The notes beneath the pieces were generated by a model. That model was given only the letters and a program-made list of their open reading frames with translations, was not told where the DNA came from and searched no databases. From assembly GCA_009733575.1 (NCBI GenBank), contig ML769679.1, forward strand, positions 1-64,000: a stretch of 64,000 nt of DNA. The letters are read 5' to 3'. The position numbers and the translations under genes were made by a program. This document shows positions 1-64,000 of the stretch, piece after piece (the stretch's first letter is position 1; each line of letters starts with the position of its first letter). The stretch is from Gymnopus androsaceus JB14. Its lineage: Eukaryota > Basidiomycota > Agaricomycetes > Agaricales > Omphalotaceae.

Positions 1-1420
1 TATGACATCATTTTTCATCGGAAAAAGGAGAGACGGGATTGAGGTAATCGGTTCCACGTTCAGGTTACATTTGTTGAACGTTCACTTCACTGTTTGCTGT
101 TGGTTCACTGTACTATCTGTTAACCATCCTACATCTCCAAATATATTATTATTGCTTCAACCAAATGCAAAAATTAATGATACTATGTGTTGTCTGTTGA
201 CTAATTGTACACTGTCTCCTGGTTGTCCAAATGTTGTCTGCCTTATGGCTTATCAAATGACTCTTTTGACCGATATATGTAGTAAAACTGAAAGGCGCAT
301 CACGCGTCGGCATCCCAATTGAGGAACATCAAATTAAGCGCCCAGTAATTTATAATATGTCGCATTGTATGTGAAAAAGACAGTCAACAGACAGCGACTG
401 GACAATCAAAAGAGACTTACAAGCTACTCCATGCTGGTGAATACAAGGTGAGTACCCTTCAGAGTTGAGGCACAGCTAGTCCATCAAAAGAGGCTTATCC
501 TTCATTATAATATGCTTGTAATATCTTGATTGCTCAAGTTTAATATAAGAGACATTGTATTAAAGATAGATAATCCTTTTTTTGCAACGTCCAACGTTCA
601 ACATAGAACAATCAGCAGAAAAGCGGGCACGTCAAACGTTAGAGGATGTACATTAATGACATTTTTGATCACATCGATCAATTTACGATGAAAAATGACT
701 TCATACGGCCACCCTCCGGTACTTAGCCATTCAATACCTGCGGTCTTCTACAGTATTCTAATGAGCTTGATGGTGTTGCTATATTGTAAAGTAGTGTCCG
801 ATAAAGGACTAACAAGTCATAGAGCCGAACAGTAGTCTCCCCTAAGCAGACTCGTATACACTGACGATTGTTGATGTGTGTATAGAGTCTGCTAGTTCCC
901 ACGGGGTCAACGCTGCGCCAGAAAAAGCTAATGTAAATATACTTTGGCATGTTGTTTTTCCGCGCGCCAAAGTATTGGATGCAAATTATTTATTTATTTC
1001 TATAGAATTAAAGCTACGGTAGTACTAAAATCTTAAGGCCAAAAAACTGGCAGAATGAACAATGAGAAGGTTTGGAAATTTTCAGAGGGAACCAGTGGGC
1101 CGGCTCGGAGCACTTGAAAATGAATGAGTGGCTATGCTTTTATATTTACATAATCACCAATGCTTAAAGCTGGTGCAGCATCTAGGGCGCGTGTACTATA
1201 GGACTAGCTGAACAGGTGCTCTGGGTCAGATACCAGCAAGATGTACCTGAAAATGTAATTTTTTTTGTAGCATGTTACAACCCTCTTCAATGGACCCATC
1301 ACAAAGTGATCTCCCTCAGGCTGTGAAGAATGCGAGGCAACTTGGCCAAGCTTACATGAGTGGATGTGCCACTGGAGGTAGTGAATTTAAACACACACTG
1401 GGGCACTCCTGGTAAGTAGT
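1..1420. other. No supported gene; unclassified AT-rich DNA
   Basis: I see no reading frame with recognisable protein similarity, no convincing exon chain and no RNA gene on either strand. The short open frames present are what chance would give. Base composition and short repeated words resemble the repeat field that follows. Confidence 0.5.
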
Positions 1421-1500
1421 GTCATGGGACATTGATCCAGCATGTTAGCCTATGGCATTGGATTTGTTTACAATCACTTACAAGTAAGTGTAAATAATAA

Positions 1501-2050
1501 CAATTGTCAGCAACTAGTTCCTCACAACACAAGGTACCAGGTGTCATGACTTCAGACTTAGTCAATAGCAAGAACAATGAGGAAAAGAGAACAAGAATGA
1601 ATTGAGGACTAGGAGGTATTGACAAGATTGAAGCTAAGGACTAGGCTACAGCTACAACTACTATATATACTAAAGTACAAACCCTAAACCCATAACCCAA
1701 TACCCTGTACATACTGTAACAATGCATGAAACTATGAAGTACAACAGTATCGACATCTGTAAGTAATAAGTGATCATACATGTGTATCCAGCACCAAATG
1801 CAGCATCCTAGCATGAGGTGTGATCAAAGTGATCAAAGGATGATTGGATGATCAAGGCCTATGATCAAGGATCAAACAATCATACAAGATTGTACATGTG
1901 TCGATGAACTATAAAGAGTGAAACATAAGTAAACAACACAGCCACGCACCTAAACAAGTGCGTGCTTAAGTAAGCGCTGAGATACACAAAGACAAATAGA
2001 AGAAACAGATAAGTAATAGTCCATGTGGCATGAGATAAGATAAAGTATTT
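1501..2050. repeat. Dispersed repeat family R1, copy 1 (uninterrupted)
   Basis: This is one of three copies of a roughly 550-bp repeat. The others are at 19675-20510 and at 36284-36817 joined to 42151-42385. All contain an ACTATATATACT block, a block of CCCATAACCC type and a GATCAAGGATCAAA block in the same order. This copy has no insertions, so it serves as the empty-site reference for three insertions in the other copies. It could be a solo LTR or a non-autonomous element; no coding content is visible. Confidence 0.75.
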
Positions 2051-2310
2051 GTAACACCAATGTCAACAAATTACTTACAATGTAACAGTGCCAATGTAGT
2101 ATATTTCAATTGGATCATTACCTTGTATGTGCCTAATAGTATAACAGTATTTTTGGTCAGCTCATCTGATGGGAATTGTGCACTACCTGGCAATGGGTGT
2201 TCAAACCTCTAATGTATTAGGTATCAGTTTAATTCCTTTTTTCTTTTTTTCCTTCTCTGCAATGCCATTGCTAACATCAGAGAGCTAGTTGGGCATTGCC
2301 AAACATGCTG

Positions 2311-2346
2311 GGTTAGGGGTTAGGGGTTGGGGCTAGGGTTAGGGGC
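2311..2346 (+). repeat. Interstitial telomere-like TTAGGG tract
   Basis: Degenerate repeats of GGGTTAGGGG type run for about 36 bases. A related complementary tract (CCCCTAACCCTAAC) lies near 27209-27225. Both sit inside repeated DNA that shares flanking words (reading like CTAACATTAGAGAGCTAG), so they probably belong to a transposable-element family rather than marking a chromosome end. Confidence 0.55.
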
Positions 2347-2991
2347 TGCCACCTCTTGAAATAAGTGCAAATGAGGCTTTATGGTGCCTGCCAGATTGTA
2401 TTACTATATCAAAATTGATTGTACCTACAATTGTAAATGATTTGTAGACATACAATTGTAATAGTTTTTGTATACAAAATCTGTGTTCTGGGCTCGTTAG
2501 CCCACCATATGCAATTTTTCCTTCAATCACATATGACACTTGACACGCCGGGGACAAGCTGGAATACCCCTACTTTGTGTTTACCCACTAAGGATGAAAC
2601 TAGATTATAAAATGAAAAGGGGTGTTGGACAGACAGGAGTCTGTGGTGGGTGAATCCTAACATTAGAGATCTAGTCCGGCATTGCTTAGAAAGATAAAAA
2701 AAATTCATTAAATATGGTAGATCGCAGGATTGAACACTCATGGACAGCCACTTCAGGCTGCCCCAATTTATATCTTCTTAGTTAGACCAAAGTACAACAA
2801 TCCACTATCTAATATGAAGTGAATCCACAGGAAATCCAGGGCCCTGGATTCCAGGGGGCCAGCCTGGAATCCATGGTGTGACAGGTGTCACACTATATGG
2901 AATCCATGGACTACCAAATGTAGTTGTCTATGGAATCCATGGACTACCAAATGTAGTTGTCTATGGAATCCATGGACTACAAAATATAATA

Positions 2992-3141
2992 CTGTACCAT
3001 TTTGATTAAGAGTTCAGTCATGCATCATCCCCCAAGAAATCTGAATGTGGTTTTAATTTTTTCTCAATTTTTCAGATTTCTTTTGTATTTTTTTTGGTCG
3101 AAATTTTCAGAATCAATGAACTCTTGATCAAAATGGTACAG
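2992..3141. mobile_element. TA-flanked MITE (CTGTACC family), 150 bp
   Basis: The ends are CTGTACCATTTTGATTAAGA and a near reverse complement (TCTTGATCAAAATGGTACAG), flanked by TA on both sides. Neighbouring copies of the surrounding palindromic motif run from AAAATA straight into TAGTCTATGG, which is the expected empty site. TA duplication and CTGTA ends fit a Tc1/mariner-type transposase acting in trans. Confidence 0.85.
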
Positions 3142-3789
3142 TAGTCTATGGAATCCATGGTCTGTGGAATCCACGGACTCCAAAATAATATAGTCTATGG
3201 AATCCATGGACTTTTTAGGAGCTAATCTATGAGACTACTTAAGTAATGTAATACATAAGTAAACAAGGGATCAATAGACTTATTAGTAAGTCTATGTACA
3301 GTGGGAGTCACTATGTGTAGACAATAACTAGCACGCGTACCTTTGTTAGATGTAATAAGTGTTGTAAGTAGGGTTATTAGTACTGGACACTGGTTGTCAA
3401 CAGTAATGGTGATAATAGCTGGAGAGTACTGGACAGTTGGTTGTCAACAGTAATGGTAACAGGAAGATTTGATCAGGGATCAAATGTAGTTGAGACAGCA
3501 GAAAGTAAACAAGACAGTGAGCTCAATATCTTCAAGATGGTAATCTCAAAGAGAAGTAAGTTAATCAAAATACTCAAGCTGGGGCTTTATAGTGGATTTA
3601 GCCCAGCTTTTATAGTGTTTCTACTGTATGTAAGGCTATGCTATATAGTAGAACTAACCAATAGTATTGTAGTATATCTCTGGCAGTGCTAAAGCTGTAG
3701 AGAGGCTGTATCTAGGTATTGAAATATTAGTGGGCAGTGTACATAGCCTTGGTATGCTACGAGGTGGCTATGGGAATAAGTATTGAGTT

Positions 3790-3950
3790 GAGTGTGGGCT
3801 ATGTGCATAACCCTTGGAGGCTATGGTGTGGCTATAGGTACAGCCTCAGTAGGCTGTGGTACAGCCAGCGAAGGCTATGGTATGGCCATGTATACAGCCT
3901 CAGTAGGCTGTGGTACAGCCAGTGAAGGCTATGGGGAGGCTATGCCAGCT
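3790..3950 (+). repeat. Short tandem duplication, about 66 bp x 2
   Basis: Two adjacent copies of a segment built from GGCTATGG and TACAGCCTCAGTAGGCTGTG words lie inside the fold-back element. The motif is itself partly palindromic. No coding role is evident. Confidence 0.6.
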
Positions 3951-4359
3951 GTATGTAAGTGTATCCACATGACTGGAACTGATTGTTGATAGTTGTGAGA
4001 TAAGATAACCCAGTAGTTGTGGGTAGTTATTAGTTGGAAAAGTGTAGGGGGGCTGGGTCATAACAGGACTACAAAATATAGTCATCTATGGAATCCATGA
4101 ACTACAAAATGTTGTAGTCTATGGAATCCATGAGTGTGTGTGGAATCCAGTGACTATAAAATATTATAGTCTATGGAATCCATGAACTGCAAAATATTGT
4201 AGTGTATGGAATCCATGTAGTAGTGTATAAATGAGCTCTCTGTCCCTTTCTGAATATTATTCCTTTGTCCTACTCAGGAAACCGAGTACATGAGAGAAAC
4301 CCAATCTAGGGTTCCTTCACTGGTTCCATTGTATAAATGTGCCTGCAGGTACTTATTCT

Positions 4360-5150
4360 AAATTTTTAAGATGCATTGAGTATTTTAGGGTGTATTAAAT
4401 GACTAATTTAAGTACCACCACTGTACTGGAATCAGTAGTGATTTTCATCATCAGATTGAATGGTACCATTTACTTTTACTCAAAAATATGTTCATCTCGA
4501 GTGAGCAGAGTCCTTTCAGCCATTTAAAATGACTGGAAATATCTCACAAGCATTGAATATTCTCAGGTGTAGGAAATGTCCCATGTAAGTACCACCATAC
4601 TAGAATCAGTAGTAATTTCTACCATCAGATTGAATGGTATCACTTACTCCTGCTCCCAAATACATTCATCTTGAGTGAGTAGAGGTGTTTCAACTCTCTG
4701 AAATGACTGAAAATTTGTCAGATGCATTGAATATTTTAGGATGTAGTAAATGACCCATGTAAGTACTGCCACTGTACTGGAATCAGTAGTGATTTTCATT
4801 GTCAGATTGAATGGTACTGTTTATTTTTACTCCAAAATATGTGCATGTTGAGTGAACAGAGTCCTTTCAACCATCTAACAGGACTGGAAATATTTCATAA
4901 GTATTGAATATTCTTGGGTGTAGGAAATGACCTGTCTAAGTACCGCCACCATACTGGTATCAATAGTGATTTCTATCATCAGATTGAATGGTATCACCTA
5001 CTCTTGCTCCTAAATACATTCATTCTGGGTGATTAGAAGCTTTTCAACTGTCTGAAATGACTTGGAAATGACTGGAATTTTTGGGTGCATTGAATCTTTT
5101 AAGATGTAGTAAATGACCCATGGAACCAGTAGCAATTTTCATTGTCAGAT
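4360..5150 (+). repeat. 177-bp satellite, about 4.5 copies, dimeric order
   Basis: A conserved CATTGA word recurs at about 4374, 4551, 4725, 4902 and 5088, giving spacings of 177, 174, 177 and 186 bases. Each unit also contains a CAGATTGAATGGTA block and a TAAGTACCGCCA-type block. Copies 1 and 3 resemble each other, as do copies 2 and 4, so the array looks like a repeated dimer of about 354 bp. It occupies the centre of the fold-back element. Confidence 0.75.
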
Positions 5151-5507
5151 TGAATTGAACCCCTGCACTACAAACTATAGTAGCACATGGATTCCATGAA
5201 CTACTATAGTTCATAGTGCATGGAATCCATGCACCACTATACTGTATTTATTAGTCTGTGGAATCCATGCGCTACTTCATTGTGTAGTCCATGGATTCCA
5301 CAGACCATGAATTTCATAGATTACTATATTTTGTAGTCCATGGATTCCACAGACCATGGATTCCATAGACTACTATATTTTGTAGACCATGGATTCCATA
5401 TAGTGTGACACCTGTCACAGCATGGATTTCCTGTGGATTTACTTCATATTATATAGTGGATTATTATGCTTTGGTCTAACTAAGAAGATATAAATTGGGG
5501 CAGCCTG

Positions 5508-8500
5508 GAATGGGACAGCTGACTGCCCCTGTCAGCACTACTCACTGAGAATCCCACTATGCCATAAGGCACATGTAAACAAGTAACTTAGTTCAAATAT
5601 TTTACATCACTATTATTATCTTACTTACAGTTGTATCAAATTTATAGATTAATTAAAAACTTACCATTGTAATTATTAATCAACAAGCCTGGTGTCATAG
5701 GTTGGGTGGATGATGTAGGTTTTCAGGGTGATGCATATGGGGTAGAGGAATGTCAGCCAGTGTTTGGGGGTTTAAGAAATAAATGCAACTAGGATGGATA
5801 CAAGCAGTTAGCTAAGTGAATATTATGCACCATGAGGACCTCTGTCCAAGTTGGAGGCAAGGAGAACTCAGAAATATTTGTGAAACATGAATCTCCCCTT
5901 GCTAGCCCATGGCTGCATGCTCCAGTCCATCCACCTGCCCTGGGTGAATTTGTGGGGGGTTCATTTGCATGTTGGGAGTGCTAAGGAATCATTACATGGT
6001 TTTAGCATATTTGAGTACTGCTGAAATGTGATTAGATTGTGAAGATAGTAATAAGTGTTGTTGTAGGTTGCAAATGTGGTGGTAACCCTGTTCATATGTG
6101 TCATAGATTGATGCGACAGCATGCATGGAAGCATGGCCTTGCATCCAGCAAGATGTTGGTCAGCTCCTCACAGTACTGTACCGTTTTGACCAAAAGTTCA
6201 GTCACACATCATATCAGCCTAAAATGAACAGTTCACAGGAGAGTGTCACTGTTCACTTCAGGTTGTGAACACCATGACAACCAATACAGACAAAAATTGA
6301 CAAAAAAAGTCACTTGAAATGGTCAAAAATATCTAAAAAAATGCTCAAAATGGTTGAAAATCTGCTTATAAATTCCATAAAGAAGCCAGAAATGGTATAA
6401 ATGGCTCCAAAATAAAGTATTTCTGTAGTGGTTCAGTGCGCTAGCAAACACTCAGTGAACAGTTCACAAATTGGTCACAGGTCACTGAGATCTGTGAACA
6501 CTGATTATTGTGAACAGGGAAGGTCATGCATCACACCCCGTTAACTTTTGGTCGAAATGGTACAGTACTACATACTTATTTCACTCTGTCTGAGTCTGTC
6601 TTACCTGACATAAGTCTGAGTGGCCAGCTAGATTGGTATTAGGATACTTATCATTGATACGAAACCTCTGGTATCTATTACATTCCATCTCTCATTTCCC
6701 AATATTTCAAGGGGGTCCAAAAAAAAAGTTTTTGTACCAGGGGTCGGAAATTTTTTTTCAGCCTCGGCGCTGAACCCTCCCTCCCTTCACATGATTTTTT
6801 GGGTCATGTGATTACCAAATAAGGTAACATTGAGACACTGATCACCATTTCACCTTACTGTGCTGGTCTTTTGCCCTTTGTACATGCTCTACATAACTAA
6901 TTACAGTATTTAACCACTCCTTTGTACAGTGACATTTTCCAAAGCCAGGATGCATCTGGGTAAGTACAAATGGTGTTCAAATTTAAGATATGTGATTTAT
7001 CAAGCTCCAACACATCCAACTATGTACATATTCATGTATGCCCTCTCAGGGTAGATAGATTGGTATAATTTTTATAGGAAGCCAAAAAAGAAAATCAGAT
7101 ATCATGCAATCAATAATTTTTTTCATGATATAATTTTGTTGTCAGTGAATGCGAATAAGCTTTACAATCATGTAGATATCCATATGTTGGTACTTGACAC
7201 CAATATTTGAGGAGAAATTCAAATTTTATAGTTTTGATGAGAATAGGGAAAGTGTTCATTGAGTGTCATATATGATATTATGGAGGTCCTATGGCCCAGG
7301 ATAGGTGTCATTCAGATAGATGCACTTCAAAAACATTATTTTAGGCACAGAGTGCATCTCAAAAGATGCCAGAACCACATGCAGAATGGGGTGTACAAAG
7401 GAGTGGTTTTGATTATTTTTGCATATCCAAGGATAATCCTGCCATAGCATATCCATTTCTCCACCAAATTGAATGCAATTTTGGGATTTATCCCTTCTGA
7501 TATCCAGCTTTCGAATGGGAAACTCATTAGAGTACCAATCTTGGTAGTTTATGCACAGTGAGCAAAATACAGATTTGGTATACAAAGGAGTGGTTAAATA
7601 CTGTAACCTTTGTAAACTCTTCACCTCACTCTGGATGCCATATATCTCAAAATATATTAGTCAAGGTCAAGAACTGTAAGCACTCATGAAATGACCTAAA
7701 AAGGCAACATCAGCAAACCTGGGTGAACTGGACAGCACAGGATTGCACTGTCCAGCACTCATAGCACTCATAGCACCCATAGCAAGGTCCCCATCTATCC
7801 AGAGCTATGGGCTGCTATGAATTGCTATAGAGTGTGACACCTGTCAACAGGCAATATAATTTGGGAAGCTCATAGTAACTCATAGCTAGCCATAGCAATT
7901 CATAGCAGTTCATAGTTCTATGGCTGCTATGGCTTGCTATAACAGCTATGGCAATTATCCAGGTTTTGCTGATGAATAAAAAGGTATATGCTTACTCTAC
8001 ACAATGTAGCTGGTCTAAATATACTTTTTGGGGATTCTTGGGCTTATTTGACTCATTTGGACATCAAGGGGGTTCAAAGAATTTAGCACCTGACCAGGCC
8101 TAGGTTAGTTAGTCCAGCTCCCCAGCCCAAAAAAAAAATTTTGACACCCTAAAGATTGACCTATTTTGACCACTTTGGGCAGTCTGGAAACTTCAAAACG
8201 TATATATCTTACACTACCTGTAAGTAAATAGCATCCATTGTATAAATTACAGCCTTCCTACACCTCCTGGCTCCCATGTACTTACTTGCTTGCTTTGGCT
8301 GGTCAAAGCAGGACATATGAGGAGTATCACTGTATTAGTGTTTCAGAAGGAAAAATGGGATTTGGTATGGCTTATGGATGCTAAAAAAAGCTCAAATTGA
8401 AGGTACAGTGTCCGAACAGTGTCTTCTGACTCTGTAGAGAGCAATTTATGATGAAATCTGATCTTGATATACCATATATGGGCGTGGGAATGCTTACATA

Positions 8501-8577
8501 GTTAGTTAGTCCGCCGGCGAGGCTCAAGAAAAAAAAATCGACATCCGGTCATTTTTTTGAAAAATTACACCCCCTTG
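5508..8577. other. Repeat-derived intergenic DNA without a supported gene
   Basis: It includes a CpG-decayed copy (about 6060-6720, split by a MITE) of the block that also lies at about 9590-9770 and 16470-16690. A segment at 6772-6905 recurs at 20515-20650. The stretch 7695-7975 carries CATAGC/GCTATG palindromic words and has ends reading CATCAGCAAA and TTTGCTGATG. I see no exon chain. Confidence 0.6.
6176..6565. mobile_element. TA-flanked MITE (CTGTACC family), 390 bp
   Basis: The ends read CTGTACCGTTTTGACCAAAA on the left and the reverse complement of a near-identical sequence (CTTTTGGTCGAAATGGTACAG) on the right. TA lies at 6174-6175 and 6566-6567. The same flanking sequence occurs uninterrupted at 9630-9655 (CACAGTACTACGTACTT), so the insertion duplicated TA. 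The interior holds GGTCACAGGTCACTGAG-like direct repeats and no coding frame. Confidence 0.93.
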
Positions 8578-9125
8578 ATACTAACTTCGTTTTATCCCTA
8601 TGCATGATTTCTAATACTGTATTTACCATCTTGTATGATTAATCTTCGATTTCTGCAGTGATACGGTTTGAACCTAGGATCGAATTTGACTTCAACGGAG
8701 CTTCCGGTTAGGAGAGAGGGAGCTGTATAACTTGAATCTTAACGTTTACCAATCCGGGGTAACCAAGCTGAAATCAAGTTACGCAGGATCTCGACTGGAA
8801 AAAAGGTACTTCGGAGAGGATAAGGCAGCTCCGGGGTTGGGTTACGCGAATGATGATGGACACCGTCAAGTGCTTGCTCGTTTGATTCATCGGACAAACG
8901 TTTTAATGAGTAAGGAATTAGTTAAATCCTCATCATTATTTTTCGTCCTTTGTTACCCATTTACTGCTAACCTAGTTCTCACTGTCCCGTGGACTGGCTG
9001 AAGCACAGATGGTTTAAATGCTGGATCTGATATCGTTGGCTTTGACCGGTCAAGGCTGAGAACTTCTCGCGATTCTGGTATTAGCGGCCTAGTATTAGAA
9101 ATCTAAATCGCCCTTGTGTGAGGCT

Positions 9126-9347
9126 TTAAGTAGAATGGATCCTCATTTCCAAATCTTCTCTGAGATTGGGAATTGAAGAGCTATTTGAAATATCTTCGGC
9201 TCCTACTACGATGTCCAGTGCATGAGCAGAGTGAGCCGGTCGTGCGGCAAATAACAGGTCGGACTGAACCATGCTTGAGCGTAGAGTTTGATCATCAACA
9301 GCACTTCCCAAACTCGCTCGTACGGCAATGAGGGTAGGCGCAATGTC
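9126..9347 (-). pseudogene. Terminal exon fragment of a multi-pass membrane protein (copy 1)
   Basis: After a CTAAATTCAG acceptor the minus strand reads DIAPTLIAVRASLGSAVDDQ and continues open for about 74 residues to a TAA. The IAPTLIxVRxxLG pattern followed by a polar tail is the usual C-terminus of a widespread basidiomycete multi-pass membrane protein family. No matching upstream membrane exons are found: the DNA 5' of the acceptor is the repeat with the 52-bp hairpin. The duplicate at 16240-16470 has a stop in the same exon. I infer a truncated gene remnant. Confidence 0.55.
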
Positions 9348-9535
9348 CTGAATTTAGAAGTTATGTCAAATCTCGCTCCTTCTATGGTTATATATATACA
9401 CTAATAGAATTATCTAGAAAAAATGGTTTGAGTTCAGATGCACCAGGAATAAATCATCTTTAAACTAAGATCTCGATGAGGTGAGTTCTTAGTATACAGG
9501 TTTATATCATGTACCTTGCACCTTTCTCGCTAACG

Positions 9536-9655
9536 GTGAAATAAGTACGTAGTACTGTGAGGAGCCGACAGACATCTCGCTGGATGCTTCCATGCATGCT
9601 CTCGCATCCAGCGAGATGTCTGTCGGCTCCTCACAGTACTACGTACTTATTTCAC
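9536..9655. repeat. Perfect 52-bp inverted repeat with 16-nt loop
   Basis: The left arm is 9536-9587 and the right arm 9604-9655; read base by base they are perfect reverse complements. The arms start GTGAAATAAGTACGTAGTAC and end next to CTGGATGC. The loop reads TTCCATGCATGCTCTC. In the related copies (about 16500 and 6110) only one arm is present and the loop sequence is in the opposite orientation. Confidence 0.95.
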
Positions 9656-9999
9656 TCTGTCATACCTAACATGAGTCTGAGTGGCCAGCTAGATTGGTAT
9701 TAGGATACTTATCATTGATACGAAACCTCTGGTATCTGTTACATTCCATCTCTCATTTCCCAATACTTATGCCTTCGCATCCTATAGGAATCTACTTATC
9801 ATCGATACAAAACCTCCGGTATCTATTCCATTCAATCTTTCATTTCCCACTACTTACACCATCGCGTCACATTATCAGTAGGCTTATTCATTTGCCTCAA
9901 TCTTATTGAATATATACGTGAAAACATGCTCAATATCAATTGTCTCTCGCAGCAGGCTTGTATCGTCTTCATAGCGGTTCAACCGCAATTGCACTGGTT

Positions 10000-11475
10000 A
10001 TCCCAAACGAAACACAGGCTCATCGCTCGAGACCTGGAAAAGAAAACAGAGTAAAAAACCGTCAGATTCAGTTTTTTAGTTGATTCCGCAATGCTCACTT
10101 GGTAATCGTTCCAAAAGGGTATCTGCACGAAACCATGACGCGGTACGGCGAGGAGGATACACGCCGATGCCTGGTCATAAAGAATGGCGAGCTCTATGCC
10201 AGCGTTGCGTTTCCGGGACAGGTATGGGTGTTTCGAGAGGAGGTACCACGGCCTCGATTCAGAACAAAAGTGGAGATAGAGAGGTTATCTAACTGAGAAG
10301 TTATAGAAGGGTATAGAAGAGAGATAAGTTGGACGGATACTCTACTCTCTCCCATGTGATTTAGAGTCATATTGTTCTCCCATAGGCCCGATACGCATAA
10401 GAGCAATTATGCCGACATGTATAATGTATTACATCACTACGGGCTACATCTGACTTATCCCGCATAGAAGGGTAGACTGCAATATCACAGAGCGCACGAC
10501 GCCTTGAGTTTCAACTCAGACTCACAAACTCAGCTGACGAGGTGCTATTGGAATTAGCGTGTTTGGCCGAATCTCCTGAGGTGTTCTCACGCCGAGATGG
10601 AAAAGGCCGACTGGCTTCTCTAGCGGGAATGCTTCGTAAGGAAACTGAATCAGAGAAAAAATGGTTGGGCATCCTGGAACCAAGTGTGGTCTAACTCCCG
10701 CTGGTTAAACGCCCATTTAACCATGCTCTCGGCTTGTGCATGACGTTGCATCAAAGCTTTTCCAGTCCAGTAGCGACTGCGGTCTTTGTGAAAAACACTG
10801 GGCAAACAATTAGACAGAAAAGCCAGAAAGAATATGTTCACATCCTGCAACAAGTGATCAGCCCTTTAACGACAATATTATCACCGCTAGGCGGCTATTC
10901 CATGAAGAGAACCTCCTGAGTCTTTACTGACCAAATCCAATACATGCCGTGGTCCATAATCACCACATCCGCCCGCCCCAGAGCTCAAAGTAGACTGGCG
11001 ACCGCCGCAATTTTTGATAGGAATTGTCATACGCAAGAAATTGCCATTTAGGTCGTCGTCGCGATCCTTCGCGCCCAATTCATCATGCGAGCTGTCAAAA
11101 CTCTTTAACCATTGCCTCAACTGTTCCGGTACTTTTTCGACTACTTGGCTTCCACAGGGTTGAGTCCTGATCCAAAACCTGCTGGGTTCAAGAAAGTGCA
11201 TTATTTAAGCATGTCGCCGGCGGTGCTTCCAGACCACTGTCGCTGGTAAATAACAGCAGATGAACAGAGAATTTGCTTTGAATTTGAGTACGACGAGCGA
11301 CTTACAGAAGGGATCGCCATACAACAGAGACAAGAATGAGGATAAGGAGAAGTAGAGCGGTTTGGATGCATAACCCGTAAAGTGAGTAAAAAGTAATAAC
11401 TGAACCAAGATTTCACCAGCGAAACGGTCGGAGGGAACTGGACCAGCAGCTGAAGAAATTTTCTCCGGGACTTAC
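10000..11475. other. Region with only weak coding signals
   Basis: On the minus strand a frame from 11201 to 10887 is open for 104 residues, but I do not recognise it and cannot link it to the PARP-like gene upstream by a convincing splice. On the plus strand 10099-10296 (65 codons) is open with no known motif. This DNA belongs to the 3.2 kb segment present between duplication units A and B only in copy 1. Confidence 0.4.
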
Positions 11476-12469
11476 TTTATACACCTCTAAATAGCACCGG
11501 GAGAAAGAAGTGCGATCACAGAAGAACGTGGTTCTAGTATTACCGGAATACATGCTATCAGAGCGAATCACTGCGAGATTCGGATCTCTTGATGTTATTC
11601 AAGTTTTTTCTGTTTTGGTTATACGGATGAAGGTTAATTCCCGAGCAACAATGGATGGATATACACGCACCGATATGCAGCAATGCGCCCAAGTTCCTCT
11701 CGTGGTACCAAAACCTGATAAACTTTATCCACAGTCGGGAGCCCTTCGTGGCCGATAGTCCATTCTCCGATAAACTGTTTGCGGACTAGATGGAGGTCAG
11801 TCAAATTTCCAGACACGCGTATTGCATATCACTCACCTTGCTGGAACTTACTATCCTTGTTCCCAAGTTCTCTCAGCTGGGCGCCACCACGAGCTGCACG
11901 ATCGCACCCAACACACAATTTCCTACTAGGTCCTCCGACTCTCATTCGACTCAAGCCTGAGCCGGTAAATCGTGGCTGATCCCGACACATTTCACAAGCT
12001 TCAACCTGCCCAAGTCTAACCGCTTCTCTCGCATGTTCCAGATCGCAGAATCCGTAGCAGTTAGATTGTGCTTGGAAATTGCATCCTGCGAGTAAACAAG
12101 TAATTCGATGTTGGAGTCGGTGCAGGAGTAGCAGGAGAAGCGGTAGAGGTCGGGGAAGGTCCTGAAGACGATGACATCCCTGAATGTTGGTTTCCGTGCC
12201 CATTCTGCTGGTGGTGATTTGGGTTGTTGTTCATGTTGGGCACAATCTTTGCTGCACAAGTACGACTGCAATAAGGATGCTTGTGTCCTCCGTTCGACAA
12301 ACTTGGGTTTCTTTTTGCAGACCTTTGAATGAATGAATTAGTTTAGTGAGAGGCATCGATACTCTGAGAAGCCTTACCTCGCACAAATCACGTTGCATTG
12401 CAGCCGGAGAGGTTGACCAATATGATGTTGTGCACTCCAATTCACGACGTTACGGACAATCGCAGCCAT
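11476..12469 (-). pseudogene. PARP-like protein with Cys-rich N-terminal fingers, frame-broken
   Basis: Exon 1 starts at ATG 12469 (MAAIVRNVVNWS) and ends CNVICAR. After an intron the next exon gives HPYCSRTCAAK, a Cys-rich finger, then a Pro/Thr/Ser linker. A one-base frame change is needed before CLLAGCNFQAQSNCYGFC and EHAREAVRLGQVEACEMCR, a second finger block common in basidiomycete proteins with a C-terminal PARP-like domain. After an intron comes VRKQFIGEWTIGHEG, then VDKVYQVLVPREE, the segment that opens that domain. A further weak exon (GNTRTTFFCDRTSF) ends near 11476. I cannot find the catalytic core downstream. Either the gene has decayed or sequencing errors broke it. ADP-ribosylation activity cannot be claimed. 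Confidence 0.6.
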
Positions 12470-12489
12470 GAAGGGTAACGACGAAAGCA

Positions 12490-13187
12490 ATAATAGAAAA
12501 GGAAGCGAAGAAAGAATTGGGATTGAAGATTTCGAGTCGATCAACAAAGCTGCTTAGGTCTGGGATGATGGGCGTCGGAATGAAAGGCTAAATTAATCCA
12601 CTACTACAATCCATCCCTTGGCTTTGAGCCTTGAGGAATTCAGCTGCGGACCTGCTCGCTAGTGCATGGTGTTGAGTTTGGATTCAATGTGGAATTCGAA
12701 GCCATGCGTTTTCCGCCCGTTTGAAACATGCAACAATGCGAGTAGAGTTGATCTTAAGACGAAAAAGGAAGAATCAGAGCGCGGGGCCGAAATTTTAACG
12801 CCATTCGACCAGCGCTTATTGACACTCCGCACTCATTGCTCACATTTTCAGCTCATTAAGAGTCCAATTTGCCCAAGAGACTCACTCGGAGAATGGGCTA
12901 ACAAGAGTAAGACTTCGGTATACCGTCTCAGTAGTCTCGTTGCAGTCTAGTTACTAATTATCTTTCACTGAAAATAGGAATTACGCTTCTTTTCTCCCAC
13001 TTTCACAGCTTCTCGGCCGTGCATTGAATCTCGCTTCTTGTTCGAGCTAGATGCAGGTCTGCTGATATGTTGCTGTATGTGAGCTCATTTTCCTATTTCA
13101 ACGAGTTCAATTAACGACGATCAACCAGAATTGGCCTCATTATCGCGGTTAGCTTGTAGATCCTTCTAGACTAAGTTCTTACGTACG
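12490..13187. other. Intergenic DNA, no supported gene
   Basis: The upstream side of the PARP-like gene contains one 94-codon open frame on the plus strand (12666-12950) with no recognisable motif. An assembly gap follows directly. Confidence 0.4.
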
Positions 13188-13212
13188 NNNNNNNNNNNNN
13201 NNNNNNNNNNNN
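13188..13212. other. Assembly gap (25 N)
   Basis: There are twenty-five N bases between the 3.2 kb copy-1-specific segment and duplication unit B. In the second copy units A and B are directly joined, so this gap marks a place where the assembly may be wrong. Confidence 1.
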
Positions 13213-13822
13213 ATTGAGCAGGTGAGAGATGTATTACATCTCTTCTGTCAGGATGCCTTTGGCTCTATATCGGAGATTAGTGGGCGGTGTTTACCTGGTG
13301 GCTTCATTTGACAGTACCTGCTGAAGTATATAAAGTGGTCTCCTACTGCGTTTTATTCCCCAGTAACAATTGTACCGAGGCAAGTCAAAGCTCCTTTAAG
13401 GTATGTCTTATCTCTCTAACATCATGATGACGGTCTTCATTAATCAACATACAGAAGCTAGTCAAGCAAGTGTACTTTCCCAAAGGTACGCAAATACGAT
13501 ATTATACAGGCTCCCAATACTATATCTTGCCACCATCTAGTATCATTATGCCGCCCTTTTTCAGACCAAATCGACTGATTTCGAGGTCAAAAACACCGGT
13601 AGTAGCACTGACATCACTGCCACCAAGCCTGGGTGGACAGACTGAACCAATCAGCGTCGGGAGCGCAGTATCGTTTGACGGAACTGGGACCTATAAATTC
13701 ATCATCGATGGTGACAATGCGTTCGGCGTCGTGCTCGGTGATGATAATCTCAAAATATCTAAGGGGAAGGCGAAAAGTCCGTCTGGGACGTCGGTCATCG
13801 TCGTTTCTCACATCGGGTCTTA
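13213..13822 (+). repeat. Segmental duplication unit B, copy 1
   Basis: It matches 16905-17514 closely, from ATTGAGCAGG through the block TCGGGTCTTACATCA. The unit contains a promoter with TATATAAAG and the first exons of an unrecognised gene. After 13822 the copies diverge: this copy continues with further coding sequence, the other runs into unrelated DNA. Confidence 0.9.
13327..13335 (+). promoter_or_regulatory. TATA box of the unit-B gene
   Basis: TATATAAAG lies about 50 bases before two short exon-like pieces flanked by GTATGT...ACAG and GTACGC...CTAG. The same element is kept in the second copy at about 17017-17025, which supports a real promoter. Confidence 0.6.
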
Positions 13823-13907
13823 CATCACCCGACATAATGTATCCTCGATGCTTCATGGAAAATCCTTCTCATCTACTATCGACGCACCGTTGAAGTTATG
13901 GTCCACA
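13541..13907 (+). CDS. Unrecognised protein, exon of unit-B gene (copy 1, frame-broken)
   Basis: After a CATCTAG acceptor the exon reads KSTDFEVKNTGSSTDITATK. After one extra G relative to copy 2 it continues in another frame as SFDGTGTYKFIIDGDNAFGV, followed by VVLGDDNLKIS. The exon ends at a GTAAGT donor (TGGTCCACA|GTAAGT). The alternating Thr/Ser/Gly/Val composition suggests a small beta-rich protein. I do not recognise the family. No convincing initiator Met is seen; earlier short exons probably supply it. A second downstream exon near 14015-14060 (APEFGLIIE) may belong. The extra base could be a sequencing error. Confidence 0.5.
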
Positions 13908-14170
13908 GTAAGTATTCAATGTCATCAACACTCCACTGGCCTCGAAGGCAAATTGCTGTTGAAATGCAATTCGAGGCTCTTGGCTCTATATTTTAAGATT
14001 ATATGCAGTCTATTCCAGTAGGTGTTCAGAGCGCGCCCGAATTCGGTTTAATTATCGAACGTAAGTGAAGAGCTTCCTCGTTGGGTCGTAATGCCTTCCT
14101 CAGTACTTAAAATATGAACTCAGCAATAGGTCTCAAGGTCTGCCTTATCTCGTTCATCCCTCCTCACCAG

Positions 14171-15681
14171 ATGTCTACGATTCCATCCGATGTTGGTCGA
14201 CAGTATGTACATTATCTATAGGTTGGAAATCTGCTGATCATTCTCTTTCTCCGAGAAAGAACTGCGCCGGAGGTCTGTTGCGTATACCAGCCCGTCGTGA
14301 ATATGCGAGATGTATTGAAGAATTATATCTAGCTCTATGGGATGCTCTTTAATTATGGGCTCATGGGTTCATTAATAGTACAAGTTTGTAAGTGACTCGT
14401 AGGCCCTCGCCAATTTTATCATTCACATTTTTATAGATCATTACTACACGTCTTTTCCGAAAGACTCGACAGCAACAAAGGCCATTGTCTACACGCTCTT
14501 TCTTTTAGAGCTTACACAGACAGGTATCATGAGCTACTTCGCGTATGTCATCGTTGTTCAGTATTGTCATCATCATACTAAAACTCGCCAAGTTACACAA
14601 TTTTTGGTTCTGGCTACGGGAACCTTGTAGTGTTCGATAAGAGCGCCTTGGAATGGTTTCCAGTCTGTATCCTGGGGTCACTCATAGCAGGGATTGTGCA
14701 ACTGTTCTATGCGCATAGGCTATATATTTTCTCAAGTTCCAAAATTGCAGGAGGAATTATTTCTTTGGTTTGTCTTGGTCTCCCACTATACCCTCGTCGA
14801 GAACTCACTCATGACTTGAATTTCTCCTTATTCGTTGTTTATCGACTTAGCTGGCTCTACTCCAAATTGGCTCTGGAATCGGTCAAGGCATAATCAGCAA
14901 GCTAGTTACAGATAGGTCTAATCTGGCGACAAAGCCCATTTGTGTAACGGCATGTGCTTCTAACCATCTTTTAAGTTAATTAATGACTCCGTCGCGTATA
15001 TCTAGATATGGCTTCTTAGTAGCGCGGTGTGTGATCTAACGATTGCAATCGCAATGACTTACTATGTAAGACAGATCCGCCTTTTGTTCCATGAGCACTT
15101 ATACTCAACTTCCCTTATTTATAATATACACAGCTGAAGCGCCGACAAGTTCTGTCTACACATATCAATCAAGCTATTACAAGACTAGTCCGGTATACTG
15201 TCGAGACTGGATCAATTACCGGTAGGTAATGCTCTATTGATTTACGATGTCGACTAAAGTCTTGGAAAAAAAACAGCGCTTGTAGCTATCATTCAAGTGA
15301 TAGTATTTTTGGCATTCCCCGCCAACAACTTTTTCGAAACTCCAAGTTGGACGCTAGGCAAGCTCTACTCGAACAATCTCCTTGTACGTCTGAGCTTTCC
15401 TGCGCGAACTTGTTGATTCATTTTTCCTTGAGGTGCTGTTGAACGCAAGGGCAGTAATTGTAGGCGGAAGAGGCCAGCAAACTTCGGATGGAGGTGTCTA
15501 CATCAACGAGATACAGCTAAACTCGAGAGGTGCTATCTCCTCGGCCGCTCCCTTGACCGCCCTACGCTCAAAGGATAGGAAAAAGACTAAATTGAATGCT
15601 GGTTCTTCTGGAGTTCATATCACCACGGAGACCAAGAAGTATAATTCCAGAGGTGATTTGGAGGAAGGACCACAATACTAA
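14171..15681 (+). CDS. DUF6534-type multi-pass membrane protein
   Basis: I assign ten exons: 14171-14202, 14260-14272, 14333-14387, 14437-14542, 14593-14767, 14851-14943, 15006-15065, 15134-15221, 15277-15383 and 15433-15681. They give about 325 residues in one frame. Recognisable blocks, in order: TAPELYGMLFNYGLMGS, HYYTSFPKDSTATKA, the membrane segment with LFLLELTQT, SYFAYTIFGSGYGN, EWFPVCILGSLIAGIVQLFY, AHRLYIFSSSKIAGG, WLLSSAVCDLTIAIAMTYY, then VRYTVETGSITALVAIIQV and the closing LNARAVIVGGRG. This is the seven-segment layout of the DUF6534 family, common in Agaricomycetes and of unknown function. The tail after LNAR is polar and presumably cytoplasmic. The stop codon lies inside the first bases of duplicated unit A. 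Confidence 0.85.
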
Positions 15682-16904
15682 CTTCGTTTTATCCCTATGC
15701 ATGATTTCTAATACTGTATTTACCATCTTGTATGATTAATGTTCGATTTCTGCAGCGATACGGTTCGAACCTAGGATCCAGCAAATTGAATTCGACTTCA
15801 ACGGAGTCTCCGGTTAGGAGAGAGGGAGCTGTATAACTTGAATCTTAAGGTTTACCAATCCGGGGTAATCAAGCTGAAATCAAGTTACGCAGGATCTCGA
15901 CTGGAAAAAAGGTACTTCGGAGAGGATAAGGCAGCTCCGGAGTTGGGTTACGCGAATGATGATGGTCACCGTCAAGTGCTTGTTCGTCGATTCATCGGAC
16001 AGACGTTACAATGAGTAAGGAATTAGTTGAATCCTCATCATTATTTTTCGTCCTTTGTTACCCATTTACTTATGCTAACCTGGTTTTCATTGTCCGGTGG
16101 ACTGGCTGAGGCACACGTGGTTTAAATGCTGGATCTGATATCGTTAGCTTTGACCGGCCAAGGCTGCCAGTGAGGACTTCTCGCGATTCTGATATTAGCG
16201 GTCTACTAATAGAAATCTAAATCGTCGTTGTGTGAAGCTCTAAGTAGAATGGATCCTCATTTCCAAATCTTCTGCGAGATTGGGAATTGAAGAGCTAGTT
16301 GAAATATCTTCGGCTCCTACTACGATGTCCAGTGCATGAGCAGAGTGAGCTGGTCGTGCGGCAAATAACAAGTCAGACTGAACGATGCTTGAGCGTAAAG
16401 TTTGATCGTCGACAGCACTTCCAAAACCCACTCGTTAGGCAATGAGGGAAGGCGCAATGCCCTGGATTGGGACATAACCCTGTTCATATGTCTGTCATGG
16501 CTTTATGCGAGAGCATGCATGGAAGCATCCAGCGAGATGTCTGTCGGCTCCTCACAGTAATACGTACTTATTTCACTCTGTCATACCTAACATGAGTCTG
16601 AGTGGCCAGCTAGATTGGTATTAGGATACTTATCATCTGATACAAAACCTGCTGGTATCTGTTACATTCCATCTCTCATTTCCCAATACTTACACCTCCG
16701 CGTCATATAGGAATCTAATTATCATCGATACGAAACCTCCGGTATCTATTCCATTCAATCTTTCATTTCCTAATACTTACACCATCGCGTCACATTATCA
16801 GTAGCTTATTCATTTGCCTCAATCTTATTGAATATATACGTGAAAACATGCTCAATATCAATTGTCTCTCGCAGCAGGCTTGTATCCTCTTTCATAGCGG
16901 TTCA
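15675..16904. repeat. Segmental duplication unit A, copy 2
   Basis: This is the second copy of 8578-9982. It begins within the last codons of the DUF6534 gene and runs directly into unit B at TTCAATTGAGCAGG. It has the arm and loop of the hairpin motif only once (about 16500-16580). Confidence 0.9.
16240..16470 (-). pseudogene. Terminal exon fragment of a multi-pass membrane protein (copy 2)
   Basis: It is the counterpart of 9126-9347 and nearly identical in its C-terminal part (VDDQTLRSS, HSAHALDIVVGAEDIS). The upstream half contains a TAA within the IAPxLIA block, so this copy cannot encode the intact exon. Conservation of both copies reflects recent duplication rather than function. Confidence 0.55.
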
Positions 16905-17514
16905 ATTGAGCAGGTGAGATGTATTACATCTCTTCTGTCAGGATGCCTTTGGCTCTATGCGAGATTAGTGGGCGGTGTTTACCTGGTGGCTTCATTTGAC
17001 AGTACCTGCTGAAGTATATAAAGTGGTCTCCTACTGCGTTTTATTCCCCAGTAACAATTGTACCGAGGCAGTCAAAGCTCCTTTAAGGTATGTCTTATCT
17101 CTCTAACATCATGATGACGGTCTTCATTATCAACATACAGAAGCAAGTCAGCAAGTGTACTTTCCCAAAGGTACGCAACATACGATATTATACAGGCTCC
17201 CAATACTATATCTTGCCACCATCTAGTATCATTATGCCGCCCTTTATTCAGACCCAAATCGACTGATTTCGAGGTCAAAAACACCGGTAGTAGCACCGAC
17301 ATCACTGCCACCAAGCCTGGTGGACAGACTGAACCAATCAGCACCGGGAGCGCAGTATCGTTTGACGGAACTGGGACCTATAAATTCATCATCGATGGCG
17401 ACAATGCGTTCGGCGTCGTGCTCGGTGATGATAATCTCAAAATATCTGAGGGGAAGGCGAAAAGTCCGTCTGGGACGTCGGTCATCGTCGTTTCTCACAT
17501 CGGGTCTTACATCA
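16905..17514 (+). repeat. Segmental duplication unit B, copy 2
   Basis: This is the second copy of 13213-13822, directly adjoining unit A. After 17514 (TTACATCA) the sequence is unrelated to that following copy 1. Confidence 0.9.
17227..17514 (+). pseudogene. Unit-B gene, copy 2, truncated
   Basis: From about 17260 this copy reads without a break STDFEVKNTGSSTDIT, ATKPGGQTEPISTG, SFDGTGTYKFIIDGDNAFGV and SVIVVSHIGSYI. It therefore supplies the correct frame for the broken copy 1. Its own 5' part has small insertions relative to copy 1, and its 3' part is missing beyond the duplication boundary. A truncated gene is the simplest reading. Confidence 0.5.
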
Positions 17515-18026
17515 GTAAAACATACATCGGCCTTTCACTAGTAGTGCGTTTCGGAGGAAGAGGATAGTTGACCTCCTCGATATGGTTTAATCTGTGCTGA
17601 GCCCCCATTTTTCCACGTACTACTGAGATGTAACGAATTGTTTGATCGTTTGCTATGGGAGTGTGGAACCTGCGTTCTTGCATCTTTTTTAACGTGCTCG
17701 TAATAATAATCGAACGTGATCAAAATTAGCTTGAATTAGCTCGAACTCGGCTGCTACGCGAGCTTACAAGAAAGATCTGCTACAAAATCCTATATATAGA
17801 TCTCATGCCTTTGATTGTATTCTACTCCAGCTCCCTGAGTCCTGAGCCATTACAGTACTCATCACTGCATTCTACAACTCTTTTCATTCTTAGCCTCAGA
17901 GGCCTGACTTTGAACATACATACTAGTAGAGTCATGTAAGATTGTACATATCAATCATTGCTGTTCACAACATGTCTTCCACTCGCAGCGCGTAATACAG
18001 AGAACCTCAGTTCATTATATCAGCCA
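17515..18026. other. Intergenic DNA with an orphan TATA-type promoter
   Basis: CTATATATAGATC at about 17790 is followed by a pyrimidine-rich stretch that looks like a 5' leader on the plus strand. No coding exon follows, because the next gene is convergent on the minus strand. It may be the promoter of a lost gene. Confidence 0.35.
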
Positions 18027-19218
18027 TCACCGTAGTATCGATGCATGCCAAGCGGCCCTCGTCGCGGCCCCAACCATCATATTTGCAGTCATCTGGTTGC
18101 TCTGCATGGTACAAGTAATAGTCAGGACTCAGACCCACTCGAAAGGTCATAAAATGTAGCAAAGTACGTACAATCCTCATCATCATAACCTGGTTCCAAG
18201 TATTGTCTTGCTGCATCAACGCTGCACAAACAAGATGTGTATTACTATCTGAGATCGGATCGAGGAATATCGGAGCGAGATGTTTGGATGAACATTCAAG
18301 GACGACAAGAACGTACCTATCTGCTCCTCTGGTTTCTGTGCGAGTTCCTTGAGCTCCTCAAGCTTTGCCGCAATGTGGGTAGGGAGGTTTGACCTCAATT
18401 GGATTGTGTTCTCCCCGGCCCTCTTGAATTTTAGGAAGAAGAACCGACTGTCATAGAAACAGAGCGTAGAATCAGGCTGAATACACCATCCTGAGTTAAG
18501 CTGGCCGAATTCGACCAGCGCCTGTCAGTAACAGTAAAATCACTCATGAGTGATGACAATATTGATGTACGGCTCGAAATAATGGATTATTCACCTTGTA
18601 CAGCGGATGGTCTTCCGAAGTGATGTCCTCCTGATCATAACTCGGATAGAAACCGGCTTCGAAGAGGAAAATGCCCGTCTTGCCTTTTCCAAACAGCATA
18701 CCCGCGATGCCAATGTCGAAATTCGGTACCTCACGCTGCAATTCCAAAAGTTGCTGGCTAAAGTGATCAGGGAGTACAGCGTTCCACTGGCCTTTGCTTT
18801 TGCCTGTGGAAAAGTAATGACTGTTGTCCTCGCTGTCAGGAAACGAAATGACATTCCCAGCGAGTTGGTCCTGGATATTCTGGTTGAGGTTTGTGTTGAA
18901 ATAGACTAGTGATTACGATGTTTAATTAGAAGGATGATAGATTCGTTTGGGCCACTTACACTTATTGGTGGCATTATTATACTCAATCCATGTATTGCCA
19001 GCCTTGCTCATACTGTGGTGAGGGTATCAGATGGGGTACAACTAGGATATGAGTATGGAGGCGGACCTTATCCACTTGCTGAAACTAATGTTCAACGTTG
19101 TCTTTGCATGATCCGTAAATGAAGGTGACATGTTCTCCACAAAGTGGAGTCGCCCATGACCGACATAGTATGAATCGGGAGAAGGACCAAATACGACAAT
19201 GGTGTTTGGGTTGCTCAT
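18027..19218 (-). CDS. Conserved basidiomycete protein of unknown function, six exons
   Basis: Exons on the minus strand: 19218-19067, 19012-18960, 18905-18595, 18521-18317, 18221-18172 and 18101-18027. Phases agree throughout and give about 281 residues. The N-terminus MSNPNTIVVFGPSPDSYYVG is followed by GHGRLHFVENM, then TTLNISFSKWI. Later blocks are FPDSEDNSHYFSTGKSKGQW, FDIGIAGMLFGKGKTGIFLF, LNSGWCIQPDSTLCFYDSRF and NLPTHIAAKLEELKELAQ. I recall this N-terminal pattern from unannotated Agaricomycete proteins but know no function. There is no signal peptide or membrane segment, so a cytosolic protein is likely. GKGKTG resembles but does not satisfy a Walker A motif. Confidence 0.85.
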
Positions 19219-19674
19219 CGTTTGGAGGAGGGATTCTAATGACTAGAATCTTTTATCACAGAAAATGCGGCAGTGTAATGATTGACTTGTGACAGCGACA
19301 ATTTGCACTAACTTGGTAAAATCATCTTACAGTCATTTGCATCTGAGTTCGGAATGATGTTTGCATATTTTCTATTTGTTCGAGGTGATCACCATCCCTA
19401 AAACAATAGAGTCAGGCCTGCTGGTACATTTTATATTGAATCAAATGATAACAAACCAGACATAAGCGAAAAAAAATCAAACATCATCCAAACTCTGATG
19501 CAAATGACTGAAAGAGAGAGGAGCACAATCACCTTTATCACCACTCAACTCCCACCTCCTCCTCTACTCCAATAGGTCTCAGCAGAAGAAAGACAGAAGA
19601 TTGATGATGGGATTCGGCTTTCTTGGATGTCAAGCAGGACCAAGGGGGTCCAAAAAAAAGTTTTTTTTCAACCT
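19219..19674. other. Intergenic DNA
   Basis: This is the upstream region of the minus-strand gene, followed by repeat sequence. I see no additional gene. Confidence 0.5.
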
Positions 19675-20510
19675 TTGTGTCAGCAACTAGTTCCCCACAA
19701 CATGAGGTACCAGGCATCATGACTTCTGACTTAGGCACAAAGAAACAAATGATGAGGAAAAGAGAAGGAGAAGATATTGAGAACTAGGAGGTATTGACAA
19801 GATTGAAGCTAAGGACTATGCTACAGCTACAGCTACTATATATACTACTGTACAAGCCCTAGACCCATAACCCTCTACCCTATACATAAGGTAACAATGC
19901 ATAAAACTATGAAGTACTGTACCATTTTGATCACTTCATTGGTCACGGGTTACAGGGGCCCCCAGTGAAATGAAATGTCACAGTTTGTCCCATGTCACAG
20001 CAGCCAATGACAATCTTTTTTTTTTTGATTTTTGCGGGCACCCTCTGGGTGCCTGACCCAATTTGGTAAGAAAATTTCATAAAAAATTTGTTTGGTCACA
20101 GGTGACAGGTCCCACCAATCCCAAACAAAATCTAAATTCGTTGGGTTGGTCACAGGTCACACCTCCAAATGAAGTGCTCCAAATGTTACAGTACAACAGT
20201 ATCAACATCTGTAAGTAAGAAGTGATTGTACATACATATCCAGCACTGAATGTAGCATCCTAGCATGAGGTGTGATTGAAGTGATTGAAGGATGATCATA
20301 TGATCAAGGACTATGATTAAGGATCAAACAATCATCTAAGATTGTACATGTGTTGATGAACTATAAAGTATGAAACATAAGTAAACAACACAGCCACATG
20401 CCTAAACAAGTGCACACTTAAGTAAGGGCCAAGGAAATATAAAGGTAAACAAAGGAAATGATAAGTAATAATGTCTATGTGGGAGATAAGATAAGGATGT
20501 TCATAACATT
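19675..20510. repeat. Repeat family R1, copy 2 (with MITE insertion)
   Basis: It is collinear with 1501-2050. It is interrupted by a 275-bp TA-flanked MITE at 19917-20191 exactly where copy 1 reads GAAGTACAACAGTATC. Confidence 0.8.
19917..20191. mobile_element. TA-flanked MITE (CTGTACC family), 275 bp
   Basis: The left end is CTGTACCATTTTGATCACTT and the right end reads AAATGTTACAG, with TA on each side. Repeat R1 copy 1 and copy 3 both carry the uninterrupted target GAAGTACAACAGTATC. The interior has GGTCACAGGT-type direct repeats like those in the 6176 and 56211 elements. Confidence 0.92.
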
Positions 20511-20826
20511 TGGGACTGGACCCTCCCTCCCTTCATGTAATTTTTTGGGTCATGTGACTATCAAATGAGGCAACTATGAGACACTGATCGTGATTGCACC
20601 TTATTGTGCTGGTCTTTTGCCCTTTGTACATGCTCTACATAACTAATTAGCTTTTGTAAACTCTTTACCTCACTCTGGATACCATATAGCAAATTTGGCT
20701 CTATAGATTTACCTACTTGTGTTCAAACCGCCAAATTCTCACGCCCAAATGTGGATCGATCTTAAGATAAAAGATATGATAAAGGGGAGATAAGGATTAT
20801 GCCGGACTGCCCTCCGTCCTCGGCAT

Positions 20827-22340
20827 CTAGCCCGGAGCCGGAGAGATCAAGAAATCGATGCATTGTACAAAATGGTACAAGTCGAAACGGTGTAAAGTAA
20901 CAGTATAACTATCATTAATGTCCGCTTCAAAGGTACCAGGAGTTGGATCTGTAGGAATGTTGACTTTGGAAAGAAGTTGTTGAAGACTGAGAAGGAAAAG
21001 GAAACTCATCAAGTATTTCAACATCAGCAAAACCTGTGCAGCGCTCATAGCACTCATAGCAGCCATAGAAAGGGTACCCTCTGTCCAGAGCTATGGATTG
21101 CTATGAAGTGCTATGGAATGCTATAAGAGCGACAGAGATCACAAAAATGTCATCTGTCAGAATAACATTCAATACAAAATATATTATTCAGTTGAATTGT
21201 TCTCCTGGCTTGCGAAACCATTGCAAGACTACAGATAATCATTAAAATAATTTATTGACTCATTTGTAGTACTAGCACAATGTAGCAAGACTAGTATAAT
21301 GATTTCTACATTAGTACTACTATTGTTACTACTCATGAGTGATGACTGCTGGCAATGCCTGTTAGTAGAATACTTGAAAGAAAGCAGGCACTCACTGTTG
21401 GAAGAATCTTAGAGGGAAAGAAGTTGATGTTACGACGTTGCAATGATGCGTGTCAACTCTTACATAGTGCCCACCGGCACCCACGGAGTTGAATGACAGA
21501 TGATGAGATGTCGAAACAAGTTTGACAGTTGGCACGAATATTCAACAACCCCACAGGAGCTCATAGCACCTTATAGCACCTCATAGTTCTGTAGAGAACT
21601 ATGGCTGCTATGGTCTGCTATAGCTTGCTAGGGTTTTAAGGTCCAATTCAATTCAGTTTATTTGCTAAATTTTCAATGAATCATGAATTGCACCAGTGCA
21701 AGATTTTTTGAAACCTGGATGAACTGTAAACTGGCACTGGTTTAAATGGTCCATCAGTGCAATCTTTAGCAGTGCATTTTTCAGTGCAGTTCAATGCAAT
21801 TCACAATTTAAACTGACTTGAACTGGTCATTCTTATATCTAAAGATAGAGTACCTCAGCATAATAATGCCAACCCAGCTGGTAATTGTCCTGTTTATCAT
21901 GTATATACTATTGGAAATGTAATTTCAGCATGATAAGAGTGCTCAAAGCTCTGTTTGTATTAATATTAATTTGCACAGATTTAAACTGATGCAAGGCAGT
22001 TTAAGTAATTTTCAAAAATTGAATGCACCATGAACTGGCACTGATTTAAACTGTGCATCAGTGCAGCCTTCAGCGGTGCATTTTGCAGTGCAATCCAATG
22101 CAATTCACAGTTTATTTGCAGTTCATTGAATTGGACCTTAAAACTCTATAGCTTGCTATGGCTGCTATGACCACCACCCAGGTTTTGCTGATGAATGTTG
22201 AATTCGTTCAGCATGCATGTTGGTATAGGTACAGAGGATGTTCGCTTGCGGGGTGACTTTGACATAGCAGATAAGCGAGTGAGGTGTTGCGTAAGCCTTA
22301 GTGAGTGAATGGAAAGGTGTCGCGTTGACGCAAAGTTCAA
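20827..22340 (-). pseudogene. Possible captured gene fragments inside the TIR element
   Basis: On the minus strand 22340-22192 encodes MNFASTRHLSIHSLRLTQHL and on to PTCMLNEFN. 21540-21455 encodes CQTCFDISSSVIQLRGCRW before a GTAAGA donor, and 20995-20827 encodes a frame with TFEADINDSYTVTLHRFDLY. The first two pieces could be one coding sequence split by the insertion. I recognise no family. Chance open frames are possible, so this is tentative. Confidence 0.3.
21638..22139. mobile_element. Nested TIR element, about 500 bp
   Basis: The left end is AAGGTCCAATTCAATTCAGT and the right end GAATTGGACCTT; both are preceded or followed by TTTTAA or TTAAAA. The interior consists of repeated ACTGGCACTGGTTTAAA and CAGTGCA words. 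It has no coding capacity. Confidence 0.65.
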
Positions 22341-22555
22341 AGTAATTTGATTCCGACAGTTTACATCAAATGGGGCGGAGGCTCCGGATTTAGTAATCTT
22401 TACTTTCTTATCATAGCATTTATCTTATGATCAAGCCGCATTTGGGCGTGAGAATTTGGCGGTTGGGCAAAACTGGATTTACCTCTACACTACATGCCAT
22501 ACAAAATTTGCTGTAAAACTTTGCAAATTTTACTGGCCCGAAACATCCCTATTCA

Positions 22556-22925
22556 TGAGTATTTAAAGATTTGTTAAAATTTTCCCAATCAGTCCAATAT
22601 TTGAGTCAAAAAAAAGGACAGCTGATTCATGCTGTATCAAATGACTTGAAAATTGAGCTGAATTTTGAAGATTCAACACAACTTAAATATACCCCAATAT
22701 ATGAGATATCACAGGTCTTTTCATTGCTTCTGAAGGAACAGCAGAAATGTCATATATCAGGATATATTTAAGCTGTGCTGAATCTTCAAAATTCAGCTCA
22801 ATTTTTGACTCATTTGATACAGCATGAATCAGCTGTCCCTTTTTTTGACTCAAATACTGGACTGATTGGGAAAATTTCAACAAAGCTTTCAATACTAATG
22901 AATACATAAATTTCAGTATATGGTT
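22556..22925. repeat. Hairpin formed by two inverted terminal segments of the CACACC family
   Basis: The block GTATTTAAAGATTTGTT...TTTTCCCAATCAGTCC at 22556-22770 is followed by its reverse complement at 22770-22910. Both match the long inverted ends of the 36818-42150 element, so this is a collapsed or solo fold-back of that family. Confidence 0.7.
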
Positions 22926-23955
22926 CTATAGTCCCAACATATTTTTGGTCAAGTTATAGGTGTAGCCTACACCTATCTTTTGCACTCCAATTTTTTTGAG
23001 AGAGGCAATCTGTCCTAATACAATATGACTATCAAGTTGAAATTCTGTGTGTCCCCAGTTAGCCTTCAAGACAGGCTCAATAATCAAGCTTCTGTCTAAT
23101 CCCCGCCCGTCACTTTCCATGGCCACGAGTATAACCACATAAAGTTTTCAATTTCTTCAAACTCCACATAGTTATGTACACAGCTGTAAGGTTCAATTAA
23201 TTTTTTATTAGAGTGGTAATGCTACATATAAAGTACATGAAATTATCCTTGTGAGAGTGTTTCAACAGTATTAGTACCTGGTAGTACTAAGATTAGTAGG
23301 TATTTGACTACTATCTTATCTAGATATACCATATATAGGTGTGGGAATACTGACATAGTATTGTACTCCCCTCCAAATGTCCAGAAGAAAAAAATTTTGA
23401 CCTGCAGTCACTATTTTTTCTTTTTCTTGAGCCCCCTTGCTTATAGACATCCTCTGCTATATCTTAGGCCTAAAGCAGTCACCTCTAGGAGGCTGTCATT
23501 GTTTTGCAAGAATTCTCACTAGAGGGGCCTGTAAAGTGGAAGCAAATTTTTGCAGATACTTTTTATTCCCCAATATATTTTATAGATTAGTCAAATTAAG
23601 ATTGGACTGGTAGATACATTTAAATATAGGGGCCAGCTGCTGATAATATATTCTGTTTACAACTTTGTTCACTTTTCTTGATGCTTCAACACGCAATGGA
23701 GTCAACATATCCTTTAACTCTCTCTCAAGAGCTGGATGCTGTCAAGGACAATTCTCACAACATACTTTGATGGAAATCTTCAATGTTGCAGAAGTCAAAG
23801 GCAATTGGACTACATTCTTTCCCTGAATAGGGATGTTTTGCTGCAGCAAAATTTGCCAGTGGCAGAGGCAAAATTTGCCGCAGCAAAACATCCCTAATGA
23901 AGCTGACCAAATTCTTGCACTTTGACTTTGCATACTCATATACTTTTCTACTCAG

Positions 23956-24276
23956 GGTAAGGAAGTTCCCAAGGAGAATCAACTGAGGGGTGCAATCACT
24001 TCAATTGAACATAACTCATTGGTTATTGCAGCAACAGGGTTTGGAAAGACGCACATGATGGTGTTGTTGATACTGCTGGAGAAATCAAGTTCAAAAAGGA
24101 TGTTCATCCTGATATCACCTTTAAACAGGCTCAATAAAAGTTGGCTTGATTGCAGTCTTTGTCCTTCTCTTTGTTGTTCATGGCTTCTGCACAAAAAACC
24201 CTGCATAATCAGCAATCCTGCTGATGTTCATGGATCTTCTGGAGTGAAATTGGTAAATGAGAACTCAAATGGCTGA
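23956..24276 (+). pseudogene. DEAD/DEAH-box (RecQ-like) helicase fragment
   Basis: The frame reads KEVPKENQLRGAITSIEHN, then LVIAATGFGKTHMM (a Walker A/motif I of ATGxGKT type preceded by a Q-motif-like segment), then MFILISPLNRL (the motif Ia region of this helicase class). After this the similarity stops and the frame closes at 24276. Further weak coding-like words appear near 24480-24600 beyond a short-repeat insertion. This is a broken remnant, perhaps of a helicase carried by transposable elements, which are common in basidiomycetes. Confidence 0.6.
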
Positions 24277-24299
24277 TCTCGAGACTAGGATTTAGGGAT

Positions 24300-25635
24300 A
24301 AACCTTGGGTATTTGAGGCAACCTGAGTAAACCTAAGTAAACCTGAGTAAACCTGAGCTAACCTGAGGAACCTGAGGTAACCTGAGGTAGCCTAAGGTAG
24401 CCTGGGGTAGCCTGGAAGACCCAAGGTGACCAGGGTAGCCTAGGCTCCCTAGGTCATCATAGGTTTAACCCATTTTTGCTGATGAAGGAGATACTACAAT
24501 CCCATCACATGCTACCCCAGATGCAAGTTGGCCAAATCCAGAGGCAGCATTGGTTAGAAAGATGAGACAGAAAGAAAAGTTATCATCAATCCTGATGGAG
24601 GAAGTGCTAATATTGATTGCATTGCAGTGCTAATGCTTCAATCATTCACTTTTTACTTTGTCCAGAGCTTCATCTGCACCTGTTTTTGAGCATAAGTCCC
24701 ACTCTGGGATTCAATATCAAGACTTTTGTGCATAGCAAGTAAGACTCAACACCCTCCTACTTGATGATACACTAATTTTTGGCTAAGGCTAAAACTGCAT
24801 GGAACTGGTAGTCCTACATTCCATGGTAACATTAATCATGATTATCAAGAACTATAGCAAGCCCAAGCTCAGAGTTAAAGTCCAACAAGAGTCTATTGTA
24901 CTCAAGGGGTTGCAGAGTAACATCAGCAAAAATGCTCTGGGCCCTAGGTTACTAAGGGGGACTAGAAGTTACCTCAGGTATCCTAGGTCTCCTAGGTTGC
25001 CCAGTTCATCTAGGTTTATCCCCTTTTCCTCAGTCTTTTCAGGTAGCCAAGGGTAGCCTATGTCAACCTGAGACAGCCTGAGGTAACCTGAGGGCGTCTA
25101 TCATAAGTAGTAGTATGCAAAAAACATCTCAGTTATCTCATTGTTCAACTTTCTTTATACTTAGTCTTATCACTCAATGTGACTCAACTTATACTATTTC
25201 ATTATTCTTATTATTATTACCCTCAAATTTTCTTAGACTCACTTAATGTATTCTTACTAGCTTAATGTTTCATTGGCTTTGATTTACATCTTGGAGCAGC
25301 TCACTTAGGTTATTTAGACTCAAGTTTAAATGTATTGATCTATAAGTGATATATCATTGTCATAATATCAAGCAAGTGGAATGTCTGCTTTTCATTGCAG
25401 AATATCTATATATTTAATAACTTGAAACCTCAAGTTATTTAGGCTCTTTAGGTCATATAAAATTAAGCCAAGTCTCAGACTGCCCCAGGTTGCTCATGTT
25501 TCCTGAGGTTCACCCAGGTTAGCCCTATGGAGTGACTTCAGGGTGCTGTAGAGGGTAGCCTCCATTAACCTGAGTTACCCTGGTAACCCAGGCTGCTCAG
25601 GCTACCTCAGGCCCAGAGCATTTTTGCTGATGTTT
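24300..25635. repeat. Degenerate short-period repeats (CCTGAGGTAA words) with CATCAGCAAAAAT ends
   Basis: Tracts of CCTGAGTAAA, CCTGAGGTAA and AGGCTACC words occur at about 24310-24470 and in reverse sense at 24940-25100 and 25480-25620. They are bordered by CATCAGCAAAAAT or its complement (24463, 24931, 25615). The same ends and words recur at 31630-31790 and 36494-36763. In the last case a 3-bp target duplication shows it is a mobile element. Confidence 0.65.
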
Positions 25636-26805
25636 TTCAAGCAGAATTTTTGATTGATTTCAGTTGGAATATGAGATGAAATAGTTTATTTGCGGGCATT
25701 TGCATCTTTATTTAGTTCTATACACTAATTTTGATTGAAATTGTGTTTAATATAGAGTTGAATTATCTACATAGGTGCAATTTGAAATACTTGATACAAT
25801 GTCTTAGTGTGCCTGGCCACTAATTGTTTTTAATTGGTACAGTTGAATACCTCATATGGAATAAGGTTGTATGGAATGGATAATTCTACTGAACAACCCC
25901 CTTGGCTCAAGTCTTATTTAACAACCCAGTTGAGGTCACATATGGTCACACATGGTCACATTGAGGTCACAACATATAACTTTGCCTCAGAACTCAATTT
26001 TTTGTGAATGTCAGAGATTTGCTCTTGGTGCAGTATTCCAATTATTGTAGCCTTTAGGGATCTGCACCATAACTGTAAAGTACAGCATTACAGTGCATTT
26101 TCATAGGTAGCCATACAACAATCTAAGGTCCTTTCTGTAGTTACAACTTATCTGTCATATTTAGTCATACAGATATGGCAATTTATGGCTGATGATATTA
26201 AAATATCTTAGATTTAGATACCAATACTGTATCATTTCGATTAAGTGTTCATGGGGTTTTATGCATTACACATTGATTTCAGTTATGTACCTGCTCAATT
26301 TCCTTAAATGGAAGTGCCAGCTCCGCCGGCACGCAAAAAATTACCTCATATGGTAAGTATTTTCGTATTTTTGGCTCTGTTATGTGTTACAAAGTGGAAT
26401 TTCATGGTGTTCATGGTGCCCCATTACATGTTACATGAGCACTTAGTTGAAATGATACAGTATGCAATGGGTAACATTGGGGATATTTTAGTATTTGAGC
26501 TGCTAAATCTGAGTTTAATTCAGCCTTGAGCATTGCCCAAAGTTGGAGTCTTTATATTTCAGATACTGCCACCAGCCCTATTTGGGAATCTGAGCAGTTT
26601 GTGTTACAACTTAAGTAAGGTGAGGCATAAGGTAGTGGCTAACTTTTTTTTCCAAAAAAAAACACACTAAAAAGAATTGAAAAAAATCACACTCAAACAT
26701 GTGTGACAAAAGTGTGATGGGGTTTGCCAAACTAGCTTTTGCAAAAATTTCCTTTTTTGGGAGGGTTGTTGCCAGCAAGGGGGTTGTTCAGTAGAATTAT
26801 CCAGA
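25320..26805. repeat. Long dispersed repeat L, copy 1
   Basis: It matches 31510-31845 plus 33513-34633 almost base for base. The two right ends share TTCAGTAGAATTATCC and then diverge. It contains the 234-bp TA-flanked MITE in the same place in both copies, so the MITE was there before the duplication. Confidence 0.9.
26227..26460. mobile_element. TA-flanked MITE (CTGTATC variant), 234 bp
   Basis: The ends are CTGTATCATTTCGATTAAGT and the complement of CACTTAGTTGAAATGATACAG, with flanking TA on both sides. A GC-rich patch (CCGGCACGC) sits in the middle. An open frame crosses the right end and is not a gene. Confidence 0.85.
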
Positions 26806-26999
26806 TTTTTCAAGCCCAATCAATGGCGATCACTTTTTTTTCACTCTATCTTCACCAAAAACTTTTTTTTATTTTGGAAAATTTTTTCAAATTCATTTTC
26901 AGCATACAAAATAAAGGTTTTTTAGAGGTTGGTAACATTTTGTCTGTTTTTGCATGACTCTTGTACTATGTGCTTGTGCAATGGACTTCAAAAAAGATA

Positions 27000-28540
27000 G
27001 CCACCGGTGCACTCCTTTGCTCGCTATAAGTTTGTAGCACTTGGGCTACATATATATAATTAATTCATTGTTAATAAAAATTGCTATCTATTTTATCACA
27101 AGGTGCGCAAGCTTCGGGCCAGCCTTTGCTTCCCTTCCCTCCCTCCGGGGGGTCCCCCTGAACTGGGAAGTTGTCAGCGGGCACTCTAAAGCCTCCATAA
27201 CAGGTGCACCCCAACCCCTAACCCTAACTGTCCAACCTTGAACCTCTAACCCAGTACATTTTGCAACGCTGGACTGGCTCTCTAATGTTAGGGCAGGTGA
27301 ACCCTAACAAGAGCTAGCCCATTGTTGCATAAAAAGAAATTAAATTAACAACAGAAAAGGATTCAAACACTTGCAGGCAATGGGAGATGATTACTTTATC
27401 AGACCTATAACACTGCTACACCATAAGGCTTTGACTACATGCATTGTAATTTGGGTCTAGTGACAAGTGTGCTGGAGAATCATAGAACATGATGGCGCTA
27501 AGGGATGACAGCTGTCAACCCAAAAAGGCAGGAGCTTGTGCAGGCCTACAATTCCATGAGGAAGGGGTCCGGGCCGGGAAATCCCATACCGGGGGTTGGA
27601 TCCATTGCAAGGCCCAAATTTTTGGTTTTCATGATATCAGTTTTCCGACCCCTTGAGCAGGTGTTAGAGTGTGGTGTGGTGTGGAAGAAAGGAACAAGCA
27701 TTTTATGTGGCGATAATCGGCCAAAGCTCATGAACACCGAATGGCAAATTCATCTTGAAATAACACTAAAATGGACAAATTTCCGCTGAGCAGAAAATTG
27801 ACCAGAAATCAGATATATCAAGAAATATGTTGGCACTAAAGACATATATACTGAAATTAATGTATTCATGAGTATTTAAAGATTTGTTGAATTTTTCCCA
27901 ATCAGTCCAATATTTGATTCAAAAGAAAGGACAGCTGATTCCTGCTGTATCAAATGACTTGAAAATTGAGCTGAATTTTGATGATTCAACACAACTTAAA
28001 TATACCCCAATATATGGCATTTCTACTGCTCCTTCAGGAGCAATGAAAATGTGCGTGATAGTCAAATGATAGCTCATATTCCTGCTCAGCGGAAGGACCC
28101 ACCAGATGCATTTCTGCTGAGCAGAAATATGAGATATCACAAGTCTTTTCATCCTATACTTAAAATGAAGACAGGGCGCTTGATTTCAAAGTCCGCTATT
28201 TAGCTAATCATTGGTCAGCTGTTTAAGTGCCCCGACCAGCGGAGCATGTGGCACCAACAAGTATTCTCACCTGCCAGACTAGCTCCAAAAAAGGAAAGTC
28301 CAATCATTCTCAAAGTGCCATCATTCGGCAACTTCAGCTTTGTTCTCTCCAGAGTCTCCAGAGTTCTCCAGAGCTCTCTGGAGACTTATTCAATTCTCTG
28401 GATGCTCAAGCAGCTCCAGCGAAAATACAGGTTTTGCTGATGGAGTACTACTGGATTGTATCATACATTACATAATTATTATGATATACTGTATGATTAT
28501 GACCTAAAGTGCCTGGGTTTTATGTGTTACGGTGAGAACT
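27000..28540. other. Repeat-derived intergenic DNA
   Basis: It contains a telomere-like tract near 27209-27225. A CACACC-family element fragment (about 27765-28150) has its ends in the inverted arrangement GCTGAGCAGAAA and TTTCTGCTGAGC. A CATCAGCAAAACC-type end lies at 28430-28442. No supported gene is seen. Confidence 0.55.
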
Positions 28541-28922
28541 TCAAAAAGTAGAGATGGGCACGAATAGTGAATATTCATGAGTATTTATGAGTATTTAGCC
28601 ATTTGTTACTCGCGAATAATTAGTCACAAGTGATGAATATATTTGTTACACAGGTACTTACTTGAGTATAAATAGCCATTTTGATGTCACAAATATTCAT
28701 GGTACTTTATTCATGAATATTCGCGAATATTCACCAATATCACATGCTTGTTAGCACGAGCATGTGAGGTATTCATTACTTAAGCAAACATTCAATATAT
28801 AACTTAATTCAGCTATGTTTGAATATGTATATAATGTTATTGACATGAAACTGTAATAAAATCTGTGTGACTTAGTGGTTATGGGCGCCGACTCTGGATT
28901 AAGGTCAGGCCTTCCTGCGATA

Positions 28923-30384
28923 CAGTGGCTGCCAAAATTGATGTCACCCCCCAAAAAAGGAGAGGTCAAAGCAGCGCGCGCTTAAACGGTTGCTCCTCAT
29001 CGCTCCTTGCGCAATTCACAAAATATGTACATTATTTTACTATAAAGTACACTATAAAATACTATACAGTTGTTATTATTGTTTTACAACAAGAAATGAG
29101 CGTTTTGTGACAACAAACAACCCGAAACACTACAAAAAAACATGCACCCACTAATATTTGGTCCAGCTACCTTTAGCCTCTCGGAGAGCAATAAGACGGC
29201 GAGGGAAAGAATTGTAGGTGTGGAGAACATAGCTGTTGAAGTCCTCCGAGAACCAGATGGCTCGAAGGGCCTCAAACAGCTCATCCGAAGTCTCGGGACG
29301 AGGGACAACTTGGCGGACACGGTTGTCAAGCTCGCCCATACATTTTCGATAGGCGAGAGATCCGGTGACTGTGCAGGCCACTTCAGGACATTGATATTGT
29401 GTTCCTGGAACCAAGCCTTGGCATGTCGAGATGTATGCTTCGGATCATTGTCTTGTTGGAACAGAATACTGTGATGCGGAACAGCATACATGTCAAGAGT
29501 ATAAATAAGGCCCCTGCGGTAAGATGTCCACCAACTGCTCTGCGTTCAGGATACCATCGACGCGTATGAGCTCTCCGACACCCCATGGAGTAATACAGCC
29601 CCATAACATTGACCTTTCCCTTGTCCTTCCCTTTCCCGGTCCCATGTTTGACCGTTTTCTTCACATTCTGATCAGAAAAAACCCCTTCCCCTCGACGACG
29701 ACGGCAATACTGCTTCCCATCAGACCCATGAATGATATATTTTGACTCGTCGGAAAAGATGAGATGAGCTTCGCGGAATATTTCAAAGAGATTCCCAATG
29801 AAGATGACTTTGAGAGAATTCAAGGCGAGCAGTGATATGGCGGGGAAGGAGGAGTGGTTTTTTGCGCATGCGGAAGCCCTCATACCCTGCCAGAGTCAAT
29901 GTCCTCTGTACAGTGCGAATTGGAATGGTTGGAAAGAGGAGACGCTGCACATCGGCGCCGTCACAACAATTCCCTGCATCATATTCCCGATTGCGTTTTC
30001 GACCTCTTCAAGAGGAATTCGCTTTGGACGGCCCGTTCTTTTTCCATTCCTATGATAGCAGTCCCCTCCATTCTCCGTTACGTCCCTATAATTTCGCTGT
30101 AGAGTCCTTTTAGAGATCCCTGTGCCACGGAATTCATCCTGCTGCAGGATTTCCTTCCAATCCCAGTTCAAGCCGATCTTTATAGAGAACCAGTGCTTTT
30201 CTTTTGGTGGGAGTGCACTTATCACCCATGAGTATTAGAGATAAAAATATAAAGTGTTTCGACGTGGTTTTACAGTGTAAGAGTAAGGAAAGAAAGCGAA
30301 ACGACGAAAAAATCAACCGTTTAAGCGCGCGCTGCTTTGACCTCTCCTTTTTTGGGGGGTGACATCAATTTTGGGCAGCCACTG
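28923..30384 (-). mobile_element. Tc1-like transposon, 1462 bp, TA target duplication
   Basis: Inverted ends of about 70 bases start CAGTGGCTGCCAAAATTGAT and end with the complementary CACTG. TA lies on both sides (28921-28922 and 30385-30386). A minus-strand transposase with broken frames fills the interior. The ends are nearly identical, differing by one base in the first 25, so insertion was fairly recent. Confidence 0.95.
29084..30225 (-). pseudogene. Tc1-family DD34E transposase, frame-broken
   Basis: Read along the minus strand, a helix-turn-helix part (ISKRTLQRNY, then GRPKRIPLEEVENAI) comes first. Next, in another frame, comes the first catalytic Asp region (HLIFSDESKYIIHGSDGKQY). 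A third frame holds the second Asp and the Glu: FQQDNDPKHTSR and LSPIENVWASL, with 34 residues between the Asp of QQD and the Glu of PIE. That spacing defines the Tc1 group. At least two frame changes separate the parts, so no active enzyme can be made from this copy. Confidence 0.9.
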
Positions 30385-31297
30385 TAGCTGACCAGCAGAG
30401 TTCAATTCTCAGTACTGCCACAATTTTGTATCAAGTAATAGTACTTGGAAATGTATACAGACTGTATTTATAGTATTATCAAACACTCATATAGTACTTT
30501 AACATTATTATTTACATGTTCAAGCCTATATTTACTTTATTTGTAATGTTGTTAATTAATCACAAGTATACTCGAGTATTTGTCCTAAAATAGTTGTTAT
30601 TCATGAATATATGTCTGTACAAATATTCGAGTATATTAGAGTTATATTCCTAAATAGGAAGTAGCAGCAGTAAGTCTACACAGTACTTAGTAGTACGATC
30701 ACACAGATCAATGGGGGATGGCGGTGTTATTACAGGGTATGGTACTAGGCTTATATACAGTCCTATGTACAAACAATATATTGGGCAGGTGGCTACTGCA
30801 TGAATACTTGTGGCTACTGTCCATATGGTAAAGTGGGTACTACAAGAGAGCAAGTGGATACGGCAAGAGACTGAGTGGAATCTGCAAGACAATAACAGTG
30901 GAGTGCATGGGATGGTGATACAAACAAGTGGAGACTACGAGAAAGTGTTCCATGTATAGTTTGATAAGATATATTTACCTTTGATATTCCAACAGAGTAT
31001 ATAATTGAGTATAAATAGTGGACTTGAGGTGACAAATATTCATGCCATGAATAACAAATATACTCAAGTATGTATTCGTGCCCACCTCTATCAAAAAGTG
31101 GAGCTCTCAGGCCAAAAATTAGTGTTACGGAAAAAAAAATTCTGGTGTTTGTTGGGCATTTTTTGGAATTTTGAGTTACTATTTGCAAAATTCAAAGTTC
31201 CTTGAACCCCGTTATGTGTTACAATTTTCAAAATGACCAAGTTCCCAAGGACTGTGTGATGGTTATGGGAACTTTTGGTCATAATTATTCAGTATGA

Positions 31298-31365
31298 TAA
31301 TTGGCAGGCACGGGGATGCGCTGCCACAGGTAAAGCCTGAGCTCCTGCCAATCAGGGATCTGGGG
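31298..31365. repeat. Hairpin-type repeat TTGGCAGG...CCTGCCAA, copy 1
   Basis: The segment from TTGGCAGGCACGG to TGCCAATCAGGGAT can fold on itself. It matches 55981-56048, where several CA or TG positions here are CG instead. Confidence 0.6.
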
Positions 31366-32605
31366 CATTACACAAGCTTAAGAAGTAAACTGTTATATTC
31401 TCAATGAATGTGATTTGACCCCATCAACAGATTTTTGATTGTATGCAGCTCACAGGCACCCTGAGTACATGGTTTGGTGCTTATTTAAGCACCTATTTCA
31501 GGCAATTACTTATAATTTTGATTTATAAGTGATATATCAAGCAAGTGGACTGCTTTTCATTGCAGAATATCTATATATTTAATAGCTTGAAACCTGAAGT
31601 TATTTAGGCTCTTTAGGTCATACAAAATTAAGCCAAGTCTCAGGCTGCCTCAGGTTGCTCAGCCTTCCTCAGGTTCACCCAGGTTAGCCCTATGGAGTGA
31701 CTTCAGGGTAGCCTCCATTAACCTGAGTTGCCCTGGTCACCCAGGCTGCTCAGGCTACCTCAGGCCCAGAGCATTTTTGCTGATGTCTTTCAAGTGGAAT
31801 TTTTGATTGATTTCAGTTGGAATATGAGATGAAATAGTCTACTATCTACATGTAAGACCGGGGTCAACGGTCTTAGGGAAAGGTACTGAAAGTAGCCTTG
31901 AGGCCTTTAGTATAAAAGGCGGGCAAGATCCGCGATCGAATATGCGTGCGGGTGGACTAGTCGAAGACTAGTAGTGAGAAGTGGGTGGATTGGGAATGCC
32001 AAAGCTCCCGAATGCGAGTTCCGAGTCTAGTTGTGTGAGCCGACGTCGAATAGTTCGACGGCGGCAAGTCTGATTGTCGTATGAGCTTGCTGGTAGGCAA
32101 GTCGACGCGTGAGTCGAAAAGCGGAAGCCAGAACAAGCGTGTATTGAGAAAAATAGATGAATTGACAAGAGTATAAGAAAATAGAGAGAAAACAAGAGAT
32201 ACGGGAGGTAAACAAGTTAATATCAAGACAAGGGATCCTCCAAGGGAGTTTACGGATTATATACGTGCGGGATGTGGGATTGGTGAGTAGTAAGCATGTA
32301 CGGAAGTAGCTGAGATAAGTAGTGGACTTAGCGGGCGGTTGTCGGGTCGGTAGGGTAGGTTATGCATAGGATCGGGAGGGTTAGAGGGTTGAAGATAGTG
32401 AAATAGGTGGTACAGGGCATGACATTACCCCCCCATCTAAGGCCCCTAGCATCTAGATTGGGTTCGCGTGTTAATTGGCGGATCGCGGGTTCTAGAATGA
32501 CGTGATCGCCGTTGGACCCACACGCGCCAACAAATAGTTTGAAAAGTTTATGTTCGACTTCTCATTCTCACTTCTTCCCTATCCTCTTTGTTGTACACTC
32601 TCGAA

Positions 32606-33016
32606 ATGCCTCCCAAAAGGACTTCTTCTCCTTCCGACGCTTCCCCTCGCAAAAAGACCAAACAGTCCCCGTCCCCGAACCCTCCGCCTTCCTCTCCTTC
32701 CTCCCACCGTCCTACCACTGTTGAACCTTCGATGTCTGAGCATCGTATCCCCATTGTCGTCTCTCCTCTACGTCCCGTTTCCTGGCAGACTGCGACTTCT
32801 GCGGAAATCGATGAAGCGTTAAAGGCCGTCTTCCAACTTGGCGGACATTCCTTCGACGTTGATGTTACGGATCTCGAGTGGCGTGATGTTGCTAAGCGCT
32901 TGAACCGTTGCGCTCGTTGTGAAGGTAAAAAGGGGAGATGTGTAGTGCCGCCAGTGGCACCGAGTTGGTGTGCGACGCCTGTCAGAAGGCCCACAAGGGT
33001 TGTTCTCTCGGGATAG
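32606..33016 (+). CDS. Antisense ORF of the LTR element, Cys-rich C-terminus
   Basis: MPPKRTSSPSDASPRKKTKQ opens a Ser/Pro/Lys-rich N-terminus. A folded part follows (EIDEALKAVFQLGGHSFDVD), then RCARCEGKKGRCVVP. A one-base shift is then needed to reach CDACQKAHKGCSLG, so the intact protein would carry two CxxC(x6)C half-knuckles, a pattern seen in fungal zinc-binding domains. It lies antisense between the 3' LTR and the missing pol region. Function is unknown; DNA or RNA binding is a guess. Confidence 0.55.
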   Translation: MPPKRTSSPSDASPRKKTKQSPSPNPPPSSPSSHRPTTVEPSMSEHRIPIVVSPLRPVSWQTATSAEIDEALKAVFQLGGHSFDVDVTDLEWRDVAKRLNRCARCEGKKGRCVVPPVAPSWCATPVRRPTRVVLSG

Positions 33017-33438
33017 CCTATCGATATTGATTGTTCGCCATGTTCGTGTTCCTCTTCCCTTCCTTATGATTTTTGGTCCTGACTCGGTTTTTCCTAGTCG
33101 ATTCGGTGCCCCTCTCTCCTGGGCTCGGCTTAGCAATTTGGATGTCTTGTATGGCTCGTTTGAATTCCCGGTCCTACAACTCCTATCGTCATTCCCCTTC
33201 CTTCTTCACTAGTCTCGAGGAAGCTGATCATGCTATCTGTTGTCGGTCATCTTGCGTGTTGCTCGTCCCAACGACCCCTCTACCTTCCACCGATCGTGTT
33301 GGCCCTCCTGGTCAGCGGTCCGTTATGTCCAAATCGATCAGTCTTCCAGTCCTCTCCTACTCGATCTGCATGGTCGGGTTTAAGACCCTCTGGGAGGTGT
33401 TTCTTATGCAGCCCCGTGCTCCTGGGTCCCGGAAGCAT

Positions 33439-33512
33439 NNNNNNNNNNNNNNNNNNNNNNNNNNNNNNNNNNNNNNNNNNNNNNNNNNNNNNNNNNNNNN
33501 NNNNNNNNNNNN
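33439..33512. other. Assembly gap (74 N)
   Basis: Seventy-four N bases lie inside the LTR retrotransposon. The missing sequence should contain the rest of the retroelement and may be much longer than the gap shows. Confidence 1.
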
Positions 33513-34057
33513 AAATAGTTTATTTGCGGGCATTTGCATCTTTATTTAGTTCTATACACTAATTTTGATTGAAATTGTTTAATATAGGAGTTGAATTATC
33601 TACATAGTGCAATTTGAAATACTTGATACAATGTCTTAGTTGTGCCTGGCCACTAATTGTTTTTAATTGGTACAGTTGAATACCTCATATGGGAATAAGG
33701 TTGTATGGAATGGATATTCTACTGAACACCCCCTTGGCTCAAGTCTTATTTAACAACCCAGTTGAGGTCACATATGGTCACACATGGTCACATTGAGGTC
33801 ACAACATATAACTTTGCCTCAGAATCAATTTTTTGTGAATGTCAGAGATTTGCTCTTGGTGCAGTATTCCAATTATTGTAGCTTTAGGGATCTGCACCAT
33901 AACTGTAAAGTACAGCATTACAGTGCATTTTCATAGGTAGCCATACAACAATCTAAGGTCCTTTCTGTAGTATTACAACTTATCTGTCATATTTAGTCAT
34001 ACAGATATGGCAATTTATGGCTGATGATATTAAATATCTTAGATTTAGATACCAATA

Positions 34058-34291
34058 CTGTATCATTTCGATTAAGTGTTCATGGGGTTTTATGCATTAC
34101 ACATTGATTTCAGTTATGTACCTGCTCAATTTCCTTAAATGGAAGTGCCAGCTCCGCCGGCACGCAAAAAATTACCTCATATGGTAAGTATTTTCGTATT
34201 TTTGGCTCTGTTATGTGTTACAAAGTGGAATTTCATGGTGTTCATGGTGCCCCATTACATGTTACATGAGCACTTAGTTGAAATGATACAG
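34058..34291. mobile_element. TA-flanked MITE (CTGTATC variant), 234 bp, second copy
   Basis: It is at the same position within repeat L as 26227-26460, with the same ends and flanking TA. It was carried along by duplication of the larger repeat rather than inserted independently. Confidence 0.85.
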
Positions 34292-34633
34292 TATGCAATG
34301 GGTAACATTGGGGATATTTTAGTATTTGAGCTGCTAAATCTGAGTTTAATTCAGCCTTGAGCATTGCCCAAAGTTGGAGTCTTTATATTTCAGATACTGC
34401 CACCAGCCCTATTTGGGAATCTGAGCAGTTTGTGTTACAACTTAAGTAAGGTGAGGCATAAGGTAGTGGCTAACTTTTTTTTCCAAAAAAAAACACACTA
34501 AAAAGAATTGAAAAAAATCACACTCAAACATGTGTGACAAAAGTGTGATGGGGTTGCCAAACTAGCTTTTGCAAAAATTTCCTTTTTTGGGAGGGTTGTT
34601 GCCAGCAAGGGGGTTGTTCAGTAGAATTATCCG

Positions 34634-36283
34634 TATGGAATATCCGTCATATGTAATGGGATATTCCATTCCCCAACTTGGGAGGTGGGGGTATTCCATG
34701 GATCCGTACTCCGGAATATGGAATATGATATTGGCAAAATTTTGGGGGATATTCCATATTGCGGTGACCAATTTAGTCATAAATTCTGCCTTTACATTAA
34801 AACAAAACTTTAAGACTTTTAGTATTTTCATGTGTATTGGAGTTGAAGTCACTTGATTTGCAGCATAATTTCTGTTTTGCATTTATTCACTCAATCATGC
34901 CTAAACAAACCATCCCAAAAACTCAGATGTTTCACCAAAATGTCAAACAACCAACCAATTTAGCCACACAAACATACTGATCAACCGCGTACAACTGCTA
35001 AAGCCATTGCATCAATGTAAGGTAGACCTTACATTGAGCAACTGGCTTGAGGTCTTTGACCTGGATCATGGACTTTTTTGGTTGCAAATAGGTCATAAAT
35101 AGATTCAATTACTTGTAATACACTCAGAAATGCTTGAAACACACATTTTTAAACATAAATAACCGGTAGAAACTGATGTTATATAGTATGGAATATCCGC
35201 CATATGGAATATGGTTTGGGCCTACCCCCACTGTATTCCATATGAGGTATTCAACTGTATACTATATCAGCTATTATGATGGTTGTGATTCATGAATATA
35301 TTCCATTCATAAATGAGACACCCCACCAAGTGGATGTTTTTATTCACATGAATAAGTATCCAGATGTGTATATCCAGATTCGGTATCCAATATTTGCATT
35401 GCAAATGCCGAATACATCCAAATGGGCATTCCTGCCCATGTCTATTGTGGCATAGTCCCTGCCAAGAGGTGTTCGAAAATTTAAGCACCCATATAGGGTA
35501 GGAGGTGTCGAGAGGGCTTAGGACCAAAATGTATAAAGATGGATTACTGTGCAGGATACCCTGGAATACTTGGTATAGTGTTTAATAAAGCCTTTTAGAG
35601 GGTTTCGGATTGGCTTTGGAAGGCATTGGAGCTCAAGATTAGGGTCCAAGTCAAGTCCAAGCTCGCATCAACTAGATACTGCCACATTTTTGTCCTGTTC
35701 ATGTCATGGATGTGATATGAAGGTGGGCTACTTTACTTTGAGATATGATGGATAAGTACTCACTATTATAATATTATCATATAGCTTGTAAGTGAATGCT
35801 CCAAATCATAAGAAAAATTAAGGTTACATTGATTCTCTTTTGATTCCCATAAATTCTTTGAGCAATGGGCTTGAAAGTCAGACATTGAGAGAGGATTGGG
35901 ATGGGAGGAATGATGCCGGGCTGATGGGGGGCAATGCTTGCTGCAAACTGCTTACATATTGTGGGTACTTCCTTCTCATTTTGGAAGCTAGGGGGGGGGG
36001 GGGGGGGGGGGGGGTCCTTCAACCTTAACAGCAAAATATAAGATGATATATAAAAAAAATTTTGCAAGCACCTCTTGGTCCCCACAAAGAACCTCTTCAA
36101 TAGGGATTTTGCAATCAGTGGAGCAGTAGTATGCTTTCCCTTGAGTCTCCTGGTGTTGCTCAAATTTCAAACATAGTTCACAACCAATAATGGTTATGCA
36201 CTGGATCTTGTTGTATTTTCTGAATGATCCCAACCTCAAACTTCCTTCATCTCCAGAGGAGCTGTTAGCAACTAATGCTCATG
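34634..36283. other. Intergenic repeats with GGAATATCC palindromes
   Basis: 34634-34760 and 35185-35265 carry inverted GTATGGAATATCCGYCATAT words and enclose about 500 bases, probably a fold-back element. The stretch 35991-36014 is an uninterrupted run of 24 G. No gene is supported. Confidence 0.55.
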
Positions 36284-36817
36284 TCAGATATCACACAAGA
36301 GAAAAAGAGGAAAGAGGGATGAGACTAGGAGGTATTAATGAGATTGAAGCTAATGAATATGCTACAGCTACAAATACTATATATACTAATGTACAAGCCC
36401 TAAGCCCATTACCCTAAGCCCTATACATAAGTTAACAATGCATGAAACAATGAAGTACAACAGTATCAATGTCTGTAGGTAATAAGTGATCATCATCAGC
36501 AAAAATAGGTTAAACCTGCAATGACCTAGGGAACCTAGGCCACCTGGTCACCCTGGTCACCTTGGGTCTCCCAGGCTACCCTAGGCTATCTTAGGCTACC
36601 TCTGGTTTACTCAGGTTGCCTTAAATTCCCAAGGTTTATCCCTAAATCCTAGGCAACCTAGGTAACCCAGGAGAACTAGGTATCCTTAGGTTCCCTTAAG
36701 TTTCTTTAGGTCATTGTGGGTCAACCCAAAGTTAGCCCTCAGCCCAGACCATTTTTCCTGATGCATACATACATATCCAGCACCAAATGCAGCATCCTAG
36801 CATGAGGTGTGATCAAA
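36284..36817. repeat. Repeat family R1, copy 3, left part
   Basis: It is collinear with 1501-2050 up to GTGTGATCAAA. It is interrupted first by a small element at 36494-36763 and then by the 5.3 kb element at 36818-42150. The right part continues at 42151. Confidence 0.85.
36494..36763. mobile_element. CATCAGCAAAAAT-type element with 3-bp target duplication
   Basis: The ends are CATCAGCAAAAATAGG and the near complement CCATTTTTCCTGATG. CAT lies on both sides (36491-36493 and 36764-36766), and R1 copy 1 reads GTGATCATACATG without the insertion. The interior is made of degenerate CCTAGG/AGGTAACC words. It has no coding capacity. Confidence 0.8.
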
Positions 36818-37263
36818 CACACCAAAAATGGACAAATTTCTGCTGAGCAGAAAATTGACCGGAAATCAGATATATCAAGAAATATGTGGGCACTATAGAA
36901 ATATATACTGAAATTTATGTATTCACTAGTATTTAAATATTTGCTGAAATTTTCCCAATCAGTCCAATATTTGAGTCACAAGGACATCTGATTTATGCTG
37001 TATCAAATGACCCAAAAATTGAGCTGAATTTTGAAGATTCAGTGCAACTTTAATATACCATAATATATGACATTTCTACTGCTCCTTCAGGAGCAATGAA
37101 AATTTGCATGATAGCTCATATTTCTGCTCAACAGAAAGATCCACCAGATGCATTTCTGCTCAGCAGAAATATGAGATATCATGAGTGTCTTCATTGCTTC
37201 TGAAGGAACAGTAGAAATGTCATATATCATGGTATATTTAAGTTGCACTGAATCTTCAAAATT

Positions 37264-39510
37264 GTCAGGCCTTGGCTCATTCCAGACACTCCCTGTGCTC
37301 GTTAACCGCCTGCTGATGTTTCCCATGCTCCATAACCATCTGCGGATACCTCCCGCACTCATTTACCTAGAATGCGGGCGCTTCCCAAGCTTATTTACCA
37401 TTTATCCTGCCTGCCAGGCACTTTCTACATGTGATTACCAGTTATCCTGCCTTCTGGGTGCCTCCCGCACTTGATAACCATCCATCAGGCCCTCCCGACG
37501 ACTTACACAGCCACCCTACAGTATATACTGTGGTGCCAGAAAATAACCGAACATGTGAAATTTCAACTTGTGATCTCAATATCTCAGCAGCAGGGACATA
37601 TGAGAGCAAGGGCTTGGTGTGTATTTTGTAGTGCTTTTAGTTCCCCAGATCCCTCAACTTACAGATATTGAATATCTCAACTCAGTCACAAGATATTGCT
37701 TGATTAGTTTTGCAGTATGATTTTTTGTGTGTAATTTTTGAGGATTTTACATTAAAACAGCATAGAACAAGCAATTCTGAACCATTTCTCATGATTTTTT
37801 GTACTGGTAGGAATAATAGAGGTCTGAAAATATGATATTCAACCACTTGGGGGCATAGTGTGGGAAATTACTCTTGCTACAGATGAAAAGTGCAATTCTT
37901 CCCAGTTTTGCATATTCCTCTATAAACAACCTGAAACATGCATATATGATATTCAGAATTAGTGTACAGAGATGGGCTATACCTTATTATACCAAAATTT
38001 GGGCTCATTATCATCATAGCACTATTTTATTCTGCATTCTCTGTGAATTCTTCCCACAAAAAACACTGTTTGTCACTTTGTGGTGCAAAATATGGGAACT
38101 TACTGTACACCAGCTACCAGAAAGACTGCGGAGTCAGTGGAGAAGACCAAAAACTTCAATCTGGTACAGGTCGGATTGCTATAAACACCATTCATGCTCA
38201 TTTTAACTTGCATTTTCTCCATAAGAAAAAATAAAAAATTCAGCAAAAAACAAAACAGCCTATCTTTGTTTCTAAACTTGGTTCTGGCTGGTCAGAGATG
38301 TTATAGGGTCTTTATTAGCTATATTACATGATATGACTCTGACATGACTGAACATTATCTTTATTTGAACAAACAATGGTGCAATTACTTTCCTATTCCA
38401 TTTTTCATGTTCGGTTTTGAGAAATGTGCCTGAAAAATGGGCATAGATGGAAGATTTGACAGTTGAGCTTTTACGAGATTGAAATATTTGGTCTTCTCCA
38501 CTGATTCCACATTCTTTCTGGTAGCTGGTGTACAGTAAGTTCCCATATTTTGCACCACAAAGTGACAAACAGTGTTTTTTATGGGAAGAATCCACAGAGA
38601 ATGCAGAATAAAATAGTGCTATGACGATAATGAGCCCAAATTTTGGTATAATGAGGTATAGCCCATCTCTGTGCACTAATTCTGAATATCATATATGCAT
38701 GTTTCAGGTTGTGTATAGAGGAATATGCAAAACTGGGAAGAATTGCACTTTTCATCTGTAGCAAGAGTAATTTCCCACACTATGCCCCCAAGTGGTTGAA
38801 TATCATATTTTCAGACCTCTATTATTCCTACCAGTACAAAAAATCATGAGAAATGGTTCAGAATTGCTTGTTCTATGCTGTTTTAATGTAAAATCCTCAA
38901 AAATTACACACAAAAAATCATACTGCAAAACTAATCAAGCAATATCTTGTGACTGAGTTGAGATATTCAATATCTGTAAGTTGAGGGATCTGGGGAACTA
39001 AAAGCACTACAAAATACACACCAAGCTCCTGCTCTTATATGTACTTGATCTTGAGATATTGAGATCACAAGTTGAAATTTCACATGTTCGGTTAATTTCT
39101 GGCACCACAGTAAGTAGACATGTACCCTAGTCTGTTATTACCGCTGTTACCATTGTTACCGAATCAATCCTGTTTTGCTTCTGTCAGGCCTTGGCTCATT
39201 TCTCATCCGCTATCCACCCGCTGATGTTTCCCACGCTTCCTGACCATCCGCGGATACTTCCCGCACTCATTACCTACATTGCGGGCGCTTTCCATGCTTA
39301 TTTACCATTTATCCTGCCTGCCGGGCACTTTCTACATGTGATTACCACTTATCCTGCCTCCCGGGTGCCTCCCACACTTGATAACCATCCATCAGGCCCT
39401 CCCAACGAGTTACACGGCCTCCCTCCAGTATATAAGTAGACACCCCAAGTCCATGCACCCTAGTCTGTTATTACCCTTGTTACCGAATCGATCCCGTTTT
39501 GCTTCTGTCT
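37264..39510 (+). repeat. Promoter-like 330-bp direct repeat, two copies
   Basis: Copy 1 is 37264-37527 plus 39111-39184, split by the element at 37528-39110. Copy 2 is 39185-39510. Each starts CAGGCCTTGGCTCATT and ends with GTATATAAGTAGACA (a TATA-type core) followed by CTGTTATTACC...GTTTTGCTTCTGT. This could be a pair of U3-R-type LTR segments or duplicated 5' regions of a retroelement whose coding part starts near 39670. Confidence 0.7.
37528..39110. mobile_element. Inverted-repeat element of 1.58 kb with about 640-bp arms, TA duplication
   Basis: The left arm starts CTGTGGTGCCAGAAAATAAC and the right arm ends with its complement. The arms pair for about 640 bases (37528-38170 and 38470-39110) with roughly 95% identity, leaving about 300 bases in the centre. 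TA flanks both ends, and the sister repeat reads CAGTATATAAGTAGACA without interruption. Ends and TA target suggest mobilisation by a Tc1/mariner-type enzyme. Confidence 0.92.
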
Positions 39511-39672
39511 CTGTCTCTGTCTCTCTATTTCTATTTCTATCTGTTCTAACCAGTTGTGCCTTCCGAGCTCTGTTCAAAGGCTCACTGTCATCTGCATTAA
39601 CTGCGAGGCTCTGTCTGTAGATACCAAATCTATCTCTGGAGCTCACTGTCTTCTATCTCTGTTTACGACTTT

Positions 39673-40159
39673 ATGACCAAAGCTCCTCGGGCGCTCCCTA
39701 TTTGGGTTTTGCTACCTCTAGAACCTCTGGCACCATCTGCTTTCACCCAATTCTATCCGCTCCCATGCTATTTCCATCTGCTTTCACCCTATTCCATCCA
39801 CTCCCATGCTATTCCCATCCGCTTTCACCCCATCCCATCCACTCCCATGCTATTTCCGTCCGCTTTCACCCCATTCCATCCGCTCCCACGCTATTTCAGT
39901 CCGCTTCCACCTATTTCCATCCGCATTTTCTGTATTCCACCTGCATTATCCATATTTGGACTTATTACACCTTTTTGGACCACCCCTTCATCCATATTCC
40001 ATCTGCTTCCACTCACTTCTGGTTGTTGGACCACAATACCACCCGCTTCCTCTTGATTACATCATCAGGTGGCCCGTTAATATGCCGAATTTTTGGCAAG
40101 ACCTCAAGAACGCGATTCTTGACAAATTCGCTTCTAGAGATGGTATAAGAGAGCTATAG
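39673..40159 (+). pseudogene. Weak retroelement-like coding with a minisatellite in it
   Basis: 39745-39925 is a tandem repeat of about 40 bases (CCATCCGCTCCCATGCTATT). Downstream a frame reads MPNFWQDLKNAILDKFASRD, which resembles the conserved part of a retroelement Gag. The frame stops at 40159. It follows the TATA-bearing direct repeat at a plausible distance. This is a suggestion only. Confidence 0.3.
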
Positions 40160-42150
40160 TGAGCCTGAGCTGATAGCTGTAATGAGTCTAATAAGTGTGG
40201 AAGTACTCGGGACCAACAGAGCCATGGTATTAAACTGAATATCAGCTCTAAGTAGTTTGTAGGAATCCATAGTCTGGTAGCGGGATCTTACTGGCATGTC
40301 AACGCCAGAACTCATATTAAAAGAGGCACATCGCCCACATAGACTCGAGCTCCAAAGGATACACTCTGAAGACAAGTAACTCAGGGATTATGGAAGGATA
40401 TAAACTTCGCAAAACAGGACAGAACCAATTCCAGTGGGCTGATGCTGAGATTGTCATGATAGCCGAAGGATACTTCGAAGCTTGATACCGAGGAAGCACT
40501 AATATTCTGTTTGGCGCCAAACAAACAGATAACCGGTGTATGCCAAAAGAACAAATAAGAACAGGAGGATTGACGAAGCCAAGAGAGTATACATAGACCC
40601 TCGAAGTGACATGTATCAGTATCGGAAGGTGTACGTGTCTGCTGAGAAATGGAAGAAACAATGTGTAATAGACAGAGATTTGAGCTAGGAGAATAACACT
40701 GTACATTAGTTGGTGTTTTCCCGCATGAATATACTGCAGGGATATAGAGATATGGGTATGATTGGAAAGCTACGAGGATGGAGAATGATAATACAAAAGA
40801 AGGAAAGAAGGACACAATAAGTTATGATGAGAAACAGAACTATGATGGGATTAGTGAGCACAGCACTGGATATGCGTCAGCTACATAGCAGTACACGTCG
40901 CCCAGGAAAGGACCAAAGGTGTATAACCCAGATAGAAATAGGGTATAATGCCCATAAGAAGCAGATGAATGGACATTAGGGTTGCAGATATATGCATATA
41001 CGGACTACTTTATTATAATTTCTCCTTTTCTGAATAAGTTGTAGCATTTCTCCGGATTCTTGAAGTACCTTATTATTTAACCGGGGTCTGGCCGAGAGTA
41101 GTATAAAAGCCTAGCTATATTTCCTTTGCAAAACAAGTTACCTTTGGACCTCATTTGTTGCTAGTGTGAATCCTTGTTGACGTAGCTACGGCTGAGACAG
41201 GAAAGATACCACTCCCTTGTGAACCAAAGTAATACTTTGTGTGGTACAGAAAAGAGTTGTTTATTGCGCCCAGCGTTAGAGACTTATAATCCTGATGACT
41301 GTGAAAACCCCAGACTTATACCAAGTCAAATTGTTGTTTTTAGTTTTGAGGAGTCTAGTGTGACCACCGAGAAACGACCATCTGTTGTGACTGAGCTCAG
41401 GTGTACAGGAAACAAACTGTCTGTTGTCCTGAGTGGTTTTGCCCTACTGTTGGGAATCACTTTGTTGAACCAAGCCATATTGTTGGTGGTTCTTTTTGTT
41501 GTCATTGTTATATTGTTGCCCCTATCATTGCCCTGAATCAGTATAGATTGATTAGAAAAGGAGATCCTATCCTTCCATTGTCTACCAGCATCACTTCGAG
41601 AAACACCAGTCACTTTCGAGAGAAAAATAGAGTATTTTCTTTGCGGAATCTTTGACAATGCACCCTTGCTATTTAAATTGATAGCCAAACCCCCTGTGTT
41701 CCGATCACTTAGTGTTGATTGCTCTACACTATTTGAACCAACGGACCCACAGCTTGTTACCATACACTGTTCCTTGCACCTCTGAGGCTTGTACTGTTCC
41801 ATACAACACTGTCCAGACCCACCTTATGGCATGGTTACCCCAGGTGGTTGCATTTGGTCTCCACCTACATCTAGGTGGGAGACATTCAGGATACATTGGT
41901 TTGAGATCCATTTCATGCACTGAGTCTCACAAAAATTCAGCTCAATTTTTGGGTCATTTGATACAGCATGAATCAGATGTCCTTTCTTGTGACCCAAATA
42001 TTGGACTGATTGGGAAAATTTCAGCAAATCTTTAAATACTAATGAATACATAAATTTCAGTATATATTTCTATAGTGCCCACATATTTCTTGATATATCT
42101 AATTTCTGATCAAGTTTCTGCTCAGCAGAAATTTGTCCATTTTTGGTGTG
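40160..42150. other. Remainder of the CACTA-like element
   Basis: A second TATA-type core (AGTATAAAAGCC at about 41100) precedes TTTGCAAAACAAG and could be an LTR remnant. Open frames of 129-158 codons occur here on the minus strand but show no motif I know. The right inverted end is 41925-42150. Confidence 0.4.
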
Positions 42151-42385
42151 AAAGTGATTGAAGGATGATTGTATGATCAAGACCTATGATCAAGGATCAA
42201 ACCATCATACAAGATCATACATGTGTCAATGAACTATAAAGAAAGCAAATATAAGTAAACAACACAGCCATGCACCTAAACAAGTGCATGCTTAAGTAAG
42301 CACCAAGGAAATATAAAGGTAAACAAAGGAAAATGATAAGTAATAGTCCATGTGGCATGAGATAAGATAAAGTGTTCATAACAGG
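42151..42385. repeat. Repeat family R1, copy 3, right part
   Basis: It continues 36817 after the 5.3 kb insertion, matching copy 1 from AAAGTGATCAAAGG through GGCATGAGATAAGATAAAGT. Confidence 0.85.
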
Positions 42386-43082
42386 AGACCCTGGCACATG
42401 CAGACCAAAATAGTGCATGGTTAAGGAAAAGGTACCCTGATATGCTTTTGTGGGTAAATGAGAGCTATAGCAGCAACCTGGCTTTCTGGACAGTGGACAT
42501 GGCCCCAAACAATTGATGAGCTGCTGAATGACATGGGGTTGAAGATTTACAGAAGTGGAGGAATTGGTTGACTTGGCCATTTAAGGTCATCAAGCTGAAT
42601 GAGATTGAAGCTTTCAAACAAGAGAGGGATGAATTGAGGTCAAGGAGTAGGATTTAGAGAGTACTACTGGACTTATACTCTCTTTTTCCATTTCTGGGCA
42701 TCCTAACATACCCTGCATTGTACTCAACTTGACAAAAAACACATTAAACAAGGACTTACAATAAAATGAACACCAACAATGAGGCATACCCATCCATAAA
42801 AATTTTCAGCAGCACTACTTTAGATTCTGGAGATCATGAGATGAAAATCCAGTTTTTATTTTTGCTCAATATGGACTCCAATAGCACCACTCAGCAACAT
42901 GTGAGACCACCAAAGGGAATTGACTGAATATGTAGTGAAAGCAAAATAGGTCTTATTACTTTAGGTAGGTAGGTAGTGGTTTGGTGGTTTGGTATTTTAT
43001 GTATTTTTGGGTAAACACAAGGAATGCGAAAGAAGTTTGAGGCGATGAAGAAAAAACCACAGACATCTTTTCTTCGTAGTTA
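42386..43082. other. Intergenic DNA at the edge of the repeat field
   Basis: No gene is supported. A T run on the minus strand (about 43051-43056) lies just downstream of the tRNA gene and is a likely RNA polymerase III terminator. Confidence 0.5.
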
Positions 43083-43179
43083 TGATTCGACCCGGGATCG
43101 AACCGGAGACCTTCTGTGCTGTACAATCCCACTCATAGATAATGTAAGACAGATGCGATAACCACTACGCCATCGAACC
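43083..43179 (-). tRNA. tRNA-Val(UAC) with a 24-nt intron
   Basis: Read on the minus strand the acceptor stem GGTTCGA pairs with TCGAATC, followed by discriminator A. The D arm is GCG/CGC with AGTGGTTA. The anticodon stem TCTGT pairs perfectly with ACAGA around loop CTTACA, giving anticodon TAC. The T arm is TCCGG TTCGATC CCGGG. A 24-base intron lies after the base 3' to the anticodon, the standard position. The mature length is 73. It codes for valine (GUA codons), and a T-rich terminator follows. Confidence 0.96.
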
Positions 43180-43302
43180 AATACTAGCTTGACAGTTTCT
43201 GTTTATCCCAATGGTCTCTGTTTCGACTACTATCACTACTCAACTTGCTACTAGACCTTCCATCCACCTCCATCCGAATCTATTACGATCGACAAAGGAG
43301 CT

Positions 43303-43467
43303 ATGTCTTTGGCATCTCCCGCTCCCAGCCCTTGGTCCTCTCCATGGATCCCTTTCGAACTCCTACGCGAGACGTGCTTGACCCTCAGCATACTGCTCAA
43401 TCGGAGGAACGGGCAACCTGTCGTATGCGAGGATTGCTATGCGCATCTGTGGGGTGTAGGGGAATAA
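43303..43467 (+). CDS. Small ORF, 54 residues, unrecognised
   Basis: MSLASPAPSPWSSPW opens the frame, which continues FELLRETCLTLSILLNRRNG and ends VVCEDCYAHLWGVGE then TAA. A CxxCYxHLWG tail and a central amphipathic stretch make it look less random than other short frames. It lies convergent to the Nudix gene. It could also be an exon of a longer gene. No family is recognised. Confidence 0.35.
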   Translation: MSLASPAPSPWSSPWIPFELLRETCLTLSILLNRRNGQPVVCEDCYAHLWGVGE

Positions 43468-43557
43468 AGCATTGGGTAGGGGAGGAGCAGGCTAGTTAGT
43501 ATGTCGATACGGGACAGAAAGTACAAATGAGAATTAAAAAAAGCCGGCAGTGCCGTA

Positions 43558-45066
43558 CTACACTGACGAAGAGAAAACACCTTGGGCGATTTGACCAAAC
43601 GAAACAAGGTAAGATGGAAGAAAGGACTTGGAACGAAATGGGAAGCAAAGAGAGCACAAGTCCATCCGTCCCAATACAACTCCCCATAACCCAATCCCAA
43701 ATTCAAAACGAAAGAGCGAGAGATACCAGGCGAGACAGCTCACCAAAATCTCGGCAGTCAACCCTTTGATAGGCGACGCCACTGAACGGAATCGATGCAT
43801 CCTGTAGACGGTACCATCGCCGCCGGGATAGATGCGGTCGGTGGAGTTCTGGTTAAATCAACAAGGGGTGCGAGAGTAAGGGAGGGGATGGTTGGTATTC
43901 AGCACGAAGGAACGAAGAACGAGCCAATAAGAAAGGATGAAGCGGATGAACGGATTGAATATCAAGACGTACATATAATTCCTCCTCATAAGGCCAATCC
44001 TCGCTTCCCTTCTCTGCTAACGCATCCAGACCCAATCCGCCGCCATCTCCGTTCACCACTCCTCCAGCTCCGTCAGCTTCATCTACAGCAACTCCGGTTC
44101 TATTGACTCCATCTCCTTTAAACGCAGGCTCCAATCCCGCCTCTGGCAATACCGTCTCCGGATCCAAAAGCGCCTCGAGCGGATGCGTGAATATCCTCTC
44201 GACCTCGTCTGGGTTTGCACGGAGAGTTGAGCGGAGGTAGCTGTGTGGCGTTTCTGCATGTGAGCTTGAAGAATCGAGTGTGGAGGATACAGGAGGATAG
44301 GAATGCGATGACCTACGAAGTTGAGTAAATGGGTATGATTATGGGTCTGAGGGAATAATAAACAGCTCACAGGTGTAACAACCAGTCCCCACTGAGACAA
44401 AGTGCGGTGAAAGAGTACAAAGTATATGCGATTTGCGGAGTATTAGTGTTTGGAACTTGGTAGGCGGATGTAGAAGCAAAATCGGAAGGCATTGGCAGCC
44501 CGACTTCCTCGTTGGCTTCTCTAAACTATATCAATTCGCACTGTCAGTAAAATTGACCGAAGTAAATTCGTTGTATTTAAGACGGAAATACCAGGCGATC
44601 GACACTCACAGCAGTCTCTAAAATACCTCTATCTTCTTCATCTACCCTTCCGCCAGGTAAAGCCGTTTGTCCAGGATGCGAACGGAGAGATTTAGATCGA
44701 GTTGTTAGGAGGACGCGGAGAGATCCAGCGTGTACATATAGTAAGATTAGAACAGCTGCAAGGCGTTTTGGTGGATGGGAGGAGCTAAACGTAGAGCGAC
44801 GAATTCTAAGCTTCTTATGAATAGTTGGTAAACATGACTCGAACTCACAGATCAGTCGTATCGAATCCCTGCTCCTTTAATCTCCGTAAAACTTTGCGCG
44901 TTTTTGGGTCTAGTTTTGGATCAAGGGTGTCGATATCGAGTTCTGGTACATTTAACGTTGCAGTCATAGCTGTGGAAGTCGAAGCAGCATCTAGAGTTGA
45001 GATTTTGGAGCCAGTGGTACCGTTTAGAGTTTGGTTTAGGTTCAAGTCGTGGGCGGAGGCAGACAT
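43558..45066 (-). CDS. Nudix hydrolase, CoA-diphosphatase type (PCD1/NUDT7-like)
   Basis: Exon 1 (45066-44849, from MSASAHDLNLNQ) joins 44805-44610, which encodes PPKRLAAVLILLYVHAG, then RSHPGQTALPGG. The next exon starts at 44525 with FREANEEVGLP, so the Nudix box spans the splice (GGRVDEED...REANEEVGL). Later parts read WGLVVTPV, ANPDEVERIFTHPLEALLDP, VYRMHRFRSVASP and GLTAEIL, all in the order of fungal CoA diphosphatases, which hydrolyse CoA and its derivatives, often in peroxisomes. Between EVGLP and VVTPV, and again before ANPDEV, the frame changes and no clean intron explains it. Either the gene has two single-base errors or it is decaying. The start shares a 330-bp divergent promoter with the F-box fragment. 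Confidence 0.85.
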
Positions 45067-45397
45067 TATTATTTAGGCAATATGATAGAAATATTGAAAG
45101 TCTAGCCAGCGTCGCAATGGAAGAACGGAGTCAAGCAGAGACAGGCGTCTAATTGAAATGCTTCGGCGTCTCATCGTCGCCGATCCTGACTTGAAATACT
45201 GGCTTGAACCAAGTTCCTCACAAGTGCTCTACGGTCGGAAATCCTAATTGAGATGAGGGCGTAGTCAGATTGCACCAACAAGTAGAATAACGGAAATTTA
45301 GAATCCCCGTTTACGCCGTGAATGCCCACACTGCCTGAATCATCTTGATAGTCCACGACTTCTTTCTAGTCCTTTCTTCCTTCCCCTCCATTCTACA

Positions 45398-45879
45398 ATG
45401 GATATGCCAGAGGACGTTGTGCGACATATTTTGGATTTCATTCCAGTCCACGGTAATGCTGCATCTCTACTCTGTGAACACTTTATTCTTTGATAAGGCC
45501 ATGAAGCTTCGATATGGAGAACTCAGGCTCTATCAGTTCAACCAAGCTACAGCTAGATTGCTTGAACATCTTCAGTGCGTGCTAGCTTATTGTTCTCCTC
45601 CTCAAAAAGCTAAATTATCTCCTAGAGATCCATTGGTGTCTCGCTATATTACTATATTACATGCGATCATCTTGTATAGAGAAAATCATTGAGAAATCAG
45701 CCGAACAGCACTTGTTAAACGTCCTGCTTCAACTTGACCACCTCTGCAACTATTCTCTGCGTTGCGAGAATAATACACTAACGCATCCACTTCACAATTT
45801 TTTCATCCAACAAGGCTGTTCAATTTCGCTCTGGGTGAATCAGATCACTACTGCATACATTTTTCTGCTATGGAGCTAA
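45398..45879 (+). pseudogene. F-box-type protein, N-terminal part, frame-broken
   Basis: MDMPEDVVRHILDFIPVHG is a typical start of a basidiomycete F-box-like domain. It continues NAASLLCEH; after a one-base shift it reads FFDKAMKLRYGELRLYQFN and ATARLLEHLQCVLAY, the pattern expected for this family. Further pieces (SAEQHLLNVLLQLDHL) lie in another frame. The leucine-rich C-terminal region expected for such proteins is missing. This is a pseudogene, or a short gene damaged by sequencing error. Confidence 0.55.
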
Positions 45880-46102
45880 TGTTTGAATAATTAGGCTTTG
45901 CCACACCCTTCCTCTTGAGCAAGACGCCTGGATCGGTCTTGAAGTGAAGGTCTTCCAATGAAAAAGTTAAATCGATCTGAACTGTGTTGGCATTATCATT
46001 TTTATGTATTTGATACATCTTGTATCTTGTAACCTAGTATGAACTGCTTCGTTGCCTGTCTTTACGGGCTACCATCATTGCAATGCCATGTTATATTGAC
46101 AT

Positions 46103-46290
46103 ACATTTCATATTCTGTGCTTCGATTGACAACTGTTATGTATGTATAAAATACAGCAGTACGTGACACTATACATTTAAGCCGAGAGTGTCATGATCGA
46201 ACGATGCATCTCGTAACTAAAAATGTATGAAATATCTAAGCTAACAAAAAAAAAAAAAAATCAAATCGAAGCACAGAATATGAAATGTAC
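46103..46290. repeat. Inverted repeat between two genes
   Basis: ACATTTCATATTCTGTGCTT near 46103-46130 is complemented by AAGCACAGAATATGAAATGT near 46268-46290, followed into the loop by a 16-base A run. It could fold as a hairpin or mark a small mobile element. It may also serve as a transcript end for the F-box fragment. Confidence 0.6.
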
Positions 46291-46465
46291 ACGAATGCAA
46301 AATGAAATAAATTAAGATCCCTGCTTGGGCTTGATGCCATGACTGGAACGCCCAAGCCGCAGCGGCAACACTAGTTACGATTAAACTACTTACTACTACA
46401 TGTCATCAACTTGACGACATACATCACGTATCAATCAGTCTTCGGGATGTGATTCAAAAATCTCT

Positions 46466-46473
46466 TATAAAAA
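46466..46473 (+). promoter_or_regulatory. TATA box of the DUF6535 gene
   Basis: TATAAAAA lies 49 bases before the ATG at 46522, followed by a pyrimidine-rich leader. Spacing is normal for fungal RNA polymerase II promoters. Confidence 0.6.
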
Positions 46474-46521
46474 GCCTCTTCATCCACTGTACAGATTTCC
46501 AACCCCCGAAATTTTGGAATC

Positions 46522-49500
46522 ATGCCTGAAGAAACAATCATTGATTACAATAACCTCAGAACGAATTCTGCGGTAACATCTGTGAGTAATTGTTTAATTG
46601 CCCAGGCCACCTTATATATAAGTGACAGAGACGGGATGGCTATGGTGAAGAGATGTCCCCACATGCAACGATTTGGCAAGAATATACAAATGAAGCTGAC
46701 ACACATGACCAACAACTGCTCAAGCAGTGGAACCAGAACATTGACACTATGCTTATAGTGGTAAATATCCCCATTGTTGTGCAAGTGATATTTCTTTCTG
46801 ACTAATCTTGATTATCTGTTTACTAGGCAACTCTGTTTTCTGCAGTTGTAACTGCATTTGTCATTTTCACTGTCCAGAGTTTAGGACCAAGTGCACAAGA
46901 TGTGACCAATGCTCTTCTTCAGGATATTGTTCAAAGTCTCAGATATCCACAAGCAAACACAACACAGCCCAATCGGGAGATAGTATTTAATATCTCATCC
47001 ACAAATGTTTGGGTCAATGGACTATGGTTTATTTCATTGGCTTGCTCCTTGGGTGCAGCTGCAATAGGCATGCTGATAAAACAATGGCTGGCTGCATATG
47101 CTGCAGGTTTGCCTTCATCGCATCAGGTTCGAGCCCGTCTGAGACAGCGCCGATATGATGCTCTTATCAAATGGAAAACTCCTGAGATAATTGGGTTCCT
47201 GCCCTTTGCAATATCAATCTGTATAATATTGTTTCTACTAGGGTTATCAATATGGCTGTTCTCTTTAAATGAGACCATTGCTATAGCATCAACTATATGC
47301 ATAGGATGCATTGTTCTATTCCATATTGCTAGTTTTCTTCTTCCTGCAGTCTGCAATTGTCCTTGGAAAACAGCCATTTCAGCATTAATTTATCAGGGCT
47401 TATATCCACTCAGGAGAGTCATGACCAAATTCAATCTCCACTATTTGAGGGAAAGATTCAGAGCATTTGAGCTATTTATAGCCACTTCATTTCTGTTCAT
47501 CTGGAGCCATATTATAACTGTTTCGACAAAAAGAGCTGGATCATTTTTTTTACAGTGTTACCGTTCATTGAAAACATTATTTTTTCATGCCTGGTACTTT
47601 CTGGCATTTGTCGGAGAATGGTCTTTAAAGATTTTGCTATTAGTCATACTTGTTCCTTCCTGGTGCCTGATTTATCCTTTAGTCAAACCGATTGACTACA
47701 TCTATCAAAGGACACTGCAGCCCGTATGCAGCCTATGCTGTAAACATTACAATTATTATTCATCAAAATATATTCTAGTATATCCATCTTATCTGCCTAC
47801 TTTCGGCACTACAAAGAAACATGTAAGAAAGATTTGTGCTATGATTTCAAACCAAAAAACAAATAAACTCTCTCAATTAAATAACTTGCCATGGAGGCTA
47901 CCTTCAGAATATGATGTTGAAGTTCACTATGTTCAGGAGCAGCTAAAATCTCATTGGCTGGATGGTCAAGCTATCCTGTGGATGATCTGTACATCTACCA
48001 AGAAATCAATTATTGAACATAGTCTTCAATCATTAGCTGGACTTTCAGCAGATTTTGACAATGTCAATATCCTTCAAAATCTCCATCAACTGGTACAAAG
48101 TAATTTAATTGTATGTCTTATGGCAAAAAATCTGTCATCTGTGCATATTGAGCTTTATGCACGTGCCTTGTGGCAGATTCAATCAAATCTTTCTCTTAGG
48201 ACTGGACAACATGGTCGTGGCTCAGAGGAGGCAAATCATATACAGGCTTATGTTAAAATGACTGAAACATTGCTTCAGCAAGATCAGTCAGCTTTTGCAG
48301 CTTGCATCTGTGCTTGCAGCATGCTCAACGAGATCACAGATCTCCTCCAACTAATATGTGATGAAAATAGCCCGAGGTTGAATGGTTCACCCCCACTTCA
48401 TATAAGAATTATGGTAGAAACTTTAACTCAAGAAATTTCACGAAGGAAAAAAAGTGACTCCAGTACATGGACCGTTGCACGTTCCGACAATTCATTGGAA
48501 TCTCGGGTAGTACCACTCCTTGTGAAACTCCTTCGAGTGAAACAAGTTTCCATAGGTCGTTTAGGATATGATGGTCCGGAGCCATTTGACACATCTATCG
48601 CGGTTGCACTTGCAATCTTCACTCAAGCTATACCACATATTAATTTAGCTGAATATTCAGCTGAAGAGCAACGGAGAAAAGACATACAATATCTTATTTG
48701 TGCTTCACTTTCAATGATTTTGAGATTTCCGGAACATTTTAATTGTCAAGAGATCATTGATTTAGTATATGACAAGCTTGTTTTGGCAGGAATAGAACTG
48801 GTGGGCCAACCATACCGGGATGATAAACATTATCATGTCATTACTGCAGAGGTTTTCAAGGCTGCATTTGCTCCTCAGAAGCAACCTAATCATACCATTT
48901 TGATTGCACTGTCACAGATGGACTCACGAGTTTACTTACAGTTGCATCCAACAGCAATATCTGACTCAGGTAGATATTTCACAAATAGCTTTCCAATGGA
49001 GGTACAGATTGCTGTCAGTACTTGCCTTGAAAACTTGCATGTACCCCTGGCTCATCTTGGCTCCTTGCATGGCTTTGGACAAGATCAAGAGCTGATTGAT
49101 GTTGTCATCTCATCTAAATCAGAAATGAGCTCCAGAGTTCATGCATTTCAACTCCTGCTCAAAAGAGCTTATGAGTCACGAGATAACAACTCTCAGAGAA
49201 AAAAAATGAAATACCAGGGGTTTTTCGATGCCGTGAAAGTTTTTTTCTCCTCAATTGGTGCAATCAGCCAAGAAGACTTGCACCAGTGGTTGACTACTCT
49301 TTCTGTACTGTGTAAACATGAAGCAAATGACCTGGTTAAAAGTGGAGCAATTCAATCATTCATTGTATGGGCTTACCAAGATTGGAGAGGGCGCCGAATG
49401 ATGGAGGATCAAATGGAAGATCTCCATAAACTAGCAAAATTGGTTTCAGTAAATGTGGAGGAGATTAACAATACATCTTGGTTCAGTCCTGAGAGTCCAA

Positions 49501-49529
49501 CAAGACATCAGATACCAAGAGCAGTTTAG
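46522..49529 (+). CDS. DUF6535 domain membrane protein, 964 residues
   Basis: Three exons: 46522-46581, 46629-46760 and 46827-49529, with introns of 47 and 66 nt, all in phase 0. The N-terminus leads to WQEYTNEADTHDQQLLKQWN (about residues 36-55), the signature opening of DUF6535. Membrane segments follow at about 65-84 (TLFSAVVTAFVIFTVQSLG), 124-148, 186-210 and 217-240, then two more near 285-305 and 320-350. The remaining ~600 residues are soluble and helical, with no catalytic motif I can see. DUF6535 proteins are abundant in Agaricomycetes and of unknown function. The gene is uninterrupted and has a good TATA box, so it is probably active. Confidence 0.9.
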
Positions 49530-51467
49530 GAATTCGGGGTAGTACCATTACTTACTATACAAACTCCTACATAGTGCTGCCATGGCTCCAGCTCCTAAGT
49601 TGTGGCCTGTCAAGAACAGTCATTATTTATATGATCTGGTATCATGAAATCAGAAAGGCTTTTTTTGGATAGTTTATTTATTTATTTATTTATTTTTGCC
49701 ATTTTACTTTGATGCCACCTGGTTTGCTGTCAGAAAACATAGAAATGAATATTTCAGATATTGAAAACGCAAAAGCAATGTAGGAGCTAGGTCAAAATCA
49801 CCTACTTATGTGGCTTAAGACTTAAGTTGAGGGATTGATTGGAGATACACTAGAATCCCTTAGGTTTCCTTCAGAACATTTCAGAACTTCACTCTTGCTT
49901 TGCTCTTGCTATGCGAAAATCCAGTGCCCACAATTGCTGATCTATATTTTCCTTATGCTGGGGACTACTTCAAGTGAGAAAAAGTAACGGTATGTCTTGG
50001 GTATGTCGGAAACTTTTTAGAAAATACCTAGAAAGGTCTTGGATAATTACTTACGGCGGTCTATAGGCACCTTAGAAACGGATTACAGGGGTTCATAATT
50101 GCCAATAGCTCGGCCAAATATTGAAAAAAATGGTCGATTTTGGTTGCATTTTCCCATTTACATCCATTATAGCTCATAATCTCCGACTGGGACACCCAAT
50201 CACCCTTCAATTTATTTTCTTTCTTTCCACTCCTCTCACAGAATGAGCCCCTCTCCCCCCCATCATCAAACCGAACCTGGGTCTGTTCCATACTGGGGGT
50301 CCGGGGACGTAGTCCATCACTTGTGGAACTCAACCCCAGGATCCAGGACCATCGCTCATTACTTTTAGCTACCTGTAGTTACACTTACACATGAGCATGC
50401 ACATTAAGTAGTGCATGAAGCAGCACAGGCCAACTATCTATCTATCTATCTATCTATCTATAGCCGGTTAGTATCATTTTTCAAAATCTCTGACATACAG
50501 GAGTCCTCTGCACCTGAGCGTTCTAGAAGCCTGGCCTAACGACGCTACTATTCGATTTTGAAGTTTGCTCATGCACACCTTTGTTCGGTTTCCTCTCCTC
50601 ATTCTTGGGTTCTTATAACTTTAATTCTCATCATCCGGTGCCCAACCAACGTCATGAACATCCCGTGAACATCCAAGTTCGCCTATCTTCCACCGCTAGT
50701 ATTAGCATTACTTCACTGCCTAGTGAAAGAAGCTGGCATGGTGGTATCTCAATTATAGCTTCTATCCAATGTATGTTCTCCGGAATGGAGTTGCAGACCG
50801 TGGACCCGCTCGTTCAGTGGCTTGAATAGGAACAGGGATCTGAGGAAGGATTTCGCTAGCTTGAGGGGCAGAGAATCGCATAATGCAAGCGAGACTTTAT
50901 GGGCGGGCGTTGGGCTGAGCGGAATATTACAAGAGCTTTGAGGCTTGTTTGAGGCGCTTGGATGCTGTGAAGGTCGGCGACGCGCGCTGGGCGCTTATGA
51001 ACTTCTTTCCACGCGGAACCTCATCGATAATCACCATGCTTTCTCCATTGGGATAACTGCCACTCACCGGTTCACACTTCTATCTCTCAGAGCTACGTTA
51101 TTACGGAGTCTGCGGAGTCTCCGGTGCTGCTTAGGTGGATATCAACGGCGCTGTGCAGGATTTATTTTGGTCTATTATCAGTCTGTATTGAGTCTGTACG
51201 CAAGCTCTATGTCATACTCTATGTCATCTGTATTCACCGCGCTCACGGAACTTCATTCGCAAGTCCCATTCCCTTCCGCTTTCTTTCTGGGAATCAGCGA
51301 TACGCCTCCTTTCATTTGTTCTCGCAATTCATAGAACGTCCGTGCTAATCTCGCCAACTACGGATGCGTGCCAGTGGTGTTAAAGCTGTCGCATTTCTCG
51401 ACTCTTAAGCAGCTCTCCTACGTCGAATCGCTATATCACTACTTTCCAATCACTCAAATCCTTCATT
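49530..51467. other. Intergenic DNA with microsatellites
   Basis: (TTTA)n occurs at about 49672-49696 and (CTAT)n at about 50432-50462. A minus-strand frame at 50333-50061 (MSSTSDGLRPRTPSMEQTQV) and several plus-strand frames at 50580-51340 have no recognisable motif and no splice support. The last few hundred bases should hold the promoter of the amidotransferase gene; no TATA box stands out. Confidence 0.5.
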
Positions 51468-53284
51468 ATGTGTCGATGGGTCTTCTATCTCGGCCAGTGA
51501 GTCTTTCTGGCCATATCGTCAACGATGTATCTCAGTTTATTACAGGCAAGAGCTTTTGCTGGAGGATTTACTCATCAAACCTAACCATGCAGTGAGTCTT
51601 TTCCAATTTATCTTCTATCCTGTAACGCTCAATGTTTTAATTAATGTAGATTGTCGAACAGTACCTTTCGTCGCTGTCCTTGGTATTTCGCGAATACTGA
51701 TCATCGCTCAGAGTCAACGTGCGCTTCCTTCCCGGATTGTACTACGGATTGGAAGAATCTGATAAAGAGGCCATGGCTGCTTGTACGGTCTCTTCTTACT
51801 CCAAACTCGACCCTCGAATCTCATTATTACTTGTTACAGCTAACAATTACCTTAATGCTCACGGATTTGGAGTAGCATGGTACACGACAAAGCTCTCGGA
51901 ATTTGACCCATCAATCAAAGGCATGCACCCCGCTCTGTTCAAGACGATTGCGCCAATCTCGACCGACATTGCTTTCCATCAGCTTTGTGGTCATACAGCT
52001 TCGAGATGTGTTTTGTCCCATATCAGAGCTGCTAGCTTTCCCCCCGTCGTTGAGATTAATAATCATCCCTTCGTGTTTGGAAAATACTCGTTCATGCACA
52101 ACGGTGGTGTCAACTGCTTTGACATTATTGTAAGTGACCTCCTTCTCGGTACGTAGCTAAACCTGACATTTACCCAGCGTTTCGACGTCCTGAGGAGGAT
52201 CCAGCAGCTGCAAAATATCGTCAAAGCCCACCCTCACGCAGTCTCTTCCGCCGTCGATGGAAATTATATCTTCGGTATTCGCGGAAACGCCGATACTGAG
52301 CATGTAGCCACACTCTACTTTGCTCACCTCGACATTGTCAAGGCTGGAATTATCACAGCGACCCAGTCGAACAAAAATCGAGAATCGTCTGGACATGGTG
52401 CTGCTGCTAGCGCTCCAACAGTCGATTATGACGGCGACTCGACTGACGCGATGTTGTTAGCTCTCATCAACACTATCAACGACATTCACCGTATCCAGCG
52501 CATCCACAAAGTTGGTCCCTTCACCCCCGGTGATGATCGTGTCGGGAACTCGTTGAACTTCTGCATCAGTGCGTTTTTAAATTGCATTATTTTAACTTTC
52601 AGTGCTGAGTATTTGATTCGTACGTAGGCGACGGTGGAGAGCAGATGCTCGTTCTTCGCTGGAAGGATGCACTCAAAGGCTTCCCTCCTAGTCTTTACCT
52701 TTCACTTACCGCTGGCGAAAAACTCAACCGAAAGTATCACCCGGAGCCTCCTAAGCCAGCTGCTGCGAACGACGTTCACAATGAAGATGTTCAGATCGAT
52801 ACGCTCGAGAAACTGGTCGAAAGGTATGAGAACATGCCACCCAGTCGTCAAGGTTCGTACTTTGTCTCGTAAACTATTACTTGTGCTGATCCTTTTTTTT
52901 TGTCCAGGCCGACACGTCATCGTTGGTTCCGAGCCTTGCAGTAAGCATTCCCTCTCTCTCCTACTCCCAACGCACATGGTGCTGATTATACATTTCTTAC
53001 CTCTAGCTCGCGATGTCGAAGACTGGGGTCTCTTCAACCCCAATCAATGTGTCGCGCTCGACAAATCCGGCAAATTGAGGATCATCGACATGGCGAAATT
53101 CTTCCGGGAAGGTCGCGAGCATGAGTTCCACAAGCATCAGTTCAGCCATGTTCTTGACCATATCTCGAATAACCCTTGGATGGATAAGACCGCGTCTGAT
53201 TCGATTGGGATCTCGGAGCATACTGTTGGGCTTCCCCAAGGAGAGTCCTACCCTGTGTTTGAAGTCGATTTCCAGTTGAAGTAA
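51468..53284 (+). CDS. Class II glutamine amidotransferase, DUG3-type
   Basis: Nine exons: 51468-51496, 51546-51591, 51650-51660, 51712-51782, 51840-52129, 52178-52568, 52628-52852, 52908-52940 and 53007-53284. They give 457 residues. The start MCRWVFYLGQQELLLEDL places Cys2 as the N-terminal nucleophile once Met is removed. Further marks are IKPNHAIVEQ, FLPGLYYGLEESD, AHGFGVAWYT, SHIRAAS, NNHPFVFGKYSFMHNGG and the C-terminal GRHVIVGSEPC. This fits Dug3-like proteins, which with Dug2 remove the gamma-glutamyl group of glutathione in the cytosolic DUG pathway. The third exon is only 11 nt, yet the frame and family similarity require it (VEQ spans the splice). All introns are GT-AG, 48-66 nt. 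Confidence 0.93.
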
Positions 53285-53627
53285 TCAGCTCTAATCTTTG
53301 ACCTGAGACATTGTAACTAGTATCTACAGTATGTGGCCGTGACCTTTTGTACATTTACCATCGACAAGCTCCGACTCTAGCGTTTTAGTGTCATGGGATA
53401 AGTCAAAGTAATAGTTTCCTCTCAAGTAGCTTTGGGGTCGGAAAGCCTGACCTTCATATAAGTATAAGTATAAGTATAACTATTACGCTCACGGCAACCT
53501 GTGCTGGTGACACATCACCACATGGTCACCACATGTTCAGGAGTATCTTGATATAACCTTGCCGCAATTTTTCCCATGAACTGCCTACCCCCAACTTCTC
53601 CTTCAACGCTCTCCCTTTTAGCATAAG

Positions 53628-55770
53628 ATGGCCGATAAACCGATGATTCCAGTTGTAGAAGAGATAATAGAGGAGGCTGACCGGTGTGTATTCTGGCACA
53701 GGATGATAAATGAGTGACCGAGTTTTCATTTCTCATTTATTTATTTTTCTTGCCCCTAGAATACGTATCCTCGTTGTTGGCAAGGTGCTGGTCATCTATC
53801 TATTCAGAGAATTGTCTATTCATCTCGTGTGGATGTTGAAAACAGTCCGGTGTTGGCAAAACATCATTGATCAAAAAGATCTTCAACGTTGCAAACCTTG
53901 TCAGTAGTCCATGCCAATATAGTTCAATAGCTCATCAGCAAATGTATAGAACGTCTCTCATGATCGGGCTGGAGTATCTAACATTGAAGAGGAAATCAAA
54001 TCAAATCAAAATGATCGCTTTGTGGCGCACGATTCGGAGGGTTATGAGCCAGGGGAGGAGAGTAAATTTGAGGCGCTGCAGAGGTTTATAGAAAAACGTC
54101 GCAGTGAGGTAAAACTTGCGAATAAAGTCCACGTTATTTGGCAAGTATAGCAATACTTTAGTATTTTTCTTATCCTCAGATCCATGGTTAGGCTCTGCAT
54201 TGCAATTCCTCATGCGGGAGGCCGGGTTCTCGAAACAGGGACAGAGGTCTTGCTGAAAACTCTACCCAGAGGTATGTTGATGTTTGGTACCTATTGAGCC
54301 TTAGATGTCTGACTTTGGTTTTCGGTGATGACAGACATTGCCTTAATCGTTGTGTTCACAAAATATGACCGATTGGTTCTATCTAAAGAGGAGGGCATCT
54401 TAGAGGCTGATCCGGATCTAGAGAATGATGAAGAGAAGCTCATACAAAGATGTCAAGGACATGGGGAGAGTGATTTCAAGATATTGTGCATGGACACATT
54501 GGAAAGGTTTACATCCAAGTCAAACATTTCCATGCCTGTAGCCATTAAGGTTTCAAGTAAACCAAATTGGTTGTTAATGTTATTATCTAAACTGATGCCT
54601 TATTTAGGTGAATCTCAATATGAGGGTACACTATCGGAGCTACTCCGCATCACCGAAATGGAAATTTCACGTTTAAATCAACGTAATGAACAACCAATAG
54701 CTGCTGAAAATGTTGTTGAAGGAGTGGCAGAATCTCTCCTGGCCATGGCACAGATGGTTGATATTGACAAAAAAGTTGAATTAGTTATCAAGTGAGTGAA
54801 TATTCACCCAAACATAGATAATATTATGAGTGCTTACAAATCATTTAAGAGTGGGAAGAAAAAGTATTTTATTCAATTATTACACTCCAATGGGTAATTG
54901 ACTAGCATGATTAGAATACTGGCGTGGCCTAGCTTCAAGTCTTCATTTTCCAGGACTTGGTCTACAAGCATGTTTATTAGTCCTCCACAAAGACCTTGTC
55001 ATACCCTGGAATATCAATGATCCCCACCATGTAAGTTTAGTATTAGTAAGCTATCCCTTGTACTGAAATGGATTGCTTCTAGCTTCTTCTTTCTGGAGAT
55101 TTTGAGTCTGCTGTTACTCAATTGATAGAGTCTTTCCAAAAGTCATCTGATATATCTGATGCTAGAAAACATTTGTAAGTATCTCTGAGCTGCATTCCTC
55201 TTATGAGTTTTGGTATTGATATATTCTGTTAGCTCAAAGGGTATTGGGTTGGCTGGGACAGTGGCAGGGGTTGCTGGTGCTGTAGCAACTCCTGTAGCAC
55301 CAATTGTAGTACCAGCAGTATTTGTTGGTATGCTTTTTGCACACTGGGTACATGACATCTATACATCAACGTGAGTCAAACACACAACTCTTCTGAAGTT
55401 TGGATACTTTTCATATCTGATTTCTAGGCCCAAAACTGTGCGTTGTCTAATGCTATACATCCTGCATCTTTTCAACCTGATGCATGGCTTGTTTTCTCTC
55501 ACTCAACTTGGACAAAGCTTGCCAGGAGAAATCATCCAGTACCCTCAGGGGTATGAGGTTACTGGAGAAGATATTGAGCGCATTTTTGAGGGATACAAAA
55601 AATCTGAGGTTTTCAAGTGGATTTGCATTGCAGTCAATAATTTTGTTCAGCAGTCGGATATTTTGGCATATGGGAGCAAGGACCATGTGTTGGACAAGCT
55701 TGTTCAGCTGATGGACAAGGAACATAGATTTGTACCTGAAAGCAGCAAAGTTCCAGGTATGGTAACTTGA
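53628..55770 (+). CDS. P-loop GTPase with C-terminal membrane segments
   Basis: I derive twelve exons (53628-53683, 53760-53784, 53846-53899, 53950-54140, 54192-54271, 54335-54556, 54608-54791, 54850-54893, 54954-55030, 55083-55174, 55233-55370, 55428-55770), about 501 residues. G1 is IRILVVGKSGVGKTSL, G3 region FVAHDSEGYEPG, then IWLCIAIPHAGGRVLETG, and G4 VVFTKYD. This matches a large basidiomycete GTPase family. The C-terminal third has hydrophobic stretches (LAGTVAGVAGAVATPVAPIV, then VFVGMLFAHWVHDIY), so membrane anchoring is likely. The intron at 54141 uses a GC donor (TG|GCAAGT). The small exon at 54850 is uncertain. Function is unknown; roles in stress or membrane remodelling are guesses. 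Confidence 0.88.
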
Positions 55771-55980
55771 ATCCTCAGTTAACAGTTGTTAAATACCAAA
55801 ATTCTAAATATGTCTTGTTCAATTCATTATTTCATACTGTGTAATTTCAAGCAGTTTGTAACGGCTCCTATATGGAGCCTAGAGCCTTATTATCACACCA
55901 ACGAGTACTACTGGATTTACTCATGAGGTGATGGTTAAAAGCTAAGGTAATTGTCCTATATAATAATTATAATATAGATT

Positions 55981-56048
55981 ATTGGCAGGCGCGGGAACGC
56001 GCCGCCGCCTGTAGAGACTGAGGTCCTGCCAATCAGGGATTGGGGGTG
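55981..56048. repeat. Hairpin-type repeat TTGGCAGG...CCTGCCAA, copy 2
   Basis: It matches 31298-31365 but retains CG at several positions (GCGCGGGAACGCGCCGCCG), so it is less decayed. TTGGCAGG and CCTGCCAA can pair. Confidence 0.6.
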
Positions 56049-56210
56049 TTACACCCTCCCCAGCCAGATTGAGCCTACAGTTCAATCAAAAATGAAAGGG
56101 GGCCCCCAACTGGTTTGATAGTGTTTCAACCCAGCTGTAGCATATTTGTGAGAACTTCAATTTGATAGTTGAAGCTGGGAACATATTCATGATAGCGTGT
56201 CATGAACATA

Positions 56211-56441
56211 CTGTACCATTTCATTCAATTTGACGGTCACGTGTCACAGGCCCTCAAAAAGTCGAAAATTTTCACTGGTCACTGGTCACAGTGCAAAATC
56301 TGCCCAAAAAATACAGCTTTGACCGGCTTTAGCGCCGAAAAAGCTTACAAATATTTCCAAATAAGGAAATTAGTCGAATTGACAATTTCGACTCATTGGT
56401 CACAGGTCACAAAGTGAGTCGAATTGAATGAAATGGTAAAG
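56211..56441. mobile_element. TA-flanked MITE (CTGTACC family), 231 bp
   Basis: The left end is CTGTACCATTTCATTCAATT and the right end reads AATTGAATGAAATGGTAAAG, with TA on both sides. The interior carries CATTGGTCACAGGTCAC words, as in the 6176 and 19917 copies. Confidence 0.88.
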
Positions 56442-56880
56442 TATCCTGGGATTTCAGATGCATGGTAGCGATTCAGCATTTTGAGCGGCTATATGGGTTT
56501 TTGTGCGCCTACTCCCGGGAGACTGGGCAGTCCCTAGGCAGTTACTGGCAGTAGCTGGGTACCATGTGGTTGATGGTCTATTGATGGCGTAAAAGTAAAT
56601 GAATTACAAGTGTGAAAGATAAAGGAACACAAGACCTTTCCCGAGCGCAAATGATTGTGTATTCCCAGTGCTAAAGGTCCTTAATCTCAACTCCTTTTTC
56701 GGAGGAAATCATCACAATTTACCAGGCGAAATTGAATCTTTTCTCCCATTGAAATATTGATTAAATTCCTCCAAGTTTTTTGGCCAGGATTATATAAAAA
56801 AAAGATTATATTTCTCTATCTATGTTCTGGGTGCAATCTATGATCTATTTTAGCTGAAATCTGTAGTGAAATTTACAATC

Positions 56881-57067
56881 CATCAGCAAAACCTGGGTGA
56901 TCCCATAGCAAGGTCCCCCTCTGTGCAGCTCTGCACAGTTCTGTACAGAGCTGTACAGCAACTGATCTATATCAATCCCGATCAATTGCTGTACAGCTCT
57001 GTACAGAGCTGTCCAGAGCTGCACAGAGGGGGACCTTGCTATGGCGAACACCCAGGTTTTGCTGATG
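56881..57067. mobile_element. Palindromic element with CATCAGCAAAACC ends, 187 bp
   Basis: CATCAGCAAAACCTGGGTG at the left is matched by CACCCAGGTTTTGCTGATG at the right. The interior is also palindromic (CTCTGTGCAGCTCTGCACAG against CTGTCCAGAGCTGCACAGAG), so nearly the whole element folds into one hairpin. Related ends lie at about 7697/7970 and 21021/22190. Confidence 0.8.
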
Positions 57068-58624
57068 TCATTTACTTGATGTTTTTCAGGATAAAATTTT
57101 CCCTCATTTTAATGGATCCGACGGAGTGATACTACGGCTTCGCTAGTGCTAAGATTTAAACCACGTTCATCTGCAGTGCTGTCATCGTGTTGATCAACAT
57201 GATCAGAAGTGGCTGCAGAAACAGCCTCAGAACAGGGCTATTTTGAGCACTGTGCATGCAACAGAAACCAGCATCCGAAAAGATGATAATGGTACAGATA
57301 TAAGGTGCAAACTAGATTGAAGCTGTAGATTCAGCTAAAGATTCATAAGTCTTGAGTTCTGGGGAAGGAGGTGCTGATATTGTCCAATTTACAAAATAGC
57401 AAGGCAAAGCTGAGAAGAACAAAAGCAAAATAGGTGGCGAGAATGAGGTGAGAATGGTGGGTGATGGTGCATGGGGGGAGCATACTTTCGTACAGATCGC
57501 AAACAGATCGTACTTGTTGGAGATAGCGGAGATGTACCTTTGTCGTGATCAGAGCACTGACCCGGTCCTCCCGAGGTCGTTAACTTCAATGAGGAGCCTG
57601 CATGCTCCTGTTCCATTATTGCAATTGGCTGGGCTTGGCTAATTGATGCATAGGAAGCACTAGGGCCATCGCAAAGAACCGTCTTTTGGTTGACCAGGTT
57701 GACGGGGTTGTTAGGTTGTCAACAAGTTAAGACCTCCTAAATCATTGAGAATGTTGTGACTATGGGTCCTCCATCAAACTCAACTGTTTATAAACTCCTT
57801 GTGGAGCATGAAGCTTCGACGCGCCCTCAAAGAGCCCTGAACCGCGCTCTCCATGCTCGGCGGCGTCGGTCAAAATTTAATAAGACCACCTGGATACCGA
57901 GTTGTGACCAAAACCGAGATAAATTGTGAGTTGTCGGCTGACCTGCTTTTGCTTTTCGAGTTGAACAAGTCAAAATAACCTGAAACAACCTGGATCAAGC
58001 AGGTCAATCAATACAGGGTTAGTTACAATGCTACTATATATCGTATATAAAGTACCTACCATGTCACAAAATTGTCGTGAGATCCAGAACTTCACCGGGT
58101 GACAACCCCACTAAAACCGGCAATCAAAGAGCGTTGTGGCGATGTGGCGCTCAGGGGTTTGTTGCATAACAAGGTGATGTGGAGCCACCAGTACAGGCCG
58201 TGAGTGTATTGGTATTATTATTTATATTGGTCAGCAGGCTTTCCAACCCCAAAGCTATGTGAGAGGAAACTATAAGTAGTAGTTTTCATTTACGTTCCTG
58301 ACTCACAGATCTGGAGATGGATAGATAGATAGGGCGTCACCAGTACAGACCGTGAGTGTACGTATCGCAATTTGCAAGCTAGGTTGTCAGTTGACTCAGT
58401 CCCATGGACAGTGTCCTTAGAAACAAATTGAGCATGATATAATGGTTTGAATTATGTTCATGCTGAATACTGTCCACACTCCGGAGAGTCGAAGATGAAA
58501 GATAGATCGGAGCTAAGCCACGGAAACACTATATATACTTAGTACTAAGTGACCTGTGACTATCAAATTGAATGATTTAGTACAGTACTACTATGTGAGA
58601 GGAAAATTATGTGTGCAGTTTCCC

Positions 58625-58633
58625 TATATAAAG
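58625..58633 (+). promoter_or_regulatory. TATA box of the second GTPase gene
   Basis: TATATAAAG lies 68 bases before the ATG at 58693. It supports that start rather than the in-frame ATG at 58609, which is upstream of the box. Confidence 0.65.
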
Positions 58634-58692
58634 GTCCCAGGATCTTGGGGTATAGATATCTTATCCATTCAACCACCTCCTTCGCTTCATTC

Positions 58693-59867
58693 ATGTCTTC
58701 CGATAACGAAACAGCCATTCATCTTTCCTCTCCAGAGTCAGTAACTGAACCAATGGACTCTGATGAACTACTTAGACTTCGTAATATGTGTGGAAAATTT
58801 CGGATCCTGGTCATTGGCCGAGCTAATGCGGGAAAAACAACCATTTGTCAAATGATGTGCAATACCGAGGATCCACCTATAGTGCATGATAGAAATGGGA
58901 ACAAGGTGTGTCACTACCAAAAGATTTACTACTGTACCAATACAATAAATAACTTTACGATTGATCAAGATCGAGGTTCTTCCCAGTGCTGAGGTATGAC
59001 CGATATTTTATGGGAGATTAACATTTCCAAAGCATTTCACCAGCGTGGAATCCATGATATAAATAATGAAATCACTTATAAGGCCAATCCTGGATTTGTC
59101 TTTCATGACTCTGGTGGCTTTGAATCAGGATCAAGTGAAGAGATAAAAACTGTTCATGCATTCATCAAAGCCCGGTCTGAAGTAAATACTTTAAAAGAAC
59201 AACTACATGCCATCTGGTATGTTCTGCTCCGTGTCTGCTATACTCGTGATGGGTCCTAATGCTGGTCCACATTATCATACAAGGATATGCTTTCCTGTGG
59301 ATGAGGATCGCCCATTGTTGCCGACTGAAATGGATTTCTTTAAAGAAGGAACTCATTCAGGTAAGCAGATTGGTTTACAGACATCTGATTCCATAAAAAA
59401 ATACTATATAGTTCCTGTGATTGCGGTGTTTACAAAATGTGATGCACTGCGAACCAAGATAACAAAAGAACTTAGGGACAAAGGGATCACAAATCGCATG
59501 GAAATGAAAAAACTATTGCCAGATCATGTTAAAAAGTACTTGGATGGTCTGGTGGACCGAGTAAAAATTGAAGCTAGTTTTAAACCAAAGGGATTCGTCT
59601 TCATGGAAGGTGTGTAAATTATAAAACCAGGAGCTATTGTGGGGTAAATGATACTATACAGACATGCAAAAAGGGCTTGAAAGAGCACAACCACAGTGTG
59701 CAGCACTGATTGAAAAAACGTCAAATGCAATTGACAACATTGTTTTGCAGCTACTGCTTGTTACTGTGCAGCAATGCAACCTGAACCTCACAATTAAAAG
59801 TGCTATGAAATACTTTGTGTACATTGGTGGAGTAGAATGGTATTCAAGGACACTTAGGGGATGCTGA
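58693..59867 (+). CDS. P-loop GTPase related to the neighbouring gene
   Basis: Exons: 58693-58905, 58970-58993, 59044-59216, 59284-59360, 59412-59609 and 59662-59867, giving about 330 residues. G1 is FRILVIGRANAGKTTICQMM; an 8-residue exon gives IEVLPSAE; then GIHDINNEITYKANPGFVFH, DSGGFESG (G3), LHAIWICFPVDEDRP, VPVIAVFTKCDAL (G4). A family-typical helix follows, LQLLLVTVQQCNLNLTIKSA. The 51-nt stretch 59361-59411 is an intron by signal and family length, yet is open in frame. After the stop at 59867 further family-like words (RQFNRFVTQKIKEILIWFPH, 60000-60058) suggest the gene continues through more exons to about 60184, or that a frame break ended it early. It is close to the first GTPase in order and motifs, so an old tandem duplicate. 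Confidence 0.82.
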
Positions 59868-60199
59868 TCTTGTTAACAGAAGAGAAAAAGAATGGATTCA
59901 TCAGTGGAATGAAGAACTTGTTCCTTGGTGACTACGTATGTATATTGTGGAATGCAGCCATCATTTGAACACTCATAACTCTTTGTAGACTAAACCACGT
60001 CAATTCAACAGATTTGTAACCCAAAAAATAAAAGAAATTCTAATATGGTTTCCACATTTGTATGTGCGTAATCATTGTTTCTGAGGAGGGGGTTAGAGTT
60101 CTAACCTACCCATGGATTGCATAGTATGTGAGCTAGTGGATTTCATTTTAGGGGAGACAGTTTCTGATAAAGAGTGAATACTGATGCATTATTCAGACT

Positions 60200-62886
60200 G
60201 TAAGTCCTGCATCTTGGATACTCAATCCGCTGCTGATCAATCTTTAATTGCTGGGGAACATATTTGGAATGTGTTTTTCCAGAATGTAAGTTTGTCTTCC
60301 TAGATTTCTCAACTCCTCCACCTACTGACCTATGCTGGGTACCTGTGCATTGTCTAGAATGTATGTTCATTCATCTTCCTGGACTTGCCATCTCCTCCAT
60401 CTATTGACCTATGCTGGGTACCTGTACATTGTCTAGGATGTAAGTTCATTCATCTTCCTGGACTTTCCATGTCCTCCATCCATTGACCTGGGCTGGGTAC
60501 CTGTGCATTGTGTAGGATGTAAGTTCATTCATCTTCCTGGACTTTCCATCTCCTCCACCAGTTAACCTATGCTGGGTACCTGTGCATTGTCTAGGATGTA
60601 AGTCCATTCATCTTCATGGACTTGCCACCTCCTCCACCTACTGACCTATGCTGGGCACCTGTGCATTCTCTAGACTGTAAGTTCATTCATCTTCCAAGAC
60701 TTTCCACCTCCTCCACCTGTTGATCTATGTTGGATATCTGTGCATTGTCTAGCGTGTAAGCTCATTCATTGTCCTGGACTTGCCACATCTTGAACTTACT
60801 GACCTATGTTGGGTATCTGTGCATTTTCCAGCATGTAAGTTCATTCATCTTCATGGACTTTCCACCACCTCCACCTACTAAGCTATGCTGGGTACCTGTG
60901 TATTGTCTAGTATGTAGGTTCATTCATCCTCCTTGACTTTCCACATCCTCCACCTACTGACCTATGCTGGGTATCTGTGCATTGTCTAGCATGTAAGTTC
61001 ATCTTTATGGACTTGCCACCTCCTCCACCTACTAACCTCTGCTGGGTACATGTACATTCTCTAGGATGTAAGTTGATTCATCTTCCTGGACTTGCCATCT
61101 CCTTCACCTACTGACCTATGCTGGGTACCTATGCATTCTCTAGTTTGTATGTTCATTCATCTTCCTGGACTTTCCATCTCCAGCTATTGACCTATGCTGG
61201 GTACCTGTGCATTGTCTAGGATGTAAGTTCATTCATCTTCCTAGACTTGCCGCTACCTCCATCTATTAACCTATGCTGGGTACCTGTACATTGTCTAGTA
61301 TGTAAGTTCATTCATCCTCCTGGACTTGCCACTATCTCCACCTACTAACCTATGCTGGGTATCTGTGCATTGTCTAGGATGTAAGTTCATTCATTTTCCC
61401 AGACTTGCCACCTCCTCCACCTATTGACCTATGCTGGGTGTCTGTGCATTGTCTAGCTTGTAAGTTCATTTATCTTTTTGGACTTTGCTACCTTCTCCAC
61501 CTACTGACCTATGATGTGTATATGTGCATTCTATAGGCTGTAAGTTCATTCATCTCCCCAGACTTGCCACTTCCTCTACTCACTGACCTATGATATGTAT
61601 TTGTGCATTCTATAGGTTGTGAGTTCATTCATCTTCCTGGACTTGCCACCTCCTCCCCTTATTGACTTATACTGGGTACCTGTGCATTTTGCAGGATGTA
61701 AGTTCATTCATCTTCCAGGACTTTCCATTTCCTCCAACTACTGACCTATGCCAACTGCCTGTGGATTTTATAGAATGTAAGTTCATTCATCTTCTTGGAT
61801 TTGTCACCTCCTCCATTTAGTGACCTATGCTGGTATCTGTACATTCTCTAGGCTGTAAGTTCATTGATCTTCCTGGACTTTCCACCTCCTCCACCTATTA
61901 ACCTATGCTGGGTATTTGTGCATTCTTTAGAATGTAAGTTCATTCATCCTCCTTGACTTTCCACTTCCTCCACCTATTGACCTATGCTGGATATCTGTGC
62001 ATTTTCCAGTTTGTAAGTTCATTCATCTTCATGGACTTGCCCCCTCCTCTGCCTATTGACCTATGCTGGGTACCTGTGTATTGTCTAGCGTGTAAGTTCA
62101 TTCATCTTACTGGACCTGCCACCTTCTCCACCTACTGACCTATGCTGGCTAATATGCATTCTCTAGAATGTAAGTTCATTTAATTTTTCTGGACTTGCTA
62201 CCTCCTCCACCTACTGACCTATGCTGGGTACATGTGCATTCTCTAGTTTGTAAGTTCATTCATCTATCTGGACTTGTCACCTCCTCCACCTGCTGACTTA
62301 AACTGTACCTGTGTATTTTTTAGGATGTAAGTTCATTCATCTTCCTGGACTTGCCACCTCCTCCACCCATTGACCTATGCTGGGTTCCTGTGTATTCTCT
62401 AGTTTGTAAGTTTATTCATATATCTGGACCTGTCACCTCCTCCACCTACTGACCTATGCTGGGTACCTGTGCATTGTCTAGCGTGTAAGTTCATTCTTCT
62501 TCCTGGACCTTCCACCACCTCTGCCTATTGACCTGTACTGGGTACCTGTGCATTCTCTAGTATGTAAGTTCATTCATCTTCCTGGACTTGCCAGTTCTTG
62601 CACCTACTGACCTATCTTTCATGCCTGTGAATCCTCTAGTCTGTAAGTTCATTCATCTTCCTGGACTTGCCACCTCCTTCACCTACCAACCTTTCTTTGA
62701 TGCCCATGGATCCTCTAGACTGTAAGTTCAGTCATCTTCCTGGACTTGCCACCTCCTCCACCTACTAACCTATTTTTGATGCCTGTGGGTCCTCTAGGCT
62801 GTCAGTTCATTTTCCTGCACCCTCTACCTCCTCTATCTACTTACCCATGCTGTGTATCTGGGTTTCATCATTCAATGGTCCAGCAT
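60200..62886 (+). repeat. Tandem array of about 34 intron-like 79-bp units
   Basis: Unit starts (donor G) are at 60200, 60286, 60361, 60440, 60519, 60598, 60677, 60756, 60835, 60914, 60993, 61068 and so on to 62801, with a last donor at 62887. The usual period is 79. A unit reads GTAAGTTCATTCATCTTCCT, GGACTTGCCACCTCCTCC, ACCTACTGACCTATGCTGGG, TACCTGTGCATTGTCTAG, then three bases NNT, then the next GTAAGT. Each unit thus has a donor, a branch-site-like CTGAC/CTAAC and an acceptor. Donor variants are all usable forms (GTATGT, GTAGGT, GTGAGT, GTCAGT, GTAAGC). First and last units are 86 bp and diverged. It follows the second GTPase gene on the same strand and precedes coding-like exons near 63200. 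Confidence 0.95.
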
Positions 62887-63198
62887 GTCAGTCCTACATC
62901 ATTATCTTACTAGTCCTTGGCTGTAATACTTCTGGATACCTAAAACACCTCAGGCCAAACTTTTCACCAACTTACTCCAAACCAAACTGGTATGCATCCA
63001 ATCCCATACTACACCTACTTTTATTTACTCCTTCATTACTATTACAGGGAAATTCCTATACTCACGAAGTTTGCCTCACTTACTATGCAGGTTTGGGTCT
63101 TTCACTACAATTTCCATGTCTAGATTCTGGAAATGACATTCCTCACTCCCTGCTTCCTTCTTCCATGTTCAGCCTCACTTATTATTGCAGCTCATTCC

Positions 63199-63492
63199 TT
63201 CTGGAGCTGGAAATCCAATGACATGATCCCTCTTGAACAGATCATAAAGGAATCCACCCACAAGTACCTTTCCTCCACCAAGCCTGAATCTGTGGCAAAT
63301 GCTATAAGATTGGCTCAATTTGACACAATGTCTGAGAATGATGTGAATGAATGGATGCTCAATTTTGTTCTCAATAACCTTCTGGTAATTATTTTGTTCT
63401 TAAATTTCCCCATCTATAATCTGTATTCATTTGCAACTTTAGCCCACAAAATGATTGACAGCAACATTTCTTTACCCAAGATGTGGAGTTAG
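63199..63492 (+). CDS. 3' exon(s) of an unrecognised gene downstream of the array
   Basis: After a TTATTGCAG acceptor the frame reads HSFWSWKSNDMIPLEQI, then TKPESVANAIRLAQFDTMS and ENDVNEWMLNFVLNNLL. A GTAATT...TTTAG intron (63412-63469) may follow before a short end at 63492. Codon use and the helical, charged composition look like real protein. Several acceptor-like sites upstream (63050, 63093, 63178, 63198) could link it to the array. No family is recognised. Confidence 0.5.
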   Translation, partial: FWSWKSNDMIPLEQIIKESTHKYLSSTKPESVANAIRLAQFDTMSENDVNEWMLNFVLNNLLVIILFLNFPIYNLYSFATLAHKMIDSNISLPKMWS

Positions 63493-64000
63493 AGTGGGGA
63501 GGGGGGCCTGAGGCTTACATGTTGTAACATGCATGATGCTTTTTTCCATACTGAATATGTCCAATTTAAATTTTAACCCCTAACTCTTAAGTCCAAGGCC
63601 ATTAAGATGACTGGGGGGATGGCCACAAGTGGTGAAAGGCCCAACCTTTTGGGAATTTGGATCAGAGATGTATTCATTTTTTCAATGGATTAAGCAAAAT
63701 ATGGATAATTCTATTGGGGTTTCAAATAATGATGCACCATCTGCTACCCAACTGGACAATAGAAGAGCTTAGTGTGGCGAAGGATATAAGGTAGAAATTA
63801 GACAGCAACATTCACTAGTGTTTTACTTAGCAGAGCTGCTAACCTGACTATCCTGAGCGGTATAAGTATTTCTTTCCTATTATGTACTTTGACAGTGTTA
63901 CCAAAATTTATCTTATTTTTTACCACATGGACTATTACTTATTATTTTCCTTTTGTTTACTTCTGTATATATCATTAGTGCTCATTTAAGCACACACCTG
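63493..64000. other. Intergenic DNA to the window end
   Basis: AT-rich with no exon signals; the GATATAAGG near 63783 and GAGCGGTATAAG near 63860 could be promoter elements of a gene beyond the window. Confidence 0.35.

What the first reader, a model, noticed from the sequence alone, without database searches (positions are those of the whole stretch)
60200..62886. Array of ~34 tandem intron-like units separated by hypervariable single NNT triplets
All 35 junctions I read keep the form AG-NNT-GT(A/G/C)(A/T/G)G(T/C). The triplets are, in order, ACT AAT AAT GAT GAT GAT ACT CGT CAT TAT CAT GAT TTT GAT TAT GAT CTT GCT GTT GAT AAT GCT AAT TTT CGT AAT TTT GAT TTT CGT TAT TCT ACT GCT CAT. The third base is always T (so in phase 0 no stop can arise), while the first two vary almost freely although the rest of the unit is well conserved. 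Copies differ elsewhere, but donor, branch-like CTRAC and acceptor survive. Possible readings: (1) a gene built of one-codon microexons giving a variable peptide; (2) one long intron with redundant, competing splice sites; (3) an intron amplified as a minisatellite by AG|GT-containing tandem duplication. I know of no described case matching this.
Basis: partly seen in the sequence, partly recalled or inferred. Interest (0 to 1): 0.9.

Follow-up and report, generated by a model that had tools for sequence, protein, structure and literature searches.

The report
One-codon exon arrays in mushroom GTPases
In the fungus Gymnopus androsaceus a gene for a GTP-binding protein carries 36 predicted exons of a single codon each, set between similar repeated introns; the codons differ far more than the introns do, so they would likely be spliced into a variable peptide, an arrangement that our literature searches did not find described.

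Summary
The window is contig 297 of an 83.3-Mb assembly that matches Gymnopus androsaceus JB14. The array lies inside a G-domain (GTPase) gene: eight upstream exons, 36 one-codon exons and four downstream exons join in phase 0 into 463 codons without an inner stop; 47 of 47 introns are GT-AG. Thirteen further genes of the family carry such arrays, with four kinds of repeated intron (two of them related); one more, C17, has one-codon exons between introns that are not repeats of each other. Among unit pairs with identical introns 555 of 937 differ in the codon, against 1910 of 62792 for intron windows tested the same way. In one array 31 introns are letter-identical while codons differ. No stop occurs among 477 three-base exons. 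Best reading: one-codon exons encoding a variable linker, homogenised by tandem exchange, with diversifying selection on the codons. Against it: no RNA was available, deposited gene models stop at or skip the array, and 12 of 489 exons are not 3 nt. Splicing, inclusion and function are inferred.

The parts
58693..60063 (+). Upstream part of the host gene: eight predicted exons 58693-58905, 58970-58993, 59044-59216, 59284-59360, 59412-59609, 59662-59826, 59880-59935, 59989-60063 (G domain with P-loop GRANAGKTT; last exon ends ...WFPHLY in phase 0)
   Evidence: Pfam MMR_HSR1; deposited protein P0001 supports exons 2 and 3
60064..60124 (+). predicted intron before the first one-codon exon (GTGCGT...ATAG, 61 nt, not part of the repeat)
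   Evidence: the deposited model P0002 of paralog C9 uses the equivalent intron (my reading of its letters)
60125..62886 (+). array of 36 predicted one-codon exons: TAT ACT AAT AAT GAT GAT GAT ACT CGT CAT TAT CAT GAT TTT GAT TAT GAT CTT GCT GTT GAT AAT GCT AAT TTT CGT AAT TTT GAT TTT CGT TAT TCT ACT GCT CAT = YTNNDDDTRHYHDFDYDLAVDNANFRNFDFRYSTAH, separated by 35 introns of 69-83 nt
60295..62811 (+). repeated section of the array (unit 79 nt = 76-nt intron + 3-nt exon, 32 copies, 81% matches)
60128..60282 (+). first two array introns (69 and 83 nt, around exon 60197-60199) that differ from the repeat unit and are position-matched in paralogs C824, C171, C111
62887..62953 (+). predicted intron after the last one-codon exon (GTCAGT...TCAG, 67 nt)
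62954..63454 (+). Downstream part of the host gene: four predicted exons 62954-62989 (AKLFTNLLQTKL), 63048-63090, 63173-63384, 63443-63454 (stop)
   Evidence: first three conserved in C824, C171, C111, C440; the third also matched in C9

Best explanation
The array is likely a run of 36 one-codon exons that are predicted to be spliced in phase 0 into a 36-residue variable linker of a G-domain protein. The repeating unit is one intron plus one codon. Inferred mechanism: unequal exchange and conversion between units copy the intron, add or remove codons one at a time without breaking the frame, and keep introns alike, while selection for amino-acid difference keeps the two meaning-bearing codon bases diverse. 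The same arrangement was found in 14 genes of one family, with four kinds of repeated intron of which types 3 and 4 are related, so three lineages; and a 15th gene (C17) has one-codon exons between introns that are no longer, or never were, repeats. Because every exon is a whole codon, skipping any units would still give an open frame, so one gene could give many isoforms (inferred). Shown: position, phase, open frame, codon-versus-intron variation, recurrence in the family. Inferred: splicing, inclusion, translation, selection as the cause. Untested: function; the predicted fold of a relative is nearest to immunity-related GTPases, which makes a recognition role a lead only.
For: Open frame of 463 codons over 48 exons, 47 of 47 introns GT-AG; of the two other phases of the joined triplets one is full of stops and one is stop-free but hydrophobic, and the flanks fix phase 0. 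Flanking exons are conserved in paralogs. Same layout with four kinds of intron: type 1 (C297, C824, C171, C111, C9, C43/C440), type 2 (C72, C137, C331, C161), type 3 (C497, C514, C200), type 4 (C425); types 1, 2 and 3/4 show no similarity above shuffles. In six genes measured, the array starts 937-1121 bases after the start of the same G-domain exon match. C72: 31 introns letter-identical; 32 exons, 17 GAT, 10 TAT, 1 ACT, 1 CGT, 3 two-base. Identical-intron pairs: 555 of 937 differ in codon; control windows 1910 of 62792. No stop among 477 three-base exons; 35 NNA exons hold 0 TA/TG prefixes against 77 of 439 NNT, Fisher p 0.003, units not independent. Position-matched exons of three paralogs: NN differs at 6 of 18, introns at 34 of 630. 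Transitions: 591 of 916 intron differences, 39 of 171 and 37 of 135 at codon positions 1 and 2 (13 of 15 segments, modal-length units), so codon changes do not follow the intron spectrum. C17: 11 YAG-N3-GTRNG junctions, shuffles mean 0.14, maximum 3 in 3000; no tandem repeat of period 20 or more there; its 24-nt exon FDEKQFKL matches FAEKEFKL of Collybiopsis confluens P0132.
Against: No RNA or peptide evidence was available. Deposited models of three type-1 genes end before or within the array (P0001-P0003), and P0132 of C. confluens runs from FPYW straight to FAEKEFKL, as if the array were one intron. The window protein aligns better to the relative P0033 without the array (score 538) than with it (506). 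12 of 489 exons are not 3 nt; leaving out C43 and C440, 8 of 443 exons, 0.0060 per nt, not lower than intron length changes at 0.0030 per nt: exon length is not shown to be under frame constraint. Some may be assembly errors at sites where units differ, which I could not test. The identical-intron test rests on few arrays: 378 and 438 of the 937 pairs come from C72 and C425, eight of 15 segments give no pair, and single control windows reach 0.59 in C171 and 0.90 in C824. Stop avoidance is not significant in types 3 and 4 alone (p 0.12). The order of the C17 microexon residues does not match the continuous homolog P0123 better than shuffles (558 of 5000 as good in the anchored test; 4428 of 20000 unanchored). 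Donor positions +3 to +5 are only somewhat better kept than the rest (0.042 against 0.120 in the window, but 0.090 against 0.070 in C514).
Confidence: 0.66

Rival explanations
1. One long intron with redundant splice sites: the spliceosome joins the exon before the array to the exon after it, and the one-codon pieces rarely reach the mRNA; the array is a tolerated satellite inside an intron.
For: Skipping the whole array also gives an open frame (428 codons in the model) and a better alignment to P0033; the C. confluens model P0132 does this; very short exons are hard to define (recalled).
Against: A satellite in an intron gives no reason for the codon to differ in 59% of identical-intron pairs against 3% for control windows, for the third base to be T or A in 474 of 477, or for zero stops; C17 keeps 3-nt exons between unrelated introns.
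Confidence: 0.2
2. Codon-directed hypermutation: a process that changes the two exon bases (and spares T and the intron) makes the diversity, with selection playing a lesser part.
For: C72: codons differ while 0 of 2263 intron bases do; transversion-rich changes at codon positions 1 and 2 against a transition-rich intron spectrum; in C72 three exons are two bases long while no intron changes length.
Against: No enzyme or template was sought or found; diversifying selection on amino acids predicts the same two positions and the quiet third one; odd exon lengths may be assembly errors.
Confidence: 0.1
3. Neutral minisatellite: an intron duplicated in tandem with its AG|GT ends, with no coding role for the triplets.
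For: Units are tandem and homogenised; intron gain by tandem duplication is described (PMC4974935, search listing only; the role of AGGT is recalled).
Against: Three unrelated intron lineages with the same layout in one gene family; uneven variation; C17; intact reading frame on both sides.
Confidence: 0.03
4. Assembly artefact: the repeat count and some triplets are wrong because long repeats were mis-assembled.
For: C514:9201-13600 has a run of N where an array is expected; C43 and C440 are contig ends that share a stretch of units and have odd-length exons.
Against: Arrays on more than ten contigs and the non-repeated C17 array cannot all come from one error; letter-identical introns with differing codons are not what random errors give.
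Confidence: 0.01

Closest known systems
Micro-exon genes (MEGs) of schistosomes
   Same: Many short symmetric exons whose skipping keeps the frame, giving protein variants (definition recalled; papers seen in a search listing only)
   Different: There the exons are longer and differ in sequence, and products are secreted (recalled); here each exon is a single codon, introns are tandem copies, and the host is a G-domain protein
Podospora anserina hnwd non-self recognition genes (WD40 repeats)
   Same: Repeat units homogenised by concerted evolution while four codons per unit are under positive selection; unequal crossing over changes unit number (PMC2873952, passages read)
   Different: There the unit is a coding protein repeat; here the unit is non-coding except for one codon
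Introner-like elements and intron gain by tandem duplication
   Same: Near-identical introns in many copies (PMC4457414, PMC4974935, search listing only)
   Different: ILEs multiply through many genes; every listed match of the type-1 and type-2 introns lies on a contig that carries one of these arrays (both lists were cut short of the 199 and 153 matches counted)
Single 3-nt microexons (mouse Ncam, Drosophila TnT; passages of PMC8042270)
   Same: Exon of exactly one codon
   Different: Reported there as single exons of a gene, not dozens in a row with hypervariable codons
Immunity-related p47 GTPases (IRG: IIGP1/Irga6, IRGB10, Irgb6)

Membership tests
Spliceosomal introns / microexons | GT-AG ends on every intron and exons in frame with the flanks | tested here: met
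   47 of 47 GT-AG, 463-codon frame; array junctions were found by requiring AG and GT, so this is informative for the frame and the flanks, less for the ends
Spliceosomal introns / microexons | inclusion in mature RNA | not testable with these tools
   no reads held; the protein search with residues 300-463 found nothing at E <= 1 among 143 candidates
Schistosome-type micro-exon genes | short symmetric exons make up most of the coding sequence (recalled) | tested here: not met
   36 of 48 exons but 36 of 463 codons
Schistosome-type micro-exon genes | secreted product with signal peptide (recalled) | not tested
   N terminus MSSDNETAI precedes a P-loop G domain; no signal predictor run
hnwd / NLR repeat genes | WD40 or other protein repeats | tested here: not met
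   Pfam finds only MMR_HSR1 and a G-alpha match below its cutoff
hnwd / NLR repeat genes | homogenised units with hypervariable codons | tested here: met
   as a way of working, not as membership
Introner-like elements | copies in many unrelated genes | tested here: not met
   every listed match is on a contig with an array; the lists do not show all 199 and 153 matches, and types 3 and 4 were not searched this way
Immunity-related GTPases (IRG) | GX4GK(S/T) G domain | tested here: met
   GRANAGKTT in the window protein; MMR_HSR1 E 1.1e-4, 22.7 bits against cutoff 21.9
Immunity-related GTPases (IRG) | IRG fold of G domain plus helical domain | tested here: inconclusive
Immunity-related GTPases (IRG) | induced role in defence | not testable with these tools
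   no expression data

The most novel reading that the evidence does not exclude
A fungal diversity-generating gene family: an immunity-GTPase-like protein whose recognition loop is written one codon per exon, so that intron homology drives exchange, insertion and loss of single residues, alternative splicing can deal out many peptides from one array, and a codon-directed process keeps the letters changing.
Probability: 0.17. Interest if true: 0.97.

Novelty: categorically new. Interest (0 to 1): 0.92.

Why it matters
If the codons are spliced in, these are genes in which a protein segment is encoded one residue per exon, with 11 to 57 such exons detected per array segment. That would test the lower limit of exon size and of intron definition in fungi, and would be a new way to diversify a protein: recombination between introns edits a peptide by single residues without frame risk. 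The G-domain family is large (705 protein hits, the 120 listed mostly from mushrooms), the three deposited models seen of array genes lack these exons, and the question is directly testable with long-read cDNA.

Tried and rejected
Neutral minisatellite and plain intron with redundant sites: weighed and put behind, see rivals. Phase 1 reading of the triplets (all hydrophobic, stop-free): rejected because the exon before (WFPHLY) and the exon after (AKLF) fix phase 0. An earlier gene model had a wrong exon 2/3 and exon 8; corrected with deposited proteins, and one donor moved by three bases to a GT. First thought that all four intron types were unrelated: one search shows that types 3 and 4 share a stretch of 32 bases with 28 identical (0 of 2000 shuffles as good). 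Shuffle tests of the C17 microexon peptide against P0123: not significant; kept as agreement in place only (score 80 without, 112 with the microexon residues). Frame constraint from exon length: not shown. Homologs of residues 300-463 with the array: none at E <= 1. Genome control with third base C: 0 hits, 8 for the reversed pattern; the same with third base G or A did not complete. Literature: ten searches found no array of one-codon exons; [quoted passage not shown] The library lacks most subscription papers and preprints.

Full report
WHAT IS THERE. Tandem Repeats Finder sees 32 copies of a 79-nt unit at 60295-62811, 81% matches. A unit is a 76-nt intron-like stretch, GTAAGT...TAG, and one triplet; a branch-like YTRAY is in 32 of 35 introns, the stricter CTRAY in 18. 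The window is contig 297 of an assembly of 83.3 Mb in 934 contigs. Protein records of Gymnopus androsaceus JB14 come from contigs of exactly 83712, 614884 and 196790 bases, the lengths of contigs 297, 9 and 111, so that is the organism.

THE HOST GENE. Eight exons upstream (58693-60063), the 36 triplets, and four exons downstream (62954-63454) join into 463 codons with one terminal stop; all 47 introns begin with GT and end with AG (boundaries partly corrected with deposited proteins). The exon before the array ends ...WFPHLY and the exon after begins AKLFTNLLQTKL, both in phase 0 and conserved in paralogs. In phase 0 the triplets read YTNNDDDTRHYHDFDYDLAVDNANFRNFDFRYSTAH. Leaving all 36 out also keeps the frame. 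The protein has a G domain with P-loop GRANAGKTT (MMR_HSR1) and 705 relatives at E <= 0.001, the 120 listed ones mostly from mushrooms. A relative, P0033 from Flagelloscypha, was folded with 49 others as alignment (mean pLDDT 83.5): the place of the array falls in a low-confidence stretch (residues 291-300, mean 51) between the helix that ends before WFPH and the next, hydrophobic helix (alignment). Its best fold matches are immunity-related GTPases, at TM 0.44, so this is a lead.

A FAMILY OF ARRAYS. An exon of the G domain has 34 matches in the genome. Fifteen of these genes carry an array: six share the window's intron (C297, C824, C171, C111, C9, and C43 continued on C440), four share another, 73-nt intron (C72, C137, C331, C161), three share a 67-nt intron (C497, C514:30094, C200:37675), one has a 61-nt intron (C425:30893), and C17 has one-codon exons between introns that are not repeats of each other. 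The 67- and 61-nt introns share 28 of 32 bases in one stretch; no other pair of types is more alike than shuffles, so there are three lineages. In six genes measured the array starts 937 to 1121 bases after the start of the G-domain exon match. The exon before the array ends in WFPHLY (type 1), MPFWRW plus a 6-nt exon (type 2), WFPQFV (type 4) and LFPYW (C17) by my reading; the type-3 exon I could not place in this way. One more gene (C514:9248) has a run of N there. Twelve matches were examined over 1.9 kb or more downstream and show no cluster of junctions, and six were not scanned. In C17, 11 junctions YAG-N3-GTRNG lie within 1040 bases; dinucleotide shuffles give a mean of 0.14 and at most 3 in 3000, and spacers of other lengths from 1 to 15 give 0 to 2. 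Tandem Repeats Finder reports no repeat of period 20 or more there. The exons read GAT CAT TATCTT AAT GTG CAA CAT CAA TGG AAT TGG AAT, then a 24-nt exon FDEKQFKL, then GCC ATA (my reading).

CODONS VARY, INTRONS LESS. In 15 array segments (14 genes, C17 not included) 489 exons were found, 477 of them three bases long; third base T in 439, A in 35, C in 2, G in 1, and no stop codon. The detection required AG and GT and limited mismatches, so strongly diverged units are missed. In 13 of 15 segments no intron column is as diverse as codon position 1 (exceptions C440, n = 5, and C43, both contig ends); for position 2 this holds in 10 of 15. Among pairs of units with identical introns 555 of 937 have different codons; for every three-base window of the intron, tested in the same way, 1910 of 62792 differ. 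Pairs share units, most come from C72 and C425, and eight segments give none, so no p value is given; by segment the codon against the pooled windows is C72 197/378 against 0/26838, C425 280/438 against 1242/27084, C497 40/61 against 144/4109, C137 24/42 against 228/3210, C171 13/16 against 204/1324, C824 0/1 against 37/107, C200 1/1 against 12/77. In C72 all 31 introns are letter-identical, 2263 bases, while the exons are GAT, TAT, ACT, CGT and three two-base ones. Three paralogs compared exon by exon at the array's edge, where the introns are not the repeat, differ at 6 of 18 codon bases (positions 1 and 2) and 34 of 630 intron bases; with the window's gene added 19 of 36 and 154 of 1258. 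Differences within introns are 65% transitions (591 of 916); at codon positions 1 and 2 they are 23% and 27% (39 of 171, 37 of 135), and at position 3 only 1 of 22 (13 of 15 segments). A third-base change of T to C would be silent and is nearly absent; this fits selection on the amino acid against a background of homogenisation, and fits less well with mutation that hits the whole exon.

RESULTS THAT CUT THE OTHER WAY. There is no RNA. The deposited models of three of the genes end before or in the array. Collybiopsis confluens P0132 joins FPYW to FAEKEFKL, as a gene finder would if it took the array as one intron. The window protein aligns better to P0033 without the array, 538 against 506. 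Twelve of 489 exons have 2 or 4 bases; per base that is no rarer than length change in introns, so a constraint on exon length is not shown. The lack of stops in A-ending exons is significant over all segments (p 0.003) but not in types 3 and 4 alone (p 0.12), and units are not independent. The C17 residues fall in the same place as the continuous linker of P0123, with W-x-W in common, but 558 of 5000 shuffles align as well. Donor positions +3 to +5 are not kept better than the rest in every array.

OTHER SPECIES. P0123 has 372 codons open on a 1435-base contig although the Gymnopus genes have several introns in that stretch, so it is probably from RNA (inferred); it carries NNFFHMERHYEVHWDWIEGW where C17 has its microexons. 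Arrays may therefore exist in Rhodocollybia and Collybiopsis.

MECHANISM. The smallest set of steps that fits: an intron flanked by one codon is duplicated in tandem; because the unit carries one whole codon, gain and loss of units never shift the frame; exchange among units keeps introns alike within a gene and, in part, among paralogs; selection for differing residues keeps positions 1 and 2 of the codons apart. The same logic is described for the hnwd genes of Podospora, where WD40 units are homogenised but four codons per unit are under positive selection (PMC2873952, passages read). What is different is that here the repeated part is an intron. Whether the spliceosome joins all codons, a choice, or none is the open question. 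The strongest argument that codons reach the protein is that they differ so much more than the introns around them.

NOVELTY. Single 3-nt exons are known (passages of PMC8042270), and genes rich in short symmetric exons are known in schistosomes (search listing). I found no report of dozens of one-codon exons in a row, or of hypervariable codons between identical introns, in ten searches of the held library, which lacks most subscription papers.

Noticed in passing
G000:C17:275301-276700 (L039): The P-loop exon of the C17 copy seems to carry an insertion of roughly 600 bases bounded by inverted repeats (by eye), so this copy may no longer be functional.
   Followed up: no
L012 (C111:174501-184500), about 4407-4908: A roughly 500-base insertion with inverted ends sits inside the C111 array, a possible mobile element.
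   Followed up: no
L022 (C514:9201-13600), about 952-2990: A run of about 2 kb of N begins where the sister gene L023 has its array, probably an array that the assembly did not resolve, or a withheld stretch.
   Followed up: partly
C497, C514, C200, C161, C331, C72, C9: G-domain genes often lie in divergent pairs about 1 kb apart; in the two pairs of which I scanned both partners (C497, C200) only one partner has an array.
   Followed up: partly
C137:157891-158705 (-): A second, inverted fragment of the type-2 intron unit lies about 1.7 kb beyond the C137 array.
   Followed up: no
C82:189013-189092: A lone pair of AG-NNT-GTAAGT junctions with another intron sequence, TCT and ATT; chance or a small array.
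   Followed up: no
window 53965-55770: A second, more distant G-domain gene (34% identity in the exon) upstream of the finding, without a junction cluster.
   Followed up: partly
window 4360-5069 and 39733-39924: Other tandem repeats: 177-nt period with 4 copies, and 41-nt period with 4.7 copies inside a strand-skewed stretch.
   Followed up: no
window 46902-49529 (+): An 875-aa open frame, the longest of those listed; not examined.
   Followed up: no
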